From contig NZ_MWQE01000008.1 of the NCBI RefSeq assembly GCF_002210285.1, positions 62,001 through 126,000 on the forward strand: a stretch of 64,000 nucleotides of DNA, read 5' to 3'. This stretch comes from Fibrobacter sp. UWR2 (GTDB lineage Bacteria > Fibrobacterota > Fibrobacteria > Fibrobacterales > Fibrobacteraceae). This document shows positions 1-64,000 of this stretch, piece by piece. The translations under genes and the position numbers were made by a program. Numbering within the stretch: position 1 is the first letter of the stretch; every line of letters begins with the position of its first letter. Below the pieces are notes generated by a model. That model saw only the letters and a program-made list of their open reading frames with translations, was not told the origin of the DNA and made no database searches.

Positions 1-1
1 T

Positions 2-532
2 GACTCACTGGAATATGCCGACACGTTGCGATTCCTGATTACCGACCACGGTACTCCACAATCCAAGAAGACCGTGCAGGCCTACCTCGAGTCCGTCCTG
101 CTTTCTGAAAAGAACAACGTGAGCGACACCTTTACCGTAGTACTCCCCTCCAACACGAAATCCTGGAACAGGCGTCTACTGGACATCGTCGCCACCGATG
201 CAAGCAAGAACAGGACCATCCGCAACTACATCATCGAGCCGGCAGAAAACTGGATCCAGACAAACAAGCCCTTTTCCACAAGCGGGTCTAAGACTATCGA
301 CCTTTTCATCATCGACAGCAACCCCTACGGATTCGAGATCAACTCCTGCAAGTTCATCATTAACGATGATTATGTCTTCCAGAAGAGTTCTCCGGGTGGC
401 AACGTTTGCACAGTACGTACATCCACGGCCTACCTCATAGAAGGCAACAACACCATACGCAGCATCATTGAGTACACCAACGGCATAAGTCACTGGAAAA
501 CGTGGAATATCACATACACCAAAGAAGAGTAA
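2..532 (+). CDS. Uncharacterised protein, 5' end outside the window
   Basis: The frame is open from the first bases, so the true start lies upstream; 176 residues are visible. A TTG at 26 could serve as a start but nothing favours it. I recognise no family. The visible part is a mixed alpha/beta sequence with no clear membrane segment; the end has a Thr/Ser/Asn-rich, beta-type character (residues such as SSPGGN and YTNG). It is followed after 3 nt by a lipoprotein gene on the same strand, so the two are probably co-transcribed and may work together at the cell envelope. Function unknown. Confidence 0.6.
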   Translation, partial: DSLEYADTLRFLITDHGTPQSKKTVQAYLESVLLSEKNNVSDTFTVVLPSNTKSWNRRLLDIVATDASKNRTIRNYIIEPAENWIQTNKPFSTSGSKTIDLFIIDSNPYGFEINSCKFIINDDYVFQKSSPGGNVCTVRTSTAYLIEGNNTIRSIIEYTNGISHWKTWNITYTKEE

Positions 533-535
533 AAC

Positions 536-1963
536 ATGGATAGGCGTCACAAGACATACTGTTACGTTCTCGCCGCGGCGCTTGCGCTAGCCGCCATGTT
601 TGCCGTATCGGGTTGCGGAGACGACTACCTTGTTTCCGAGAATAACGTTTCCAACCTGAAGCAGCATATCTTCGTATTGCCCGACCGCTATTCCGGACAG
701 CCCTACCTGTTCTCCGTCCCCGTAAAAACGGTATACCTCGACACGAACGAGACAGTCAAGTTCTGGGCAGCCTACTCGATCAGCGAGACCTACATGACAT
801 CGGACTCTGCCGACAAGCACTACATAAACCACAGTTGGACTATTGAAGGCGAAGAATACAACATTTCCCCGCTGCGATTCAGTTTCAAGACACCTGGGTA
901 CCGGCAGGCGATACTGCAAACGGTGGACCTGCTCATGGACACCCTACGCGACACGCTCAACATTTATGTGAACACGCCTATCAGCATTTCGCTCATCGCT
1001 CCCGTAAACGGCTACAACCAGGTAAAGCCGAATTCTAGCAGCGAGGTTGAAATACGCTGGTCGCTAAGCGGGCTAGACCCGTGGGAAACCTCCTTATGCA
1101 ACGTATATGCCTCCTTTGATCCGAAGGAGGTCTGGAACCACAACCTGGGCTTTGTCGACTGTAATGAAGATGCCCGCTTTGTCGGAAGTTTCATCGAAGA
1201 TTCCCTGCAGGAATATCTGGATGAACACCCGGAAAAGGATACGTCCGTGACCATCTTCTGGGGTATGCGTGCGGCGTTCCACGCAAGCGAAGGCTTCGTA
1301 GAAGCCGACTCCACGGAAATATTCCACTTTTCCACCTTGTTCCTGCACGAGGACTCCTCGGTCGTCACCATCCCCATTGTATACGAAGACTACCGCAAGG
1401 CCAAGGTATCTACGCGCGTCATCATCACTGACAACATGGGCGATACACTATTCGTTCACGACGAAAAGACGGCGCCATCGACTGTATCGGCTAAGGTCGC
1501 TCCGCAAACAGGGCTTCATATCTATGTACAAGAACGTTCCCTGCGGGAATTCCAAACCGAGCCCACCATCGTCAATACATCTCCCGGAGCACAGACTCTA
1601 CTCGATACCATAAAGATGCAGGACAGGGTTCAGCCGCAGATAGCCCCCCGTTCCATCATAGAAATCGGGCCCGACATCAATGCCGGCGCCATAACGGGCG
1701 ACACCGTATATTTCTATGCGCTGGATAACGGCAGCGGAATCAACCAGAACAGGATTACTGTCACCGCGGATTCGGACACGCTTGACCACGTATTCGATGA
1801 GCCCTTTATCAAGTTCAAGACTCCCTGCAAGAAGATTTGCAAGGTTCGCATTTACGCCGAAGACTACGCCCATAATTCAAGTCCGAAGCTTTACTGGAAC
1901 TTTATCCCGGATGCAAGCAAGCCCTCGTTCACCGGGCCGTATTCCGAACTGGGAGGCGAATAA
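536..1963 (+). CDS. Putative lipoprotein, uncharacterised
   Basis: This 475-residue protein starts with a basic N-region and a hydrophobic stretch ending in AVSGC, a good lipobox with Cys27 as the predicted lipidated residue, followed by GDD. The rest has no membrane segment and looks beta-rich, with an Ig-like feel (for example DRVQPQIAPRS, SGINQNRITV and a late YAEDYAHNSSP stretch similar to Ig-like beta-sandwich ends). No enzyme motif is visible. Its stop codon overlaps the ATG of the next gene by one base (TAATG), so translation is probably coupled to the PEGA protein that follows. Role inferred only as a surface or periplasmic lipoprotein. Confidence 0.7.
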   Translation: MDRRHKTYCYVLAAALALAAMFAVSGCGDDYLVSENNVSNLKQHIFVLPDRYSGQPYLFSVPVKTVYLDTNETVKFWAAYSISETYMTSDSADKHYINHSWTIEGEEYNISPLRFSFKTPGYRQAILQTVDLLMDTLRDTLNIYVNTPISISLIAPVNGYNQVKPNSSSEVEIRWSLSGLDPWETSLCNVYASFDPKEVWNHNLGFVDCNEDARFVGSFIEDSLQEYLDEHPEKDTSVTIFWGMRAAFHASEGFVEADSTEIFHFSTLFLHEDSSVVTIPIVYEDYRKAKVSTRVIITDNMGDTLFVHDEKTAPSTVSAKVAPQTGLHIYVQERSLREFQTEPTIVNTSPGAQTLLDTIKMQDRVQPQIAPRSIIEIGPDINAGAITGDTVYFYALDNGSGINQNRITVTADSDTLDHVFDEPFIKFKTPCKKICKVRIYAEDYAHNSSPKLYWNFIPDASKPSFTGPYSELGGE

Positions 1964-2595
1964 TGAAACTGGCCTTCCGATTCGCTACGATTCTGCTTGT
2001 TCTCGGCGCCGTTCTGACGGGGGCACAGGAGTCCCCGAAATACCTGCACATTTCGACGAACCCCTCGTATGCCGAAGCCTATGTGGGCAGCATGCGGGCA
2101 AGGATTGCATCGAATCCAGATGTCGACCTTCCCGGATTCATCAAGGTTCCCGCAGGCGAGTCGAGCATACTTGTCACGATTTTCAAGCCCGGCTATAAGG
2201 ACACATCGATTGCGGTCACGCTCAGCCAGGCTGACACATCGTACCTAATCGTTTCTCTCACCCCGAGTTACGACGACGAACACTTGCAATACCAGCAAAA
2301 AGCCCTCATGCACCGTTCCCGCAGGAACATCGGGCACAAGCTCATCGCCATATCCGCCGTCCCCCTAATTGCAAGCGGCATTACAGCCCTCATTGCAAGC
2401 AACGAGATTGACGAAGCCAACAGCAAGAAGGATATCATCGAAAAAAGCCTGATCCGCGAAGGCAAGGAATACGAAGCCAACCAGGAAAGTTTTAAAGACC
2501 ACCGAAAGAATGCCAACACGTCTAGGAACATCGCCATCGGAACTCTTGTCGCTGGAGGAATCTTCCTCGGCTGCGGGATAGTCCTCTCCTTCTAG
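1963..2595 (+). CDS. PEGA-domain membrane protein (short paralog)
   Basis: This 210-residue protein has a signal peptide (residues 1 to about 21), then a PEGA-type beta domain (residues about 24-95: STNPSYAEAYVG, a GF-IKVPAGE turn, FKPGYKDTS, all typical PEGA landmarks). The C-terminal half holds two hydrophobic segments (about 125-145 and 185-210) separated by a highly charged helical stretch, and ends GIVLSF. The next gene ends with the same arrangement (two hydrophobic segments, charged spacer, GLFLTF), so the two are paralogs in their C-terminal halves. PEGA domains are common in surface proteins; the partner is unknown. The start overlaps the upstream stop by one base. Confidence 0.75.
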   Translation: MKLAFRFATILLVLGAVLTGAQESPKYLHISTNPSYAEAYVGSMRARIASNPDVDLPGFIKVPAGESSILVTIFKPGYKDTSIAVTLSQADTSYLIVSLTPSYDDEHLQYQQKALMHRSRRNIGHKLIAISAVPLIASGITALIASNEIDEANSKKDIIEKSLIREGKEYEANQESFKDHRKNANTSRNIAIGTLVAGGIFLGCGIVLSF

Positions 2596-2603
2596 GTAGC
2601 AAT

Positions 2604-4187
2604 ATGAATAGCCCTATGAAAAAAATAGTCTTGACTCTAGCCTTCTGCTTCTTCTCGCAAGTAGGCGCCGCAGACCAGCAAGGCATATACGCCCAAGTAG
2701 AGCTCCTCTCGGGCACAAAGCAGAAGGCTCAGTTCCTCGGTATCGAGAAAGATACCGTGAGCCTCGGCGGCTACATCAAGAACAAGTTTACCATCGTAAA
2801 GTTCCCGAAGGCGCAATTCAAGAGTATCGTAGACGAGAAGGGCAACGACCTCCTGAATCAGGCAAGCACACCTGCGGACTCCGCCAGCACCGCCCCTGCC
2901 AATTCAACACCAAGCGTAGACCCCATCGTAGCAGATTCCGCAAAGGCAGATTCTACCATTTCGGATTCTGCAGCCACAGATACCGCAATCGCCACCACAG
3001 GCATTTCGAACAAAGTATTCGTCAGCTTTGAGCCCTCGGAGATTGACCAGGGAACAAGCGACCTGTTCAGCAACATCGCCTTCAGGCTTCTACATGAACT
3101 GGACACCGCCTTCTACATGCAGCGCTGGGAGAACACCCCTGAATGTAGCGACAGGGCCTGCATCCAGGAACACCTGAAAGGCTCAGGAGCAAAGGACATT
3201 ATCTTCGGGAAGGCGATTCATGCAAAGCACCCCGACTCCATAAGCATCGAACTCACGCGCGTTTTCTACGAAGAAGACCTACCCACCATCAAGAAATCGC
3301 AGATTACCGTTTCGCGCGATGGAATCTTGCAGGACGCCCTCAAGGGAAATTCCTTTACATCACTCGTCAAGAAGGCTGCGGGCTTCCCCGTACCCACCAA
3401 GCAGGAACGCAGCTACATCCATGTGGAGACCGACCCGGAAGCGGCAACCATCTCGCGACCCGAGAAGGACGCCATCTGCAAGTCTCCCTGTACATTTGCC
3501 GTAACGGACACAGGGCGCATCGAAGTGAACGCCTACTGGAGCGTTGACAAGCACCTCTGGGGTGCGCAGACGTTCGTACATCCGCTCCCGGGCGATACCG
3601 CAAAAGTCTCGCTCAAACTCAAGCGCATTAATCCCGAAATCAAGATCGTGAGTAACCCCGTAGGGGCTGAAATTTTCCCGGGTACATCTGAAATCGATCG
3701 CAACAGCAAGTCCATCGGCACGACGCCGAAGGTCGTTACCCTCACGACGCCCGGCATGACAGCAATGCGCCTGAGGAAGGCCGGCTACCGCGACACGCTC
3801 GTAAACTTCTACGTGGCCCCCGTTTCGGAAATCAACATTGACGTTTCGATGGAACACCTCACCGACTTCCACGAAATCCAGAAGCAGGAGGAATGGTACC
3901 ACCAGCGCAAAGTCTCGTACATCGGCAAGGTGCTAATGGGTTCTTCCATCGCGCCCGTATTGCTGGGTTCACTGCTGCTCTACCTGGGTCAGCAGGACTA
4001 CGAAGACGCCGAAGATATCAAGAACGAGCTCACAATGCCAAGCGCATCGAAAGGCGCCAAATACAACGAGAAGGTAAAGAAGAACAAGGACCTTGTCGAT
4101 TCCGGAGACCGCTATTCCATCATAGGCGGGACCCTTATCGGAGCGGGAATTGCCGTGTTCGGCCTGGGTCTATTCCTCACTTTCTAG
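2604..4187 (+). CDS. PEGA-domain envelope protein (long paralog)
   Basis: This 527-residue protein has a signal peptide (from Met5, MKKIVLTLAF, to about VGAA). A small beta domain is followed by an Ala/Ser/Thr/Asp-rich linker (about 90-135), a central alpha/beta domain (about 140-265, with the CSDRAC disulphide-like pair), two PEGA-like repeats (about 270-335 and 340-415, with SNPVGAEIFPG and KAGYRDT) and two C-terminal hydrophobic segments around a charged spacer. The C-terminal layout matches the upstream paralog. The central region recalls domains that sense or bind at the periplasmic side, but I cannot name it. Met5 is the better signal-peptide start; Met1 is kept because it lies 8 nt after the upstream stop, beside a weak AGGTAG. 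Confidence 0.72.
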   Translation: MNSPMKKIVLTLAFCFFSQVGAADQQGIYAQVELLSGTKQKAQFLGIEKDTVSLGGYIKNKFTIVKFPKAQFKSIVDEKGNDLLNQASTPADSASTAPANSTPSVDPIVADSAKADSTISDSAATDTAIATTGISNKVFVSFEPSEIDQGTSDLFSNIAFRLLHELDTAFYMQRWENTPECSDRACIQEHLKGSGAKDIIFGKAIHAKHPDSISIELTRVFYEEDLPTIKKSQITVSRDGILQDALKGNSFTSLVKKAAGFPVPTKQERSYIHVETDPEAATISRPEKDAICKSPCTFAVTDTGRIEVNAYWSVDKHLWGAQTFVHPLPGDTAKVSLKLKRINPEIKIVSNPVGAEIFPGTSEIDRNSKSIGTTPKVVTLTTPGMTAMRLRKAGYRDTLVNFYVAPVSEINIDVSMEHLTDFHEIQKQEEWYHQRKVSYIGKVLMGSSIAPVLLGSLLLYLGQQDYEDAEDIKNELTMPSASKGAKYNEKVKKNKDLVDSGDRYSIIGGTLIGAGIAVFGLGLFLTF

Positions 4188-4204
4188 CAAAAAACGCCAA
4201 ATAG

Positions 4205-4227
4205 GTAAAAAAACACGTCTTTTTTAC
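4205..4227 (+). terminator. Possible terminator-like hairpin after the PEGA operon
   Basis: GTAAAAAA (4205-4212) is complementary to TTTTTTAC (4220-4227) around a 7-nt loop. The stem is almost all A:T, so it would be a weak terminator at best. It separates the PEGA genes from the next gene, which has its own promoter-like motif. Confidence 0.3.
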
Positions 4228-4259
4228 ATGCTTGTGCACAGCAACCGCCCTTTAAAATG

Positions 4260-4267
4260 TAAATTTT
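4260..4267 (+). promoter_or_regulatory. TAnnTTT-type -7 element, possibly leaderless
   Basis: TAAATTTT lies 5 nt before the ATG at 4273 (and 2 nt before an alternative ATG at 4270), with no Shine-Dalgarno. In Bacteroidota the -7 element TAnnTTTG sits just ahead of the transcription start, so the transcript would begin at or next to the ATG. Inference by analogy with related phyla. Confidence 0.4.
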
Positions 4268-4272
4268 TGATG

Positions 4273-5922
4273 ATGCGAAGAACAGTTATCAAATTATTGC
4301 CCCTTTTGCTTTTGACTGCGACTGTATACGCGGCTGATTTCGAGCGCTCGAATTGGCGTAGCCAGATATACCTGCAGGCAGAACCCGCCTTTATAGAATT
4401 CGAAGCCCAGAACCCGCAGCTCCTTAAGGAGCCGCTCGACAAGGAAATCTTCACGGTTCCCCTAAGCGCGGGTTTCCTGTTCAGCCCCCTCTACACCCCC
4501 CTGTTCAAGGCCGATATTCCCTTCACCATCTGGCTTGGTGCCGAAGTAAACTCCATCCAGTTCCGTGAGATAGCAAGCGACCCCGAATACTGGGGAGTCG
4601 ACGACAATGGCAACGTCGACAAGGAAAGTGACCTTTCCGAGTGGGGCGACGGCCGTACGCTTTCGTTCCGCGCCTATGCTCCTTCCGTAGTGGGCGGTTT
4701 CTCCGTGAACCTCGCCGGCGACTTCGACATCCGCGTGCTCGGCGGCTACGGCTTCCAGTTCTTCACCTTCATTAACGACTATTCCTCAAGCACCAGGGAC
4801 CATACGGAAATACTCCCAACGGCATTCGTCTCCGGAGCCCTTGAATACCGCATCACCGAAATATTCCAGGACGTAGACCTCAAGATTGGCGTGAACGTAC
4901 GCAAGGAATTCCTCCCCTACGAAAACGTCAAGGCGACCGACGCCTACAAATACGACAAGGAAAAGGACGTTGTCCCCTTTGGATACGAAGGCATAACTTT
5001 CGACAAGATCTCTTACAAGTGGCCCGTCCGCGTCGGCATCGAACTTTCGCTTGACTTCGGCCGCGAGAGCCACCGCGACCGTGGCATGCGTTTCAAGCTG
5101 CGTGACCGCGACCAGGTACTGCGCGACAACAGCGAAGTCAAGGATACCCTCAGCGACTGGGACTGCATGGCCATCGAGCGCGACTACCGGTTCTTCCTCG
5201 ACGAAGACGGCGAACTGCCCGACATGAGCGAAGCCTACACCAAGACCCAGTTCTCCGATGTGCTGGAAAGTTTCCTCGCCTTCTGCCACCCGGCAGACCT
5301 CGCCACGAAGGAAAAGCTCTACGCGTCTCTCGATTCCGGAAAGGTCGAACTCAAGGAATACCAGGTCCGCCAGGAAGACTCCCGCTTTGACCAGGTCATG
5401 GCAAGCAACGACCCCGAGATGCTCGAAATGTTCCTGCAATACTACCCCGACTCCCCGCGCCGTGGCGAAGTCGAGGCCAAGATCCGCACTCTTAGCGAAT
5501 ACCACAAGTTCCGCGAGATTCAGGCACAGAACACCTTCAAGGCCTACCTCTCCTACCTGAACGACAACCCGAACGGAGCATTCAGGGACGAGGCAGAAGC
5601 AGGCATCTTCGAACTGGTGAAGAACAGCAACCGCCTGAAGGACTACGAAATTTACCTGAAGCGCTTCCCCAACGGCAAGTACGTTGAAGAAGCGAAGGCT
5701 GCCCTCAAGGGCGCAAACTCCAGCGCGCCGTCGCAGATGGAATACCAGGCTCCCGAGTACGTGCAGCCTGAGGAACCGGCACCCGCGGTGGAAGAGGACG
5801 ATGACGACGAAGAAGAAGTCGAAGAAGCTCCGGCCCCCAAGGTAAAGAACAAGAAGGCAGCAAAGAAGGCGGCCAAGAAAAAAGCCAAAGCAAAAGCAAA
5901 GTCCAAGAAAAAGAGAAGATAA
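4273..5922 (+). CDS. Outer-membrane protein with TPR-like repeats and Lys-rich tail
   Basis: About 549 residues. I place the start at the second of two adjacent ATGs because it gives a compact signal peptide (MRRTVIKLLPLLLL to VYAA) and fits the promoter motif; the frame is open further upstream but overlaps the previous gene. Residues about 25-275 look like an outer-membrane beta-barrel or OmpA-type barrel (alternating aromatic strands, GGYGFQFF, PVRVGIELSLDFG). The second half has three repeats of the YLxxxPxGxxxxEA type (about 375-480), as in TPR/Sel1-like proteins. The last 60 residues are an acidic run (EEDDDDEEEVEE) followed by a Lys/Ala-rich basic tail ending KSKKKRR, which is unusual for an envelope protein. 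Function unknown; a scaffold in the outer envelope is plausible. Confidence 0.7.
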   Translation: MRRTVIKLLPLLLLTATVYAADFERSNWRSQIYLQAEPAFIEFEAQNPQLLKEPLDKEIFTVPLSAGFLFSPLYTPLFKADIPFTIWLGAEVNSIQFREIASDPEYWGVDDNGNVDKESDLSEWGDGRTLSFRAYAPSVVGGFSVNLAGDFDIRVLGGYGFQFFTFINDYSSSTRDHTEILPTAFVSGALEYRITEIFQDVDLKIGVNVRKEFLPYENVKATDAYKYDKEKDVVPFGYEGITFDKISYKWPVRVGIELSLDFGRESHRDRGMRFKLRDRDQVLRDNSEVKDTLSDWDCMAIERDYRFFLDEDGELPDMSEAYTKTQFSDVLESFLAFCHPADLATKEKLYASLDSGKVELKEYQVRQEDSRFDQVMASNDPEMLEMFLQYYPDSPRRGEVEAKIRTLSEYHKFREIQAQNTFKAYLSYLNDNPNGAFRDEAEAGIFELVKNSNRLKDYEIYLKRFPNGKYVEEAKAALKGANSSAPSQMEYQAPEYVQPEEPAPAVEEDDDDEEEVEEAPAPKVKNKKAAKKAAKKKAKAKAKSKKKRR

Positions 5923-5943
5923 TCTTCCCAAGCTCCAGGACTC

Positions 5944-6699
5944 ATGAAAAAACTCGTCATACTAGCACTCCTCGTCGCAAGCCTTGCGTTTGCGACAGAA
6001 TCCGTTATTGATTCCGCTACGCCCAACGCAACCGCACTCGAAGTGACAACACCCGAGACAGAAGCCGCACAGCAGGCTGGCATCTACGACAGGGTTATCG
6101 ATTGGTACAACGACAACCTAAACTACGGGACAGTCGCACTTCTCATGGCAATCGAGAGTTCGTTCATTCCCTTCCCTTCGGAACTGGTAGTGCCGCCTGC
6201 AGCGTACAAGGCCATGCAGAAGGACTCCGACCTGAGCATAGTGCTCCTGGTACTATTCGCAACGCTCGGAGCACTCGCAGGAGCTTTCATCAACTACTTC
6301 CTATCCAAGTTCCTCGGCCGCCCGATTGTATACAAGTTTGCAGAAAGCCGTCTCGGGCATTTCCTGCTTCTCGACGCAAGCAAGGTCGAGAAGGCCGAAG
6401 TGTTTTTCCGCGACCACGGCGCCATCTCGACACTCGTCGGCAGGCTTATCCCTGCAATACGCCAACTGATATCGATTCCGGCGGGACTTTCCAACATGAA
6501 GATCTTGCCTTTCGCCCTATACACGGCCATCGGCGCCACGTTCTGGAATATCATCCTCGCCATACTCGGCTACCTCGCCCACGGGCAGAAGGATGTCATC
6601 CAGGCTTACAGTCATGAACTTTCTATAGGGCTGGTCGGGCTCGGCGTGCTGTTCATTGCCTACATGGCATGGAACGCCTTCAAGCCCAAGAAACAATAG
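5944..6699 (+). CDS. DedA family (SNARE-associated/VTT) membrane protein
   Basis: This 251-residue protein has the DedA/VTT hallmarks: ESSFIPFPSELV at about 62-73, the conserved Gly/Pro-rich half-helix GRLIPAIRQLISIPAG at about 164-179, and several hydrophobic segments. The family acts in the inner membrane as lipid (undecaprenyl phosphate or phospholipid) transporters or scramblases; which substrate applies here cannot be told. Unusually, the N-terminus looks like a cleavable signal peptide (MKKLVILALLVASLAFA) followed by a polar 30-residue stretch before the first DedA helix. The gene ends at 6699 and the convergent gene ends at 6700, so the two stop codons abut with no room for a terminator between them. 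Confidence 0.85.
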   Translation: MKKLVILALLVASLAFATESVIDSATPNATALEVTTPETEAAQQAGIYDRVIDWYNDNLNYGTVALLMAIESSFIPFPSELVVPPAAYKAMQKDSDLSIVLLVLFATLGALAGAFINYFLSKFLGRPIVYKFAESRLGHFLLLDASKVEKAEVFFRDHGAISTLVGRLIPAIRQLISIPAGLSNMKILPFALYTAIGATFWNIILAILGYLAHGQKDVIQAYSHELSIGLVGLGVLFIAYMAWNAFKPKKQ

Positions 6700-7338
6700 C
6701 TAGAACTCGCAGTTCTTGACACAACGGTTTTTCTCGAAAATCGCTTCGAGGACCTTTATTCCCTTGTTGTACCTGCGGTAGGGACCATTGCGCAATCCGT
6801 ACTCGAAGGTCATTTCTTCCTTGAGCGCACCCAGTTCGTCATAGATCTTCGCGACGCCATGGATTTGCCCCTTGGAATAGGGAATCTTGCGCCACACGAG
6901 TCCACGCTCATTGTATTCCTCGCTCATGCCGTCAAGGACCCCCGCATTGTAGATTTCGCGCTTTTTTTTCCGACCGTTATCAAAGTAGTCCGTGCTTATG
7001 CCGTCCTCGATGCCGTCCTTGTAGCCAATGGTCTGCCACGGTTTTCCGTTCTCGTAGAAACTCTTGAACACGCCATCGAGTTTTCCGTTCTTGTACGGAG
7101 CCTCGACCGCGACCTTCCCGTTAGGGTGGTAACTTATCGCCACGCCCTCACGGATATCCGTACCCTGTTGAACCATATAGACCCTAGAGACGCTCCCATC
7201 AGGAAAATTTTCGCGGACTGTGTCAAGTGCGGCAACGTTCGCCGGGGCAGGATCCTTCTGGGGAACCGCCTTTTTTTGCGCAGCAAGGCCGTTGCTAATA
7301 GCACAACACAAAATAAGCACGAAAATTTCTTTTTTCAT
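6700..7338 (-). CDS. Secreted YwqK/MORN-like repeat protein
   Basis: This 212-residue protein has a signal peptide (MKKEIFVLILCCAISNGLAA) and then at least five repeats of about 23 residues with the pattern YxxGxxxGxxxxYxxNGK (for example SYHPNGKVAVEAPYKNGKLDG, broken across repeats), the signature of the MORN-like YwqK family. Despite the database name toxin-antitoxin YwqK antitoxin, no toxin partner is nearby and the secreted form suggests a periplasmic or surface role; function unknown. The C-terminus has a Cys pair (RCVKNC). The start has no Shine-Dalgarno but a TACATTTT motif 6 nt upstream. It is divergent from the radical SAM gene. Confidence 0.75.
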   Translation of the reverse strand: MKKEIFVLILCCAISNGLAAQKKAVPQKDPAPANVAALDTVRENFPDGSVSRVYMVQQGTDIREGVAISYHPNGKVAVEAPYKNGKLDGVFKSFYENGKPWQTIGYKDGIEDGISTDYFDNGRKKKREIYNAGVLDGMSEEYNERGLVWRKIPYSKGQIHGVAKIYDELGALKEEMTFEYGLRNGPYRRYNKGIKVLEAIFEKNRCVKNCEF

Positions 7339-7344
7339 CGACTA

Positions 7345-7352
7345 AAAATGTA
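7345..7352 (-). promoter_or_regulatory. TAnnTTT-type -7 element of the YwqK-like gene
   Basis: On the minus strand TACATTTT ends 6 nt before the ATG at 7338. No Shine-Dalgarno is visible in the gap (TAGTCG), which fits a leaderless transcript. Inference from the recurring motif in this window. Confidence 0.35.
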
Positions 7353-7389
7353 GCATATTCGCTCTAGATTATGTATTTTGTGGGGCGTA

Positions 7390-8895
7390 ATGCGTATTAC
7401 TTTTTTAAATCCGCCCTTCCATCCGATGTTCAGTCGTGAGTCGCGCAGTCCGTGCGTGACCAAGTCCTCTACACTTTATTGGCCCATGTTCCTGAGCTAC
7501 GCAGCCGGTACCGTCGAAGCCGACGGCAACGAAATCCAGCTCATCGACAGCCCCGCCATGGAACTCGACCTTCCAAAGACTTTGGAAGGCATCAAGAAGT
7601 TTGACCCGGCACTCGTCGTCTGCAGCACGAGTACACCGAGTATATTGAATGACCTCAAGGTGGTGCACGCCATCAAGGAAACTCTCCCGAACACGAAGGT
7701 CGCCATCATGGGCACGCACGCCACCGCCGAGCCGCTGGAATCCATGGAGATGGAACCCGCCCTCGATTTCGTGATTATCGGCGAGGCGGACTACACCGCG
7801 AGGAACCTCGTGCGCTACCTGCGCGGCGACATCAAGGAAATTTCTAGTATCGCGGGCCTCGCCTACCGCAAGGCGGACGGCACGACCGACTTCCAGCCCG
7901 AAGGCCCGAAGATCGAGAACCTCGACGAACTCCCGTGGGTCTCGAAGGTCTACCGCAAGCACCTCTACAGCTGCTACAAGAAGTATTTCTACGGTGCAAA
8001 CCTCAACCCACTGATTGTGATACTCTCGGGTCGCGGTTGCCCGAACCGCTGCAGCTACTGCGTGATTCCGCAGACGCTCAACGGCCACAAGTTCCGCCGC
8101 CGCACGCCGAAGGACGTGGTGGACGAACTACAGTACATCAAGGACAATTTTGAAGACCTGGGCGAAGTCTTCTTCGAAGACGACACGTTCACCGCAAGCC
8201 ACGAGCACGTGCGCGAAATCTGCAACCTGATTCTGGAACGCGGCCTCAAGATTACCTGGAGCTGCAACGCCCGCGCCGACGTACCGCTCGACCTGCTCAA
8301 GCTCATGAAGAAGGCTGGCGGCCGCGAAATGTGCGTAGGCTTCGAGAGTGCAAGCCCCGTGGTTCTCGAGAACATCCACAAGGGTGTGAAGAACACCGAC
8401 AAGGCCATCGAGTTCACGAAGAACGCCCGCAAGGCAGGCCTGCTGGTGCATGGCTGCTTTATGGTAGGCAACCCGGGCGACACTCCGGAAACTCTCCGCA
8501 TGACGCTCGACTACGCCAAGAAGTTGAACCCCAACACGGCGCAGTTCTACCCCATCATGGCGTACCCCGGTACCGAAGCGTACAAGGAAGCCCTCGAAAG
8601 CGGCGCATTACAGACAAAGGATTACAACCAGTGGCTCGACAAGGACGGGTTCCACCGCACCACCATCCAGCGTGGCGAACTCACCAGCCAGGCACTCGTT
8701 GACTTCTGCGACAAGGCCCGCCGCGAGTTTTACCTGCGCCCGAGCTACATATTCCGCCAGGGAATCATGGCCATCAAGAACCCGCGCGAACGCTACCGCG
8801 TAATGCGTGGATTCGGCACGCTCGTGAAGCACCTGTTCCGCAAGCACGGGCAATTGGCCCCTGTGGCACGCCAGGCCCCGACGATAAAGCAGTAG
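7390..8895 (+). CDS. B12-binding radical SAM protein, HpnJ-like
   Basis: About 501 residues from the ATG at 7390 (a TTG four codons earlier is less likely). The N-terminal 170 residues form a cobalamin-binding-type Rossmann domain (LNPPF, IDSPAMELD, MGTHATAEP, VIIGEADYT). The radical SAM core follows with the cluster motif GRGCPNRCSYC at about 215-225 (CxxxCxxC for the 4Fe-4S cluster), then FFEDDTFT and SCNARADV. From memory of the family it most resembles HpnJ, which acts in bacteriohopanetetrol synthesis, but the same family includes other lipid- and glycan-modifying enzymes and no other hopanoid gene is nearby. Substrate therefore unknown. It is followed by an intrinsic terminator, so it is a single-gene unit. 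Confidence 0.8.
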   Translation: MRITFLNPPFHPMFSRESRSPCVTKSSTLYWPMFLSYAAGTVEADGNEIQLIDSPAMELDLPKTLEGIKKFDPALVVCSTSTPSILNDLKVVHAIKETLPNTKVAIMGTHATAEPLESMEMEPALDFVIIGEADYTARNLVRYLRGDIKEISSIAGLAYRKADGTTDFQPEGPKIENLDELPWVSKVYRKHLYSCYKKYFYGANLNPLIVILSGRGCPNRCSYCVIPQTLNGHKFRRRTPKDVVDELQYIKDNFEDLGEVFFEDDTFTASHEHVREICNLILERGLKITWSCNARADVPLDLLKLMKKAGGREMCVGFESASPVVLENIHKGVKNTDKAIEFTKNARKAGLLVHGCFMVGNPGDTPETLRMTLDYAKKLNPNTAQFYPIMAYPGTEAYKEALESGALQTKDYNQWLDKDGFHRTTIQRGELTSQALVDFCDKARREFYLRPSYIFRQGIMAIKNPRERYRVMRGFGTLVKHLFRKHGQLAPVARQAPTIKQ

Positions 8896-8923
8896 CGAAT
8901 CGGCAGGCAAACCAACCTTATTT

Positions 8924-8953
8924 AAATCCCGGTTCTTACGCCGGGATTTTTTC
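8924..8953 (+). terminator. Rho-independent terminator after the radical SAM gene
   Basis: AAATCCCGG (8924-8932) pairs perfectly with CCGGGATTT (8941-8949) across an 8-nt loop and is followed by a T run. Confidence 0.85.
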
Positions 8954-8961
8954 CATTTTGC

Positions 8962-8969
8962 TATATTGC
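8962..8969 (+). promoter_or_regulatory. TATATTGC -7-like element
   Basis: TTGCTATATTGCC, a near match to TAnnTTTG, lies 18 nt before the ATG at 8988, with room for the AAAAAGGAGAAA ribosome site in between. It would start a short transcript leader for the zinc-ribbon gene. Confidence 0.35.
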
Positions 8970-8987
8970 CCCCAAAAAGGAGAAACG

Positions 8988-9806
8988 ATGATTTGCAAGA
9001 AGTGCGGTAGAAAATACAACGACGACATGCCCAAATGCCTGTGGTGCGACGCACCGAACGAAGGTCCGGACAACGCCCCCGAAACTGAGACCCAAACATC
9101 CGACGAGCAGCAAAGCGCATTCAACCAGGAAGAGCCTGAAAATGTCGTGCGCGGCAAGAGCGCCATCCTCTGGACAAAGATTGTCATCGTCCTGGGCGTT
9201 ATCGTCGGGCTTTTTTCTGAATTTGCCATTATTGTTGTCAAGCCCTACCTGGAATCATCAGTGAACAAAGCCGCGATTCAGCCAACAATGTTCCTCGGTA
9301 CCGCATTTGCATTCCTCTTTTACCTGTTCCTGGTCTTCGTATTCTGCTGTGTTCTCCTCGTCGCGGCATTCAAGTCCTGTAGATGGCTTTACAATACCGT
9401 CAAGACATTGCGTAAGTTCACAGCAACGACCTTTTCGCCCATTGCCGCCGCAATCTGTACTCTAATTCCCGGGTTTTGCGGAATTTTCGACTACTACATT
9501 TTCAAGGATATCCTCAACCGCCAAGAAAAAACGCTCGCACAACGGAAGGCCAAGTTTGTCGCGCCGGCCCCCGGGATGCTCAAGTGGATTCTCATGTTGT
9601 CGGTCGTAAGCCTCATCCCCTCTGTCGGCTACGAACAGATCGCCCTCCGCATGCTCTCCCTCGCCTTAATCGTTTCTGCCGCTGTAGTCTACATCAAGGT
9701 CATGACGGTAATCATCGAGAACGAGAAGACTCTCTCTATCATCCGCGAGCGCGAACTCCTGGAACGCAAAGTCGATGAAATCCTCGCCCAGCGGGAAAAA
9801 CAATAA
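8988..9806 (+). CDS. Zinc-ribbon membrane protein, uncharacterised
   Basis: About 272 residues from the ATG at 8988, chosen because AAGGAG lies 7 nt upstream; the open frame begins ten codons earlier. The N-terminus is a rubredoxin-like zinc ribbon (CKKCGRKYNDDMPKCLWCD, Cys pairs spaced CxxC and CxxC). A polar linker leads to four or five hydrophobic segments (about 48-70, 88-115, 135-160, 195-235). The C-terminus is a charged coiled-coil-like helix (IIRERELLERKVDE). Such zinc-ribbon plus membrane proteins are common and mostly unannotated. Nothing in the neighbours suggests a function. Confidence 0.65.
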   Translation: MICKKCGRKYNDDMPKCLWCDAPNEGPDNAPETETQTSDEQQSAFNQEEPENVVRGKSAILWTKIVIVLGVIVGLFSEFAIIVVKPYLESSVNKAAIQPTMFLGTAFAFLFYLFLVFVFCCVLLVAAFKSCRWLYNTVKTLRKFTATTFSPIAAAICTLIPGFCGIFDYYIFKDILNRQEKTLAQRKAKFVAPAPGMLKWILMLSVVSLIPSVGYEQIALRMLSLALIVSAAVVYIKVMTVIIENEKTLSIIRERELLERKVDEILAQREKQ

Positions 9807-9832
9807 ACTTTTTTACTACTATTACTTATACT

Positions 9833-10189
9833 ATGAGTGAAAACTGCCTTTTCTGCAAAATCATCAAGGGTGAAATCCCTTCCAAGAAAATCTACGAAGA
9901 CGATGACGTTTTCGCCTTCTACGACATAGCCCCGCAGGCCCCGGTGCACTTTCTGGTGGTGCCGAAGCGCCATATCGCGACCATCATGGACATGAAGCCC
10001 GAAGACTGCGAGCTCGTGGGCAAGATGCTTTACCGCGCACAGCTCATCGCGAAGGACCTCGGCCTCGAAGAGGGCGGCGCCCGTTTCGTGTTCAACTGCA
10101 AGGCTGATGCCGGCCAGACGGTATTCCACATCCACCTGCACGTCGTTGGCGGGCAGCAGATGGGCTGGCCTCCGTTCCCGACCGTCTAG
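9833..10189 (+). CDS. hinT: HIT family (HinT-type) nucleotide hydrolase
   Basis: This 118-residue protein carries the histidine triad HIHLHVVGG near its C-terminus (about 103-111) and the N-terminal CLFCKIIKGEIPSKKIYEDD signature of the HinT branch. Family members hydrolyse purine nucleoside phosphoramidates such as AMP-lysine. The length is normal. The ATG at 9833 has no obvious Shine-Dalgarno. recO follows after 26 nt, so the two may share a transcript. Confidence 0.92.
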   Translation: MSENCLFCKIIKGEIPSKKIYEDDDVFAFYDIAPQAPVHFLVVPKRHIATIMDMKPEDCELVGKMLYRAQLIAKDLGLEEGGARFVFNCKADAGQTVFHIHLHVVGGQQMGWPPFPTV

Positions 10190-10215
10190 GCAAACCGCGC
10201 CGCCGGCGCTAGAAG

Positions 10216-10953
10216 ATGATCAAGTCCCGTGCCATAGTCCTGCACCGCTACGCCTACAGCGACTCCAGCTGGATCGTGAAGGCGCTTACGGAGGAATGCG
10301 GCATTGTCTCCTTCATCGTGAAGGGAGGCAAGCGCAAGGAGTCGCCCTTCAAGGGCGCGCTCGACCCGCTCGCCCTGAGCGAAGTCGTATTCCGCGAAAA
10401 CCCGAACGCAGAACTGCTGTTCGTGAAAGAAGCTAGCGTCATCGAATGGCACCCCCACCTGCGCGAAAACCTCCTGAAAACGGCGAAGGCGCAGGTCATG
10501 ACCGAAATCGTATTGCGGTACGCGCCCGCAGGCGTCCCGCTCGAAGGGGAATTCTCGCTACTGGAAAATGCGCTCGCCGCGCTCGATGCCGTGAACAGTA
10601 GATCAGGCATTTTCGCCCGCTGGCTACTTGGCATCTGTGACCTGTGGGGCTATACGCTCGACATGCACACCTGCAGCCGCTGCGGTCAAGCGATCGAGGG
10701 CGCTCCAGCGGATTTCCACCCGGAAACGGGCGCTTTTGTCTGCAAAAATTGTCTCGGAGTCGAAACTCCCCGCGCCAGGAAGGAAACTCTCGACGGTTTT
10801 TACGCACTACGCTCAGACAACGAGCCTGCGACTCCGGAATATGTCGAAAATGCGCTCCTCGCCTACCTGCGCAACCACATCGGGTTCATGCGCGAAATAA
10901 ACTCGCTCAAATTTCTAAATGAAACACGCAAGTTATTTCCGGAAGTACAATAA
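10216..10953 (+). CDS. recO: DNA repair protein RecO
   Basis: This 245-residue protein matches RecO: an N-terminal OB-fold (KSRAIVLHRYAYSDSSWIVKAL, ISFIVKGGKRKESPFKGAL with the loader Gly/Lys patch), a helical middle and a C-terminal zinc site (CSRCGQ and CKNCLG at about 153-176). RecO with RecR loads RecA on SSB-coated gaps. The zinc Cys residues are all present. It lies directly downstream of hinT; the ribosome site is weak (AGAAG). Confidence 0.93.
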   Translation: MIKSRAIVLHRYAYSDSSWIVKALTEECGIVSFIVKGGKRKESPFKGALDPLALSEVVFRENPNAELLFVKEASVIEWHPHLRENLLKTAKAQVMTEIVLRYAPAGVPLEGEFSLLENALAALDAVNSRSGIFARWLLGICDLWGYTLDMHTCSRCGQAIEGAPADFHPETGAFVCKNCLGVETPRARKETLDGFYALRSDNEPATPEYVENALLAYLRNHIGFMREINSLKFLNETRKLFPEVQ

Positions 10954-10997
10954 GACCAAACCCCAACATAATTGCTAAATTTTACACGCTGAGAAAA

Positions 10998-11023
10998 GCG
11001 CGGTTTATAAGCGCGGTTCATAA
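10998..11023 (+). repeat. 13-bp tandem direct repeat ahead of panB
   Basis: GCGCGGTTTATAA (10998-11010) is followed at once by GCGCGGTTCATAA (11011-11023), one mismatch. It lies between a TAAATTTT promoter-like motif (10974-10981) and the panB ribosome site, so it is in the likely mRNA leader. Confidence 0.6.
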
Positions 11024-11035
11024 ATAGGAGATGCT

Positions 11036-11782
11036 ATGCTTACTGCGGAAAATATCCGCGCCTTGAAGGGCACGGGCAAGAAAGTTTCGATGATTACCGC
11101 CTACGACTTCGCATTCGCCCAGATGGCAGAAGCCGCCGGAGTCGACCAGATTCTCGTGGGTGACAGCCTCGCGAACACCATGCTCGGCTACAAGAGCACC
11201 CGCGAAATCGGCATGACCGAAATGCTCATCTTCGTTGCCGCCGTCTGCCGCGGCGCACCCAACACACACGTAGTGGCCGACATGCCCTACCTGAGCGACA
11301 AGGATCCGCAAACCGCATACGATAACGCTAAGCGCTTCATGGACTTAGGTGCGGCAAGCGTCAAACTCGAGGGCACCCCCGAAGGCGTCATCGAATACCT
11401 GCGCAGCAAGGACATTCCCGTCTGCGCACACCTCGGGCTGCTCCCGCAGACTGCCGAAAACTTCAAGCAGAAGGGCAAGACCGAAGAAGAGGCCCGCGCC
11501 ATCGAAGAAGCCGCCAAGTTCGTGGATAGCCTCGGCTGTTTCGAAACCGTACTCGAGCACATCCCCGAAGAACTCGGCAAAAAGATTACCGGCGAGGTGA
11601 AAAGCGTCACCATCGGTATCGGCGGCGGCAAGTTCACCGACGGACACGTGCTCGTGATGCATGATGCGCTCGGAATGCACCCGCGCAAGCTCCCGCCGTT
11701 CGCCACGAAGTTCGTCGACATGTATTCCCTGGGCGTAGAAGGCATGCGCAAGTACGTGGAGAGCGTGAAGAACGAAGCTTGA
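11036..11782 (+). CDS. panB: 3-methyl-2-oxobutanoate hydroxymethyltransferase
   Basis: This 248-residue protein is a PanB TIM barrel: MITAYDFAFAQMAEAAGVD at the start, the DSL...MLGYKST metal/ketoacid site (Asp45-type), VVADMPYL, ASVKLEG, HLGLLPQ and IGIGGG motifs. It adds a hydroxymethyl group from methylene-tetrahydrofolate to 2-oxoisovalerate, the first step to pantothenate and coenzyme A. It is slightly short for the family (about 264) at the C-terminus. AGGAGATGCT provides the ribosome site. No panC is adjacent. Confidence 0.94.
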   Translation: MLTAENIRALKGTGKKVSMITAYDFAFAQMAEAAGVDQILVGDSLANTMLGYKSTREIGMTEMLIFVAAVCRGAPNTHVVADMPYLSDKDPQTAYDNAKRFMDLGAASVKLEGTPEGVIEYLRSKDIPVCAHLGLLPQTAENFKQKGKTEEEARAIEEAAKFVDSLGCFETVLEHIPEELGKKITGEVKSVTIGIGGGKFTDGHVLVMHDALGMHPRKLPPFATKFVDMYSLGVEGMRKYVESVKNEA

Positions 11783-11839
11783 TCCCGTCGATAGAATTTT
11801 TTCCACCGACAATTGATAAAATTTTTGATGCTAGGCAAA

Positions 11840-11870
11840 AAAAATCTCGTCGCTGACGAGATTTTTCTGT
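11840..11870 (+). terminator. Rho-independent terminator after panB
   Basis: AAAAATCTCGTC (11840-11851) pairs with GACGAGATTTTT (11855-11866) across a 3-nt loop; A and T runs on both sides make it usable from either strand. Confidence 0.85.
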
Positions 11871-11944
11871 AGATGTTACGAAAATCACAATTAATTCTTT
11901 GAGTATCATTAAGTTACAAGCAAAAAATATTGACGCCGGCAAAA

Positions 11945-12039
11945 GGAGCCAAATCGCCTGGAAAGCGCGTAGTTACTGGGCTCCAGCGATTTTACATACA
12001 AACTAATTTTCGCATTCCCTAAGACAAAAAAATTGTCTT
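11945..12039 (+). other. Structured leader or small RNA candidate
   Basis: This gene-free stretch upstream of the histone-like gene contains AAATCGCCTGGA (11951-11962) complementary, with one bulge, to TCCAGCGATTT (11982-11992). GGAGCC (11945-11950) can instead pair with GGCTCC (11979-11984), which overlaps the first stem, so the two folds exclude each other. A third hairpin, AAGACAA/TTGTCTT, lies at 12021-12039. The rest of 11871-12084 is AT-rich with no ORF. Confidence 0.3.
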
Positions 12040-12084
12040 GTCAATAGTTTTTTGAAAAAAAATGAAAAAATTTTTAAAAAGGTG

Positions 12085-12113
12085 TTGATTTTTTGTGAAA
12101 ATAAAGTTATTTT
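12085..12113 (+). promoter_or_regulatory. Promoter of the histone H1-like gene
   Basis: TTGATT (12085-12090) and TATTTT (12108-12113) are separated by 17 bp. The region is very AT-rich, as expected for a strongly expressed gene. Transcription would start near 12120, leaving a leader of about 36 nt with AAAAAAGGAAGA as ribosome site. Confidence 0.55.
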
Positions 12114-12155
12114 AATGTCATCAAAACAATTAACCCTCAAAAAAGGAAGAATACA

Positions 12156-12419
12156 ATGGCTACAACAAAGAAACCCGCTGCTAAGAAACCCGCTGCCAAG
12201 AAGGCTGTCGCCGCTAAGAAGCCGGCTGCCAAGAAGGTCGCCGCCAAGAAGCCCGCTGCCAAGAAGGCTCCGGCTAAGAAGGCTGCTCCGGCCAAGAAGG
12301 CTGCTGCTAAGAAGCCGGCCGCCAAGAAGGTCGCTGCCAAGAAGCCGGCCGCCAAGAAGGTTGCCGCTAAGAAGCCGGCTGCCAAGAAGGCTCCTGCTAA
12401 GAAGGCTGCCAAGAAGTAA
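12156..12419 (+). CDS. Histone H1-like Lys/Ala-rich DNA-binding protein
   Basis: This 87-residue protein is almost entirely KPAAKK, KKVAAKK and KAPAKK repeats with no hydrophobic core, like bacterial histone H1 homologs (Hc1/AlgP type C-terminal tails). It should bind DNA through the basic repeats and help condense the nucleoid. The DNA is correspondingly repetitive (9-15-nt units such as AAGAAGCCGGCTGCC), so copy number of repeats may vary between strains. It has its own promoter and a strong terminator, so it is monocistronic and probably abundant. The repetitive sequence prevents finer classification. Confidence 0.8.
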
Positions 12420-12440
12420 TTCTTCTTTGCTCTCTTTTTG

Positions 12441-12473
12441 GAAAGGACCCGCTCTGCGGGCCCTTTCTTTTTT
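12441..12473 (+). terminator. Rho-independent terminator of the histone-like gene
   Basis: GAAAGGACCCGC pairs with GCGGGCCCTTTC (one mismatch) around a TCT loop and is followed by TTTTTT. Confidence 0.88.
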
Positions 12474-12487
12474 GTCGCGCTTATTGC

Positions 12488-12495
12488 TATCTTTA
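12488..12495 (+). promoter_or_regulatory. TATCTTTA element 4 nt before ATG (leaderless candidate)
   Basis: TTGCTATCTTTA ends 4 nt before the ATG at 12500 and no Shine-Dalgarno is present. The same 4-nt gap is seen upstream of nrdR and the GT2 gene. Confidence 0.4.
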
Positions 12496-12499
12496 ACGC

Positions 12500-12865
12500 A
12501 TGATTTCGGAAAAAGACCTCGAAGAACTCCAGAAAATTCCCCTAGACGAACGCGTCAAGCGCGTCGAAGCCCTCCTCGAAAAGAAGGAAAACCCGCGCGG
12601 ATTCGAACTCGGACTCCTCCTCGCCCTCAAAATGGGTCAGGAAATCCGCGAGAAGAAACCTCTCGGGAGCGAATCGGGCGACCTCGTCGCCAGCTGGAGC
12701 GACAAGTATTCCGAATACCTCATCGAAGAAGCCATCGCCAGTGCGAAGGAATTCATGCTCCATCCGGGCGCCATCGCCGAAAAGATCAAGGCGGGCATGA
12801 ACAAGTTTGAGCAGAAACCGGAAGAAGGGCAACAGGATGCCGCGCCGGAGGCCAACAATGGCTAA
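12500..12865 (+). CDS. Uncharacterised small acidic protein
   Basis: This 121-residue protein is charged and mostly helical ([20 protein letters not shown], then [13 protein letters not shown]) and ends in a Pro/Glu/Ala tail. There is no signal peptide or membrane segment, so it should be cytoplasmic. Its last 8 nt overlap the start of the Ppx/GppA-family gene, suggesting coupled translation and perhaps a shared function. I recognise no family. Confidence 0.65.
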
Positions 12866-13835
12866 CAAGCTGCTTGCCACCATCGATATCGGGAGCATGA
12901 GCTGCATTATGCTCATCGCCGCCTTCGAGGACGGGAAACTCGTCCCGAAACTCCAGAAAGTGAAAATCTGCAAGCTCGGCGAAGATATATACGAGCACGG
13001 GCGCATTACCGAGAAGAAAATCCAGGAACTTGTCGACGTGATGACGTCGTTCCGCATGGACCTGCACGCCCTGGGCGCCGACATCCAGGCAGCCGCCATG
13101 ACAGAAGCCATGCGCAAGGCAGAAAACCAGGAAGAAGTCGTCGATGCGGTCGAAAAGGCACTCTGGTTCCGCCCGCAAATTATCAGCGGCGAAGAAGAGG
13201 GCAAGCTCACCTACCGTTCCGTGAAGGAATGGCACGGCGAAGGCATCGTCACCATCGACATCGGCGGCGGTTCGACCGAACTCAGTAACGGCGAGACCAC
13301 GTTCTCGATTCCCGTGGGCGCTCTCAAGATGTTCAAGGCGATGGGCCCCATCCCGGGCCCCGAATACAAGAAGTTCGTCAAGGAAACTTTCAAGGAAGTG
13401 AGCTTCAAGGGCATGACCAAGAAGCCCGTCTACCTTATCGGCGGTACGGGAACCGCTCTCGCCATGGTATTCCTGGACAAGCAGAAGTTCGACTACAAGG
13501 CCATCGAAGGGCTCGAGATGAGCATCGCCGACCTCGACGCCGTCACCACACGCATTTCGAACCTCTCGAAGGAACTCCGCGCGATGCTTCCCGGACTCGA
13601 GAACGGCCGCAGCGACGTCATCATCTGCGGGCTGTTCTGGCTCAAGTCGCTCCTGGAGAAGTTGCGCGTCGAAAGATTCTTCATCAGCACTGCCGGCATC
13701 CGCTTTGGCCTGCTGTACCCGCCGGAACCCGAGCCAGAAGCAAAACCGAAGGCGAAAAAGACTCCGCCCTGGCTGAAGAAGAAGGAAGAGAATTCCGCCG
13801 TTGAAGGTGAGGAAGGCGCAACCGACGCTGAATAA
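12858..13835 (+). CDS. Ppx/GppA phosphatase family protein
   Basis: About 325 residues from the ATG at 12858; the open frame begins 17 codons earlier but inside the previous gene without support. It has the ASKHA-fold landmarks of the family: ATIDIGSMSC (phosphate-1), a GEEEGKLTY loop, TIDIGGGSTEL (phosphate-2) and YLIGGTGTALAM (adenosine). Family enzymes split exopolyphosphate or pppGpp. It is short, lacking the C-terminal HD-like half of long Ppx proteins, and ends in a Lys/Glu-rich tail. Which substrate it uses cannot be told. The gene ends 7 nt before a REP-like repeat. Confidence 0.85.
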   Translation: MANKLLATIDIGSMSCIMLIAAFEDGKLVPKLQKVKICKLGEDIYEHGRITEKKIQELVDVMTSFRMDLHALGADIQAAAMTEAMRKAENQEEVVDAVEKALWFRPQIISGEEEGKLTYRSVKEWHGEGIVTIDIGGGSTELSNGETTFSIPVGALKMFKAMGPIPGPEYKKFVKETFKEVSFKGMTKKPVYLIGGTGTALAMVFLDKQKFDYKAIEGLEMSIADLDAVTTRISNLSKELRAMLPGLENGRSDVIICGLFWLKSLLEKLRVERFFISTAGIRFGLLYPPEPEPEAKPKAKKTPPWLKKKEENSAVEGEEGATDAE

Positions 13836-13842
13836 TCCATGG

Positions 13843-13922
13843 ACCCTATCTCCCCAAAGGGGATAACTCTACTACGGCAACAAGTTGCCAAGTATCGTAT
13901 AGCATCTTCGATGCTCCAGGGT
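13843..13922. repeat. REP-like repeat, copy 1 (54-nt conserved core)
   Basis: The core 13850-13903 matches 61987-62040 in inverted orientation at 51 of 54 positions by hand alignment. It contains GGCAACAAGTTGCC, itself nearly palindromic. Flanking arms ACCCT (13843-13847) and AGGGT (13918-13922) pair with each other, and an extra hairpin GCATC-TTC-GATGC (13902-13914) is present only here. It fills the gap between two convergent genes. Confidence 0.85.
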
Positions 13923-13931
13923 GACAGTTGC

Positions 13932-14951
13932 TTACACTTCAACGAGTGTCGCGACGAGGCAAGAAACCTTCGTGGCGCCGCTACCCGCAAAATCAATATC
14001 CTGCCCGCGCTTCCATGCAGTGCGGGCTTCTTTATACACCGACTTGACGGCGGCAAGCACGTCACGCGCAAAGGAATCGAGCGCGAATTCGCTGTAGTTG
14101 GAACTCACCATGATGAACCCGTTCTGGTTCAGGGCCTGCGCACATTCTGCAACGAGCGGCATCAGGTGTTCGCGCACGTTGAAGTTCAGGCCCTTGAAGC
14201 GCGCGAAACTCGGCGGGTCGAGCACGATTCCGTCGAACTTGAAGCCCTTCTTGATAGCCCAGCGCACGTATTCGAGCGCGTTCCCGCGGAAAAATTCACC
14301 TGGGCGCAGGTCGAGACCGTTCAGCGCGTAGTTTTCGCGGCCCTTGTCGAGAATCTTGCCGCTGATGTCGGCGTTTGTCGCAACTGCAGCACCCCCGAGG
14401 CGCGCGTGCACCGAGAAACTGCACGTGTAACTAAAGAGGTTGAGGAAACGCGGCCCGTTTATACCAGTATCGGACGCAGGTTTATCGCTGGCGTTAGACT
14501 GCGCGCCGACAGGAACTGCACCGGTCATCGCGCGGAAGCGGTCTTCCACCTCGAGGCGCACGTGACGCATGTCGAGGAACAGCCCCGGGTTGACAGTATC
14601 AAGTAAGTCCACATGGAAGCGCGCGTTGCCTTCTCGTACCGTACCTACGGCAGCCTCGCGGGTTCCGAAAGCCACCTCCATAGGCGCGTTCTCAAGCGAC
14701 TTGCCCGAGCGGGAGAGACGCTCCTTCACCACAATGCACGCGGGGTTGAACATCGCGGCCACCGCATCCACGAACTCGCGGCGACGCGGGAGCATCTCCG
14801 ACCCAAAGAACTGCACCTGCAGGCGGTCGCCGAAGCGGTCGAGCGTAAGCCCCGGAAAGCCATCGGCGGCTCCGTTCACAATGCGATAAGCGTCCGTCAC
14901 ATCGAACAGCGGCGAACGTTTTTCATTTGCAATTTCTAGGAGATGACGCAT
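13932..14951 (-). CDS. Class I SAM-dependent RNA methyltransferase (RlmI/RlmK-like)
   Basis: About 339 residues from the ATG at 14951, 14 nt after the nrdR stop; the longer open frame runs antisense-like through nrdR and is ignored. The N-terminal part (RSPLFDVTDAYRIVNGAADG, GLTLDRFGD) is the linker domain of the RlmI family, but the PUA domain usually in front is absent. The methyltransferase core has NLFSYTCSFSVHA (SAM motif I), the LDPPSFAR catalytic-loop motif and SSNYSEF. The family makes m5C in 23S rRNA; the precise target is unknown. It probably shares a transcript with nrdR. Confidence 0.85.
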   Translation of the reverse strand: MRHLLEIANEKRSPLFDVTDAYRIVNGAADGFPGLTLDRFGDRLQVQFFGSEMLPRRREFVDAVAAMFNPACIVVKERLSRSGKSLENAPMEVAFGTREAAVGTVREGNARFHVDLLDTVNPGLFLDMRHVRLEVEDRFRAMTGAVPVGAQSNASDKPASDTGINGPRFLNLFSYTCSFSVHARLGGAAVATNADISGKILDKGRENYALNGLDLRPGEFFRGNALEYVRWAIKKGFKFDGIVLDPPSFARFKGLNFNVREHLMPLVAECAQALNQNGFIMVSSNYSEFALDSFARDVLAAVKSVYKEARTAWKRGQDIDFAGSGATKVSCLVATLVEV

Positions 14952-14965
14952 GGTAAAAAGCCGCG

Positions 14966-15412
14966 TCAAGCCTTGTCCATCGACTTGATCTGGTCGACGA
15001 ACTCGCCCACTTCCTTGAACTCGCGGTAGATGGAGGCGAAACGCACATAGGCGACCGGGTCGAGTTTCTTGAGTTCCTGCATCACGAGGTTGCCGATGGT
15101 ATCGTAGCCCACCTCGGAATTGTCGTTCACCGGCAGGGCGTTCTCGACGCGGGTTGCCAGTTCTTCGATATCCTCGGACGTAAGCGGACGCTTCTTGCAC
15201 GAGTTCATGATGCCGCGAATCAGCTTTTCGCGCTGGAAAGGTTCCTTCTCGCCACTCCGCTTGACAACCGTCAAAGGCTGCATTTCGATATACTCGCGGG
15301 TCGTGAACCTGCGGCCGCAGGCCAGGCACTCACGCCGTCTGCGGATGGCGGTTCCACTCACGCGGCTATCGACCACCTTGTCGTTGTCGTTCTTGCAAAA
15401 GGGGCAAATCAT
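14966..15412 (-). CDS. nrdR: Transcriptional repressor NrdR
   Basis: This 148-residue protein has the NrdR layout: N-terminal zinc ribbon (MICPFCKNDNDKVVDSR ... CLACGRRFTTRE, four Cys) and an ATP-cone domain (VVKRSGEKEPFQREKLIRGI). It represses ribonucleotide reductase genes in response to dATP/ATP. No nrd gene is in the window. The start codon has no Shine-Dalgarno and TATATTCT lies 4 nt upstream, so it may be a leaderless transcript. Confidence 0.96.
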   Translation of the reverse strand: MICPFCKNDNDKVVDSRVSGTAIRRRRECLACGRRFTTREYIEMQPLTVVKRSGEKEPFQREKLIRGIMNSCKKRPLTSEDIEELATRVENALPVNDNSEVGYDTIGNLVMQELKKLDPVAYVRFASIYREFKEVGEFVDQIKSMDKA

Positions 15413-15416
15413 GGCT

Positions 15417-15424
15417 AGAATATA
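15417..15424 (-). promoter_or_regulatory. TATATTCT element 4 nt before nrdR
   Basis: On the minus strand CTATATTCT ends 4 nt before the nrdR ATG. It fits the TAnnTT-type -7 element and a leaderless transcript. Confidence 0.4.
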
Positions 15425-15459
15425 GGATATTTTGCGGGAAAAAGCAATTATTTTCTCGC

Positions 15460-16128
15460 TCAGTCCTTGATGCAGCGGACACTGATCAGAGTATTCTTTC
15501 GGTTTTCGAACCAGCCCGTAGTGTCATTTTCGAAGCGAAGGTTCAAGGTAAAGGCCTCGTCGTCATCGATTTCGGCGGAACTCCAGAAGAACGCCCCGGA
15601 ATTAATGATGGAGAGACGCCCTTCGCCACGGGTTTCGCTCCTGTCAAGCGCGACTCCCCCGGGGAGCGCCGTAAAACCATAGTCATCCGTACCGGCAGAA
15701 TAGTTGCCCTTCTCGTTCCAGGCCGTCGTCGCCTTGAGCTTACCGCCCGCAACCTTGGTGCCCCCGGCAAAATCGACCAGGGTCGTCCAGTCGTCTTCAC
15801 TCGGCAGGCGCCAACCGCGCGGGCACGCCTTCATGGCGGCATCCCAGTCGTAGAAGCACCCGTACATGGTAAACGCCTCAAACTCCCGGCACACGCTGCC
15901 TTCCATATCGTAGTTGAGGTTCTCCGCCATCCACACCTGCTCGCCAATCTGCACGGTCTTGTAAGTCTGACCATCGCGCAAGTCCTTGAGTGTTCCGGCA
16001 TCGACATCATAATTCACGAAGGAACCACTGGACGTATCGTCACCGCAGGCAGCAAGCATCAACGACAAGAAGAGTGCCGCACATCCCGTGCCCACTGCGC
16101 CCCAAAAATTCCTGACCTTGATACTCAT
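15460..16128 (-). CDS. FISUMP-domain lipoprotein
   Basis: This 222-residue protein has a signal peptide with lipobox LAACGDD (Cys28-like), then the Fibrobacter succinogenes major paralogous domain: TVQIGEQVWMAENLNYD, CFYDWDAAMKACPRGWRLPS, GTDDYGFTALPGG, FWSSAEIDDDEAFTLNL and SVRCIKD at the very end. FISUMP proteins are numerous in Fibrobacter; the fold relates to formylglycine-type/C-lectin-like domains, and their role is unknown. A strong GGAGG lies ahead of the ATG. It is a single gene on the minus strand. Confidence 0.93.
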   Translation of the reverse strand: MSIKVRNFWGAVGTGCAALFLSLMLAACGDDTSSGSFVNYDVDAGTLKDLRDGQTYKTVQIGEQVWMAENLNYDMEGSVCREFEAFTMYGCFYDWDAAMKACPRGWRLPSEDDWTTLVDFAGGTKVAGGKLKATTAWNEKGNYSAGTDDYGFTALPGGVALDRSETRGEGRLSIINSGAFFWSSAEIDDDEAFTLNLRFENDTTGWFENRKNTLISVRCIKD

Positions 16129-16170
16129 TCCTGCCCTCCATCAAGTATTGCGTGCATAAGAAATATAAAA

Positions 16171-16203
16171 AGGAGATGGCGGCTCGGAGGCCGCCATGAC
16201 GTT
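16171..16203 (-). terminator. Second terminator hairpin for tkt (duplicated element)
   Basis: On the minus strand ATGGCGGC pairs with GCCGCCAT and is followed by CTCCTTTTT. Its 26-bp unit (16178-16203) is repeated exactly at 16242-16267. Confidence 0.65.
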
Positions 16204-16234
16204 ATAAATGGCGGCGCAATGGTCGACATGAAAA

Positions 16235-16267
16235 TAAAAAAGGCGGCTCGGAGGCCGCCATGACGTT
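16235..16267 (-). terminator. First terminator hairpin for tkt
   Basis: On the minus strand GGCGGC-CTCCGA-GCCGCC is followed by TTTTTTATTTT. The 26-bp unit 16242-16267 is identical to 16178-16203, so the tkt terminator is a tandem duplication with 38 bp in between. Confidence 0.75.
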
Positions 16268-16307
16268 TTTTACAGAGGAATGTCGACGCGAATCGCGAGC
16301 GATTGCC

Positions 16308-18383
16308 TTATCCGTTCACCTTCTTGAAGTCGGCGACGTTCTGCGCGAACTCGGCGAGGTATTCCTTGGCCTTCGCGGCAACTGCCTCGGGCACGTAGCC
16401 GAATTCCTTCTCAAGCACGCCAGCCGGAGCGGAAGCGCCGAAGCGTTCCAGGCCGCAAGCCTTGCCGAACCCGCCGACCACGCGGTCGAAGAGAACCGGA
16501 AGGCCGCTGGAGAGAGCGAACACCGGAGTCCAGGGCACGAGCACCTGGTCGCGGTAAGCCTTGTCCTGCTTGAGGAAGAGAGCCGGGCTGATCATGGAGA
16601 CGACGCGCACGGCCTTGCCTTCGGCACGGAGGAGTTCAGCAGCCTGGTGTTCCAGGAGCACGTCAGAACCGTTTGCGACGAGAGTGAGGTCCGGGTTCTT
16701 GCCGGCGGCGGTATTGTCGCTCACGATGTAGGCGCCCTTGCGGCAGGCCTTCGCGGCTTCGTAGCGGTTTTCGCCGGGGAGCGTGTTCACCACCTGGCGG
16801 GTAAGGATAAGCGCCGTCGGGCTGTCGTTGTTCTCGAAAGCCATTTCCCAGGCGGCGAGAGTCTCGAAAGCGTCTGCCGGACGGAGCACGAGCATTTCGG
16901 CCTTGCCGTTTTCCTTCGTGAGGTCTTCGAGCAGGCGGATCTGCGTTTCGTGTTCGATGGGCTGGTGCGTCGGGCCATCTTCGCCCACGCGGAAGCTATC
17001 GTGCGTGAACACGTACTTGACCGGGAGGCCCATGAGGGCGGCCATGCGGATGGCGGGCTTCATGAAGTCGCTGAACACGAAGAACGTGGCGCAAATCGGG
17101 AACAGGCCCTTCTGCAGCGCAATACCGTTCATGATGGCGCCCATCGTGAGTTCCGCGACGCCCACCTGGACAAACGCGCCCTTGAAGTCGTTAGCGCGGA
17201 AAATACCCGTCTTGTTGAGGAACGCCTGCGTGTTGTCGGAGTTGGAGAGGTCGGCGGAACTGCAAATGATGTTGTGGAAGTTTTCGGCGAGGTAGCCGAG
17301 CACCGTACCGCTCGTAACGCGGGTAGCCACGCCTTCCTTGATGGGGAGGCTGGAGAGGTTGAGCACCGGAGCCTTGCCGGAGAGCCATTCATTGAGGGTC
17401 GCGGACTTCTCGGCATTTGCCTTGTCCCAAGCGGCCTTGGCCTTCTTCCATTCGGCAACTTCCTTGCGAAGTTCGTTTGCGCGGGCTTCGAATGCAGCCT
17501 TCACATCGTCGAACACCTGGAACGGGTCGTCCGGGTTACCGCCAAGGTTCTTGACCGTCGCGGTAGTAGAAGCACCGGCAGCGTTGAGCGGCTGCCCGTG
17601 CGTAGAAACTTCGCCTTCGTAGCTCTTGCCGTCTTCGGCAACGGCGCCCTTGGCCATCGTGGTGTGGCCGAACACGAGCGTCGGCTTTTCCTTCTCGGCC
17701 CAGGCTTCCTTGAATGCCTTGCGCAGTTCGGCGATGTTGGAACCGTCGCATTCGATAACGCGGAAACCCCATGCCTTGTACTGGCCGACGAAGTCGTGGC
17801 TCATCACGTCTTCGGTCTTGCAGCTCAGCTGCACCTGGTTCGCGTCGTAGAAGAAGATGAGGTTCGAAAGCTTGAGGTGACCCGCGATGCGGCCCACGCC
17901 GTAGGCAATTTCTTCTTCGAGGCCGCCGTCAGAAACGAGGCAGACCGTCTTGTGCTCGAGGATGGAACCGAAGCGTTCCACCATGAAGCGTTCGGCGATG
18001 GCGGCGCCAAGGGCGATGCCGTGGCCGATACCGAGCGGGCCCGAGGAGTTCTCGATGCCGAGCATCACGTCCAGTTCGGGGTGGCCGGGAGTGCGGCTGC
18101 CGAGCTGGCGGAAGTTCTTCACGTCGTCGAGCGTGAGGCGGTTCGTGAGGACGAGCTCGGAGTACAGGAGCGGGCTCATGTGGCCCGGGTCCATGAAGAA
18201 GCGGTCGCGGCCCATCCATTCGGCGTCGTCCGGGTCGTAGCGCAAGAATTCCGCGAACAACAGCGTGATGGCGTCGGCGGCGCCCATCGCACCACCCGGA
18301 TGCCCGGACTTCGCCTTCTGCACCATCGCGGCAGAAAGGATTCGGACGTTGTCGGCTGCTTTCGTAACTAGGGAGTCTTGCAC
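16308..18383 (-). CDS. tkt: Transketolase
   Basis: This 691-residue protein is a full-length transketolase: N-terminal KSGHPGGAMGAADA, DRFFMDPGHMSPLLYS, GPLGIGHGIALGAA, VCLVSDGGLEEEIAYG (thiamine diphosphate site, GDG replaced by SDGGLEE), then the pyrimidine domain with VGVAELTMGAIMNG and FTHDSFRVGEDGPTHQPIEH. It moves two-carbon units in the non-oxidative pentose phosphate pathway. The thiamine diphosphate GDG motif reads SDG, a known variant. It is monocistronic with its own promoter and a duplicated terminator. Confidence 0.95.
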   Translation of the reverse strand: MQDSLVTKAADNVRILSAAMVQKAKSGHPGGAMGAADAITLLFAEFLRYDPDDAEWMGRDRFFMDPGHMSPLLYSELVLTNRLTLDDVKNFRQLGSRTPGHPELDVMLGIENSSGPLGIGHGIALGAAIAERFMVERFGSILEHKTVCLVSDGGLEEEIAYGVGRIAGHLKLSNLIFFYDANQVQLSCKTEDVMSHDFVGQYKAWGFRVIECDGSNIAELRKAFKEAWAEKEKPTLVFGHTTMAKGAVAEDGKSYEGEVSTHGQPLNAAGASTTATVKNLGGNPDDPFQVFDDVKAAFEARANELRKEVAEWKKAKAAWDKANAEKSATLNEWLSGKAPVLNLSSLPIKEGVATRVTSGTVLGYLAENFHNIICSSADLSNSDNTQAFLNKTGIFRANDFKGAFVQVGVAELTMGAIMNGIALQKGLFPICATFFVFSDFMKPAIRMAALMGLPVKYVFTHDSFRVGEDGPTHQPIEHETQIRLLEDLTKENGKAEMLVLRPADAFETLAAWEMAFENNDSPTALILTRQVVNTLPGENRYEAAKACRKGAYIVSDNTAAGKNPDLTLVANGSDVLLEHQAAELLRAEGKAVRVVSMISPALFLKQDKAYRDQVLVPWTPVFALSSGLPVLFDRVVGGFGKACGLERFGASAPAGVLEKEFGYVPEAVAAKAKEYLAEFAQNVADFKKVNG

Positions 18384-18418
18384 GGTAAAACCTCTTTAGG
18401 GTATTGTTATTTACGCGC

Positions 18419-18426
18419 CAAATTTA
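18419..18426 (-). promoter_or_regulatory. TAAATTTG -7 element of tkt
   Basis: On the minus strand TAAATTTG is an exact TAnnTTTG match 35 nt before the tkt ATG. CTTG lies 20 bp further upstream, close to the TTTG-19/21-TAnnTTTG spacing known from Bacteroidota. Confidence 0.5.
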
Positions 18427-18488
18427 GTTTTTTTTACGCATTATCTCAAGGCATCCGCGCCAAGTTAAAGCACGATAACATAAAAAGT

Positions 18489-18496
18489 TATATTTT
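18489..18496 (+). promoter_or_regulatory. TATATTTT -7-like element
   Basis: This near match to TAnnTTTG lies 36 nt before the ATG of the GT-C gene, in the region divergent from tkt. Confidence 0.35.
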
Positions 18497-18532
18497 TGCC
18501 TACGCACAAAACCCGATACAAGGTATCGTCAA

Positions 18533-21079
18533 ATGAAGATCAAAGACTCTATTTTATTGTTGCTCAAGAACTTACTACATCCCGTCGGCATTGCAGGCCT
18601 AGTAATAGCCCTCGCCATACCCTTCCTTATTTATCTTGCCGGCGACCCCAGCGGCAGCCACAAGGAAATCATCCGCCAGCTTGATCTGAAACTGCCCCTC
18701 TGGCTGTTCATTGTCCAGCTACTAGCCGGCATCGCCCTCCTTTGCTCCCTCCACAAGGATTTCGGCAAATGGTTCAAGGGAATTCTCCCCGAAAAGTCGT
18801 TCTGCATTGTCTCCGTAATCTTCGCCACAGCCATAGCCATCTTCGCCGGAACGCAAATCGAGGCTCGTCACCGCGTGCAAAGCGACGAGAGCGTGTTCAT
18901 GGCCGTCGCCCAGAACATGTACTACAACAACGAGTCGGGCACGTGCAACCAGGGCATATTCACAGACCACACCCTCACCTGCACATCCAAGTCCAATAGT
19001 TTCAAGACAAAGGGACTAGCCTTCCTCTACTACCTCGGCATGCCCGTGTTCGGCAAGGACCTCCACTGGATTTTCAATGCCGAACTCATGATGCTCCCGC
19101 TCGCGTTCCTGCTCATGTTCCTCGCGATTGTCGCCTGGACTAGGCAGCCACTACTCGCCTTCTTCGCTTCACTCCTCATGGCACTGCAGCCCACTGTGCT
19201 GTTCCAGTTCCGTGCCATGTCGGTCGAACCGCTCTACATTTTCCTCTCCGCGCTCTCCCTGTTCTTCTTCAAGTGGGCCTACGACCGCAACACCGTCAAG
19301 CACTGGACTCTGCTCGCACTTACGCTCGCCTTCTTCGCGCAGACCCGTCAGGAGACCGCCTTCTGCCTTTTCGCTTTCATCTTCTTCGCACTTCCGAAAC
19401 TGCTCGACAGGAGGGATTTCAAGGCCCCCTCTTTCTTCGTGACACTCTCGCTATTCTCGGTACCGGCACTCCTTACCATCAGCTACTTCCAGGGATTCGG
19501 ATTCCAGGGCGGTGAATTCGAGGCACACGGGCATTTCTTCGAAGATCTAGCCAAGAACTGGACCGAAATGACCCGCCCGCTCAAGGAAAACGGCGAACTC
19601 GAGAACCCATTCCTCACCTACTTCAACTACCTGTTCGCCATCGGAGCCATCTACCTCGTATTCCGCGCCATCTACGACGCCAGGAAGGGTGACAGGTTCT
19701 ACCTGTGGACACTCGTGTTCCTGGTCCTCTACCACGTCCAGACCTACATGATCCTCGAGAACGTCTCGGGAGACTTTTCTATCCAGATTAACCAGCGCTA
19801 TAGCCTAGTGATGCTACCCAGCATGGCCTTCGTCGGGGCGCTCCCCATCGCGCATGCCATCGAGTACTTTGCAGATAGCATAGACAACAAGAACCGCGCA
19901 AAAATCGCCTTCGCCGGGATGCTCATCGCCGCAATAGTCTTCAGCGGCTGGACGTTCCACTACAAGGAAGACTTCAACAAGAATATCATGTACAACCGTA
20001 ACCACCTGACCACCGAGGAGTATGAGATTCTCGGGTGGCTCAAAGAACAGCCCGCAAAGGACCGCTTCTTCATTTACGGCAGGCCGTGGCACTTCGTGGG
20101 TTACGGGATTTCGTCCATCCATTACGACAGGGCGCGCCAGATGTCCACCGCGGAACTGGATGAACTCGTCGAAAAGTACAAGGGCGAAGTCTACTACATT
20201 CGCGGTCTGGACTGCTGGGACAGCCACACCTATCACAAGAAGGCCGTGGAGCACCGCATTCCCACTACCTGCGACGTTTTCGAACGCGAAATGGACCTCG
20301 TGGGCGTGAAGAACATCCTCATCACCAATAATTACTGGGTACAAATAGCGAAATTCAACGGACGCAAGACATACAACCCGGAAAAAATCATCGTCGTAAA
20401 GGACATCGAGCCTGTCCTCGACAGCCTGGGCGTCAGCTTGAAAATTCTGCTCAAGGAAACCTCCGAGGCAAGCAAGAACTGGAACTACACGGCAACCCTC
20501 AACGGGAAAATCATAGGAGCCGCTCCGTACCAGGAAGGGTTCTACGAAATTTGGAATGCGGCCGACAGCCTGCAGCAGGGCTACAACCAGTTCCGAGTCG
20601 TCGTCATGGACACGGAAAAGCACACGAAGCTCGCCGACATTTCCAAGTACTACTTCAACAATGCCGGCGGCGCCATGCCGCTTCCGCAATCAATGCTTGC
20701 CGAAAACCGCCAGGACTGGGGCAAACTTCACTGGGGCAAGAGCATCGAGGACCACGAGATGGTACTTGATGGACAGCACTTCACCACGGGTTTCTCGACC
20801 CACGCCTCATCCGAAACGGCCTTCAATCTCGAGGGCAAGTACCGCGCATTCCGCATCTCCTTCGGGCTGGATGACGAAAGCCTCTGCAGCGAGGGTGTAT
20901 CCGTCCAGATTCTCGGTGACGGCAACGTGCTCGCCACAAGCCCCGTATTCCAGAATGGCGTGATACACACCCTTTCCGCAAATACGGAAGGCATCCAGAA
21001 ACTCACCCTCAAGACCGTGCCCAAGGGGAGCATCGACTGTAGCCACGTCGACTTCGTGCACCCCTTCCTGATACCTTAA
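18533..21079 (+). CDS. GT-C membrane glycosyltransferase with C-terminal NPCBM domain
   Basis: This 848-residue protein has about ten hydrophobic segments between residues 15 and 480. The first large loop carries QSDESVFMAVAQNMYY, the Asp-Glu position expected for the catalytic acid of GT39/PMT-type glycosyltransferases, which use polyprenyl-phosphate sugars. A soluble periplasmic region follows, and the last 120 residues (about 725-848) match the NPCBM fold: WGKSIEDHEMVLDGQHF, FSTHASSET, RISFGLDDES, VQILGDGNVL. NPCBM domains bind galactose-type glycans; the fusion to a transferase is unusual. The next gene, 16 nt on, is a GT2 that could make its lipid-linked donor. Confidence 0.75.
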   Translation: MKIKDSILLLLKNLLHPVGIAGLVIALAIPFLIYLAGDPSGSHKEIIRQLDLKLPLWLFIVQLLAGIALLCSLHKDFGKWFKGILPEKSFCIVSVIFATAIAIFAGTQIEARHRVQSDESVFMAVAQNMYYNNESGTCNQGIFTDHTLTCTSKSNSFKTKGLAFLYYLGMPVFGKDLHWIFNAELMMLPLAFLLMFLAIVAWTRQPLLAFFASLLMALQPTVLFQFRAMSVEPLYIFLSALSLFFFKWAYDRNTVKHWTLLALTLAFFAQTRQETAFCLFAFIFFALPKLLDRRDFKAPSFFVTLSLFSVPALLTISYFQGFGFQGGEFEAHGHFFEDLAKNWTEMTRPLKENGELENPFLTYFNYLFAIGAIYLVFRAIYDARKGDRFYLWTLVFLVLYHVQTYMILENVSGDFSIQINQRYSLVMLPSMAFVGALPIAHAIEYFADSIDNKNRAKIAFAGMLIAAIVFSGWTFHYKEDFNKNIMYNRNHLTTEEYEILGWLKEQPAKDRFFIYGRPWHFVGYGISSIHYDRARQMSTAELDELVEKYKGEVYYIRGLDCWDSHTYHKKAVEHRIPTTCDVFEREMDLVGVKNILITNNYWVQIAKFNGRKTYNPEKIIVVKDIEPVLDSLGVSLKILLKETSEASKNWNYTATLNGKIIGAAPYQEGFYEIWNAADSLQQGYNQFRVVVMDTEKHTKLADISKYYFNNAGGAMPLPQSMLAENRQDWGKLHWGKSIEDHEMVLDGQHFTTGFSTHASSETAFNLEGKYRAFRISFGLDDESLCSEGVSVQILGDGNVLATSPVFQNGVIHTLSANTEGIQKLTLKTVPKGSIDCSHVDFVHPFLIP

Positions 21080-21083
21080 TTGC

Positions 21084-21091
21084 TATATTAA
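21084..21091 (+). promoter_or_regulatory. TATATTAA element 4 nt before ATG (leaderless candidate)
   Basis: TTGCTATATTAA ends 4 nt before the ATG at 21096 with no Shine-Dalgarno. It may be an internal start for the GT2 and uvrB genes. Confidence 0.35.
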
Positions 21092-21095
21092 TCGC

Positions 21096-22025
21096 ATGTT
21101 GTTATCCGTAATCATCCCCGTCTTCAACGAAGAAGAAATCGTCGCAGAAACCTACCGCGTCCTGGAAGAAGAACTCAAGGACGTGGAGCACGAACTCATA
21201 TTCGTGAACGACGGCTCGAAGGACAAGACGCGCGAAATCGTCGAGGGCCTGCTTCCTAGCAACCCGAACAACAAGATTATCAATTTCAGCAGGAATTTCG
21301 GGCACCAAGCCGCATTCAGCGCCGGCCTCGACCACGCCATCGGCGATGCAGTGGTCATCATTGACGGGGACCTGCAGGATCCGCCCAGCCTCATTCACGA
21401 AATGCTTGAGAAGTGGCGCGAGGGTTACCAGGTCGTCTATGCGCAGCGCAACAAGCGCAAGGGCGAAACCATCTTCAAGCGCTTTACCGCGTTCTGCTTC
21501 TACCGCCTTATCGGCAAGCTCACGAATATCGAGATTCCGCCCGATACCGGCGACTTCCGCCTGATGGACCGCTGCGTGGTGAACCAGCTCAAGAACCTCC
21601 CCGAAAGGAGCCGTTTCTTGCGCGGGCTCGTCTGCTGGGTCGGCTTCAAGAAAATCGGCGTCAAGTACGACCGCGCCGAGCGCACCGCAGGCAAGTCCAA
21701 GTACCCGCTCAAGAAGATGGTGCACCTCGCCTTCGACGGCATTACCGGCTTCAGTTCCGCTCCGCTCAAGGTCAGTTTCTACATGGGTGTTTTCGCGACC
21801 ATCGTGGGCCTCGGCGTACTCGTCTGGTCCATCCTCGAGAAGTTCCTCAGCCCCGCAACGACCGTTCCCGGCTGGGCATCGCTCATGACGGCCATCGTGT
21901 TCTTTGCCGGCGTGCAGCTCATGACCATCGGCATCCTCGGTGAATACATCGGCCGCATCTACGACGAAGTCAAGCAGCGTCCGCTCTATATCGAAGACAA
22001 GGGACAAGACCGGAAAGCCTCGTAA
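21096..22025 (+). CDS. GT2 polyprenyl-phosphate glycosyltransferase (DPM1/GtrB-like)
   Basis: This 309-residue protein is a GT-A glycosyltransferase: SVIIPVFNEEEIV at the start, FVNDGSKDKT, the DGDLQDPP metal-site motif (about 87-94), DTGDFRLMDR, and two C-terminal membrane segments (about 225-250 and 262-285), as in dolichyl/polyprenyl-phosphate mannose or glucose synthases (GtrB, ArnC). It should transfer a sugar from a nucleotide to undecaprenyl phosphate at the inner face of the membrane, supplying the GT-C gene directly upstream. The sugar cannot be told. uvrB follows after 13 nt. Confidence 0.9.
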   Translation: MLLSVIIPVFNEEEIVAETYRVLEEELKDVEHELIFVNDGSKDKTREIVEGLLPSNPNNKIINFSRNFGHQAAFSAGLDHAIGDAVVIIDGDLQDPPSLIHEMLEKWREGYQVVYAQRNKRKGETIFKRFTAFCFYRLIGKLTNIEIPPDTGDFRLMDRCVVNQLKNLPERSRFLRGLVCWVGFKKIGVKYDRAERTAGKSKYPLKKMVHLAFDGITGFSSAPLKVSFYMGVFATIVGLGVLVWSILEKFLSPATTVPGWASLMTAIVFFAGVQLMTIGILGEYIGRIYDEVKQRPLYIEDKGQDRKAS

Positions 22026-22038
22026 TAGCAGATTTTCC

Positions 22039-24258
22039 ATGGCCCGCGCACGCAAGACAATCACTCCGGACCCGTATGCGAAACCGATAGCGAAACCGCT
22101 ACCGCCCGAGAAGAGCTTACCCGGAAAACTGCAACAGTTCCAGTCGCCGACACGAGCGAACTTTGAACTCGTCAGCCCTTACGGGGCAGCAGGCGACCAG
22201 CCGAAAGCGATTGAAGAACTCACCGAAGGTTTCAAGAATGGCGAACAGTTCCAGACGCTCCTCGGCGTGACCGGTTCGGGCAAGACGTTCACCATGGCAA
22301 ACGTCATCAAGAACGTGGGCAAGCCGACACTAATCCTCACGCACAACAAGACGCTCGCGGCACAGCTCTACCAGGAGTTCAAGGCGTTCTTCCCCCACAA
22401 TGCGGTGGAATACTTCGTAAGCTATTATGACTACTTCCAGCCCGAAGCCTACATCCCGCACACGGACACCTTCATCGAAAAAGACGCCAGCATCAACGAC
22501 GAGATTGACAAGTTGCGCCTGCGCGCGACCGCGAACTTGCTCACCCGCCGCGACGTGATTATCGTCGCCTCCGTGAGCTGCATCTACGGTCTGGGAAGCC
22601 CGAGCGAATACTTCGACCTGATGGTACGAATCAAGAAGGGTGACGTCTACGACCGCGACAAGATTCTGCACGACTTGGTGCGCATCCAATATACGCGAAA
22701 CGACTTCAGCCTAGAGCGCGGCTCTTTCCGCGTGCACGGCGACGTGATCGAGATCCACCCGAGCTATGACGAAGAAGGACTCCGCATCGAACTTTTCGGC
22801 GATGAAGTAGACCGTCTCGTAAGATTCAACATCATTACCGGCGAAGTCACGCAGGAAATGGACGAGATGACCATCGCTCCGGCAAAGCACTTCGTCACGA
22901 AAGAAGAAGGCCGTGCGGGAATTTTGCAACGCATGCAGGTGGAACTCACCGAGCGCCTCGCGGAACTCGACAAGGAAGGCAAGGTACTGGAATCGGCCCG
23001 CCTCAGCAGCCGTACCCGCTACGACATGGAAATGATTCGCGAGACCGGCCAATGCAGCGGCATCGAGAACTACTCCCGCATCATTGAGAACCGCGCACCG
23101 GGTACGCGCCCCTTCACGCTTATCGACTACTTCGGCGATGACTGGCTCCTGATGATTGATGAATCCCACGTGAGCATTCCGCAAGTGGGCGGCATGGCCG
23201 AAGGCGACAAATCCCGCAAGACAACGCTGGTGCAGTACGGGTTCCGCCTCCCCTGCGCGCTGGACAACCGCCCGATGAACTTTGCCGAATTCGAGTACAT
23301 GTACCCCAAGCAGGTGCTCTTCGTGAGCGCCACTCCCGGCGATTACGAGTTGAAAAAGACTGGCGGCGTGGTGACCGAACAAATTAACAGGCCGACCGGT
23401 CTCTTGGACCCGAAAATCGAGATGTTCCCCATCAAGGGTCAGATGGACGTTTTGCTGTATCGCATCGAGGAAGTCGTCAAGAACGGCGACCGCGTGCTGG
23501 TCACGACCCTCACCAAGAAGATGGCGCAGGACCTCACCGACTTCTTTGTGGAAGCGGGCATCCGCGCGCGTTACCTGCACAGCGACATCAAGACGCTGGA
23601 GCGCCACGAACTCATCCGGGGCTTGCGCACCGGAGAATTCGACGTTCTCGTAGGCATCAACCTGCTGCGCGAAGGCCTCGACCTGCCCGAAGTCAGCATG
23701 GTCGCGATTCTCGATGCCGACAAGGAAGGATTCCTGCGCAACTACCGCAGCCTCATCCAGACGATGGGCCGCGCGAGCCGTAACGTGAACGGCACAGTCT
23801 TGCTCTTTGCAGACAACATGACCGACAGCCTGGAGAAGGCCGTCACCGAGACCGCACGCCGTCGCAGCGTGCAGGAAGAATTCAACAAGGAACACGGCAT
23901 TACGCCGAAGTCCGTGACCCGCAAGCTCGAAGACGATTTGAGAATCAACGATCCGCTCGGCGATATCGGCGACGATTCTGTCGACGACTGGGAAGACGAC
24001 AACACCGGTATCCGCCCGATGGAACCGCTGCAGCCCTCCAGCAAGACGAAGAAGAAGAAAGCCTCCCGCTACTCCAAGCGTGCGGAGAACGCAAAGCTGA
24101 GCGCAGCCGTCGGCGCCACCGCAGCACGTCATCCTCGCGCAGGCGAGGATCAGTCTTCCAAACTCGAAGACCTGGAGCGCCAGATGAAAGAGGCCGCCGC
24201 ACGCCTCGACTTCGAGGAAGCCGCCCGCCTCCGCGACATTATCCGCGGCATGAAATAA
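22039..24258 (+). CDS. uvrB: Excinuclease ABC subunit B, with a repeat-derived insertion
   Basis: About 739 residues from the ATG at 22039; the frame is open further upstream inside the GT2 gene. All helicase landmarks are present: GVTGSGKTFTMANV (Walker A), the YYDYFQPEAYIP beta-hairpin, LLMIDESH, FVSATPGDYE, INLLREGLDLPEVSMVAI and QTMGRASRNVNG. The C-terminal UVR domain (KLEDLERQMKEAA ... ARLRDIIRGMK) is intact. It is about 65 residues longer than usual: a 40-residue N-terminal extension and a low-complexity linker before the UVR domain. That linker contains an in-frame REP-like hairpin coding for ARHPRAGEDQSS. UvrB recognises and verifies DNA damage with UvrA and UvrC. Confidence 0.95.
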   Translation: MARARKTITPDPYAKPIAKPLPPEKSLPGKLQQFQSPTRANFELVSPYGAAGDQPKAIEELTEGFKNGEQFQTLLGVTGSGKTFTMANVIKNVGKPTLILTHNKTLAAQLYQEFKAFFPHNAVEYFVSYYDYFQPEAYIPHTDTFIEKDASINDEIDKLRLRATANLLTRRDVIIVASVSCIYGLGSPSEYFDLMVRIKKGDVYDRDKILHDLVRIQYTRNDFSLERGSFRVHGDVIEIHPSYDEEGLRIELFGDEVDRLVRFNIITGEVTQEMDEMTIAPAKHFVTKEEGRAGILQRMQVELTERLAELDKEGKVLESARLSSRTRYDMEMIRETGQCSGIENYSRIIENRAPGTRPFTLIDYFGDDWLLMIDESHVSIPQVGGMAEGDKSRKTTLVQYGFRLPCALDNRPMNFAEFEYMYPKQVLFVSATPGDYELKKTGGVVTEQINRPTGLLDPKIEMFPIKGQMDVLLYRIEEVVKNGDRVLVTTLTKKMAQDLTDFFVEAGIRARYLHSDIKTLERHELIRGLRTGEFDVLVGINLLREGLDLPEVSMVAILDADKEGFLRNYRSLIQTMGRASRNVNGTVLLFADNMTDSLEKAVTETARRRSVQEEFNKEHGITPKSVTRKLEDDLRINDPLGDIGDDSVDDWEDDNTGIRPMEPLQPSSKTKKKKASRYSKRAENAKLSAAVGATAARHPRAGEDQSSKLEDLERQMKEAAARLDFEEAARLRDIIRGMK
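24128..24151. repeat. REP-like hairpin inside uvrB
   Basis: GTCATCCTCGC (24128-24138) and GCGAGGATC (24143-24151) form an 8-9-bp stem around GCAG. The GTCATCC...GGATC ends match those of the intergenic repeat copy at 61978-62052. The insertion keeps the reading frame and sits in the unstructured linker ahead of the UVR domain. Confidence 0.65.
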
Positions 24259-24365
24259 GCCACATTCCCCCTCATTTCACACGCCCCGCTGTGAGGCCCG
24301 TCACACCGTCACCACAGCAAGGTACCCCGCATATCCTCACACGCTATTAAAAGTAAACTTTTATT

Positions 24366-24383
24366 TACATTTGTTGAACAAAT
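24366..24383 (+). promoter_or_regulatory. TACATTTG promoter element overlapped by a palindrome
   Basis: TACATTTG (24366-24373) is an exact TAnnTTTG match about 100 nt before the GH5 start. It overlaps ATTTGTT-G-AACAAAT (24369-24383), a perfect inverted repeat, which could be an operator. The rest of 24259-24475 shows no ORF or terminator. Confidence 0.4.
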
Positions 24384-24475
24384 AAAAACGCTATTATCGC
24401 GCACAAGCACATTTTGCTTTATAAACGCTCCTCGCGAATCTAATTTCAAAGAAAACAATACTGCAAGGAGCAATT

Positions 24476-26566
24476 ATGAACCTTTTTGGAATGTTTGGAA
24501 TCGTCTGTGGTACGGCACTTTTCGCCGCCACTAGCGCATTCGCCCTCCCCAAGGCAACCGAAATCTTCCCCAAGATGGGTCTCGGCTACAACATCGGTAA
24601 CACGATGGAAGTTCCCAAGAATCCGACACTCTGGGGCAACCCCTTCCCGGATGCCGCTTACGTGAAGGCCATCAAGGACGCCGGCTTCAACACCGTGCGT
24701 ATTCCCTGCGCTTGGGACAGCCACGCTTCTAACGGCACCATTAACGCTGGCTGGCTTGACTCCGTAAAGACTGTTGTCGACCTCGTCATCAACAATGGTA
24801 TGTACGCCATTCTGAACAGCCACTGGGACGAAGGTTGGCTCGAAGACCACGTTTTTGACGGCGAAGGCTACGACAAAACCGGCCTTGTCAACAGTTCTGC
24901 AGCAACTGTTGCCGCCAAGCAGGAAAGCTACTGGAAGCAGATTGCTACCAAGTTCGCCGCTTACGACGAACACCTGATTTTCGCATCCGCCAACGAACCG
25001 GGCGTGAACGACCCGTGGAACGGCGGCGCAGACAACGGCCAGTGGGCATTTGACGAAACCCGTATGCAGGTTCTCAAGAGCTATCACGAAGCATGCCTCA
25101 AGGCCGTGCGCTCTACCGGCGGCAACAACGCCACCCGTATCGTGGTCGTGCAGGCCCCGCGTACCGAAATCGACAAGTCTCCGCTCCTCGCCTCCATGTA
25201 CCCGACCGACCCGGCTGGCGACGGCTACACCATGGCCGAAGTCCACTTCTACCCGTATCAGTTCTCCCTGATGACCGGCGGTGACGAAGACTGGGGCAAG
25301 ATGTTCTACTACTGGGAAGACCAGACTCCGGGCAACGACGCCGCACACACCTGTTCCGGTTCCGCCCTCGGTTCCAAGAGTTCCATCGACCAGCTCTTCA
25401 GCGGTCTCAAGAGCCGTTTCTACGACAAGGGCATTCCTGTCGTGATCGGCGAAATGGGTGCCGTCAAGCGTCTCGGAGTTCTCACCGGCAACAATTTGAA
25501 AGTTCATTTGCAGGCACGTGCCGCCTGGTACGGCTACACTGTCGCCGCTGCCAAGAAGAACGGCCTCGTTCCCTGCGTATGGGATACCGGTGACGAAGGC
25601 GACGGCAACTTCACGATTATCCGCCGCCAGGTGAACAAGTTCGGTGGCAACGTGGGCGACATCACCGACGTCGAAACGCTCAACGCCATGCGCGAAGCTT
25701 ACGGCCAGGCTGCTCTCCCGGGCAACAGCATTGATTCCATTGTCACTCAGAACCCTGACATTCCCGAAGGTTCCGGCAAGGGCGTTGAAGTTACCTACAC
25801 AACCAAAACTGCCGATTCCAGCGAAACGGGTACCCTCCGCGTCAACCTCAGCGGCGCAAGCAAGGACCTCTCCAAGTACGTAGGCCTTGAAATCCGCCTG
25901 AAGGGTGCTGTTGAAACCGCTGGCCCCTGCACCGGTGAAAGCGACGGCTGCGGCGCTTATGGCTGGACCTCCATGGACCTCTTCATGATGACAGGCGACA
26001 GCTGGGATTGGTTTGACGCCAACGTGCTGGAACAGGCCGACAAGGGACTCGATGCGTCCAAGTTCCAGACAATTCAGGTCAAGTGGGAAGACTTCCGCAA
26101 GGAGCCCACGGGTCTCAACGAAGCAAACGCCATCGGCCTAAACCTTTACGGAACGCAGGTCACCGGCACAATCACCTTTGACTACATCGCAGGCATCAAG
26201 GCCGACGGTTCTATCGAAATCATCGACGACTTCGACAAGAAGCCCGGACTCGAAGGTACCGCCAGCGGCAAGGTCGTCTCCCTCAGCGGAGGCTCTGACG
26301 CCATCAGGCCTGTCCGCGTGGCAAGTTCCAGCAAGATGCTCGTAAGCGTACAGCCGGGCATGGTGACCGCCATGTTCAGCACCAACAAGGCCGCTCCGGC
26401 AAAGGCCCTGCTCTTGAACACCAAGGGCCAGGTCATCGCCCAGCAGGACTTCACCACAAGCAAGGGTTCGAACGCAGTTGAACTGCGTAACTCCTACCGC
26501 GGCGTTGCAATGCTCGTCGTGCGCCAGGGTAGCCAGCAGCTTGTACAGAAGGTTATACTAAAGTAA
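24476..26566 (+). CDS. GH5 endoglucanase with CBM11-like domain
   Basis: This 696-residue secreted protein has a short signal peptide (ending TSAFA), then a GH5 barrel: MGLGYNIGNTME, GFNTVRIPCAWDSH, INNGMYAILNSHWDEG, SANEPGVND with the acid/base Glu174, and VVIGEMGAV with the nucleophile Glu326. From about residue 430 a beta-sandwich of the CBM11 type follows (GLEIRLKGAVE, FQTIQVKWEDF, FDYIAGI, DDFD). The last 80 residues, after SSSKM, form a small beta domain ending VQKVILK, like the C-terminal sorting or anchoring domains of secreted Fibrobacter/FCB proteins. It should cut cellulose or mixed-linkage glucan outside the cell. AAGGAG provides the ribosome site. Confidence 0.92.
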   Translation: MNLFGMFGIVCGTALFAATSAFALPKATEIFPKMGLGYNIGNTMEVPKNPTLWGNPFPDAAYVKAIKDAGFNTVRIPCAWDSHASNGTINAGWLDSVKTVVDLVINNGMYAILNSHWDEGWLEDHVFDGEGYDKTGLVNSSAATVAAKQESYWKQIATKFAAYDEHLIFASANEPGVNDPWNGGADNGQWAFDETRMQVLKSYHEACLKAVRSTGGNNATRIVVVQAPRTEIDKSPLLASMYPTDPAGDGYTMAEVHFYPYQFSLMTGGDEDWGKMFYYWEDQTPGNDAAHTCSGSALGSKSSIDQLFSGLKSRFYDKGIPVVIGEMGAVKRLGVLTGNNLKVHLQARAAWYGYTVAAAKKNGLVPCVWDTGDEGDGNFTIIRRQVNKFGGNVGDITDVETLNAMREAYGQAALPGNSIDSIVTQNPDIPEGSGKGVEVTYTTKTADSSETGTLRVNLSGASKDLSKYVGLEIRLKGAVETAGPCTGESDGCGAYGWTSMDLFMMTGDSWDWFDANVLEQADKGLDASKFQTIQVKWEDFRKEPTGLNEANAIGLNLYGTQVTGTITFDYIAGIKADGSIEIIDDFDKKPGLEGTASGKVVSLSGGSDAIRPVRVASSSKMLVSVQPGMVTAMFSTNKAAPAKALLLNTKGQVIAQQDFTTSKGSNAVELRNSYRGVAMLVVRQGSQQLVQKVILK

Positions 26567-26575
26567 ATACACATA

Positions 26576-26608
26576 TTCCGGCACTGTTTAGAGGTGTTGG
26601 TGCCGGAA
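26576..26608 (+). terminator. First hairpin after the GH5 gene
   Basis: TTCCGGCAC (26576-26584) pairs perfectly with GTGCCGGAA (26600-26608) across a 15-nt loop, 10 nt after the GH5 stop. No U run follows, so it may protect the 3' end more than terminate. Confidence 0.5.
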
Positions 26609-26632
26609 GCCCTTAACTGGGTGTGTGGAAGT

Positions 26633-26655
26633 CCCCCGCGGCATGGCCGCGGGGG
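26633..26655 (+). terminator. Second hairpin after the GH5 gene
   Basis: CCCCCGCGGC and GCCGCGGGGG form a perfect 10-bp stem with an ATG loop, followed by ATATTTAAT. It could terminate in either direction between the GH5 gene and the convergent malic enzyme gene. Confidence 0.55.
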
Positions 26656-26662
26656 ATATTTA

Positions 26663-26789
26663 ATACCGCTCGTTCGTCGTATTAGGTGCTGAACCTCCGG
26701 TTTCTCACTCGCTCTCGCCGCCACGCCTCATTAAGATGAGGCGCTTACGGCTCACGGGATACCGCTAGTTCATCGTATTGGATGCTGAA
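26663..26789. repeat. 30-bp direct repeat flanking a hairpin segment
   Basis: 26663-26692 and 26760-26789 (both begin TACCGCT and end TGCTGAA) differ at 4 of 30 positions. Between them lies GCCTCAT-TAAG-ATGAGGC. The stretch contains no convincing ORF and ends 15 bp before the malic enzyme stop. Confidence 0.6.
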
Positions 26790-26804
26790 ATTAAGACGCA
26801 GTCC

Positions 26805-29129
26805 TTACCACATCTTGTCGAACTTCTTGCGGTTCTTTTCTTCGTCTTTCTTTTCCTGCACGATGGCGTCAATTACGGCGGCAACCGTCAGGTTGAAGAT
26901 GTCGTGCACGGAGGCATCGGAGTCGGTAAAATGCACCGGCTTGTTCAGGCCCATCTGCACGGGGCCGATGGATTCGCCCACGCCCATTTCGAGGAGCATC
27001 TTGCAAGTGGTATTTGCCGAAGATAGGCACGGGAAGATGAGCGTGTTGACCGTCTGGCCCTTGAGCTTGTTGAAGGGGTACTTCGTGTCGCGCAGTTCCT
27101 TGTCGAGCGCCACGTTCACCTGCATTTCGCCGTCAAGCACGTAGTCCGGGAACTGTTCGTGAATCATCTTCACCGCGTCGCGGGCCTTGTTGGCCGTACC
27201 GCGGGCCGCTTCCTTGTCGCTACCGAAATTCGCGTAGCTGAGCATCGCCATCACGGGTTCGTGAGCGAAGAAGCGGACGGCATCGTGCGTGAGTTTCGCA
27301 ATATCCACGAGCGTATCGACATCGGGATCGCGGTTCACGAGCGTATCGGCCAGGAAGAACGTCCCCTTGCGCGTGCTCAAGATATGCATGGCACCGAAGT
27401 GCTTGTATTCCTCACGGATGCCAATGATTTCCTTCGCAAGTTCGATGGTCTCGGAGTACTTGGAGTAGCCGCCGGTAATGAACGCGTCGGCATCGCCTTG
27501 CTTCACCATCATCATGCCGAAGTGGTTCGGCTCGAACATGTCGTCGCGGGCCTCATCGAAGGTGACGCCGTTACGGCCGTTCTCTTCGGCATAAATGCCG
27601 GCATACTTGCGGCGACGTTCAAATTCTTCGGGCGAGCGCGGGTTCACAATCTTGATGCCCGTAAGGTCGAGCTGTTCCTTGTTCGCCATCAGCTGGATGC
27701 GTTCGGCATTACCCAGCAAAATCGGGTGAGCGACACCTTCGAGCTTCGCCTGCACGGCGGCCTTGAGCATGTTGAGGTTGTCGCCTTCGGCAAACACCAC
27801 GCGCTTCGGGTTGCTGCGAGCCGTATCGCTGAACTGGCGGATAAGCTTGTTGTCGTAGCCCATCATGTCGCGGAGCCTGTCGTAGTAAGCGTCCCAGTCG
27901 GTAATCGGCTTGCGGGCCACACCGCTCTCGATGGCAGCCTTCGCGACGGCGATAGAAACTTCCGTAAGCAGGCGCGGGTCAAGCGGCTTCGGAATCAAGT
28001 ATTCCTTGCCGAAAGTAAAGCGCTGCGCATTGTAGGCAATATTCACCACGTCGGGCACCGGCTGGTGCGCAAGCGCGGCAATCGCACGCACGGCGGCATG
28101 CTTCATGTGTTCGTTGATGCAGGTGGCGCGCACGTCAAGCGCACCGCGGAAAATGTACGGGAAACCGATGACGTTGTTCACCTGGTTCGGGTAGTCACTG
28201 CGGCCCGTCGCAAAAATCAAGTCGCCACGGCTCGCCATCGCCTCTTCGTAGCTGATTTCGGGAGTCGGATTCGCGAGTGCGAAAACAATCGGCTGGTCGG
28301 CCATGCTGCGCACCATCTCGCGCGTGAGGATGTTGCCCTTCGAGAGACCAACGAACACGTCGGCGCCCTTCATGGCGTCTTCAAGCGTCTCGATGTCGGT
28401 GCGGTCGGTCGCAAAGAAGGCCTTCGCTTCGGTAAGGCCCTTGCGGTCCTTGCGAATCACGCCCTTGCTGTCGCACATCACCAAGTTTTCCTTCTTGAGA
28501 CCGAGCGACAGGTAGAGTCGCGTGCAGGCGCAAGCGGCTGCACCCGCACCGTTCACCACCATCTTCACGTCGCGAATGCTCTTGCCCGCAACTTCAATAG
28601 CGTTGAGGAGGCCTGCAGAAGAAATGATGGCCGTACCGTGCTGGTCGTCGTGCATCACGGGGATGTCGAGTTCGGCCTTCAGGGTGTCTTCGATTTCAAA
28701 GCATTCCGGAGCCTTGATATCTTCGAGGTTGATGCCGCCGAACGTCGGGGCGATGCCCTTCACGATTTCGATGAACTTCTTCGGGTCCTTCTCGTTGATT
28801 TCGATGTCGAAGACGTCGATGCCCGCGTAAATCTTGAACAGGAGCGCCTTGCCTTCCATCACCGGCTTGCCGGCGAGGGCGCCGATATCGCCGAGGCCGA
28901 GCACCGCCGTGCCGTTAGAAATCACGGCAACAAGGTTGCCCTTGCCCGTATATTCGTAGGCCAAGTTGTTGTCCTTCTCGATTTCGAGACAGGGGGCGGC
29001 AACGCCCGGAGTGTAAGCGAGGCCCAGGTCCGTCTGGGTGCTGTGCGGCTTGGTCGGCACGATTTCAATCTTGCCGGGTTTTCCCATGGAGTGGTATTCG
29101 AGGGCCTTTTCTTTCAAATCCTTGCTCAT
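26805..29129 (-). CDS. maeB: NADP-type malic enzyme with phosphotransacetylase-like domain
   Basis: About 774 residues from the ATG at 29129, preceded by AAGGAG. The malic enzyme part has [53 protein letters not shown] and [11 protein letters not shown] (nucleotide site). From about residue 440 comes a Pta-like domain ([42 protein letters not shown]), as in E. coli MaeB, where it is regulatory. The enzyme converts malate to pyruvate with reduction of NADP. Length and layout are standard. It is monocistronic on the minus strand. Confidence 0.95.
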
Positions 29130-29153
29130 CTTGGCTCCTTGATTTTTTGGGGC

Positions 29154-29161
29154 CAAATATA
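29154..29161 (-). promoter_or_regulatory. TATATTTG -7 element of maeB
   Basis: On the minus strand CTATATTTGGCC is an exact TAnnTTTG match 24 nt before the ATG, leaving a short leader with AAGGAG. Confidence 0.5.
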
Positions 29162-29212
29162 GAAAAAAGTTTACAAAAGCCCAAGGATGCTATAGCAACA
29201 TTCTTTGAAATT

Positions 29213-29269
29213 GTCATCCCGAACCCCTCCCAAAAGCCCCTTTTTAGGCGCCCCCCGCTCCAAAATGAC
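29213..29269. repeat. Possible degenerate REP-like element
   Basis: GTCATCCCG at 29213 opens like the other REP-like copies, and the stretch closes with ATGAC at 29265-29269, giving inverted ends, but it lacks the GGGATC arm. Possibly a decayed copy. Confidence 0.25.
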
Positions 29270-29293
29270 GCTGACAAACAAAAACCACCTTTC

Positions 29294-29301
29294 TATCTTT
29301 T
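29294..29301 (+). promoter_or_regulatory. TATCTTTT -7-like element of the symporter gene
   Basis: This near match to TAnnTTTG lies 30 nt before the ATG, followed by CAAGG as a weak ribosome site. Confidence 0.3.
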
Positions 29302-29331
29302 TGCCTATCAACGAGTTACAAGGATTTCAAA

Positions 29332-30765
29332 ATGGAAGCTTTAAACGCTATTCTCGATACCATCGACGGTTACGTGTGGGGTATCCCGCTCATCGCCGTA
29401 ATCCTGTTCGTGGGAATTTTGCTCACGAGCCGTCTTGGCGTGCTGCAGGTGACGAACCTCGGCAACGCACTGCGCTACATGACGAGCAGCGAAAAGGATG
29501 GCGAGGGCGAAGTCTCGAGTTTCGCCGCACTCTGCACGGCACTTGCGGCCACGGTCGGTACCGGCAACATCGTGGGTGTCGCGACCGCCATCGGCACGGG
29601 CGGCCCGGGTGCACTCTTCTGGATGGAAGTTGCCGCCTTTTTCGGCATGGCCACAAAATACTCCGAAGGCCTGCTCGCGGTCAAGTACCGCAAGGTCGAT
29701 ACTGACGGCAAGGTATTGGGCGGCCCCTTCTACTACATCGAGACGGGCATCAAGGAACGTTTCGGGCTCAACTTCAAGTGGCTCGCCGTGCTGTTCGCCG
29801 TGTTCGGCGTGCTTGCGGGCCTTCTCGGCATCGGCACCATCACGCAGGTGAACGGCATTACCTCGGCGGTCGCGACAGTCATCCCCACCGGCGAATTCAT
29901 CAACCTCGCCGGCAACTCGGTCTCTTACTCCACGGCCATCGCGGGCCTGCTCTGCGCGGGCTTCACTGCCTGCGTCATCATCGGCGGGCTCAAGCGCATC
30001 GCGAAGGTTTCGCTCTACATCGTGCCGTTCATGGCCATCTTCTACATTCTCTTCTGCCTGCTCATCCTGGGATTCAACTTCTCGAAGATTTCGGGCGCCA
30101 TCGAGACCATCATCCAGGCGGCATTCAACCCGAGCGCCGTCACAGGCGGCGTGGTAGGCACCATCTTCATCGCGATGCAGAAGGGTATCGCCCGCGGCAT
30201 CTTCAGTAACGAGGCGGGCCTCGGCTCGGCCCCGATTGCAGCCGCAGCGGCCAAGACAAAGGAACCGGTTCGCCAGGGTCTCGTAAGCATGACGGGCACG
30301 TTCATCGACACGATCGTCATCTGCTCCATGACCGGCCTTGCCATCGTGGTCACGGGCGCGTGGACTCCGGAACTCGGCCTGCAGGGCGTGAACATCACCA
30401 TGGAAGCATTCACCCGCGGGCTTACGAACCTGCCCGCCGGCGCAAGCATCGCCCCGTACGTCCTTACCGTGGCACTCGTGTTCTTCGCGTTCACCACCAT
30501 CCTCGGGTGGGCTTACTACTCCGAGCGCTGCCTGGAATACCTCATCGGGCGCGGCAAGAAGAACGCCATCCTCGCCTACCGCTGGGTGTACGTGGCCGCG
30601 GTGTTCATCGGCCCCTACCTCACGGTGAGTGCGGTGTGGACTAGCGCCGACATCTTCAACGGGCTCATGGCCTTCCCGAACCTTGTGGCACTGGTATTGC
30701 TTAGCGGCATTGTCGCCCGCGAGACGAAGAAGTTCTTCGTGAAGCTCGAGAAAGAGAAGAACTAG
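29332..30765 (+). CDS. Alanine/sodium symporter family (AGCS) transporter
   Basis: This 477-residue inner-membrane protein shows the AGCS signatures: ALAATVGTGNIVGVATAIGTGGPGALFWM (broken here only by helix ends) at about residues 66-95, FFGMATKYSEGLLAVKYR, GGPFYYIETG and NEAGLGSAPIAAAAAKT. About ten hydrophobic segments are visible. The family imports alanine or glycine with sodium. Substrate choice is by family only. A small membrane protein gene follows after 27 nt. Confidence 0.92.
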   Translation: MEALNAILDTIDGYVWGIPLIAVILFVGILLTSRLGVLQVTNLGNALRYMTSSEKDGEGEVSSFAALCTALAATVGTGNIVGVATAIGTGGPGALFWMEVAAFFGMATKYSEGLLAVKYRKVDTDGKVLGGPFYYIETGIKERFGLNFKWLAVLFAVFGVLAGLLGIGTITQVNGITSAVATVIPTGEFINLAGNSVSYSTAIAGLLCAGFTACVIIGGLKRIAKVSLYIVPFMAIFYILFCLLILGFNFSKISGAIETIIQAAFNPSAVTGGVVGTIFIAMQKGIARGIFSNEAGLGSAPIAAAAAKTKEPVRQGLVSMTGTFIDTIVICSMTGLAIVVTGAWTPELGLQGVNITMEAFTRGLTNLPAGASIAPYVLTVALVFFAFTTILGWAYYSERCLEYLIGRGKKNAILAYRWVYVAAVFIGPYLTVSAVWTSADIFNGLMAFPNLVALVLLSGIVARETKKFFVKLEKEKN

Positions 30766-30792
30766 TATTCATCAGTCCGTTGCGTTTAATTT

Positions 30793-31260
30793 ATGCTGCT
30801 CTCTGACGAAGAAATCGAAGCGTATGAGAAGGAAGTCAAGAAGCTCTCTCTCGACGAGTTGAAAAAACGTCTTAACGAACTTCCTGAATACGACTCTTCC
30901 GACGAAAGGTCGCTCATTGAAGACCGGATAGACGAGCTCCTAAAGGAACAAGCCGAAAAGCTAGAGTATGACTATCAGAATACTCCCCACAGGATGTCTT
31001 TTATCATCAGGGCATTCTGCATCATCCTTTTTGTAGCGGGATTTCTCTATCCTTTTGTGGCTGGAGGGTCCATGATGGTAGTCGGCATCACCTCACTCTG
31101 TTCGTGCACCTTGTTCGGCATCGTAGCCATAATCGACAAGCGTTTCAAGCTGTTCTCAGAGCTTTATTACGAGGAGACCCACCCCAACGACTACCGGACG
31201 AGCGTGATAGCAACATTCCTTTTCGGAGTGTTTTGCTTCGCCATGTGTATGCTCACGTGA
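30793..31260 (+). CDS. Small membrane protein with coiled-coil N-terminus, uncharacterised
   Basis: This 155-residue protein begins with a charged helical stretch of about 65 residues (SDEEIEAYEKEVKKLSLDEL, RIDELLKEQAEKLEYD) likely to form a coiled coil, followed by three hydrophobic segments (about 72-92, 95-112 and 137-155). No family is recognised. It has no clear ribosome site and lies 27 nt after the symporter gene, so co-expression is possible. It converges on the SAHH-like gene with a 16-nt gap. Confidence 0.6.
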   Translation: MLLSDEEIEAYEKEVKKLSLDELKKRLNELPEYDSSDERSLIEDRIDELLKEQAEKLEYDYQNTPHRMSFIIRAFCIILFVAGFLYPFVAGGSMMVVGITSLCSCTLFGIVAIIDKRFKLFSELYYEETHPNDYRTSVIATFLFGVFCFAMCMLT

Positions 31261-31276
31261 AGCATGCAGGCATTTG

Positions 31277-32488
31277 CTAGTCGCTTTCATTCGGCAACCC
31301 GCCGAGCATCTCGCAGAGTTCAGGACCGATAACGCCATCCTGCATCGTCGTCGAGAGGATGCGCTGCTCCAATTCGCTTGGCGGATCCATGGGGCCCGCA
31401 TTTTTATTTGCGGCTACAGCTTCGCGACCCGCGCCGGCCTTGCCATAAACTGCGCCGCCTTCTTGCAAAAGCAGTTCCCCGAGCGCGGCATGCAGGGCAA
31501 GCGATGCGTCGATGTACTTGAGGTGCGTCGGTTCTTCGAGGATAAAGTTCAGCGGTTTCTTTTCGGCGAGCACGCGACTCGCCGGGACGCCTGGCCCGTA
31601 TTCGTCCTCAACGCCCATGTTGGCAAGCACCGCGCCCGAGGCAAGCAAGGCTTCCACGATTTGCGGGCGGTCGAGCGCCCCCTTCACGCCGGTCGCAGTC
31701 ACCACGAAGTCGGCACCGCGCACGAGCGATGCAACCGCATCAAGATCGTTGCAGTCCGTGACCGGAACGTCGTTTGCATCGAGGAACGGGTTTGCGTCTC
31801 GCGAGCAGTCCGTCACCACATGCACGTTTGCACCGGAGCGCAGCAGTTGCAGCACTATGCCTTGCCCCACCTTTCCGCTCCCGAAGACAATAAACTTCTT
31901 GCCGGCGGAAGGCGCGCCGTCCGTACCCGAATCTAAAGTGTCACGACCCGAATCTAAGCCATCCGCATCTAAACAGAAATCGTGCCCGAGCTGAGCGAGT
32001 GCGCGCACGTAGCCCTCGCCCGTCCCGAGGCAAGTCTCGATGCGTTTCACTATCCCGCTGTCGGCAACATACACCGGATGTTCGCTCTTCTCGTAAAACT
32101 GCACGCCGCTGCGCGTGAGTTCCACGAACCCGAAACGCGGATGGCATGCCGAAAACTGGCCCGCGCAATCCAGAACCAGGTCGAACCCGCGGCCAGCCGC
32201 CTCCATCTCGAGAGCTTCGCGCAACCCGATTACAGGGATTCCGTTCCCGCGCAAGACTTCCACGATTCCCGGGTCGCAGGGCATCCCGCCTGCCACACCC
32301 ACGACAAGATCGGCACCGCCCGCGATAAGCGCCCGGTATTCCAGCAGCGTATTGCGAAATACGGGTGTCGCCACCAATACACGGAGAGCCCGAAACGGCC
32401 TCGTACCCGACCATTCACAGAAAAAAGCGGAAAGTGCCGGATATTCACGTTTCTCGTAGGCGTCGTTCACAATCTCGTCGAAAATCAT
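31277..32488 (-). CDS. S-adenosylhomocysteine hydrolase-like NAD-binding protein
   Basis: About 403 residues from the ATG at 32488. The middle (about 215-330) is a Rossmann domain like that of SAHH: GKKFIVFGSGKVGQGIVLQLL, DLDAVASLVRGADFVVTATGVKG, then VLANMGVEDEYGP. The preceding ADSGIVKRIETCLGTGEGYVRA recalls the conserved SAHH stretch ahead of the NAD domain. The N-terminal part (VLVATPVFRNTLLE, DLVVGVAGGMPCDPGI) is not the SAHH catalytic domain, so hydrolase activity is doubtful. A linker with LDSG repeats joins the parts. Possibly an NAD-dependent dehydrogenase or synthase of unknown substrate. Confidence 0.6.
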   Translation of the reverse strand: MIFDEIVNDAYEKREYPALSAFFCEWSGTRPFRALRVLVATPVFRNTLLEYRALIAGGADLVVGVAGGMPCDPGIVEVLRGNGIPVIGLREALEMEAAGRGFDLVLDCAGQFSACHPRFGFVELTRSGVQFYEKSEHPVYVADSGIVKRIETCLGTGEGYVRALAQLGHDFCLDADGLDSGRDTLDSGTDGAPSAGKKFIVFGSGKVGQGIVLQLLRSGANVHVVTDCSRDANPFLDANDVPVTDCNDLDAVASLVRGADFVVTATGVKGALDRPQIVEALLASGAVLANMGVEDEYGPGVPASRVLAEKKPLNFILEEPTHLKYIDASLALHAALGELLLQEGGAVYGKAGAGREAVAANKNAGPMDPPSELEQRILSTTMQDGVIGPELCEMLGGLPNESD

Positions 32489-32493
32489 ACCCC

Positions 32494-32501
32494 CCAATAT
32501 A
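32494..32501 (-). promoter_or_regulatory. TATATTGG element 5 nt before ATG (leaderless candidate)
   Basis: On the minus strand CTATATTGG ends 5 nt before the ATG at 32488. The G run in between is too close to the ATG to be a normal Shine-Dalgarno. Confidence 0.4.
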
Positions 32502-32512
32502 GATAAATCCGC

Positions 32513-32532
32513 CCCCGGCCGAAAAGCCGGGG
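32513..32532. other. GC-rich hairpin in the divergent intergenic region
   Basis: CCCCGGC (32513-32519) pairs with GCCGGGG (32526-32532). It has no T run. It lies just upstream of the SAHH-like promoter motif; the remaining 32533-32706 is AT-rich with TATAAA-like sequence near 32670 that could drive the CE4 gene. Confidence 0.35.
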
Positions 32533-32706
32533 TAAAGTGCCCCGCAGTGCCTGTAAATTTTTAACAACACCCCCAAAAAACGCCATTTTTCCGCAAAAAT
32601 CGCAATTTTCGCGTTGTAATGGACTACAATAGAAAAAGACCAACGCGAAAGCCCCCTACCCACCATTAATATAAATTCCTTATTGAACAAACAATTGGAG
32701 AGTAAT

Positions 32707-34044
32707 ATGGATAAGAAATTCCTACCCGCAGCCCTTGCCGTCACATTCGGCGTTGGGCTTTCTTTTGCCCAGACTGCCGAAATCGGTACCTGGGCAGGTT
32801 TCCGCAAGGGTGCCGCATCGTTCACGTTCGACGACGGCGCTCCGAGCCACGTGAGCGACGGCGGTCCGCTGTTCGACAAGTACGGCTATAAGGGAACCTT
32901 CAACGTGGTGGTGAACTGGAACCCCGACTGGAGCGGTTTCGGCAACATGGCCAAGAACGGTCACGAAATTGCAAGCCACAGCAACACCCACGGCCAGAAC
33001 ATGAGCGGCGAAGAAGCTTCTTCGAAGAAGAGCATTGAAGGCAAGATTCAGCAGAAGTACGGCGTCATCACGGTCGCCTATCCGAACTGCAACGTCCCGA
33101 ACAAGAGCGCCGTGCAGCAGAACTACGTCATTGGCCGTATCTGCAACGGTTCCTGGCAGAGCCAGCCCGACATGATGAGCAAGGACGGTCCTAGCGACTG
33201 GACAATGGCATCCGCCATCATGACTGGTTCCACCGGCACGAACGACTTCAAGGGCAACATGCAGAAGGCCGTACAGCAGGGCGGCTGGATCGCATTCCTC
33301 ACCCACGGTTTCGAGAACAAGAACAACGGTTCCGCTACCTACTCGCCCACGCCGCTCAGCGCCATTGAAGACGGTCTCAAGTGGGCCCAGCAGAACGATA
33401 AGGACATCTGGGTTGCCCCGATGGGCCATGTCGCCATGTACATCAAGGAACGCAAAGCCTCCAAGGTTGAAGCCAGCGGCAGCGGCACCATCACGGTTAA
33501 GCTCACGCACAACATCGCCGACAACGTTTCTAAGTACGACTACCCGCTTTCCATCCGCGTCAAGTACGACGGCTCTCAGGCAGAAGTCACGCAGGCCGGC
33601 GCAAAGCTTGAATCCAAGATCGATGGTGGCTATGTCTACTTCGACGCCGTTCCGAACGCAGGCGACATCGTCATCTCCGGTGGAGCAACTACTCCGTCTT
33701 CTTCCAGCGAAGTTACCTCCTCTAGCAGCGTAGCCTCCTCTTCTAGCACCGTGCCGCCGCAGTCTTCCAGCAGCGGATTCGGCCCGTGGCCGCCGCTTTC
33801 TTCCTCCTCGACCACCGCAATCGCTGCCGAACCGGCAGGCCTCGCTGCAGTCGCCGTCTACAGGACCGCCGATAACTACATCGAAGTTTCCGGTGCACAG
33901 GGCATGGCAATCACCGTCTACAACAACTTGGGCCAGGTAATCCGCACCACACGCAGCCTCGGCATTGTCCAGAAGGTGTACACCGGCGCGAAGGGCATGT
34001 ACATCGTGAAGGTCGGTAGCAGGACGTTCAAGATTTCTCTCTAA
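32707..34044 (+). CDS. CE4 polysaccharide deacetylase (acetylxylan esterase type)
   Basis: About 445 residues from the ATG at 32707, preceded by TTGGAGAG; the frame is open 8 codons earlier. After a signal peptide (ending LSFA) comes a CE4 domain: FTFDDG (catalytic base Asp42, metal ligand Asp43), GYKGTFNVVV, and HEIASHSNTHG with metal ligands His91 and His95. A beta domain (about 255-325) is followed by a Ser/Pro-rich linker (about 330-375, SSSSEVTSSSSV) and a C-terminal small beta domain (ending VGSRTFKISL) like the sorting domains of secreted Fibrobacter/FCB enzymes. It probably removes acetyl groups from xylan or chitin-like glycans outside the cell; the substrate is not shown. Confidence 0.88.
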   Translation: MDKKFLPAALAVTFGVGLSFAQTAEIGTWAGFRKGAASFTFDDGAPSHVSDGGPLFDKYGYKGTFNVVVNWNPDWSGFGNMAKNGHEIASHSNTHGQNMSGEEASSKKSIEGKIQQKYGVITVAYPNCNVPNKSAVQQNYVIGRICNGSWQSQPDMMSKDGPSDWTMASAIMTGSTGTNDFKGNMQKAVQQGGWIAFLTHGFENKNNGSATYSPTPLSAIEDGLKWAQQNDKDIWVAPMGHVAMYIKERKASKVEASGSGTITVKLTHNIADNVSKYDYPLSIRVKYDGSQAEVTQAGAKLESKIDGGYVYFDAVPNAGDIVISGGATTPSSSSEVTSSSSVASSSSTVPPQSSSSGFGPWPPLSSSSTTAIAAEPAGLAAVAVYRTADNYIEVSGAQGMAITVYNNLGQVIRTTRSLGIVQKVYTGAKGMYIVKVGSRTFKISL

Positions 34045-34059
34045 CAAATCCACACAAAA

Positions 34060-34092
34060 ACAAGCCGCCCTCCTCGGGGCGGTTTGTTTTTA
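34060..34092 (+). terminator. Rho-independent terminator of the CE4 gene
   Basis: ACAAGCCGCC pairs with GGCGGTTTGT (one G:T) around a C/G-rich loop and is followed by a T run. Confidence 0.85.
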
Positions 34093-34248
34093 CACACTCT
34101 TGTTTGTAAATTTCACTTTACATCACAATTCTTTCCGGCGTGCGAATTTCCCCTTTTTCGCATTTTTTTGTGATATGCTTGGCGCAGTCTCTGCACGCCC
34201 CTCGAAATTGCGTATTTTTTTGTTTTTTCCTCATTTTCGAGGGGACGA

Positions 34249-34275
34249 TTTAACATAATAAATCTATTTTATAAT
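34249..34275 (+). promoter_or_regulatory. Promoter of the first GH9 gene
   Basis: TATAAT (34270-34275) is a perfect -10 box, with TTTAAC 15 bp upstream as a weak -35. Transcription would start near 34282, so the hairpin at 34297 would lie at the very 5' end of the mRNA. The preceding 34093-34248 is AT-rich with no ORF. Confidence 0.5.
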
Positions 34276-34296
34276 TGGGATTATTGTGGTTTGACG

Positions 34297-34323
34297 AGGA
34301 CTCTTGCAAGGGTCCTGTTTTTT
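34297..34323 (+). terminator. Leader hairpin with U run just ahead of the GH9 gene
   Basis: AGGACTCTTG (34297-34306) pairs with CAAGGGTCCT (34307-34316), one G:T pair, followed by TTTTTT (34318-34323). The ribosome site AAAGGAGGCGG starts only about 10 nt later. It may be an attenuator, a second terminator for the CE4 gene, or a 5' stabiliser. Confidence 0.6.
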
Positions 34324-34344
34324 AGGTTATTTAAAGGAGGCGGC

Positions 34345-37300
34345 ATGCCTGCAAAAAGATCTTGGATTACAGTACTGCTCGCGACTGTCGGCATCATGGC
34401 GGCAGAGCAAGAACAGCCCACACCGTACGACCTGATTCGTCCGGTCTGGCCGCTCACGTGGGACAGCACCGTGTTCAACCACTTTGTCCCCGACGCGATT
34501 CCGAAGAACCCGATTCCGAAAAACAGGACTCCCGCCGCATTCGCCCCCAACGAATTTATTCCCGACACGCTGGACCAGGCCTACCTGGACGCCATGAACT
34601 ACCGCATGTCACCCATCCGCGTGAACCAGGCCGGCTATCTCGAAAGTGACGCCGAGAAGCAGTTCTACTACGTCGGATCCGCCACCTCCTTCGAAGTCGT
34701 GGATGCCGATGGCAACTCCCTCTCCCCCGCAGCCACGGGAACCTTTACCTCAAGCGGTAAATCCGCATCGTCTTCCTGGATAATCAATGCAGGGACAAAC
34801 GCGGCCACCAACAACAAGGACCGCTATTCCGTTACCATAAATGGCCCGTCGGGCACGATACAGATAGGCCAACTCGGCAACATGAGCCTGCCCACCAATA
34901 CCCGCCTGCGCATCAAGGTGGGGAACAATATTTCGAGCACCTTCATCATTAGCGAACACGTGTATTCCATGGTGAAGGATGCAGCCCTCAAGTTCTACGG
35001 CATCAACCGTAGCGGTAATGGAGAATCCTGGTTCCACCCGGCAAGCCATACCAAGGATGGCGGCGGACCGGTTACCGAAGGTGCAGATGACGTCCGTGGA
35101 CCGTTTAATGAAGCCCTTGCCGGAACGCTTGAAGGCGGCTACTACGACTGCGGAGACCACCTGAAGGAATCCCAGACCCAGATGTATGCCTTCATGGTGG
35201 CTGCCGTGATGGCAGCAACGAACGCCGACGCCGACGAAGACGTTTATGCCTACAACCAGGGGGAAACGGTCAATACCGACGGTATCCCCGACATGCTCCG
35301 CGAAGCTAAGCACGGCGCCGACTTTGTACTGCGTGCCTACAAGCGCGCCAACGGAGTCGTCGACGACATGGCCCTTTCCGTAGGTAACTTCGGTAGTGAC
35401 CACGGTTGGTGGGGACGCCCCGAGAACCAGGACAAGCTCCCTGTCGACAACTCTGCATCGGCAACCGACCGCGGAGGCCCCGCCTCGCGCACGGTCCGCC
35501 TTGGCGAAGTCGGCTCGAACATCGGTGGCGAAACGGCCGCAGGCCTCGCCATCCTCGGCAAGATGTATGCCGAATACGACAAGCCCTTTGCCGATAGCTG
35601 CCTTATGGTGGCCAAGGCCATGTACAAGTTTGCAAAAGACCTCGCCCAAGGCGCGACCTTCACTCACAACAAGAAGGCTGCCGGCTGGTCTAGCCCGGCC
35701 TATAACGGCAACAACGAATTCTACGACGACATGGCTCTTGCCTCGGTGGCACTCCTCTATGCGACCGGAGAAAAAGAATACGCCGACGACATGATCCGCA
35801 ACAAGAACATGGTGCAGGGCCAGGAATACGCTACCGGCGCCGGATTCTTCGAGGGCGGTTGGTTCGTCACCAACAACAAGGGCTTCTTTAAGGATGTCAA
35901 GAACACCGGATGGGCAAACGCCTATTCCTACGCGCTCTATGCCCTCTACAAGCTAATCCTGCAGGACAAGGACAAGGCGATAAACGAATACGGCCTATCT
36001 GAAACGGAATGGCTGAACGCCATCGAAGACTGTATCGCGGACATGATTGCGAACCTCGGCGACATGAGTGCCTACGGCGAAAGCCCGGAAACATTCGTAT
36101 TCCCCACGGTTCCCAATGTCTGGAAGCAGAGCCAGGTCACATACGACAAGACCTGGTATACCATGCTCACGGACCAGGAATGGATCTACAACAGATACCG
36201 CGCTGGTGACATTTTCGAAGTGCTGGCATACGCCGACGTGGCGGCCGACATCGAAAAGCAGGGTATTTCACTCCCCAACATGGGAACCCCGAACTGGAAA
36301 GCGGCCGAGGCAAAGCAGTTCGCCATCAACCAGCTTAACTACCTGCTTGGCGTGAACCCGTGGGACGTTTCCTTCATCATGGGTGTCGGCGACAAGAACG
36401 ACGCCCACCCGCACCACCGTGCATCCAACCCCGAAGGCAAGAACATGCCGGGCGCAGGCTACAAGTATAAACCGCCTGTAGGCGCCCTCTATGGTGGCGT
36501 TCCCCCTGCACTCAGTGTGACTATGGGTAAGAACGGACAGCGCAACTGGGAATACTACGAAATGTCGGAAGTCTGCATTGACGCAGCCGCAACCCTCGTC
36601 AGTAGCGTAAGCCTCGCCTCCCAGAAGATTGACCGCACCCGCGCACCCGGAATGCAGGTGGAAATCCGCCACGTCAGCATGGATTCCGCCATCGTGATGG
36701 TGAAACTCGATACCCGCGGCACGGCATCCATCAACTACGGCACAGGCGACCAGGCAACGCAAATGAACAAGGTTGCCGTCCCCGACGATTCCTCCTCCGG
36801 CGTGCAGCACGAGTTCATCCTGAGGAACCTGCAGCCGGGCACCACATACTACTTCTTCGCGACCGGTTATAACGCCTACAACCCAGAAAACTACACCATG
36901 AAGTTCATGGTCGACAGCACGCAGACTCCGTTCAGCTTCACGACGCTCAACACCGTCGAAAGCGCCGAAATCAAGAATGTAACCGTGTGTAACGTAAGTG
37001 CCGACAGTGCCGAAATCATGTGGTACACCCCGAACGGCGAATACGAATCCAAGCTCTACTGGGATACCATTCCGCACACGAACCCGAACGAGTATGCCCA
37101 CAACACGGGCGCCGGCAATGCCGACATCTCGGGAATCCCGACCAAGTTCCACTATGTGAAAATCGGCGGACTCAAGGAAAAGACGACATACTACTACGCC
37201 GTCGAGAGCAACGGACAGTACACGAACGTGAACGAAGAAACAGGCGCCATGCTCAAGTTCACCACACCGGTGACGCAGTACGACTTCAGCGTGTACACCT

Positions 37301-40300
37301 ACCAGTACTCTTGGGCAAGCAAACCCGCCATCAACGTGAACATCTTCAACAACGAGGCTAGAGCGTTCGACAGCCTTACCGTGCGCATGTTCATGCGTGG
37401 CGATGACGACCTGTACGATGACGTGGCCATCCGTACCGACATCTGCCAGGCATACGACGAAGCCGGTTTCAACAAGGCCTGCGATGCCACAACGCTAGAA
37501 GTTCTCAACCAAGGGTTCCGCCACGTGCGCCCCGTAAAGATCGAAGACACCTACGATGCCGCTTCTGGCACCTGGCAGTGGTACTTCCCCATCCCGCTCG
37601 GACCGACAGTCATCAAGAGTTCTAGCCGCTTCCGCGTGGACGTGCTGTTCGTAGCACGCATTCGCGCCCAGGGACAGGACGACCCGCTCGACGTGGCCCC
37701 GCAGAACAAGAAGCTTTACTGCAACGCCGACGGTACCTGGTACTGGGTGTCCGACGAGGACAAGATTGGCGCTACCCTCACGGCAAATCCGGGCGACTGG
37801 AGCTGGATGCCGCACAGCAAGGCCAACGGCGACTATGCCGACTACCCGGGCATGCCCTGCATCAGCAAGGATGCCGGCGACCTGGACTTCGGCGTGGCAC
37901 CGGTGAACCCCTACGTGGCCGTGTACCGCAAGGACGAATTCGTCTGGGGCTACAGCCCCTCCAAGAGCGAAATGGAAACGAAGCGCGCGAACTACCAGAT
38001 CGAGGTCACGTTCGACGAGCCCTTCAACGTGTCTAACGGCAGCTATGTGGAAATCGACCAGTCGAGCAGCACCGTGTTCGTGACCGGCCACGCCCATATT
38101 ACCGAAGGCGGCTACATCACGAAGATTTGGGCAAACGGAACGCAGGTTCCGCTGGAACGCATGGATCTTGATGGCGAAATCTACATGATGAGCAATGGCG
38201 TCATCGTTGCGCACTACAACCTCGCTACCGACCTCTGGGATTTGAAGATTCCGGTTAAGATGGGCATCGGAAGCAACAAGGTCGACGTCACAGTATTCGC
38301 AGGGCCTGACCCCGATTGTGCTGCCTGTACCGAAAACGGAGGCTGTGCTTTCGTAAACCGTTCGTACTTCGTGCAGTTCACCAAGGGCGACGCTACCGCA
38401 TCGGCCCTCACCATCAAGGATAGGGACGGCAACCCGGTGGCAAGCCCGGCCGACCCGGCGAACACGCAGTTCTACATCTACCTGACCGACAAGGACAAGG
38501 CAAAGTACAACCAAACTATCGAAGTGCTCGTCGTGAACAACAAGAAGGGCGATACCCTCAAGGTCGCCATGGAACCCGTTGCCGACAACCCTGGCATGTT
38601 CCAGAGCAAGACCTCCATCGCCGCACTTGAAGTTCCGAAGAACAACCGAGGGTCTGGCCAGATTTCGTTCTTTGCGGGCGATACCATCCAGGTCATCTAT
38701 ATCGACCCCGAAGACGAAGAAGATGTCTCGAAGCAGTCGTTCTACGCAGAATCCACGTACCCGGCGCCCAAACAGGTGCTTGCCCAGGACAGCGACTGCG
38801 ACAACGTCGCCGACAAGTTGACCATCACCTTCTCCAATGCCTTCGACGAGAACTACGCGCTGGACAGCGTCCGCGTGTTTATCGAAGGCATGAGCGACTC
38901 GGTGACACTTTCTGTGCCCCAGCCGATACAGGGCCTAAACGAGATTACGATACCGCTCACAGGCGTAAACGTACCTGAAACGGCAGCACCCAGCGGAACC
39001 GCAACCGTATTCCTTGTCACGAAGGGGCAGATTTCCCGCGAAGTGGTGAAGATTACCGACGGTATCGCGCCACAGCTCCTGAGCGTAACGATTCTCGAGA
39101 ATCCGGAACCGCGCTCCACCGAAGATACGCTGATGATCGCCTTCACCGAGCCTGTCATGTTACCCTCCCTGGGAGCATGGCCCCTCTCTATCGAAGGAGT
39201 CTCCGGCGACCACATCTCCGTGTCGGGCAAGGCAACCACAAACAACGGCGGCAAGAGTTGGCTGTTCGTGGTGACCGGGAACGACAACGGGAGCTACATC
39301 CCTGTTGGCGGAATCGCAAGCATCAAGAGCGGCATGAACATCACGGACGAAGCCCTGAACGCGCTCGACCCGGCATCGCCCTGCGCACAGGGCGTGAAGA
39401 TTGCAGAAACCCCGAAGCCCGTGCCCATCACGCTTGCCGAAATCCGCGACAACGAGGGTGACGGTTTCGCTGACGAAATCTACCTGAAGTTCGAAAAGAA
39501 GCTACGCCCGCAGGACATGCTCGACAGTTTCGTCGTGGAATGGGGCATGAAGAACATCACCAAGAGTTTCCTCCCTGCCGACTGGAACCACACCATGGAA
39601 TTCGGGGAACACTGGCAGCACAATCAGCAGCTGGATACCCTCACCGGTGTCGTCACCGACGATTCCACCCTGGTGCAAGATACGATTTCCATCATTACGA
39701 TTCCGCTCACGACTGCAAACGGATTCCCGTTCGGCACGACAAGCGGTTCGTACGACGGCTACGGTCACGTGACACCGAGACTCGGACCCGCAGGCGGATT
39801 CTTCGACAAGTTCTACTTCGTAGTCGACAAGTGCCCGCCCGTCATTATCAAGGCGACGAAGTCCACATCGAATTCCTACGAGTTCCTCGAAGCCACCATG
39901 TCTGAGCCTCTCCAGACTATCGACAATTCCTCTCTCGAATACATCGAGCGCAAGCGCGGCTCGCAGGAAGGCATATACCTGAAGCCCAAGTCCGTATCGA
40001 CCCGAAACGACGTGAAGGAATTCTACGGCTACTCCGACGAATCCGAAGGCGCCGTACGCGTAGGCGACTACATCAGGCTCGTGCCGCTCCCGGCACTTTC
40101 CCGCTACAAGGACAAGGCTGGCAACTACCCCACCGAACAGAACCCGTGGGTAATTGTCGGCGGTGCTTCCGCAGAAAAGACGAAGTTCAACGTGGTTCTC
40201 GTGCACAACGTGACGAAGCCTTCCGCCGACGTCCCCTATACGGGCGCTCCGGCCAGCGCAGGCGAAGTATTCCGTGCAACAATCATCAAGACTGGCGGCA

Positions 40301-40806
40301 ACGAGGCCCTCATGACTCTCAAGGACGGCGTCCTTTCTGCAACGGGAATCGTCCTGGACACGAACCTCTACAAGCATGCCGGCCCGCAGTTCATTGTTGA
40401 AATCACGATGCCTTCGGCCCTGCAGACCAACGATCTCGGCCAGCCGCTCTTCGATTTCGACATCAAGTTCTCGGTCGATGTCTACGACAACCTCGGGCAG
40501 TTCATTACCAAGCAGAACGTACGCCTGAACATGAACGACATCGGTTACGACATGATCTCAGAAGATGGCGTGTTGCGCGTGAATATGGAATGGATGGCAC
40601 CCGATGGTGCGCCCACGACAAAGACCGGCCGCAAGCTCGGCACAGGCGCATACATTGCGAAATTCGACTTCCTCTCCAAGGCCACCTACACCGCAGAGTC
40701 TACTCCGGTACAGGGAGAAAGTTCGAACTACAAGAAGGGCGATATCATCAAGACCACGGACAACACGACGAAGACTTTCGGATTCAAGCGCGCCAAGCGT
40801 AAGTAA
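34345..40806 (+). CDS. Giant modular GH9 cellulase (first of two)
   Basis: About 2153 residues from the ATG at 34345, chosen for AAAGGAGG upstream. After a signal peptide (ending IMAA) come a CelD_N-like Ig domain (from PIRVNQAGYL, about 90-190), a GH9 catalytic domain (about 195-760) with GGYYDCGDH (catalytic base Asp271, Asp268 nearby), NPWDVSFIMG, HPHHR (688-692) and SEVCID with acid Glu742, then two FN3-like domains (about 771-870, 873-980), a possible CBM-like domain, and a long set of Ig-like modules with SbsA-type strands (LMIAFTEPVML) and DxDxD-type motifs at about 1481 and 1702. The end (GRKLGTGAYIAK about 2097-2108, KTFGFKRAKRK) matches the next protein and may anchor or sort it. 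Secreted, cellulose-degrading. Confidence 0.92.
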   Translation: MPAKRSWITVLLATVGIMAAEQEQPTPYDLIRPVWPLTWDSTVFNHFVPDAIPKNPIPKNRTPAAFAPNEFIPDTLDQAYLDAMNYRMSPIRVNQAGYLESDAEKQFYYVGSATSFEVVDADGNSLSPAATGTFTSSGKSASSSWIINAGTNAATNNKDRYSVTINGPSGTIQIGQLGNMSLPTNTRLRIKVGNNISSTFIISEHVYSMVKDAALKFYGINRSGNGESWFHPASHTKDGGGPVTEGADDVRGPFNEALAGTLEGGYYDCGDHLKESQTQMYAFMVAAVMAATNADADEDVYAYNQGETVNTDGIPDMLREAKHGADFVLRAYKRANGVVDDMALSVGNFGSDHGWWGRPENQDKLPVDNSASATDRGGPASRTVRLGEVGSNIGGETAAGLAILGKMYAEYDKPFADSCLMVAKAMYKFAKDLAQGATFTHNKKAAGWSSPAYNGNNEFYDDMALASVALLYATGEKEYADDMIRNKNMVQGQEYATGAGFFEGGWFVTNNKGFFKDVKNTGWANAYSYALYALYKLILQDKDKAINEYGLSETEWLNAIEDCIADMIANLGDMSAYGESPETFVFPTVPNVWKQSQVTYDKTWYTMLTDQEWIYNRYRAGDIFEVLAYADVAADIEKQGISLPNMGTPNWKAAEAKQFAINQLNYLLGVNPWDVSFIMGVGDKNDAHPHHRASNPEGKNMPGAGYKYKPPVGALYGGVPPALSVTMGKNGQRNWEYYEMSEVCIDAAATLVSSVSLASQKIDRTRAPGMQVEIRHVSMDSAIVMVKLDTRGTASINYGTGDQATQMNKVAVPDDSSSGVQHEFILRNLQPGTTYYFFATGYNAYNPENYTMKFMVDSTQTPFSFTTLNTVESAEIKNVTVCNVSADSAEIMWYTPNGEYESKLYWDTIPHTNPNEYAHNTGAGNADISGIPTKFHYVKIGGLKEKTTYYYAVESNGQYTNVNEETGAMLKFTTPVTQYDFSVYTYQYSWASKPAINVNIFNNEARAFDSLTVRMFMRGDDDLYDDVAIRTDICQAYDEAGFNKACDATTLEVLNQGFRHVRPVKIEDTYDAASGTWQWYFPIPLGPTVIKSSSRFRVDVLFVARIRAQGQDDPLDVAPQNKKLYCNADGTWYWVSDEDKIGATLTANPGDWSWMPHSKANGDYADYPGMPCISKDAGDLDFGVAPVNPYVAVYRKDEFVWGYSPSKSEMETKRANYQIEVTFDEPFNVSNGSYVEIDQSSSTVFVTGHAHITEGGYITKIWANGTQVPLERMDLDGEIYMMSNGVIVAHYNLATDLWDLKIPVKMGIGSNKVDVTVFAGPDPDCAACTENGGCAFVNRSYFVQFTKGDATASALTIKDRDGNPVASPADPANTQFYIYLTDKDKAKYNQTIEVLVVNNKKGDTLKVAMEPVADNPGMFQSKTSIAALEVPKNNRGSGQISFFAGDTIQVIYIDPEDEEDVSKQSFYAESTYPAPKQVLAQDSDCDNVADKLTITFSNAFDENYALDSVRVFIEGMSDSVTLSVPQPIQGLNEITIPLTGVNVPETAAPSGTATVFLVTKGQISREVVKITDGIAPQLLSVTILENPEPRSTEDTLMIAFTEPVMLPSLGAWPLSIEGVSGDHISVSGKATTNNGGKSWLFVVTGNDNGSYIPVGGIASIKSGMNITDEALNALDPASPCAQGVKIAETPKPVPITLAEIRDNEGDGFADEIYLKFEKKLRPQDMLDSFVVEWGMKNITKSFLPADWNHTMEFGEHWQHNQQLDTLTGVVTDDSTLVQDTISIITIPLTTANGFPFGTTSGSYDGYGHVTPRLGPAGGFFDKFYFVVDKCPPVIIKATKSTSNSYEFLEATMSEPLQTIDNSSLEYIERKRGSQEGIYLKPKSVSTRNDVKEFYGYSDESEGAVRVGDYIRLVPLPALSRYKDKAGNYPTEQNPWVIVGGASAEKTKFNVVLVHNVTKPSADVPYTGAPASAGEVFRATIIKTGGNEALMTLKDGVLSATGIVLDTNLYKHAGPQFIVEITMPSALQTNDLGQPLFDFDIKFSVDVYDNLGQFITKQNVRLNMNDIGYDMISEDGVLRVNMEWMAPDGAPTTKTGRKLGTGAYIAKFDFLSKATYTAESTPVQGESSNYKKGDIIKTTDNTTKTFGFKRAKRK

Positions 40807-40833
40807 GGTGAAGAAAGTATTAGGTGGAAAGCA

Positions 40834-43800
40834 ATGAAAATGACGTACTTGAAAAAAATTCTTTTGGCAGCATTTGTCCTGGGCGACATCCTCGCCGTCC
40901 AGGCGATGGCGGAGTTACCCAATATCGACCGTACCGACAAGGTTCACGAACGCAGGTACCTCGACTCGTTGAACGTCTACAACCGTCGACCGATTCGAGT
41001 AAACCAATCCGGTTTCAGGCCACAAGACAACAAGTACGCCTACGTGGCGGACCCCTCGGCACAAACGTTCAAGGTCGTTGACGCGAATACAAAAAAAGAC
41101 GTAATTTCCGCAAAAAATCTCAACTTAGTCGACGCCAATGCGCCAAAGCCCAACTTTTGGGTGGCGGGAGTCCTTAAAGCGGGAAACGACAACACCTTGT
41201 ATTCTTTCAGCCTGGCAGACTCCGCAACCGCTGTCGCAGGCACCGAGGCCCTATACAAAGCAGATTTTAGCGAACTGGCGACCATAGGCGAATACTTTGT
41301 GGTTTGCGGAGGAGACACCTCCGCCACATTCCACGTTCACCCGTCTATTTTCAACTCGATTTTGGAATACTCCCTGCAATTCTTTGGCTCACAACGCTGC
41401 GGAAATACAAAATCACACACACATGCCGCCTGCCACATGAAGGACGGCTCTAAAATAGGCCACGACCTTACCGGTGGCTGGCACGACTGCGGAGACCACT
41501 TTAAAGTTTCAGAGACCCTGGGCTTTGCAGCCTACGTTTTGATTACCACATACCTGGTTTACCAAGACAAGGCAGAGGACCGCTACGGCAACTCCTACGC
41601 CGACACAGCCATCACGGACGGCATCCCTGACCTGCTTTACGAAGCCAAGATTGGCGCAGACTTTATCTTCAAATTGTACAAGGCGTCTAAAGCAGACGGG
41701 TTGATTGCCAGGGGCGACATGTACCACTCGGTTGGCGTAGACCAGGTGGACCATGAATACTGGGACGTGCCCGAAAAGCAGGATGCCCAGCCCCATTCCA
41801 AGGGAGGGCCCGACCGCGATGTAGCAGACTCTGCCGGCAACGTTTCGGGCATGTATGCCGCTGTCCTCGCCGAAGTGGCTGCCGCCTGGTTTGTTTTTGA
41901 CCCGGTTTATGCAGACTCCCTTTTGGAAGCGGCAAAAGACATCTACGCAAATGTGGTCAAAAAATCCTACCGAAATATAACCGGCAATTTGAAGGGGTTC
42001 TATACCGGAAGCTCCAACATAACCAACAGAACCGACAATGCGGCCGCAGCCGCCTTGGCGCTTTGGTACGCCACCGCCGACCCCACCTACCAAAACGACC
42101 TGTACAAAGATTTGACAATCAACGACAATTCCACCAATTACGGTTACAACAACGAGCCCGACGACGCAGGTCCCTACTTCAAGGGCGGCTACCTTGGCCT
42201 CACAAGCGGATTTTACCCTGGCGGCTGGATGACGGACTACGAAAACGTCCACGCCCACGTTTTGTTCTCTTTTGTCAAGCTCATTTTGAAGGACCAGGAG
42301 ACCGCGGCTAGTTACGGCGTTGGAGAACTGGAAAGGGATACATTAATACAGCGGTCCACCAACAGCCTCCGTCGTTTGACCGACGATGGTTCCGAGGGCA
42401 CTCCGCGATTTACAAACCGTTTCGGATCGGTCAAGGCGGTCCCTCCTTACAACCTGATATGGACCAGCAGCGGCTGGGGATTGAACCGCTACAACCTGGG
42501 CGCGGCCAACGCCATCTTTATGCTTTCTGAAATCACCACCGGTGAAGAAAAGGAAGTATACAAGCAGCTTGCCCTCGACAACATTTATTATAGCCTTGGC
42601 GCGAACCCGTGGGATGTTTCATTCTTGATGGGTGCCGGCGACAAAAACTTGAACCACCCGCACAACCGTGCTGCCAACCCCGACGGATACAATGCTGGCG
42701 GCATGCCCTATAAGTACACCTGCCCACTGGGCGCCCTGATGGGCGGCACCTTCCCCGACGCCGTATTGCAAGATTTTTGGGAATTTTGGACAGTTACCGA
42801 AACGTGCATTGACTTTTCGGCACAGCTTTTGATCCCAGCCCAAAGCCTAGCAGAGACGCTGCCCGAAGATGCCGAAGGGCCCCTGTACAGCAATGTTGCC
42901 GGAGTTCCCATTTCTAATACCTCGGCCACCATTAGCTGGGACGTCAACGAAGTCGCCCTCACCACGGTGTTCTACAACACCACACCCGACGCTAGTACTG
43001 CAAAATCCGTCACGCAGACCACGGCCAGCAAGGGCGGCGCATTGACCATTGACGGGCTCGAGCCCAACCAAACCTATTACTTCTTCTTGGAGGGCATGGA
43101 CGTCAAGCACAACATTGGCACCGACGACAATCACGGTCAATGGTACCAGTTCACCATGACCCCGCTCAACACCACCATCAGCGGCGTCACCATTTGCCAG
43201 GTAGACAACCGCAGCGCCAAGATTTACTGGTGGAGCAGCGACCGGCTGAACGGAGTCGTGAACTACGGGACCAGCAGTTCGAATCTTACCGAATCGCAAC
43301 CCGCCGAAGGCGGCGCAGTCCTTTTCCACGAAGTCCTGCTTACAAACTTGAGCGCAGGCACCACCTACTACTTTAGCGTATCCTCGGGAGCAACCACAGA
43401 CAATAACGGTGGAAACTACTACAGCTTTACCACGGAACAATACTCCACCTACGCCAACTTGGACATTTACATAAAGCCCACTTCTTACCAAGCAGAATGT
43501 ACCGATTGGAAGGACTGCCACGAATTCATTGTTTCTATCGCCAACAACGACACGATGGCGTTCCACGATTTCGAGATTCGCCTCTACCTTGGCAAGAGTT
43601 CAACCTTCCAACCCATTTCGTGGACACCCCTCACCCAAAACTGGGGCGGCGAAGGAACGATGACCTCAATAAAAAGCATCTCATTCGGGTCGCCCACCTT
43701 GGAAAAAGACCAGTATTACATACCCATTACCATAGGGGACACCCTAAAGGTCTCTGGGCAAATGCTGTTCCAACTCAAGTTTATGACAGGAACCTTCAAG

Positions 43801-46656
43801 GACTTTGCCGAAGGATGGTCCCTTGTTGCGCATAATGCCGAGGACGACCCGGAGCAATTTGAAGGTATTGACCTTACCCAGGCCCCGTACTTCAGCAATT
43901 CCGAGACAACCCTAATTGAAGTCAACTCAAAGGGCGAAAGGGTCCCCGCCTTTACAAGAGACCCGTATGTAGTGGTTTACTACCACGGCAAGCACATTTA
44001 CGGCTATGGCCCTGACTACACGCCCGAAAACGGCCCGCAAATGCCGCGTACAGTGAGCCTCAACTTTACAAGCCCATTTGTAACACCGCACAGTTCATTA
44101 GAAACTACCGACAGCAACATAGCCTATATCGGCGGCAGCCGTGTTACGCCGACAGGATTCCTAGATGACTTTGAAATGAACGCACTGTCGATTATTGATT
44201 TCGTTGAATTCCCCTCGGCGCCTCGCAAAGACTCCCTCTCGTTCAACTTCCCTTACAAGGCGCAATACGGCAACAACTACTACGAATGGGTCAGCTGGCA
44301 CAACCACGCCGCAAACATGAGTTCCACAAACAAGTACGACTGCGCCTGTGCCGTGATCCGCACCAACGTCGAGGTTGACACCATCACCACGCCACCGGAA
44401 ATCCGCCTGTTGCAGTTCACGACAGACACCGTTCGCGCCTATACCGGAAAGATGGTCGAAGTTCATCTACAGTTGCTCGACAGCAACTTCGAACTTCTCA
44501 AGACCGACCCGTTCAGCGTCTTGCTCACCTCGGAATCCGGTTTTGCCAAGTTCTACACGTCGGCAACATCGACTACCCCGGTCGAAAAGATTGACATTAT
44601 CAACGGTACGGCCGTGTTCTACCTCCGTTCGGACAAGGCGACGACAACCATTCTCAAGGCTATCGGCAACAACACCTCCAAGGTAAACTACCTGCCGGCA
44701 ATCGCGACGCTCATCATCGAGGATTTGCCTCCCTGGCCGATTATCGACAACGCCATCATGGTGGACAACAACTGCGACGACATTCCGGATGCGTTCCAGA
44801 TAACTCTTTCCAACGAATACATCGCGGCAGAGAACCAGTCGTTCAACTCCATCAAGTTCGTATACGAAGGCGATACGCTTACAAGCGATTCCGTCATCTC
44901 GCTTAACGAACGCGACCTGGTTGTTGCGGCAAAGATCCCGAACGCGACCATGAATACCGCACCCTCCGGTGCGATTACGCTCATAAGCAACACCAATGCC
45001 GGGAAGAAGGAAGCGTCCGACTTCTACAAGGACGGCATCTCACCCGACCTGATATCGGTATCCGTACTGGAACGCCAGTCCGACGCGACAAGCGATTTCG
45101 TCTACATCCAGTTCAGCGAACCTGTCAAGGAGCCCTCGCCCGAATGGCCGCTCCGCATCAATTCGGCCGATATTGCAGCCCACGTGAAGGGAGTCAAGCT
45201 CTACAACGAAGCACTCAATATCTGGGAATTCGAAATCGACTTCGACGCAGGCGGAGGCTCGCTGGTGCAGGAGGGCATGAAGGCTCAGCTTTCACCCACG
45301 GCAACCATCAAGGACCTCGCAGGCAACGGCATCGGCAACTGCACTCCGAAAACCGTGGATGTGCTCCTGAAGATCCGTCCGATACCCATGACCTACGCAA
45401 GCATCGCCGACAAGGACGAAGACGGCCTTGCCGAACATATCGAAATCAAGTTCACGAAGGCAGTCGATGCCAAGCACTATCCGGACTCCATCTCGATTAT
45501 CTTCGGTAGCGCCTTCCCCGAAACACTTTTCGTACGCAAGGCCGAAATCAGACTGAGCGCCGACCAGATGTCCACTTCGTTCGACCTGCCGACACCTTTC
45601 GCCCTCGGCAACACTAACGGCAACTACGAAGGCACCCTGGAAGGCAGGGACCTTATAGGCGCAGGGCTTGTTACCGAGCACCTGGGCAGCGGTGCCGCCT
45701 ACGAGACCGAGTCTTCGATTGCAGAAGACCTCGCAGGCCCCGTATTCACTTCAGCAAGCCTCTCGTCATCGGGCAACCTCGAAGTCCTGATTATCCACGT
45801 AAGCGAACCGCTCATCATCGCAGATTCAGCGGCGATCCTCTATGTGCGCGAACGTTCTAGCATAGGCGTGCACAAGATCGACCTCACCGGATGGAACTTC
45901 TCGAACCAGTCCCTGACTATCAACGCGGTATACAAGCCCGAGGCCGAAATTGCCGTCATGGAAGGCGACCGCATCAACCTCGCCCCGAAGACAGCCAGCG
46001 CATTTACGGACCTGAGCAACAACATGCCGGCAGATGACAACCCGAAGGTGACCATCGGCGGCGAGGGCAATCCGAAGATCAAGTTCGATATCCATCTGCA
46101 AAAGCCGATTACGACCGTATCGTCCGCAGACCCCTCGCTTATCCCGAGCAACAAGACGATCAACCTTTACGTGGTTAACCCGAGCAACCACAAGCTCGAC
46201 CGTATCGAAAAGGGCGCTGTCGTGCAAACCGGAATCGATACCACCGTAACGCCTCTTAACGGCGTCGTGTGGACAATGGACCTGACCGTCCCGCGCGGAG
46301 GCTCCCTGAACCAGCCCGCCTACTGGAGGAGCCTGAAGGTCAAGTACAGCCTGCCCATCTACACGAACATGGGCAGCTTCGTGAACCGCCTCTCCGGCAC
46401 GTTCACCGTCGATTCCGACGTGTACTACTCGACGAACAACAAGGTCACCTTCTTCGTGGAATGGGTAAACGCGCCCAAGGGCGGTGTACGCTCGCAACAG
46501 GGCCGAGAAGTCGGTACCGGCGCCTATATCTACAAGGCAGAACTGAACTGCAAGTTCCTACCCAACGCCGACCTCGATGCAAAAACAAAGAAGCGCTTCG
46601 AGTCGTCAAATTCCTACGACAAGACCGAAACCTTCGGTATTCGCCGTTTAAAATAG
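40834..46656 (+). CDS. Giant modular GH9 cellulase (second), chimeric codon usage
   Basis: This 1940-residue protein follows after 27 nt, with AGGTGG as ribosome site, and has the same order of modules: signal peptide, CelD_N-like Ig (PIRVNQSGFR), GH9 domain with GGWHDCGDH (Asp218, Asp221), NPWDVSFLMG, HPHNR (608-612) and TETCID with acid Glu656, two FN3-like domains (about 684-770, 780-870), a CBM-like stretch, then Ig-like modules with FSEPVKEPS and DNNCDD (about 1311) and the shared end (GREVGTGAYIYK, TFGIRRLK). Codon usage in the first 1100 codons differs sharply from the rest and from the neighbours (see findings), suggesting that the catalytic part was acquired or swapped. Confidence 0.92.
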   Translation: MKMTYLKKILLAAFVLGDILAVQAMAELPNIDRTDKVHERRYLDSLNVYNRRPIRVNQSGFRPQDNKYAYVADPSAQTFKVVDANTKKDVISAKNLNLVDANAPKPNFWVAGVLKAGNDNTLYSFSLADSATAVAGTEALYKADFSELATIGEYFVVCGGDTSATFHVHPSIFNSILEYSLQFFGSQRCGNTKSHTHAACHMKDGSKIGHDLTGGWHDCGDHFKVSETLGFAAYVLITTYLVYQDKAEDRYGNSYADTAITDGIPDLLYEAKIGADFIFKLYKASKADGLIARGDMYHSVGVDQVDHEYWDVPEKQDAQPHSKGGPDRDVADSAGNVSGMYAAVLAEVAAAWFVFDPVYADSLLEAAKDIYANVVKKSYRNITGNLKGFYTGSSNITNRTDNAAAAALALWYATADPTYQNDLYKDLTINDNSTNYGYNNEPDDAGPYFKGGYLGLTSGFYPGGWMTDYENVHAHVLFSFVKLILKDQETAASYGVGELERDTLIQRSTNSLRRLTDDGSEGTPRFTNRFGSVKAVPPYNLIWTSSGWGLNRYNLGAANAIFMLSEITTGEEKEVYKQLALDNIYYSLGANPWDVSFLMGAGDKNLNHPHNRAANPDGYNAGGMPYKYTCPLGALMGGTFPDAVLQDFWEFWTVTETCIDFSAQLLIPAQSLAETLPEDAEGPLYSNVAGVPISNTSATISWDVNEVALTTVFYNTTPDASTAKSVTQTTASKGGALTIDGLEPNQTYYFFLEGMDVKHNIGTDDNHGQWYQFTMTPLNTTISGVTICQVDNRSAKIYWWSSDRLNGVVNYGTSSSNLTESQPAEGGAVLFHEVLLTNLSAGTTYYFSVSSGATTDNNGGNYYSFTTEQYSTYANLDIYIKPTSYQAECTDWKDCHEFIVSIANNDTMAFHDFEIRLYLGKSSTFQPISWTPLTQNWGGEGTMTSIKSISFGSPTLEKDQYYIPITIGDTLKVSGQMLFQLKFMTGTFKDFAEGWSLVAHNAEDDPEQFEGIDLTQAPYFSNSETTLIEVNSKGERVPAFTRDPYVVVYYHGKHIYGYGPDYTPENGPQMPRTVSLNFTSPFVTPHSSLETTDSNIAYIGGSRVTPTGFLDDFEMNALSIIDFVEFPSAPRKDSLSFNFPYKAQYGNNYYEWVSWHNHAANMSSTNKYDCACAVIRTNVEVDTITTPPEIRLLQFTTDTVRAYTGKMVEVHLQLLDSNFELLKTDPFSVLLTSESGFAKFYTSATSTTPVEKIDIINGTAVFYLRSDKATTTILKAIGNNTSKVNYLPAIATLIIEDLPPWPIIDNAIMVDNNCDDIPDAFQITLSNEYIAAENQSFNSIKFVYEGDTLTSDSVISLNERDLVVAAKIPNATMNTAPSGAITLISNTNAGKKEASDFYKDGISPDLISVSVLERQSDATSDFVYIQFSEPVKEPSPEWPLRINSADIAAHVKGVKLYNEALNIWEFEIDFDAGGGSLVQEGMKAQLSPTATIKDLAGNGIGNCTPKTVDVLLKIRPIPMTYASIADKDEDGLAEHIEIKFTKAVDAKHYPDSISIIFGSAFPETLFVRKAEIRLSADQMSTSFDLPTPFALGNTNGNYEGTLEGRDLIGAGLVTEHLGSGAAYETESSIAEDLAGPVFTSASLSSSGNLEVLIIHVSEPLIIADSAAILYVRERSSIGVHKIDLTGWNFSNQSLTINAVYKPEAEIAVMEGDRINLAPKTASAFTDLSNNMPADDNPKVTIGGEGNPKIKFDIHLQKPITTVSSADPSLIPSNKTINLYVVNPSNHKLDRIEKGAVVQTGIDTTVTPLNGVVWTMDLTVPRGGSLNQPAYWRSLKVKYSLPIYTNMGSFVNRLSGTFTVDSDVYYSTNNKVTFFVEWVNAPKGGVRSQQGREVGTGAYIYKAELNCKFLPNADLDAKTKKRFESSNSYDKTETFGIRRLK

Positions 46657-46674
46657 ACCTTGTAGCAAAATTTC

Positions 46675-46700
46675 AAGTCCCGCCGGCGCGGGACTTTTCT
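46675..46700 (+). terminator. Rho-independent terminator of the GH9 operon
   Basis: AAGTCCCGC pairs with GCGGGACTT around CGGC, followed by TTCTTTTATT. Confidence 0.85.
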
Positions 46701-46734
46701 TTTATTCGATTTTTTATATAAGTTTCTAGAAGAT

Positions 46735-49098
46735 ATGCAAGAGATTCTGTTTTCCGACTCGCCTATCGCCACGGGGCTTTCCGCCGTAGCGCTTATACTC
46801 ACGTTCCTGCTTCCCTATATCCTGGGCCAGAAAACGGGACTAAGGCAGTTTCCCAAGGCCATATACCAGCTGATGCTCATATGCACCTACTGGAATACAC
46901 TCAGCCTTGTCGGCAGTCTATTCTTCAGCGGGCCGCATTTCGGTCTTGCCGCAAAGATCATCTTCGGTTTGCAGGCTATCGCCTGGATCCAGGCTGGCAA
47001 CACCATCTACCATATTGCCGAACATGCCCTCCATTTCAGGCGATTCAACTTCTGGAGGCTCCTGAACGCCATAGGCGTAGCAAACGTCATCGCCGTCACC
47101 GTCATCTTCTGCGTAAACGAACCGTTTTTCACCGAATTCAAGATTCTCGGTTTCATGCCGCTGCACGACCATGCATACTTCAAGATTTATTCCATGATGT
47201 TCTTCCTGTACGTGTTCCCCGAGCTCCTGCTTACCATATACAAGCTGATGCGCAACACGCTCCAGACCGGCGACAAGGATTCGGCGCAGATCAACTTCTA
47301 CATGGCCGGCAGCTTTATATTCTTCATCGCTCTTTCGTTCGTATTCGACTTCATGATCCCTGTCGCAAGTGGATTCAACGTCAACGGAAGACACCCGATA
47401 TTCCTGCAATGGCACCAATACTCATGCATATTCCTCTCGGTTCTCTGCGGGCAGTACTTCACCTCGATTTCGTTCAAGAACAAGAGTTCCCACTGGCTCA
47501 TGAAGAGCCTGTTCAACCAGCTCGGCGACTGCGTTTTCGCCATCCAGGCCGACGGCATCATCAGCTACTGCAACCCCGCAGCCCAGCTCCTGTTCCGCAA
47601 GACCGACAACGAAATGAAGATGTACCACATTCAGGACTTCATTCCCAGCCTGAAACTGGATAACGAAGTCGTGACAGAAAGCGTGAAGGTTCAGGTCAAC
47701 GACGAACTACATTCCTTCAGTCTCTCGCTGTACAAGTACCGTACCACGCTTTCTACATACATGTGGCTTTTGCTCCTGAGCGACCAGACGAACTCGCTTT
47801 TCTACCAGCAGCGCATCAAGACGCTCAACCGACAGTTCGCCGACTACAAGAAGGACCTCATCCGCTACCAGGACCGTCTCGACAGCTCCGAAAAGAAATT
47901 CAAGGAGCAGAGCAGTTTCAGTTCCACGCTCATCAACGCGCTCCCCTTCCAGTTTTGGTCCAAGAACGAGCAGGGCGTCTACACCACACAGAACATCATG
48001 GACATCAAGAGCCGCGGCAACCTTATCCAAACGACGGACTCCACGGAATCCATATCGGACAGGGAACTGCAGGCGCGCAACAGTGGGCTATCGAGCATAT
48101 TCACCACGTACGAAAACGACCGTCACGAAAAAATTTCCGAAGACGAAGCGAACAACCTGATCTTCAACAACAAGGCCGTATTCATTTACAACGAGCAGTT
48201 CATCCCGATTATATCGGAACAGAAACCATACAAGATTATCGGACTCAAGCAGGACATCACCGAACAGAAGCGTCTCGAAAGGGAACGCGACCTCCTGAGC
48301 GAACAGAAACGAATCCATTCGCGACTCGAAGACCTGGGCACGATGCTCGGCGGTTTCGCACACGACTACAAGAACAGTATCGGAGCCCAGATTGGGTTCT
48401 GCGAGCTGGCTCGTGAGACCCTCGAGAACTTGCCGACCGACGACATTCCCGAGAAAAAGGCAAAGACCATCGCGAAGGCAGGCGAACTTATCGGCGAAGC
48501 GAACAAGGCGGCGAACAAGGCAAAGGATTCCGTGAACCAGTTGCTAAGTGCCATAAGGAACGAGGCGTCCATCGCACCGAAACCGATGGTGTTCTCGCCA
48601 TTCCTGATTATCGAGGACGTGGTAAAGAAGGTGCAGCTCACCCTCCCGTCGAACATCCACATATCGACCGAGGACATCGACAAGGACCTGAAGATAAAGT
48701 GCCTGCCGGCAGCGCTCGACCGCATATTGAGCAACTTGGCAAACAACGCCATATTCGCCATGAAGGACGACGGCGGAACGCTCACGTTCAAACTGGAGCG
48801 CGAAGAGGTAAAAACGAAAATCGTACAGCCCTTCTCGGACACCATCGAGCCGGGAGTTTATGCGAAATTCACCATCGCCGACACTGGCACGGGAATCGAC
48901 TCCGGGACCCTCGAACGCATCTTTTCGCCGTTCTTTACCACGAAAGCGCCCGGCGAAGGGCTCGGCTTGGGGCTTACTTCAGCCCTCAGGCTCCTAAAAG
49001 ACGGCAATGCGCATTTCACAGTGCACACGACCCTCGGCGAGGGCACGCAATTTAATCTATATTGGGACTTAGCAACCGAAAAAACGGAGGATGCATAA
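46735..49098 (+). CDS. Membrane sensor histidine kinase (NtrB-like core)
   Basis: This 787-residue protein has six or seven hydrophobic segments in residues 10-250, a PAS-like domain (about 258-355, QLGDCVFAIQADGIISYCNPAA), a coiled coil (QRIKTLNRQFADYKKDL), a second PAS-like region (about 395-510) and a kinase core. The H-box is GGFAHDYKNS with His543, the N-box SNLANNAIFAMKDDG, then DTGTGID, FFTTK and GLGLGLTSA. The HDxKN H-box is the NtrB/HisKA type that feeds sigma-54 regulators, as found two genes downstream. TAAGTTTC lies 8 nt before the ATG and may be its promoter. The stop overlaps the next start (TAATG). Confidence 0.88.
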   Translation: MQEILFSDSPIATGLSAVALILTFLLPYILGQKTGLRQFPKAIYQLMLICTYWNTLSLVGSLFFSGPHFGLAAKIIFGLQAIAWIQAGNTIYHIAEHALHFRRFNFWRLLNAIGVANVIAVTVIFCVNEPFFTEFKILGFMPLHDHAYFKIYSMMFFLYVFPELLLTIYKLMRNTLQTGDKDSAQINFYMAGSFIFFIALSFVFDFMIPVASGFNVNGRHPIFLQWHQYSCIFLSVLCGQYFTSISFKNKSSHWLMKSLFNQLGDCVFAIQADGIISYCNPAAQLLFRKTDNEMKMYHIQDFIPSLKLDNEVVTESVKVQVNDELHSFSLSLYKYRTTLSTYMWLLLLSDQTNSLFYQQRIKTLNRQFADYKKDLIRYQDRLDSSEKKFKEQSSFSSTLINALPFQFWSKNEQGVYTTQNIMDIKSRGNLIQTTDSTESISDRELQARNSGLSSIFTTYENDRHEKISEDEANNLIFNNKAVFIYNEQFIPIISEQKPYKIIGLKQDITEQKRLERERDLLSEQKRIHSRLEDLGTMLGGFAHDYKNSIGAQIGFCELARETLENLPTDDIPEKKAKTIAKAGELIGEANKAANKAKDSVNQLLSAIRNEASIAPKPMVFSPFLIIEDVVKKVQLTLPSNIHISTEDIDKDLKIKCLPAALDRILSNLANNAIFAMKDDGGTLTFKLEREEVKTKIVQPFSDTIEPGVYAKFTIADTGTGIDSGTLERIFSPFFTTKAPGEGLGLGLTSALRLLKDGNAHFTVHTTLGEGTQFNLYWDLATEKTEDA

Positions 49099-49472
49099 TG
49101 GCCACTATCTTGATTATTGACGATGACGAACAGTTCAACTTGATGATGAAGACCGCCCTTGAAGTCAAGGGTTACGAAGTGGAAACCGCAAGCAACGGCA
49201 GAGAAGCAAAGACTCTCTACCAGAACAAGAAGTACGATGTCATCGTCACGGACATTATTATGCCGGACGTTGACGGCTACGAAGTCATTCTCGATTTGCG
49301 CCGCATGGGCATGAGCGACAGAACGATTGCCGTAAGCGCCGGCGGACGCACGGCCGCAGACGACTACCTGTTGACGGCCAAGCATTTCGATGTCGCGGTC
49401 ACGTTCAATAAGCCCATCGATATCCAGCAGTTCCGCGAAAAGGTCGAAGAAATCATCAAAAGTCACCAGTAA
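49098..49472 (+). CDS. Single-domain response regulator
   Basis: This 124-residue CheY-like receiver has the acidic pocket (IIDDDEQF, Asp8-10), the phospho-acceptor Asp52 (IVTDIIMPDVDGYE), a Ser in ISVSAGG position (AVSAGG) and the Lys in TFNKPID. There is no output domain. It starts on the last base of the kinase stop codon, so it is translationally coupled to it and is probably its direct target; it may pass phosphate on or compete with the sigma-54 regulator, whose own receiver lacks the Asp. Confidence 0.9.
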   Translation: MATILIIDDDEQFNLMMKTALEVKGYEVETASNGREAKTLYQNKKYDVIVTDIIMPDVDGYEVILDLRRMGMSDRTIAVSAGGRTAADDYLLTAKHFDVAVTFNKPIDIQQFREKVEEIIKSHQ

Positions 49473-49475
49473 TAG

Positions 49476-50924
49476 ATGCCGATGAACATCCTGATAGCTG
49501 ATTCCGACAAGGAATTTATCAGCGACATTCGGCGTTCCTGGAATCTGGACGAAACAGAGCTCCTGCTCTGTGACGACAAGGACAATTTGATGCCACTGGT
49601 AAAGAACAACCCGATAGACCTCGCGTTTATCGAAGTTCCTTTCCTTACCTTCGACAACATGGATATCGTAAGCTATCTCAAGGAGAAGGACCCGAGCATC
49701 GAAATTTTTGTCCTGTGCGACAACAAGAACTGGCCCGGAGCCACCAGCGCGATTAACCGCGGGGCAAACAGTTTCTTGATGAAGCCTGCTTCGGTATCGC
49801 AACTTGAGGATACCGCAAAAAAGATACAGACCTTAAAGCAGAACAAGTCTACGCACCAGTTGATGGAATCCCAGGTGCTGGACACCCTACTTGGCGACAC
49901 GCCCGAAATGAGGAAAATCCTCAAGACGGTCTACAAAATTTCCCCAACCACGAGTACCGTGCTCATCACCGGCGAATCCGGTTCGGGCAAGGAATTCCTC
50001 GCAAACGTCATTCACCGCTACAGCAAGCGCGCGGGCGAACCGTTCATCGCGGTCAACTGTGGCGCCATTCCCGAAAACCTGGTCGAAAGCGAACTCTTCG
50101 GAGCAAAGAAGGGCTCGTATACGGGTTCTACCGCCGACAAGAAGGGCCTGTTCGAGGCCGCCAACAAGGGGACCCTGTTCCTTGACGAAGTCGGCGAACT
50201 TTCTGCAGCGACGCAAGTGAAACTGTTGCGCTTTTTGCAGAGTCACGAAATTCGGCGCGTAGGCGAAACTGAAGCGCGCTACCTCGACATCCGCATTATC
50301 GCCGCGACCAACCGCGACCTGCAGGCGGCCATGCTCCGGGGCGAATTCCGCGAAGACCTTTTTTACCGTCTGAACACGTTCCACCTGACGCTCCCGCCGC
50401 TCCGCGAACGCAAGCCAGTGATTCCCACACTTATCCGCTATTTCATTTTGAAATACAAGGAGACGCACGGGAAGAACATCACCGACGTGGAACCGGCAGC
50501 ACAGTACGCCCTGGCGAAGTACCCCTACCCGGGCAACATCCGCGAACTCGAGAACATCATCGAGCATGCAATTGTTCTTTCGGAAGGCGGCATATTGCGT
50601 CTGGAAGACCTGCCCGAGAACGTACAGGAAGAAGCCCGTGAAAAGACGGTCGCCATTCCGCACATCAAGGAAGACATTCCCGAACCGCGCCTGCTCACGA
50701 GCATCGAGGGCACACGCGTAGACACCCCCGCAAAGGCAGCGGACGAACCCGCAGACGCCGAAGACATCATCTCGCTCGAAGAGATGGAACGCCGGCACAT
50801 ACTGCATGCGCTGAGTGTCTGCAAGAACAACAAGACCGAAGTCTGCAAGAGGCTCGGCATTAGCCGCGCCACCCTCTGGAGAAAGTTGAAGGAACTCAAG
50901 ATCCAGATGGACGGGGACGAATAA
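49476..50924 (+). CDS. Sigma-54-dependent transcription activator with pseudo-receiver
   Basis: This 482-residue protein has an N-terminal receiver-like domain (1-120), a sigma-54 AAA+ domain (about 140-370; GESGSGKEF Walker A, TLFLDEVGEL Walker B, LNTFHLTLPPLRER) and a Fis-type HTH (about 440-480; NNKTEVCKRLGISRATLWRKL). At the phospho-acceptor position the receiver has Glu53 (AFIEVPFL) instead of Asp, while the acidic pair and the MKPAS Lys remain. The sigma-54 contact loop reads GSYTGS (213-218) instead of GAFTGA. It should activate promoters of the sigma-54 type; the Glu may lock it in an active state or uncouple it from phosphorylation. It lies 3 nt after the response regulator gene. Confidence 0.9.
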   Translation: MPMNILIADSDKEFISDIRRSWNLDETELLLCDDKDNLMPLVKNNPIDLAFIEVPFLTFDNMDIVSYLKEKDPSIEIFVLCDNKNWPGATSAINRGANSFLMKPASVSQLEDTAKKIQTLKQNKSTHQLMESQVLDTLLGDTPEMRKILKTVYKISPTTSTVLITGESGSGKEFLANVIHRYSKRAGEPFIAVNCGAIPENLVESELFGAKKGSYTGSTADKKGLFEAANKGTLFLDEVGELSAATQVKLLRFLQSHEIRRVGETEARYLDIRIIAATNRDLQAAMLRGEFREDLFYRLNTFHLTLPPLRERKPVIPTLIRYFILKYKETHGKNITDVEPAAQYALAKYPYPGNIRELENIIEHAIVLSEGGILRLEDLPENVQEEAREKTVAIPHIKEDIPEPRLLTSIEGTRVDTPAKAADEPADAEDIISLEEMERRHILHALSVCKNNKTEVCKRLGISRATLWRKLKELKIQMDGDE

Positions 50925-51649
50925 TGCGCATCAACAAGTTCATATCCCTTTGCGGAGTCGCTAGCCGCCGCGCCGCCGACACCCTCGTACAGGAAGGTCG
51001 CGTGCAGGTAAACGGCGAGACCGTTACCGACATGGGCCACCAGGTAGACGAAAGCAACGACGAAGTTCTCGTCGACGGCAAGCCCGCGAAACTCCCGAAG
51101 AAGACGAAAGTCATCATGTTCCACAAGCCGGCCGGATGCGTATGCACCAAGGACGACCCGCAGGGGCGACGCACCGTATACGACTACCTGCCGCCGGGGT
51201 ATGCCACCTTCAAGTATGTAGGGAGACTCGACCTGCAGAGCCGCGGGCTCCTGCTGTTTACCGACGACGGGGAACTGCTGCACCGGCTTACGCACCCGAG
51301 TTACGAAATCCCCCGCAGTTACTACGTGTGGACGACGCGGCCGCTTAGCGAAGCGGCCGCACAGAAACTTGTTGACGGTGTAGACATTCGCGACCCCGAT
51401 GACCCGGACGCACAGGAAGAAATCGCATTTGCAACCGACGTGTATCTCGAAAACGGATTTGCGGAACTCGTGCTTATCGAAGGCAAGAACCGCGAAATCC
51501 GCCGCATGATGCGCGCCGTAGGTTACGAGATCCGCGACCTGAAGCGCGTGAGCTACAGCCATATTCAGCTGGGAGACTTGCCCGCAGGCGAATTCCGCGA
51601 ACTCACCGCAAACGAACTGAACAAGTTGCGGCAAGCCGTACACCTGTAA
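50924..51649 (+). CDS. Pseudouridine synthase (RluB/RsuA family)
   Basis: This 241-residue protein has an S4 RNA-binding domain (MRINKFISLCGVASRRAADTL ends with EGRVQVNG) and the catalytic motif VGRLDLQSRGLLLFTDDGEL with the active Asp, plus the KGKNREIRRM-type motif (EGKNREIRRMMRAVGY). It converts uridine to pseudouridine in rRNA (23S for RluB, 16S for RsuA; not separable here). Its start overlaps the stop of the sigma-54 regulator by one base, so a housekeeping RNA-modification gene is coupled to a regulatory operon. Confidence 0.92.
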   Translation: MRINKFISLCGVASRRAADTLVQEGRVQVNGETVTDMGHQVDESNDEVLVDGKPAKLPKKTKVIMFHKPAGCVCTKDDPQGRRTVYDYLPPGYATFKYVGRLDLQSRGLLLFTDDGELLHRLTHPSYEIPRSYYVWTTRPLSEAAAQKLVDGVDIRDPDDPDAQEEIAFATDVYLENGFAELVLIEGKNREIRRMMRAVGYEIRDLKRVSYSHIQLGDLPAGEFRELTANELNKLRQAVHL

Positions 51650-51652
51650 TAA

Positions 51653-51715
51653 TGTGGAATGTGGGATGAGAAATGTGAAATGAAAAAAGTTATCTAATTA
51701 CACATTACACATTTC
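51653..51715. repeat. Low-complexity AATGTG repeats with inverted repeat
   Basis: AATGTGGAATGTGGGATGAG is followed by GAAATGTGAAATG (51670-51682), which is complementary with one mismatch to CATTACACATTTC (51703-51715). It fills the gap between two co-oriented genes. Confidence 0.55.
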
Positions 51716-51738
51716 CAAACCAGAACCTATCAACCATC

Positions 51739-52566
51739 ATGTCAAGAACTCTCTACATAGGTGACGTACACGGCTGCGCCGATGAACTAGAACGCATCAT
51801 AGACGCCTTCGGCTTTGTACGCGGGAGCGATACGCTCTACCAGACCGGAGACATCATCAACAAGGGCCCGGACATGATGCGGGCAATGCGCACCGTCATC
51901 GATCTCGGAATCCTTACCGTACGCGGGAACCACGAAGAACATTTAATCCGCTCGATGGAAGCCCCCGAAAGCATGTGGACCGAGAAGCAGCGCAACCGCT
52001 TCAAGGCGCTCCCGCTGGAAGACTGGGAGTTCATCCGCGATACGGTAAAAACATGGCCCCTCTGGCGCGACACCCCGCACGCCCTCCTCGTGCACGCAGG
52101 CCTAGAACCCGGCAAGACACGCCTTGAAGACATGAGCCCCGAAGTATTGCTGTCCATCCGCAAATGGAATGATGAGCCATGGTACAAACTGGTAAAATGG
52201 CCGAAAACCGTCGTGTTCGGGCACTGGGCAAAGAAGGGATTCGTGAACATTCCCGGATTCATCGGGCTCGATTCGGGCTGCGTCTACGGCAAGTGCCTTA
52301 CCGCATGGTGCCCCGAAGAAGACAAGTTCTATACGGTACCTGCCGCCCGCGAATACACGCCGGTGAAGGACAAGGCAAAGGAATCCGAAGGCGCACCCTG
52401 CAAGGTGGTCGGCGACAACAGCCCTTCTGCAGTGCCGCCCAAGACATTCGACGAAATCAAGGCCCGCATCGAAAACGGCGATATCGCACCTGCAAAGGAC
52501 AGCCCCGAAGAGAACACCATACGAAAAGCGAGCCCCTCCATCGCGGCAGAGTGGGCTGGTTACTAA
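51739..52566 (+). CDS. ApaH/PrpA-like metallophosphoesterase
   Basis: This 275-residue protein has the PPP phosphoesterase metal motifs in order: GDVHGC (about 8-13), GDIINKGPD, RGNHEEHLI and LVHAGLEPG, then FGHWAKKG and LDSGCVYGKCLTAW near the end, as in symmetrical Ap4A hydrolases and protein-Ser/Thr phosphatases. It probably acts in the cytoplasm on dinucleotides or phosphoproteins; the sequence does not decide. The C-terminal 60 residues are a poorly conserved tail. No clear ribosome site. Confidence 0.85.
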   Translation: MSRTLYIGDVHGCADELERIIDAFGFVRGSDTLYQTGDIINKGPDMMRAMRTVIDLGILTVRGNHEEHLIRSMEAPESMWTEKQRNRFKALPLEDWEFIRDTVKTWPLWRDTPHALLVHAGLEPGKTRLEDMSPEVLLSIRKWNDEPWYKLVKWPKTVVFGHWAKKGFVNIPGFIGLDSGCVYGKCLTAWCPEEDKFYTVPAAREYTPVKDKAKESEGAPCKVVGDNSPSAVPPKTFDEIKARIENGDIAPAKDSPEENTIRKASPSIAAEWAGY

Positions 52567-52585
52567 AATTTTACTAAGTTTCCCC

Positions 52586-52593
52586 TAAATTGG
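52586..52593 (+). promoter_or_regulatory. TAAATTGG -7-like element
   Basis: CCTAAATTGG lies 15 nt before the ATG at 52609, leaving space for AGAGGAAAC as ribosome site. Confidence 0.4.
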
Positions 52594-52608
52594 TTGTTTA
52601 GAGGAAAC

Positions 52609-53274
52609 ATGAAGAAAATAATTGTAGCCCTAGTCTTTTTACTGACCGCAGGTACAGCATTCGCCGAAGAGGCATGGCCGCGCACGTTCTTTTTCAGCAC
52701 TGGTATCGGACTTTACGCCTCCAAGGGCGACCTGAACGAGCGTGTGCTCTCGATGAAGGACACATCGGGTCGCAAGCAGACCATCCATTCCCCCGCTCTC
52801 GATATCTTTGCAAGCCCTGACTTTACAATCGGCGTTAATGTACGCGAATTCACCATCGGGCTTAACTTCCAGATCTGGAATTCAGAACAGGTCATCAACG
52901 GATTTCCGGACGAATCCCAGAAAGGGGAAAGCCTCATCTGGCGTATCAGCATGGAATTCACGTACAATTTCTTCTGGCCGGAGTTCTTCCAGATTGGGGT
53001 CGGCGCCGCCTATTCCTACACGACCGTCACAACGGAAAACACCGCCTATATCGATGGCGAGGCCAGCGATTCGGAACTTATGGGGTCAGCTGTCGGCCTT
53101 ATTGCGAACATCAAGTACTTCCTGTTTGACAATTTCGCCATCGTCCCGTATGTAAAGATTTACGAGAACTGGTTCAAGAATGTCTATACCGAAGAAAGCG
53201 AGCTCTGCGACCTCGATTCCTACATGTGGCAGACGTTCTTCTTTGTCGGCGTAAACCTTCAGATACAGTTTTAA
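52609..53274 (+). CDS. Outer-membrane beta-barrel protein, uncharacterised
   Basis: About 221 residues from the ATG at 52609 (AGAGGAAAC upstream; the frame opens five codons earlier). A signal peptide (MKKIIVALVFLLTAGTAFA) leads into alternating strands typical of a small outer-membrane barrel (FFFSTGIGLYASK, FTIGVNVREFTIGLNFQIW, FQIGVGAAYSYTTV, FFVGVNLQIQF at the C-terminus with a terminal Phe, the usual BAM signal). Function unknown; a second barrel gene follows after 19 nt. Confidence 0.7.
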   Translation: MKKIIVALVFLLTAGTAFAEEAWPRTFFFSTGIGLYASKGDLNERVLSMKDTSGRKQTIHSPALDIFASPDFTIGVNVREFTIGLNFQIWNSEQVINGFPDESQKGESLIWRISMEFTYNFFWPEFFQIGVGAAYSYTTVTTENTAYIDGEASDSELMGSAVGLIANIKYFLFDNFAIVPYVKIYENWFKNVYTEESELCDLDSYMWQTFFFVGVNLQIQF

Positions 53275-53278
53275 TAAC

Positions 53279-53286
53279 TAAATTTG
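53279..53286 (+). promoter_or_regulatory. TAAATTTG element 7 nt before ATG
   Basis: ACTAAATTTGG is an exact TAnnTTTG match ending 7 nt before the ATG at 53294, with no Shine-Dalgarno. It implies a nearly leaderless transcript separate from the upstream barrel gene. Confidence 0.45.
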
Positions 53287-53293
53287 GCAACGT

Positions 53294-54439
53294 ATGAAAA
53301 CGTTTGCCAAACTTTCAATCGCATTTCTAGCAGGCGCCGTCTCCTTTGCATCGGCAATGGACGAAAACGGCTGGGCATCCATCTACGAATCCATCGCCGC
53401 CTTCGAAGACAGGCCCGGCGCGGGCGCGCCCTTCAACCGCCCCGGCTACGTCAAGCCCATCATCGAGAACCTGGGCAACGTACTGAACAGCAACTGGTAC
53501 GTAAGTGCAAACGTACCGCAGAGCCTTGCATTCGAATTTGGCATTCCCATTTCGCTCATCCCCATCAACGATGACGACCGCGTCTTTACCGAAAATGGCG
53601 TCGAAGTCCCGACTATTTTCGGCGAGAGCCACGACATGGCCCAGCCCTACGACGGCAAGACGATTTACGGTAACGAGACCTTGAACGGACTCGGTGTATT
53701 CACTTACCCGTACCTGCAGCTTGGCGTCAGCGCCTTCCATGCAAGGGTTGTTCTCCGCGGAATGTGGCTCCCGGCAATCAGCGAACTGCGCGGGTTCAGC
53801 CTGCTCGGCTTTGGCCTGCAGTACAGTTTCGGCAGGTGGTTCCAGTACATGCTCCCGCCAGCAGCGCAAGGCCTCGACGTGAGCCTCGTATTCGGCTACA
53901 ACTCCAGCAGTATCGGTTACCGCCCCAAGGATTACAGTGGCCAGCTCGATCTCGACATTTCGGCATACACCTTCGATGTCGTTATCGGCTACAAGCCCTT
54001 TAGTTTCTTCGAAGTCCTGATGACACTCGGTTACCAGTCTGCAACCATGGAAGCCTCGGGCCACCTGGAACAGAACCAGAATCCCAACATGTTCATCAAT
54101 CCGAACATCTCTGTCGACGGAAATTGCGGCTTCAAGTTCGGCATCGCGGTCGCATTCCAACTCGGCAAGACATACCACCCGGTTGTCGGGTTTGATTATG
54201 CCGGCAAGTCGAGCTTCACGACAAACGCCATCTATCTCAGGCAGCAGTTCGGCGAGGACAAGACTCCCGACGAGATCGCGAAGGACAAGGGTTACGTACG
54301 CGGAGCAAAGAAAGAAGAAGCTGCCCCCGCCGTGAACGAAACAAGCGAAAGCGCCCAGCAGGAGCTAGATCAGGAGGCAGAGCAGCCCGCGGAAGAACCC
54401 GCTGCTGACGAAGTCCCTGCCGAAGAAAGCGCAAAATAA
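53294..54439 (+). CDS. Outer-membrane protein (DUF6588-like), acidic C-terminal tail
   Basis: This 381-residue protein has a signal peptide (ending SFASA) and a beta-rich body with the layout of DUF6588-type outer-membrane proteins (LNSNWYVSANVPQSLAFEFG, PYLQLGVSAFHARVVLRG, GFGLQYSFG, GQLDLDISAYTFDVVIGYK). The last 60 residues are a Glu/Ala/Pro-rich acidic tail (EEPAADEVPAEESAK). Function unknown. The CstA gene follows after 26 nt. Confidence 0.7.
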   Translation: MKTFAKLSIAFLAGAVSFASAMDENGWASIYESIAAFEDRPGAGAPFNRPGYVKPIIENLGNVLNSNWYVSANVPQSLAFEFGIPISLIPINDDDRVFTENGVEVPTIFGESHDMAQPYDGKTIYGNETLNGLGVFTYPYLQLGVSAFHARVVLRGMWLPAISELRGFSLLGFGLQYSFGRWFQYMLPPAAQGLDVSLVFGYNSSSIGYRPKDYSGQLDLDISAYTFDVVIGYKPFSFFEVLMTLGYQSATMEASGHLEQNQNPNMFINPNISVDGNCGFKFGIAVAFQLGKTYHPVVGFDYAGKSSFTTNAIYLRQQFGEDKTPDEIAKDKGYVRGAKKEEAAPAVNETSESAQQELDQEAEQPAEEPAADEVPAEESAK

Positions 54440-54465
54440 GTTTTTAACTAAAAAGAAGGCATAAC

Positions 54466-55998
54466 ATGATTACATTCCTTATCGGTGTCGCCATCCTCAT
54501 CGGCGGATACTTTACCTACGGAAAGTTTGTCGAACATGTCTTCGGCCCTGACGACCGCAAGACTCCGGCACTCGCCAACCCGGACGGCGTTGACCGCGTC
54601 CCCATGAAGCACTGGAAGAACATGCTCATCCAGCTCCTGAACATCGCGGGTATCGGCCCCGTCATCGGCGTGATACTCGGCATCAAGTTCGGCGCCATCG
54701 TGTTCATCATCCTCCCCATCGGCAACGTATTGGGCGGTGCGGTACACGACTACTTCAGCGGCATGATCAGCATGCGCAACAACGGCTACAACGTGCCGGC
54801 CCTTTCGCGCAAGTTCCTGGGCAAGGGCCCGTCCAAGGTGGTGATGGCCCTCATCTCCGTAGCCCTCATTCTCGTGGGAGCCGTGTTCACCAACACTCCG
54901 GCGCAGCTCATCAACACGCCCATCATCGCGGGCAGCGCAGTATCCCCCACGCTATTCTGGATTGCAGTTGGCGTTATTTTCACCTACTACTTCGTGAGCA
55001 CATTCTTCCCCATCGACAAGATTATCGGGCGCATCTACCCGATTTTCGGCGGCATGCTCATCCTCGCCTCTCTCGGCATCATGATCGGTATCGCCCCGCA
55101 CCTGAACGTGCTTGACGAATTCAACCTCAGCGACATTGCCTCGAACTTCACGCAGCATCCGGCACACCAGCCCATCATCCCGATGCTCTTCGTGACCATC
55201 GCCTGCGGCATCATCAGCGGTTTCCACAGCACACAGAGCCCGCTCGTGGCCCGCACCGAAGTCACTGAAAAGACCGGCCGCCAGACGTTCTACGGCATGA
55301 TGATTATCGAAGGCCTTATCGGCATGATCTGGGCTGCCGGCGGCATGTTCATCTACCACATGCAACCCGAGCTCATGACAGCCGGCGGCGTGAAGGTCTT
55401 AAGCGTTCTCGTTTCTACCGTCATCCCGTTCGCCCCGATTTCCATCCTCGTGGTGGTGGGCGTCATTATCCTTGCGGTCACGAGTGGCGACACGAGCCTC
55501 CGCAGCCTCCGCCTCACCATCTCGGAACTCTTCGGCATCGACCAGGCCGACCCCAAGAAGCGCCTGCTCTTGACCGTCCCGATGTTCGCCATCTGCCTCG
55601 TGCTCATCTTCTGGAGCAACCTGAACCCGCAGGGATTCAACATCCTGTGGAACTACTTCAGCTGGAGTAACCAGCTCATGGCCGTCTGCAGCCTGTGCGT
55701 TGCGACAGTCTACCTCCGCAGCAAAAAGAAGAACTACCTGATTACGCTCATCCCGTGCATGTTCATGGCGTTCATCTGCTTCGATTACATCTTGTGGGTT
55801 AGCCCCGAGAACCTGAAGGGCGCTCCGCTGGGCTTTGGTCTCGACTACAAGACCGCCCTCGTGCTCGCCATCGAGAATGCAGCCGTCCTCGGCGCGCTCC
55901 TCTGCCTGCGCGGCAAGAAACTTGCTTCCAGGAAGGAATTCGACCCGGATAAGTGGGACAGTTCTATCGATGAAAAGAACGACTACGAACCGGACTAA
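54466..55998 (+). CDS. cstA: CstA family peptide/pyruvate transporter
   Basis: This 510-residue membrane protein has the CstA N-terminal signatures (YGKFVEHVFGPDDRKTPA, NIAGIGPVIGVILG, GNVLGGAVHDYFSGMISMRNNG) and later FHSTQSPLVARTE and TSGDTSLRSLRLTI, with about 13 hydrophobic segments. CstA proteins take up peptides or pyruvate during carbon limitation. It is shorter than E. coli CstA (about 700), as in many FCB-group homologs. AAGAAGG is a plausible ribosome site. The RecD2 gene starts 13 nt after its stop. Confidence 0.92.
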   Translation: MITFLIGVAILIGGYFTYGKFVEHVFGPDDRKTPALANPDGVDRVPMKHWKNMLIQLLNIAGIGPVIGVILGIKFGAIVFIILPIGNVLGGAVHDYFSGMISMRNNGYNVPALSRKFLGKGPSKVVMALISVALILVGAVFTNTPAQLINTPIIAGSAVSPTLFWIAVGVIFTYYFVSTFFPIDKIIGRIYPIFGGMLILASLGIMIGIAPHLNVLDEFNLSDIASNFTQHPAHQPIIPMLFVTIACGIISGFHSTQSPLVARTEVTEKTGRQTFYGMMIIEGLIGMIWAAGGMFIYHMQPELMTAGGVKVLSVLVSTVIPFAPISILVVVGVIILAVTSGDTSLRSLRLTISELFGIDQADPKKRLLLTVPMFAICLVLIFWSNLNPQGFNILWNYFSWSNQLMAVCSLCVATVYLRSKKKNYLITLIPCMFMAFICFDYILWVSPENLKGAPLGFGLDYKTALVLAIENAAVLGALLCLRGKKLASRKEFDPDKWDSSIDEKNDYEPD

Positions 55999-56011
55999 GG
56001 AGAGTTAGCCC

Positions 56012-58153
56012 CTGCAGCTCGAAGGAACAATCAAGAACGTTACCTTTCACAGCCCGGACAGCGGATTCTCCGTATTCCGTGTGATTGTGAAAGACGAAAA
56101 AGCCCCCGTTGTCGTAACGGGGACTTTTCCCGATTTAAGGCAGGGAGAATCGCTCAAGATGGATGGCGATTGGGGGTACCACCCCAAGTACGGCCGTCAA
56201 TTCAAGTGCACCTCGTTCACTGTTGCTGTAACCGAAAGCGAGAACATCGCCGAATATCTTTCCAGCGGTCTATTCAAGGGTATCGGCCCCAAGACGGCCG
56301 AGGCCATCGTGAAGGTTTTCGGCGAAGACACCGTCGACATCCTCGACAACCATCCGGACATTTTCCGCAAAGCAAAGATCAAGGGCATCACCGCCAAGAA
56401 GGTCGAAGCCTTCCTCGCCGCATGGCAAATGAACCGCCACAGCAGGGAAACGATGCTGTTCCTGTATGGCCACGGAATCGCGGGCAGTGTCGCCAGGAAA
56501 CTCTGGAACCAGTTCGGGCAAGAGACTATCGCACGCATTACGGAAAACCCCTACCTGCTCTGCGAAGAAATCTGGGGTATCGGCTTCTTGAAGGCCGACG
56601 AAATCGCGACGAAGGTAGGCATTGCCAAGGATAGCCCCAAGCGCCTGCAGTCCGCCCTCATGTACGTGCTGCAGGAATCCAGCTTTAACGAAGGCCACGT
56701 GTACCTCCCCAAGGACACCCTGCTCGAAAAGACCTTCCGGATCTTGCGCATCCCGATGGAAGACGACGATGCCGCCTACGGGCTTATCCGACAGTTCGAC
56801 GACCTTTGCGAACACGAGCGCATCCGGCGTGTCGACGACGACTGCTTTTACCCGCCGATGTTCCGCGCCGAACAGAGCATTGCAGACAACATCCTGTACC
56901 GGCTGGCGGGCAACGCGCTCCCGACCGCGGGTTTCGAGCGTTCCCTCATGGACTGGGAACACCAGCACAAGTTTGCCTTCGACCCCATACAAAGGAAGGC
57001 CATCGAGATGGCGCTCGCCTACCGCATTTCCATCATCACTGGCGGCCCCGGTACCGGCAAGACGACCATATTGAAGGGCATCCTCCACCTCGCACAGAAG
57101 ATGGACGAGAGCGTTTTCCTCGCCGCCCCCACGGGCCGTGCGGCAAAGCGCATGAGCGACCTCTGCGGAATGCCTGCACGCACCATACACCGCATGCTCG
57201 AGATGGACCCCGCCACAAAGAAGTTCAACCGGAACGCCGAGAACAAGCTCCCCTGCGACTTGCTTATAATCGACGAATTCAGTATGGTCGACACCTGGCT
57301 TGCGGCCGCCCTCTTCGAGGCCATTCACGCAAAGACGCGCATCGTACTCGTGGGCGACTCAGACCAGCTACCAAGCGTAGGCCCCGGGAACGTGCTAAAC
57401 GACCTCATCCGCTGCCCGCGGATTCCGACAACGCGCCTACAGCATATCTTTAGGCAAGCCGGCGGAAACGACATCGCCGACAAGGCTGCAAAGATCAACG
57501 CCGGAATCGTCCCCTCGCCCATCGAGGGTCCGAACTTCCACTTCATCCCGTTCGAGGATCCCGAAGAGGCGAAGAACATTCTGCGCGAACTGCTTACGAC
57601 CGGAGTGCGAGCCAAACTCGACATCGACCAGAAAACCGACCTGCAGATCCTCACCCCGATGCGCAAGGGCCCCCTCGGCATATTCGAACTCAACAGTTTC
57701 TTGCAGGAACTGCAGAACCCGGGCAAGGCACGCCACAGGATTATGGGGGTCGGCTGGAGCGACGGCGACAAGGTGATGCAGATAAAGAACAACTACGACA
57801 AGAACGTGTTCAACGGTGACGTCGGCATCATCTTCAAGGTCCACAAGGACGACGAGAAGGTCACCGTATTCTACGACGACAAGACTGTCGAGTACGAGGG
57901 CGACGAACTGGAGCAGCTCACCCTCGCCTATGCCAGCACCATCCACAAGAGCCAGGGAAGCGAATACCCCGCCGTAATCGTCATCCTCGATTCTAGCCAC
58001 TACATGATGCTCCAGAGGAACCTCATCTACACGGCGATTACCCGCGCCAAGGGCCACGTATGGGTACTTTCTGCCCCAGGGGCTTTCTCGACCGCGGTCC
58101 GCAACAACCGCAGCATACGCCGCTACACCCGCCTTACCGAGCGCCTAGGATAG
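56012..58153 (+). CDS. recD2: RecD2-type ATP-dependent helicase, CTG start
   Basis: About 713 residues if started at CTG 56012. The N-terminal OB-like domain typical of RecD2 (LEGTIKNVTFHSPDSGFSVFRV) lies upstream of the first ATG/GTG/TTG in frame (GTG 56081), so a start at 56081 would cut into a conserved domain. TAAGGAGAG lies 8 nt before CTG 56012 and an in-frame TAG at 56006 excludes anything further up. Next come helix-hairpin-helix motifs (GIGPKTAEAIV), Walker A GGPGTGKTT, LIIDEFSMVD, and the C-terminal TIHKSQGSEYPAVIV motif. RecD2 is a 5'-3' DNA helicase involved in repair in bacteria lacking RecBC. Confidence 0.9.
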   Translation: MQLEGTIKNVTFHSPDSGFSVFRVIVKDEKAPVVVTGTFPDLRQGESLKMDGDWGYHPKYGRQFKCTSFTVAVTESENIAEYLSSGLFKGIGPKTAEAIVKVFGEDTVDILDNHPDIFRKAKIKGITAKKVEAFLAAWQMNRHSRETMLFLYGHGIAGSVARKLWNQFGQETIARITENPYLLCEEIWGIGFLKADEIATKVGIAKDSPKRLQSALMYVLQESSFNEGHVYLPKDTLLEKTFRILRIPMEDDDAAYGLIRQFDDLCEHERIRRVDDDCFYPPMFRAEQSIADNILYRLAGNALPTAGFERSLMDWEHQHKFAFDPIQRKAIEMALAYRISIITGGPGTGKTTILKGILHLAQKMDESVFLAAPTGRAAKRMSDLCGMPARTIHRMLEMDPATKKFNRNAENKLPCDLLIIDEFSMVDTWLAAALFEAIHAKTRIVLVGDSDQLPSVGPGNVLNDLIRCPRIPTTRLQHIFRQAGGNDIADKAAKINAGIVPSPIEGPNFHFIPFEDPEEAKNILRELLTTGVRAKLDIDQKTDLQILTPMRKGPLGIFELNSFLQELQNPGKARHRIMGVGWSDGDKVMQIKNNYDKNVFNGDVGIIFKVHKDDEKVTVFYDDKTVEYEGDELEQLTLAYASTIHKSQGSEYPAVIVILDSSHYMMLQRNLIYTAITRAKGHVWVLSAPGAFSTAVRNNRSIRRYTRLTERLG

Positions 58154-58258
58154 CTATATGTGCAGGAGCGTTTCATGAAAAAGGCAAAAAAGGGTAATTT
58201 AGGCAATATGTTTCCGAAATTTCGCAGTTTTTTCACTTAAATCCTTTGCTTTTTGGCT

Positions 58259-58266
58259 TATTTTTG
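58259..58266 (+). promoter_or_regulatory. TATTTTTG -7 element of the lipoprotein gene
   Basis: This exact TAnnTTTG match lies 35 nt before the ATG at 58302. The preceding 58154-58258 shows no ORF. Confidence 0.4.
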
Positions 58267-58301
58267 TTTATTTTCAAGAAAAACAGACTAGAGGTACTCT
58301 T

Positions 58302-59294
58302 ATGAACTTCAAAAAAATTCTTCTCGGTTCTGCCATCGCAGCCGCATCCTTCGGATTTTTCGCATGCGGCGATGAAGGTTCCAGTGATCCCGTAGTCGGT
58401 CCCGACGGAAAGGAACCGGCCGGTCCCAAGATTGATATTCCCAAGCAATCCGCACTTTCCCCGATTACCGTTAACGGTCTGAAGGTGACCGTGATGTCCG
58501 GTACCAACGGCATGCGTGGTTCCCTGGGCGGCGTCATCAAGATCGACCCGGAATTCATGGACACCTCCGAGCCCTACACCGCCAATGTCGATGTCAAGAT
58601 TGACAGCGTGTCTTTCGCCGTGGGTAGAGTCATCGACGGGAAGCCGTACCAGGAAAAGATCAACATCAACCTCGATGGTCAGGTGTTCCCGACCGACATG
58701 GTGTCGTTCTCCCAGAAATACATCGAGTTCTCTGAACTCAGCACCTGCGGCGAATTCCAGCTCTACATTTTTGCCTACTCCAGCAGCAAGGAAGAAGGTA
58801 TCAAGACCTCGCTCTACACGACCGTCATCGATACGCTCAAGTTCACGCGCCCCGAAGCGGAATGCAAGACACCGGAGCCGATTGAGTCCTCCTCTTCTGC
58901 TGCCGCAGTCTGCACTCCGGTAACCGCAAACGAACTCGTGCTTTCCAACACCTCGGGTGGTGCCCTGACGGCCATCAACTTCGAAACCGGTGCTGCCGAC
59001 AATCCGCACGTCACGCTTAAGTTCACGGGCGGAGATGCCTTCCTCGTTCCGGGTGCCGGCACGACCATTTACGAAGACAACAACCAGATTTCCGGCCTCC
59101 TGCCGACCAAGAGCCCTGTCTGCAAGGAAGACTTCTCGAGAAGCAGCATGCCTCTTGACGCCGATGAAGAACTGGTGAGCGGCCTCTGGCTTGATGTTGT
59201 CACCGCCGATGGCAAGATGTTCCCGCTCATGATCCAGAAGGTGATGAAGGAAGCCAACACCAAGGGCACTGTCAACATCGTCTACTACAAGTAA
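58302..59294 (+). CDS. Putative Fibrobacter lipoprotein
   Basis: This 330-residue protein has a signal peptide with lipobox FFACGDE (Cys24-like), then GSSDPVVGPDGKEPAG. Two beta-rich halves are joined by a Ser-rich linker (about 200-210, ESSSSAAAV). The second half (ELVLSNTSGGALTAINFETG, FSRSSMPLD, MFPLMIQKVM) resembles a small beta-sandwich. No enzyme motif is seen; it is similar in style to other Ser-linker lipoproteins of this genome. It has its own promoter motif and terminator. Confidence 0.75.
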   Translation: MNFKKILLGSAIAAASFGFFACGDEGSSDPVVGPDGKEPAGPKIDIPKQSALSPITVNGLKVTVMSGTNGMRGSLGGVIKIDPEFMDTSEPYTANVDVKIDSVSFAVGRVIDGKPYQEKININLDGQVFPTDMVSFSQKYIEFSELSTCGEFQLYIFAYSSSKEEGIKTSLYTTVIDTLKFTRPEAECKTPEPIESSSSAAAVCTPVTANELVLSNTSGGALTAINFETGAADNPHVTLKFTGGDAFLVPGAGTTIYEDNNQISGLLPTKSPVCKEDFSRSSMPLDADEELVSGLWLDVVTADGKMFPLMIQKVMKEANTKGTVNIVYYK

Positions 59295-59317
59295 TCGCTA
59301 GGCAAAACCTTTATCGA

Positions 59318-59345
59318 GCCCTCCCCCTGCGGGAGGGCTTTTTTG
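59318..59345 (+). terminator. Rho-independent terminator of the lipoprotein gene
   Basis: GCCCTCCC pairs with GGGAGGGC around CCTGC, followed by TTTTTT. Confidence 0.9.
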
Positions 59346-59394
59346 TGGAATAAAGCACTACTTTCTCATTTTTAAATTAAATTAGCCTAACTTT

Positions 59395-59410
59395 ATTAGA
59401 TTAATCTAAT
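59395..59410. promoter_or_regulatory. 16-bp palindrome upstream of gpmA (operator candidate)
   Basis: ATTAGATTAATCTAAT is perfectly palindromic and lies 60 bp before the gpmA start, in an AT-rich promoter region. A TATTATTG motif follows at 59433-59440. It is a candidate binding site of a dimeric regulator. Confidence 0.45.
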
Positions 59411-59470
59411 TTTAGCAAGGATTTTTTTCTATTATTGCTTTCATCAAAAACAATAAATAGGAGAAACCTC

Positions 59471-60217
59471 ATGATTAAACTTGTACTAGTCCGCCACGGC
59501 GAAAGCGAATGGAACAAGAAGAACCTCTTTACCGGCTGGATGGATGTCGACCTGAGCGAAAAAGGTCACGAAGAAGCGACCGCTGCTGGCCAACTTTTAA
59601 AAGCCGAAGGCTACGATTTTGATTTGTGTTACACCTCGTACCTGAAGCGCGCCATCCATACGCTGAACCACATGCTCGACGAGATGGATAGAGCATGGCT
59701 CCCCGTCGTAAAGAGTTGGAAACTGAACGAGCGCCACTACGGAGACCTGCAGGGCAAGAACAAGTCCGAAGCCGCCGAGAAGTTCGGTGAAGAGCAGGTA
59801 AAGATTTGGCGTCGTTCCTTCGATATCAAACCGCCCGTACTCGCCGATGACGATGAGCGCAGCGCAAAGAAACAGGCCATGTACCGCGATGTAGACGAAT
59901 CATTCCTCCCGCAGAACGAAAGCCTTGAAACGACAATTGCCCGCGTAATCCCCTACTACCTCGAAGAAATCAAGCCGCAAATGAAAGCCGGCAAGCGTGT
60001 CGTGATTGCCGCCCACGGCAACTCCCTTCGCGCCCTAGTGATGTACCTCGACAAGATGAGCAAGGAAGAAGTTCTCGGCCTGAACATCCCGACCGCAACC
60101 CCGCTCGTCTACGAGTTCGATGACAATCTGAACCCGGTTAAGCACTACTACCTAGGAGACCAGGAAGCCCTCAAGGCCAAAATGGAAGCCGTAGCCAACC
60201 AGGGCAAGAAAAAGTAG
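59471..60217 (+). CDS. gpmA: 2,3-bisphosphoglycerate-dependent phosphoglycerate mutase
   Basis: About 248 residues from the ATG at 59471, with TAGGAGAAAC upstream; the frame opens 12 codons earlier. It has the RHG signature [10 protein letters not shown] with the phospho-histidine, [33 protein letters not shown] and the second histidine in [11 protein letters not shown]. It interconverts 3- and 2-phosphoglycerate in glycolysis. The non-homologous enzyme for the same reaction, gpmI, is the next gene. Confidence 0.96.
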
Positions 60218-60239
60218 CGCACCATACTGTTGTGTCTTC

Positions 60240-60280
60240 AGAAAATTCGGAGCCGATGGCCCCGATGTTTTCTAAATTTG
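60240..60280 (+). promoter_or_regulatory. Hairpin and TAAATTTG promoter element ahead of gpmI
   Basis: AGAAAA..CGG.GCC (60240-60254) can pair with GGC.CCG..TTTTCT (60258-60273), an interrupted stem after gpmA. The exact TAnnTTTG match TAAATTTG (60273-60280) begins where the stem ends and lies 55 nt before the gpmI ATG, so the two signals overlap. Confidence 0.4.
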
Positions 60281-60335
60281 TGCTCGGATTTTAATTCAAC
60301 TGGCTAGGCTCAGGCCGAGCTCAAGGAGACACAAC

Positions 60336-61970
60336 ATGCTCAAGAAGCTTTCCAATTTCCCCGGCATCAAGGGACCGGTCGTCACCATCGTGATGGACGG
60401 TTTTGGCATCACCGATAAGGTCGAAGGCAACGCCATCAAGGCTGCCCGCACCCCGACACTTGACAACCTCTTCAAGATGTACCCGAACGTGCTCCTGAAG
60501 GCTCACGGCCGCGCCGTGGGTATGCCGACCAACGAAGACATGGGTAACTCCGAAGTGGGTCACAACGCCATCGGTGCCGGCCAGGTGTACAACCAGGGTG
60601 CCGCCCTCGTGCAGGATTCCATCGTCTCCGGCGAAATCTTCGGCCGCGACGCCTGGAAGGAAATTGCCGAGAACGTTCGCGCCAAGAACACCGTGCTCCA
60701 CTTCATCGGCCTCTTCAGCGACGGTAACGTCCACTCCAACATCAGCCACCTCAAGGCCATGGTCGCCCAGGCCAAGAAGGAAGGCCTCAAGAAGGTCCGC
60801 GTGCACATCCTCCTCGACGGTCGTGACGTGCCGGAAACTTCCGCTCTCGATTACGTCGGCCCGTTCGAAAAGTTCCTCGACGAACTCCGCAGCCCGGAAT
60901 TCGACGTTTGCATCGCTAGCGGCGGTGGCCGTATGCAGATCACCATGGACCGTTACAACGCTAACTGGAAGATGGTGGAACTCGGCTGGAAGACCCACGT
61001 GCTCGGCGAAGGCCGCTACTTCGACAACGCCACCCAGGCTATCGAAACGCTCCGTGGCGAAACCAAGGCTATTGACCAAGACCTCCCGCCGTTCGTGATT
61101 GCGAAGGACGGTCAGCCGGTCGGTACCATCAACGATGGCGACTCCGTAGTGTTCTTCAACTTCCGTGGCGACCGCGCTATCGAAATCACCCGTGCCTTCG
61201 AAGAAGAATCCTTCAACGAATTTGACCGAGTGCGCTTCCCGAAGGTCTGCTACGCCGGCATGCTCCAGTACGACGGCGACCTCAAGCTCCCGAACCGCTT
61301 CTTGGTGCCGCCTCCGGCCATCAAGGAAACCAGCGGTGAATGGCTTGCCGAAACGGGCGTGAAGCAGTTCGCTTGCTCCGAAACGCAGAAGTACGGCCAC
61401 GTGACCTACTTCTGGAATGGTAACCGTTCCAGCAAGTTCGACGGCGAAACCTACCTCGAAATTGAATCTGACGTTGTTCCGTTCGAACAGCGCCCGTGGA
61501 TGAAGGCCGCCGAAATCACCGACGCCATGATCGAAGCCTTGAAGAGCGGCAAGTACCAGACGCTCCGCTGCAACTTCCCGAACGGCGACATGGTGGGCCA
61601 CACTGGTAGCTTCCGCGCCGCTACGATGGCTATCGAAGCTGTGGACATCGGCCTCGCCCGCTTGCTCCCGGTAATCGACGCCCTCGGTGGTGTCGCCATC
61701 ATCACGGCTGACCACGGTAACGCCGACGAAATGTACGAAATCGACAAGAAGACCGGCATGCCGAAGGTCAACAAGGACGGTACCTTCAAGGCCAAGACGA
61801 GCCACACGCTCAACAAGGTTCCTTGCATCCTTTACGATAACGTAACGGGTGGCAAGCTCGGTCTCAAGGAAGGCGACTGGGGTCTTTCCAACATCGCTGC
61901 TACGACGGCCAACCTCCTCGGCCTCGAAAAGCACGAAGCTTGGGATGATTCCATGCTCATCATCAAGTAA
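60336..61970 (+). CDS. gpmI: 2,3-bisphosphoglycerate-independent phosphoglycerate mutase
   Basis: This 544-residue protein is a full iPGM: IVMDGFG at the start, NEDMGNSEVGHNAIGAG with the catalytic Ser, LLDGRDVPETSAL, FRGDRAIEITRAF and ITADHGNADEM (metal site). It needs manganese in the family and no phosphoglycerate cofactor. AAGGAGACAC lies ahead of the ATG. The codon choice is very biased, as in highly expressed genes. gpmA is directly upstream, so the cell carries both mutase types next to each other. Confidence 0.96.
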   Translation: MLKKLSNFPGIKGPVVTIVMDGFGITDKVEGNAIKAARTPTLDNLFKMYPNVLLKAHGRAVGMPTNEDMGNSEVGHNAIGAGQVYNQGAALVQDSIVSGEIFGRDAWKEIAENVRAKNTVLHFIGLFSDGNVHSNISHLKAMVAQAKKEGLKKVRVHILLDGRDVPETSALDYVGPFEKFLDELRSPEFDVCIASGGGRMQITMDRYNANWKMVELGWKTHVLGEGRYFDNATQAIETLRGETKAIDQDLPPFVIAKDGQPVGTINDGDSVVFFNFRGDRAIEITRAFEEESFNEFDRVRFPKVCYAGMLQYDGDLKLPNRFLVPPPAIKETSGEWLAETGVKQFACSETQKYGHVTYFWNGNRSSKFDGETYLEIESDVVPFEQRPWMKAAEITDAMIEALKSGKYQTLRCNFPNGDMVGHTGSFRAATMAIEAVDIGLARLLPVIDALGGVAIITADHGNADEMYEIDKKTGMPKVNKDGTFKAKTSHTLNKVPCILYDNVTGGKLGLKEGDWGLSNIAATTANLLGLEKHEAWDDSMLIIK

Positions 61971-61980
61971 CCCGAATGTC

Positions 61981-62051
61981 ATCCCCGCTATACGATACTT
62001 GGCAACTTGTTGCCTCAGTAGAGTTATCCTCTTTGGGGAGAAGGCGGGGAT
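61981..62051. repeat. REP-like repeat, copy 2 (54-nt conserved core)
   Basis: The core 61987-62040 is the inverted match of 13850-13903. Its outer arms ATCCCCGC (61981-61988) and GCGGGGAT (62044-62051) pair perfectly and differ in sequence from the arms of copy 1, which also pair. It lies between convergent genes, directly after gpmI. Confidence 0.85.
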
Positions 62052-62066
62052 CTTTCTTTCAAGAAT

Positions 62067-62096
62067 AAAAAAAGCGCTCCCGAAGGAGCGCTTTTT
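62067..62096. terminator. Bidirectional terminator between gpmI and the lipoprotein gene
   Basis: AAAAAAGCGCTCC pairs with GGAGCGCTTTTT around CGAA, with A and T runs on both sides, so it can end both convergent transcripts. Confidence 0.88.
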
Positions 62097-62113
62097 AAAT
62101 CTAATTCAGGCGA

Positions 62114-63088
62114 TTAGTTGCAGCCACCGTACGGTCCAACCTTGGTAACGGCAAACGTACCGCTGACACCGTCAGCCCCCGTTATCTTGAACTTGAGCGA
62201 AGAAAGCTGCTTTGCGGCAACAGTTCCTGATATCTTCGTCGCTCCTGTATACCATGACGGCTGTTCAAATTCACCCCAAGCGATATCCACGACATTCAAT
62301 GTCGTCGACTTTGCCAGTTCAAATGCCGGATTCGCATTTTGAATCGATTTTTCGACAGCATTGGTTAGACCAAGTTCAATCGACATCTTAACAGTCGCTT
62401 TGTATTCAACGCAAATACCACCCAACTTGGAAGCATCGCCCTCATACGAGTTGTTTTTTCCAAAGCCGAAAGCAAAGCCGACATATCCGTCGTAGCCAAG
62501 GTTTTCGGAACCACCAAGCGAGAAGCTACCACAAACGCCACCGCAAGCCTCGACCACAGGAGTCATGTCACCCTTGGCATCCGGTTCAACCTGCCAATCT
62601 ATGGAGGATTCACCACCATTTTCATTATCATCGTACTTGTACCACCAGCCACCGTCGTTGTTTCCAACCGGCACATGCGACTTGCCGAGGGAGCCATCCC
62701 ACAGTTCAAGCTTGATGGTGCCGTCGTCCACGACAACCGAACTGGAACTCTTCGGCGGGACCGTAGAGCTGGACACAGGCAATGCAGCAGAACTGCTGGA
62801 CGGAGTCAGCTCGCTAGAAGAGCTGGGAATCAGCAGGGAACTGCTGGACAGGAGCGGCAGAGTCTCGCTGCTAACCGGAACGGCGTCAGATGAGGACTGG
62901 ACCAGGCTTGCCTGGGCAATCGAATCAAGCACATGCTGACGAATGGAATCCGCATTCAGCGGGGTGTCCTGCGGGTTCTGGGCCTGAGGCTGGTCTCCTC
63001 CGACCGGAGGTGCCGTCACACCTGTTTCGCCAGATTCATTACAGGCAACCAAAGTGCAGATTGCCAAAAGACCGAGTAATTTTTTCAT
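62114..63088 (-). CDS. Ser-linker lipoprotein with CBM11/CIA30-like domain
   Basis: About 324 residues from the ATG at 63088, preceded by GAGGAGAC; the frame opens 19 codons earlier. The lipobox is TLVACNES. Residues about 60-125 are Ser-rich (SSSSELTPSSSSAALP). The second part (about 130-324, LELWDGSLGKSHVPVG, GGWWYKYDDNENGG, IAWGEFEQPSW, FKITGADGVSGTFAV) looks like a CBM11- or CIA30-type beta-sandwich, so it may hold a glucan-binding module at the cell surface. Binding is inferred only. Confidence 0.75.
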   Translation of the reverse strand: MKKLLGLLAICTLVACNESGETGVTAPPVGGDQPQAQNPQDTPLNADSIRQHVLDSIAQASLVQSSSDAVPVSSETLPLLSSSSLLIPSSSSELTPSSSSAALPVSSSTVPPKSSSSVVVDDGTIKLELWDGSLGKSHVPVGNNDGGWWYKYDDNENGGESSIDWQVEPDAKGDMTPVVEACGGVCGSFSLGGSENLGYDGYVGFAFGFGKNNSYEGDASKLGGICVEYKATVKMSIELGLTNAVEKSIQNANPAFELAKSTTLNVVDIAWGEFEQPSWYTGATKISGTVAAKQLSSLKFKITGADGVSGTFAVTKVGPYGGCN

Positions 63089-63162
63089 TTTGTCTCCTCG
63101 TGATATTTTCCTAATTATGGTATATATATATTTTTTTACCTGCAAAAGCCAATGAAAAACAA

Positions 63163-63179
63163 ATTTTGACAGTCAAAAT
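63163..63179. promoter_or_regulatory. 17-bp palindrome ATTTTGAC-A-GTCAAAAT
   Basis: This perfect inverted repeat lies 8 bp before the broken small gene and 75 bp before the divergent lipoprotein start. It shares TGAC/GTCA half-sites with the inverted repeat at 63361-63383. Confidence 0.4.
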
Positions 63180-63187
63180 CACGGAAA

Positions 63188-63325
63188 ATGCAAAAGAACG
63201 CACGAAAAAAGATTATGACAGTTGCCGCCCTCATCCTGATTGTAGCGGTGTAGAAGAACAAGGACGCCGACTTTATCTATTTTGACGGAATGATTGGCCG
63301 CGTAAACGGCACAGAAGTAAAATAG
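63188..63325 (+). pseudogene. Small gene interrupted by an in-frame TAG
   Basis: ATG at 63188 opens a frame of 21 codons (MQKNARKKIMTVAALILIVA, a basic start and one hydrophobic segment), then TAG at 63251, then 23 further codons (KNKDADFIYFDGMIGRVNGT and so on) to TAG at 63325. The two halves read like one small signal-anchored protein broken by one nonsense codon. I recognise no family. The rest of 63089-63187 and 63326-63441 carries only regulatory-type sequence. Confidence 0.45.
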
Positions 63326-63360
63326 AAAATTCAAAAATTTCCCACGGTAGCACATTTTTA

Positions 63361-63398
63361 AGAATGTCAAGTTCTGACATTCTCTTTATGTATATTTG
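63361..63398 (+). promoter_or_regulatory. Inverted repeat and TATATTTG promoter of the RHH gene
   Basis: AGAATGTCA (63361-63369) and TGACATTCT (63375-63383) are perfect 9-bp arms around AGTTC. TATATTTG (63391-63398), an exact TAnnTTTG, follows 7 bp later and 43 nt before the ATG. An operator here would cover the upstream promoter element, as expected for autoregulation by an RHH protein. Confidence 0.5.
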
Positions 63399-63441
63399 CG
63401 TATGACAGCATAAAAGCCATCATCAAACACGAGGAAAATCT

Positions 63442-63741
63442 ATGGAATTCAAGGTAATGGAAAAGCCCGACATGACGGAAGAAGAACTCCGTTATTTTAA
63501 CGAGCACGATTTTTCAGAAGATTTCAAAGAAGCCCTCGCCAATGGAACCGCAATCGTCAGCAACGGCCCCTGGGAAGAAACCGTAAAGGAAATCAAGGCG
63601 CGCAAGGCCCGCGAAGCAACGAAGATGGCATCTTTCCGTTTGCCAGTTTGGGTTATCGAAGGACTCAAGCGCAACGCGGCAAAAGGCGGCGTCAAGTACA
63701 GTGAATATGCCATCGAGGTCTTGTCAAAGGCCGCGGTATAA
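63442..63741 (+). CDS. BrnA/CopG-type ribbon-helix-helix protein (antitoxin-like)
   Basis: This 99-residue protein has a charged N-terminal part (MTEEELRYFNEHDFSEDF) and a C-terminal ribbon-helix-helix domain (MASFRLPVWVIEGLKRNAAK, then YSEYAIEVLSKAA), as in BrnA antitoxins. BrnA is normally preceded by the toxin gene brnT; here only a broken small gene without BrnT features lies upstream, and a metabolic gene follows. It is therefore an orphan regulator or antitoxin. The inverted repeat in its promoter is a likely self-operator. Confidence 0.75.
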   Translation: MEFKVMEKPDMTEEELRYFNEHDFSEDFKEALANGTAIVSNGPWEETVKEIKARKAREATKMASFRLPVWVIEGLKRNAAKGGVKYSEYAIEVLSKAAV

Positions 63742-63756
63742 ATATATATTCAATGT

Positions 63757-64000
63757 ATGAAACTTCTCGACCAGTTCAGTTATTCGGAACTCAAGCCCGT
63801 CCTTTCGACAGAGGGGATGAGGGCGCTTGACAAAGCGGCAAAGGAAGCTCTCGCCGGAGGTGCGTCCGCAATTGAAGCTGGGTACGGCCTGATGAAGCAG
63901 GCGGGCGCCGCGCTGTTCGAGAAGGTAGTTGAGACTCTAGATAATTTCGGAATTGGAAAAACGCCGCGATCTGTCGCAGTATTTGTCGGCGGAGGCAATA
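63757..64000 (+). CDS. NAD(P)H-hydrate epimerase (YjeF N-domain), cut by the window end
   Basis: The first 81 residues are visible. VLSTEGMRALDKAAKEAL, GYGLMKQAGAALFEKV and VAVFVGGGN match the start of YjeF_N/Nnr proteins, which repair hydrated NAD(P)H. Whether the ADP-dependent dehydratase domain is fused cannot be seen. The start at 63757 is 15 nt after the RHH gene stop. Confidence 0.75.
   Translation, partial: MKLLDQFSYSELKPVLSTEGMRALDKAAKEALAGGASAIEAGYGLMKQAGAALFEKVVETLDNFGIGKTPRSVAVFVGGGN

Follow-up and report, generated by a model that had tools for sequence, protein, structure and literature searches.

Codon-usage break within the second GH9 gene

Does the change in codon usage inside the second of two tandem GH9 cellulase genes of Fibrobacter sp. 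UWR2 mark a boundary between DNA of different origins and, if so, which part of the gene is foreign? The whole stretch analysed here (64,000 nucleotides; the window) is contig C8:62001–126000, forward strand, of the 3.28-Mb genome, which consists of 20 contigs (completeness, 100%; contamination, 0.07%, from marker genes). The second gene of the pair (40834..46656, + strand; open reading frame, translation, and Pfam) encodes a protein of 1940 residues; full-length orthologues occur across the genus, and its named relatives are nearly all labelled Fibrobacter. From the N- to the C-terminus, the protein is composed of a short leader, a CelD_N Ig-like domain (residues 52–96), the GH9 catalytic domain (Glyco_hydro_9, PF00759; residues 174–666; 41353..42831, + strand), FN3-like modules (FN3-like/Pur_ac_phosph_N in Pfam), a module of residues 858–1192, and a long tail. 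The GH9 domain is recognised by Pfam (E-value, 4e-60; 204.8 bits against a curated cut-off of 27.7), and the closest PDB sequence match of the domain is Cel9M (1ia6). The tail (residues 1190–1940; 44401..46653, + strand) is predicted to be an all-β string of Ig-like units (model pLDDT, 89).

The segment of residues 858–1192 (43405..44409, + strand; model pLDDT, 88) comprises a module with a predicted CBM3-like fold, uncalled at the Pfam cut-off, and the β module that follows it. The top matches in a Foldseek search were the CBM3a structures 1nbc, 4jo5, and 4b9f (E-value, 4e-6), and the superposition gave TM-scores, by target, of 0.61–0.64, but with a root-mean-squared deviation of about 6 Å. 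The Pfam CBM_3 family matched weakly in one of 30 members, and the module of the window protein was below the cut-off. A relative of residues 861–1064 (42% identity) is found in another gene, at G000:C5:66937–67530.

The preliminary description of the locus had proposed, from counts of Lys and Phe codons, an abrupt break near 44.1–44.3 kb between the CBM-like and the Ig-like modules. Its counts were reproduced: at 41101–41700, Lys is encoded by 8 AAA and 5 AAG and Phe by 7 TTT and 5 TTC, and at 45001–45600 by 1 AAA and 14 AAG, and by 0 TTT and 11 TTC, respectively. The Lys bias given for the first GH9 gene at 35101–35700 is correct to within one codon (1 AAA and 10 AAG, about 11 having been claimed). 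Phe in the same segment of the first gene is encoded by 4 TTT and 3 TTC, and is therefore not native-like by the yardstick applied there.

The break is real, as judged by 300 synonymous shuffles in which the protein sequence was held constant. With all synonymous codons, the changepoint was located at nucleotide 44524 (44464–44554 within 2 log units) with a log-likelihood gain of 73.5, as compared with 30.9 ± 4.2 (maximum, 48.9) in the shuffles; with Lys and Phe together, it was located at 44194 (44104–44404), with a gain of 18.5 versus 3.3 ± 1.7. Only its abruptness needs to be qualified: in single families, Lys shifts earlier (about 42.1 kb) than Phe (44.2 kb), and GC3 rises only from 0.66 in part 1 to 0.74 in part 2. 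The fractions of AAG, TTC, and CAG are 0.58, 0.51, and 0.39 in part 1 and 0.92, 0.92, and 0.75 in part 2, so that Gln, unmentioned previously, also shifts. A sample of the window genome gave 0.79, 0.72, and 0.84, respectively; since for Lys and Phe this average is intermediate between part 1 and part 2, these families alone cannot tell which part is foreign. Moreover, the Lys asymmetry is partly generic, since 58 of the 65 orthologues share its sign, with AAG commoner in the tail (mean asymmetry, 0.16; window gene, 0.35). In the overall codon contrast between the parts, the window gene ranks fourth among the 65 orthologues (z, 9.4), and its sisters L039, L046, L054, and L184 show little contrast (z, 0.5, 0.9, 1.4, and −0.8).

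Imported tract and its junctions

A near match to the core came from a search of 80 genomes of the genus with residues 80–860, in which one other Fibrobacter genome, G080, matched at 98% and all others at 74% or less; in the aligned orthologues other than that of G080 (L180), the amino acid identity of the core is 69% at most. The main imported tract (codons 63–1189; 41020..44400, + strand) contains most of CelD_N, the GH9 domain, the FN3-like modules, and the CBM3-like module, and shows 69 differences from L180 over 3381 nucleotides (46 synonymous and 23 non-synonymous codons). Its nucleotide identity to L180 (98.0%) far exceeds that of the tail (64%) and of the flanks (64–70%), as in a mosaic gene formed by interspecies recombination. 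Local identity stays at 96–99% along about codons 63–1189 and then falls to 54–74%, and third-position identity is 95.8% in the tract and 47.7% in the tail. The two genomes are otherwise 83.8% identical in gyrB and about 80% identical, length-weighted, in sampled longer matches.

The comparison with G080 resolves the right junction to a single base, 44400/44401. It lies just outside the range of 44.1–44.3 kb and, as had been proposed, separates the CBM-like from the Ig-like modules. The left end is patchy. Codons 1–22 (40834..40899, + strand), the native signal-peptide segment, diverge from G080 up to codon 22; codons 23–45 (40900..40968, + strand) form a first imported piece, about 96–99% identical to G080 and 72–76% to the sisters; and codons 46–62 (40969..41019, + strand) are a native patch, 69% identical to G080 and 84, 80, and 78% identical to L185, L184, and L054, respectively. 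Over residues 1–80 as a whole, the identity to the sister species L039/L054/L068/L046 is 76–81%. Such an alternation of import, native patch, and import is often seen in recombination tracts. The replacement is in frame and without remains of mobile elements, and the alignments across the junctions contain substitutions only.

Judged by synonymous codons, the G080 codon table suits the core better (27 log units) and the table of the window genome suits the tail better (5 log units). The match of the core to the G080 table is imperfect: the gene of G080 shows a milder contrast of its own between its two parts (z, 4.3), and the CAG fraction of the core (0.36–0.38) is under the average of both genomes, suggesting that G080 may itself be a recipient. 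It is possible that a third donor supplied both the window lineage and G080; no close relative of G080 that would settle the direction of transfer was found. The imported core carries the GH9 catalytic motifs GGWHDCGDHF, NHPHNRAANP, and FWTVTETCIDF, and with the frame intact and these motifs kept, the chimera should be a working enzyme.

Native flanks and conflicting phylogenies

The remainder of the gene has a different ancestry from the core. Residues 1200–1940 are most like those of L039, L046, L054, and L068, as are residues 1–80, and about residues 80–1190 are not; the amino acid identity of the tail to the sister species is 75–78%. Both the tail and the downstream gene (46735..49098, + strand; PAS/histidine-kinase-type ATPase in Pfam), used as a marker of the native flank, group the window with L039, L054, L184, L185, L046, and L068. 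The same clade is obtained with gyrB, in which L039 and L054 are about 94% identical to the window genome and L046/L068 come next. The identity of the downstream gene is 85% to its counterparts in L039/L054/G068, 50% in amino acids to that of G080, and 52% or less to those of genomes outside the clade of the window. Because the tail, the downstream gene, and gyrB give one clade, the tail and the flank are native and the core is not, which bears out the view that the C-terminal part looked native.

Separate phylogenies of the catalytic and C-terminal parts disagree. We used gyrB as the species marker, rpoB being missing in 16 of 30 genomes, and relied on counts of splits, since absolute likelihood differences between these fast trees were very large. 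Among 36 genomes, the tail, the catalytic unit, and the CBM3-like module share 17, 4, and 2 of the 33 splits of the gyrB tree, respectively, and of 20 well-supported gyrB splits, 18 are contradicted by the catalytic tree and 5 by the tail tree. The tail tree also differs significantly from that of gyrB, so the tail is an imperfect species marker. The earlier interpretation that the catalytic part was imported or swapped is thus largely right, given the 98% identity to G080; it has to be amended in that the import starts within the gene, keeps the native signal-peptide segment, and is patchy at its left end. The donor pool is Fibrobacter itself, and the event in the window is one among many in the genus.

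Recurrent exchange across the genus

In 25 of the 44 genome pairs that are close at gyrB, the identity of the catalytic unit is lower than that of the tail, as against 0.4% of 490 distant pairs; among the distant pairs, the catalytic unit is better conserved than the tail (67% versus 48% identity), in 99.6% of cases. L011 and L044, for example, are 99.5% identical in gyrB and 98% in the tail, with a catalytic unit of 79% and a CBM3-like module of 53%, and L020 and L025 have a catalytic unit of 91%, a CBM3-like module of 50%, and a tail of 82%. These values show that the catalytic unit and the CBM3-like module exchange independently, the latter having been swapped on its own in L020/L025 and also in L023/L089. 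Conversely, the catalytic units of L010 and L045 are 87% identical, with a tail of 48% and gyrB of 83%, and GC3 of the L010 core (0.53) is of the lower, L045 type, as compared with 0.78 in the L010 tail.

Reading the trees by clade, without formal reconstruction, we count at least six independent exchanges: in the window; in L039/L046/L068 versus L054/L184/L185; in L010; in L041; in L017; and in L011/L044 or L018/L062. A somewhat speculative extension, which we consider less likely than its alternatives taken together, is that the species of the genus draw their cellulase heads and cellulose-binding modules from a shared pool. At fixed positions in the gene, conserved segments would serve as recombination anchors, and diversifying selection, exerted by the substrate or by predators or phages recognising the enzyme, would shuffle the units between species, while the secretion signal and the surface tail stay native.

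Probable origin of the chimera

The window gene is most likely a chimera formed by homologous recombination between Fibrobacter species, that is, by a recent gene replacement (probability, about 0.9). The orthologue of the G080 lineage, or of a third lineage, would have supplied a fragment with its catalytic core, and this fragment would have taken the place of the resident core, anchored on one side just past the signal peptide and on the other where the CBM3-like module ends. With the signal peptide and Ig-like tail of the resident gene kept, the host could export and retain the imported head by means of its own machinery, and the codon break would mark the change in composition at the right junction. 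The ends of the tract lie within better-conserved stretches (79th–90th percentile for pairwise identity within the gene), and mean pairwise identity falls from 0.71 to 0.54 immediately past the right junction. Together with the preserved frame, the lack of insertion-element remains, and the interleaved left end, these conserved ends fit homologous recombination of imported DNA, presumably of the RecA type. The replacement may have been favoured by selection, for new properties in substrate use or binding.

Uptake of DNA followed by homologous recombination would be the likeliest route. Natural transformation is possible, as the comEC and dprA families are present in both the window genome and G080, and a phage or conjugative route may also be considered. 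In G080, the ComEC family matches in two separate pieces about 33 kb apart (G080:C1:276296–276388 and 309564–310295), with open frames of 408 and 540 residues versus 892 residues in the window genome, as if interrupted by a 33-kb insertion; the present-day competence of G080 is therefore doubtful.

In a long gene inherited vertically, a break of this kind could come from codon-usage selection or from a gradient of composition, and the generic Lys asymmetry described above, as well as a weaker Phe gradient of like kind in the first GH9 gene, speak for some contribution. As the whole cause, such selection is refuted, and we regard it as very improbable: it explains neither an identity of 98% with G080 that is limited to the core nor the contradictory trees, and the four sister genes show hardly any contrast. 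Fast evolution of the core in place, under diversifying selection and without exchange, would agree with the observation that the cores of close pairs are often less alike than their tails. In distant pairs, however, it is the catalytic unit that is more conserved, and the near-identity of the window core to that of G080 and the match of L010 with L045, which exceeds their gyrB identity, refute this idea for the window and for that pair, making it the least probable of all.

An assembly or binning chimera, in either the window genome or G080, deserves mention because several members of the genus are metagenome bins. It is scarcely credible here, given the quality of the window assembly, the position of the tract in frame inside large contigs (161 and 95 kb), the 2% difference between the two genomes, and the interleaved left end. 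Scarcely more can be said for a dedicated switching system, in which a site-specific recombinase or silent copies swap the core; the recurrence of the same exchange units with ends at similar places would be expected from it, but each genome has a single orthologue, the window genome has no silent copy of the core in any of its GH9 genes, and the junctions vary from event to event, are patchy, and lie within ordinary coding sequence. Interspecies homologous recombination thus remains our preferred reading.

Comparison with known mosaic genes

The phenomenon is of a known kind, a mosaic gene formed by interspecies recombination. Mosaic penicillin-binding-protein genes of streptococci and Neisseria contain blocks from congeners inside the gene, between native flanks, and have arisen under antibiotic selection. 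The Fibrobacter gene resembles them in the within-gene replacement of a block from congeners with native flanks; it differs in that the selective force, antibiotics, is known for theirs. The best comparison is the neuraminidase gene nanA of Streptococcus pneumoniae, which, according to the account in PMC4850393 that cites King et al. 2005, became an interspecies mosaic by homologous recombination, with immune pressure being invoked. On that account, both are surface glycosidase genes turned mosaic in the same manner, and the Fibrobacter case differs in the enzyme, in the phylum, in belonging to a gut fibre degrader, and in having a fixed leader and tail that enclose two separately exchanged units, the complete catalytic unit and a CBM3-like module.

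GH9 is conserved in all 40 Fibrobacter genomes studied by Neumann and Suen (PMC6291624), and the window protein is one of these cellulases. Fibrobacter cellulases tended to be without identifiable CBMs in that study, unlike the window protein with its predicted CBM3-like fold. The string 'recombin' is absent from the main text of PMC6291624, and our literature search on recombination in Fibrobacter or its cellulases found nothing specific; in the literature searched, there seems to be no earlier report of a cellulase head and a CBM3-like module being exchanged unit by unit, with the ends of the gene fixed, throughout a genus. In the window gene, a replacement of domains that occurred in nature, in the cellulase of a gut bacterium, is seen to the single base. 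Our data indicate that, within the genus, the catalytic core carried by this gene is largely independent of species descent, and hence that phylogenies of Fibrobacter cellulases are unusable as species history. The natural chimeras are also ready-made experiments on which combinations of head, binding module, and tail are workable.

First GH9 gene and other loci

The first GH9 gene of the tandem pair (34291..40806, + strand) is 87–88% identical in nucleotides to gene 1 of the sister genomes G105 and G068, whose gyrB identity is 92–94%. Its catalytic half shows no sign of a swap in comparison with these two genomes, the G105 copy stopping at a contig end. L039/L046/L068 carry a different paralogue (46–49% identical) directly upstream of gene 2, the tandem GH9 array having been rearranged among closely related species. 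A third GH9 protein (2125 residues; L090:7850–14227, at about 544–550 kb of G000:C1), similar in architecture, has no significant codon break. Codon breaks of at least the same strength (shuffle z values of about 20 and 14) are present in two giant cadherin-repeat genes, L098:5034–10430 and L098:10682–18880 (about 905–919 kb of G000:C1), which may also be mosaic, or in which the break may track the repeats.
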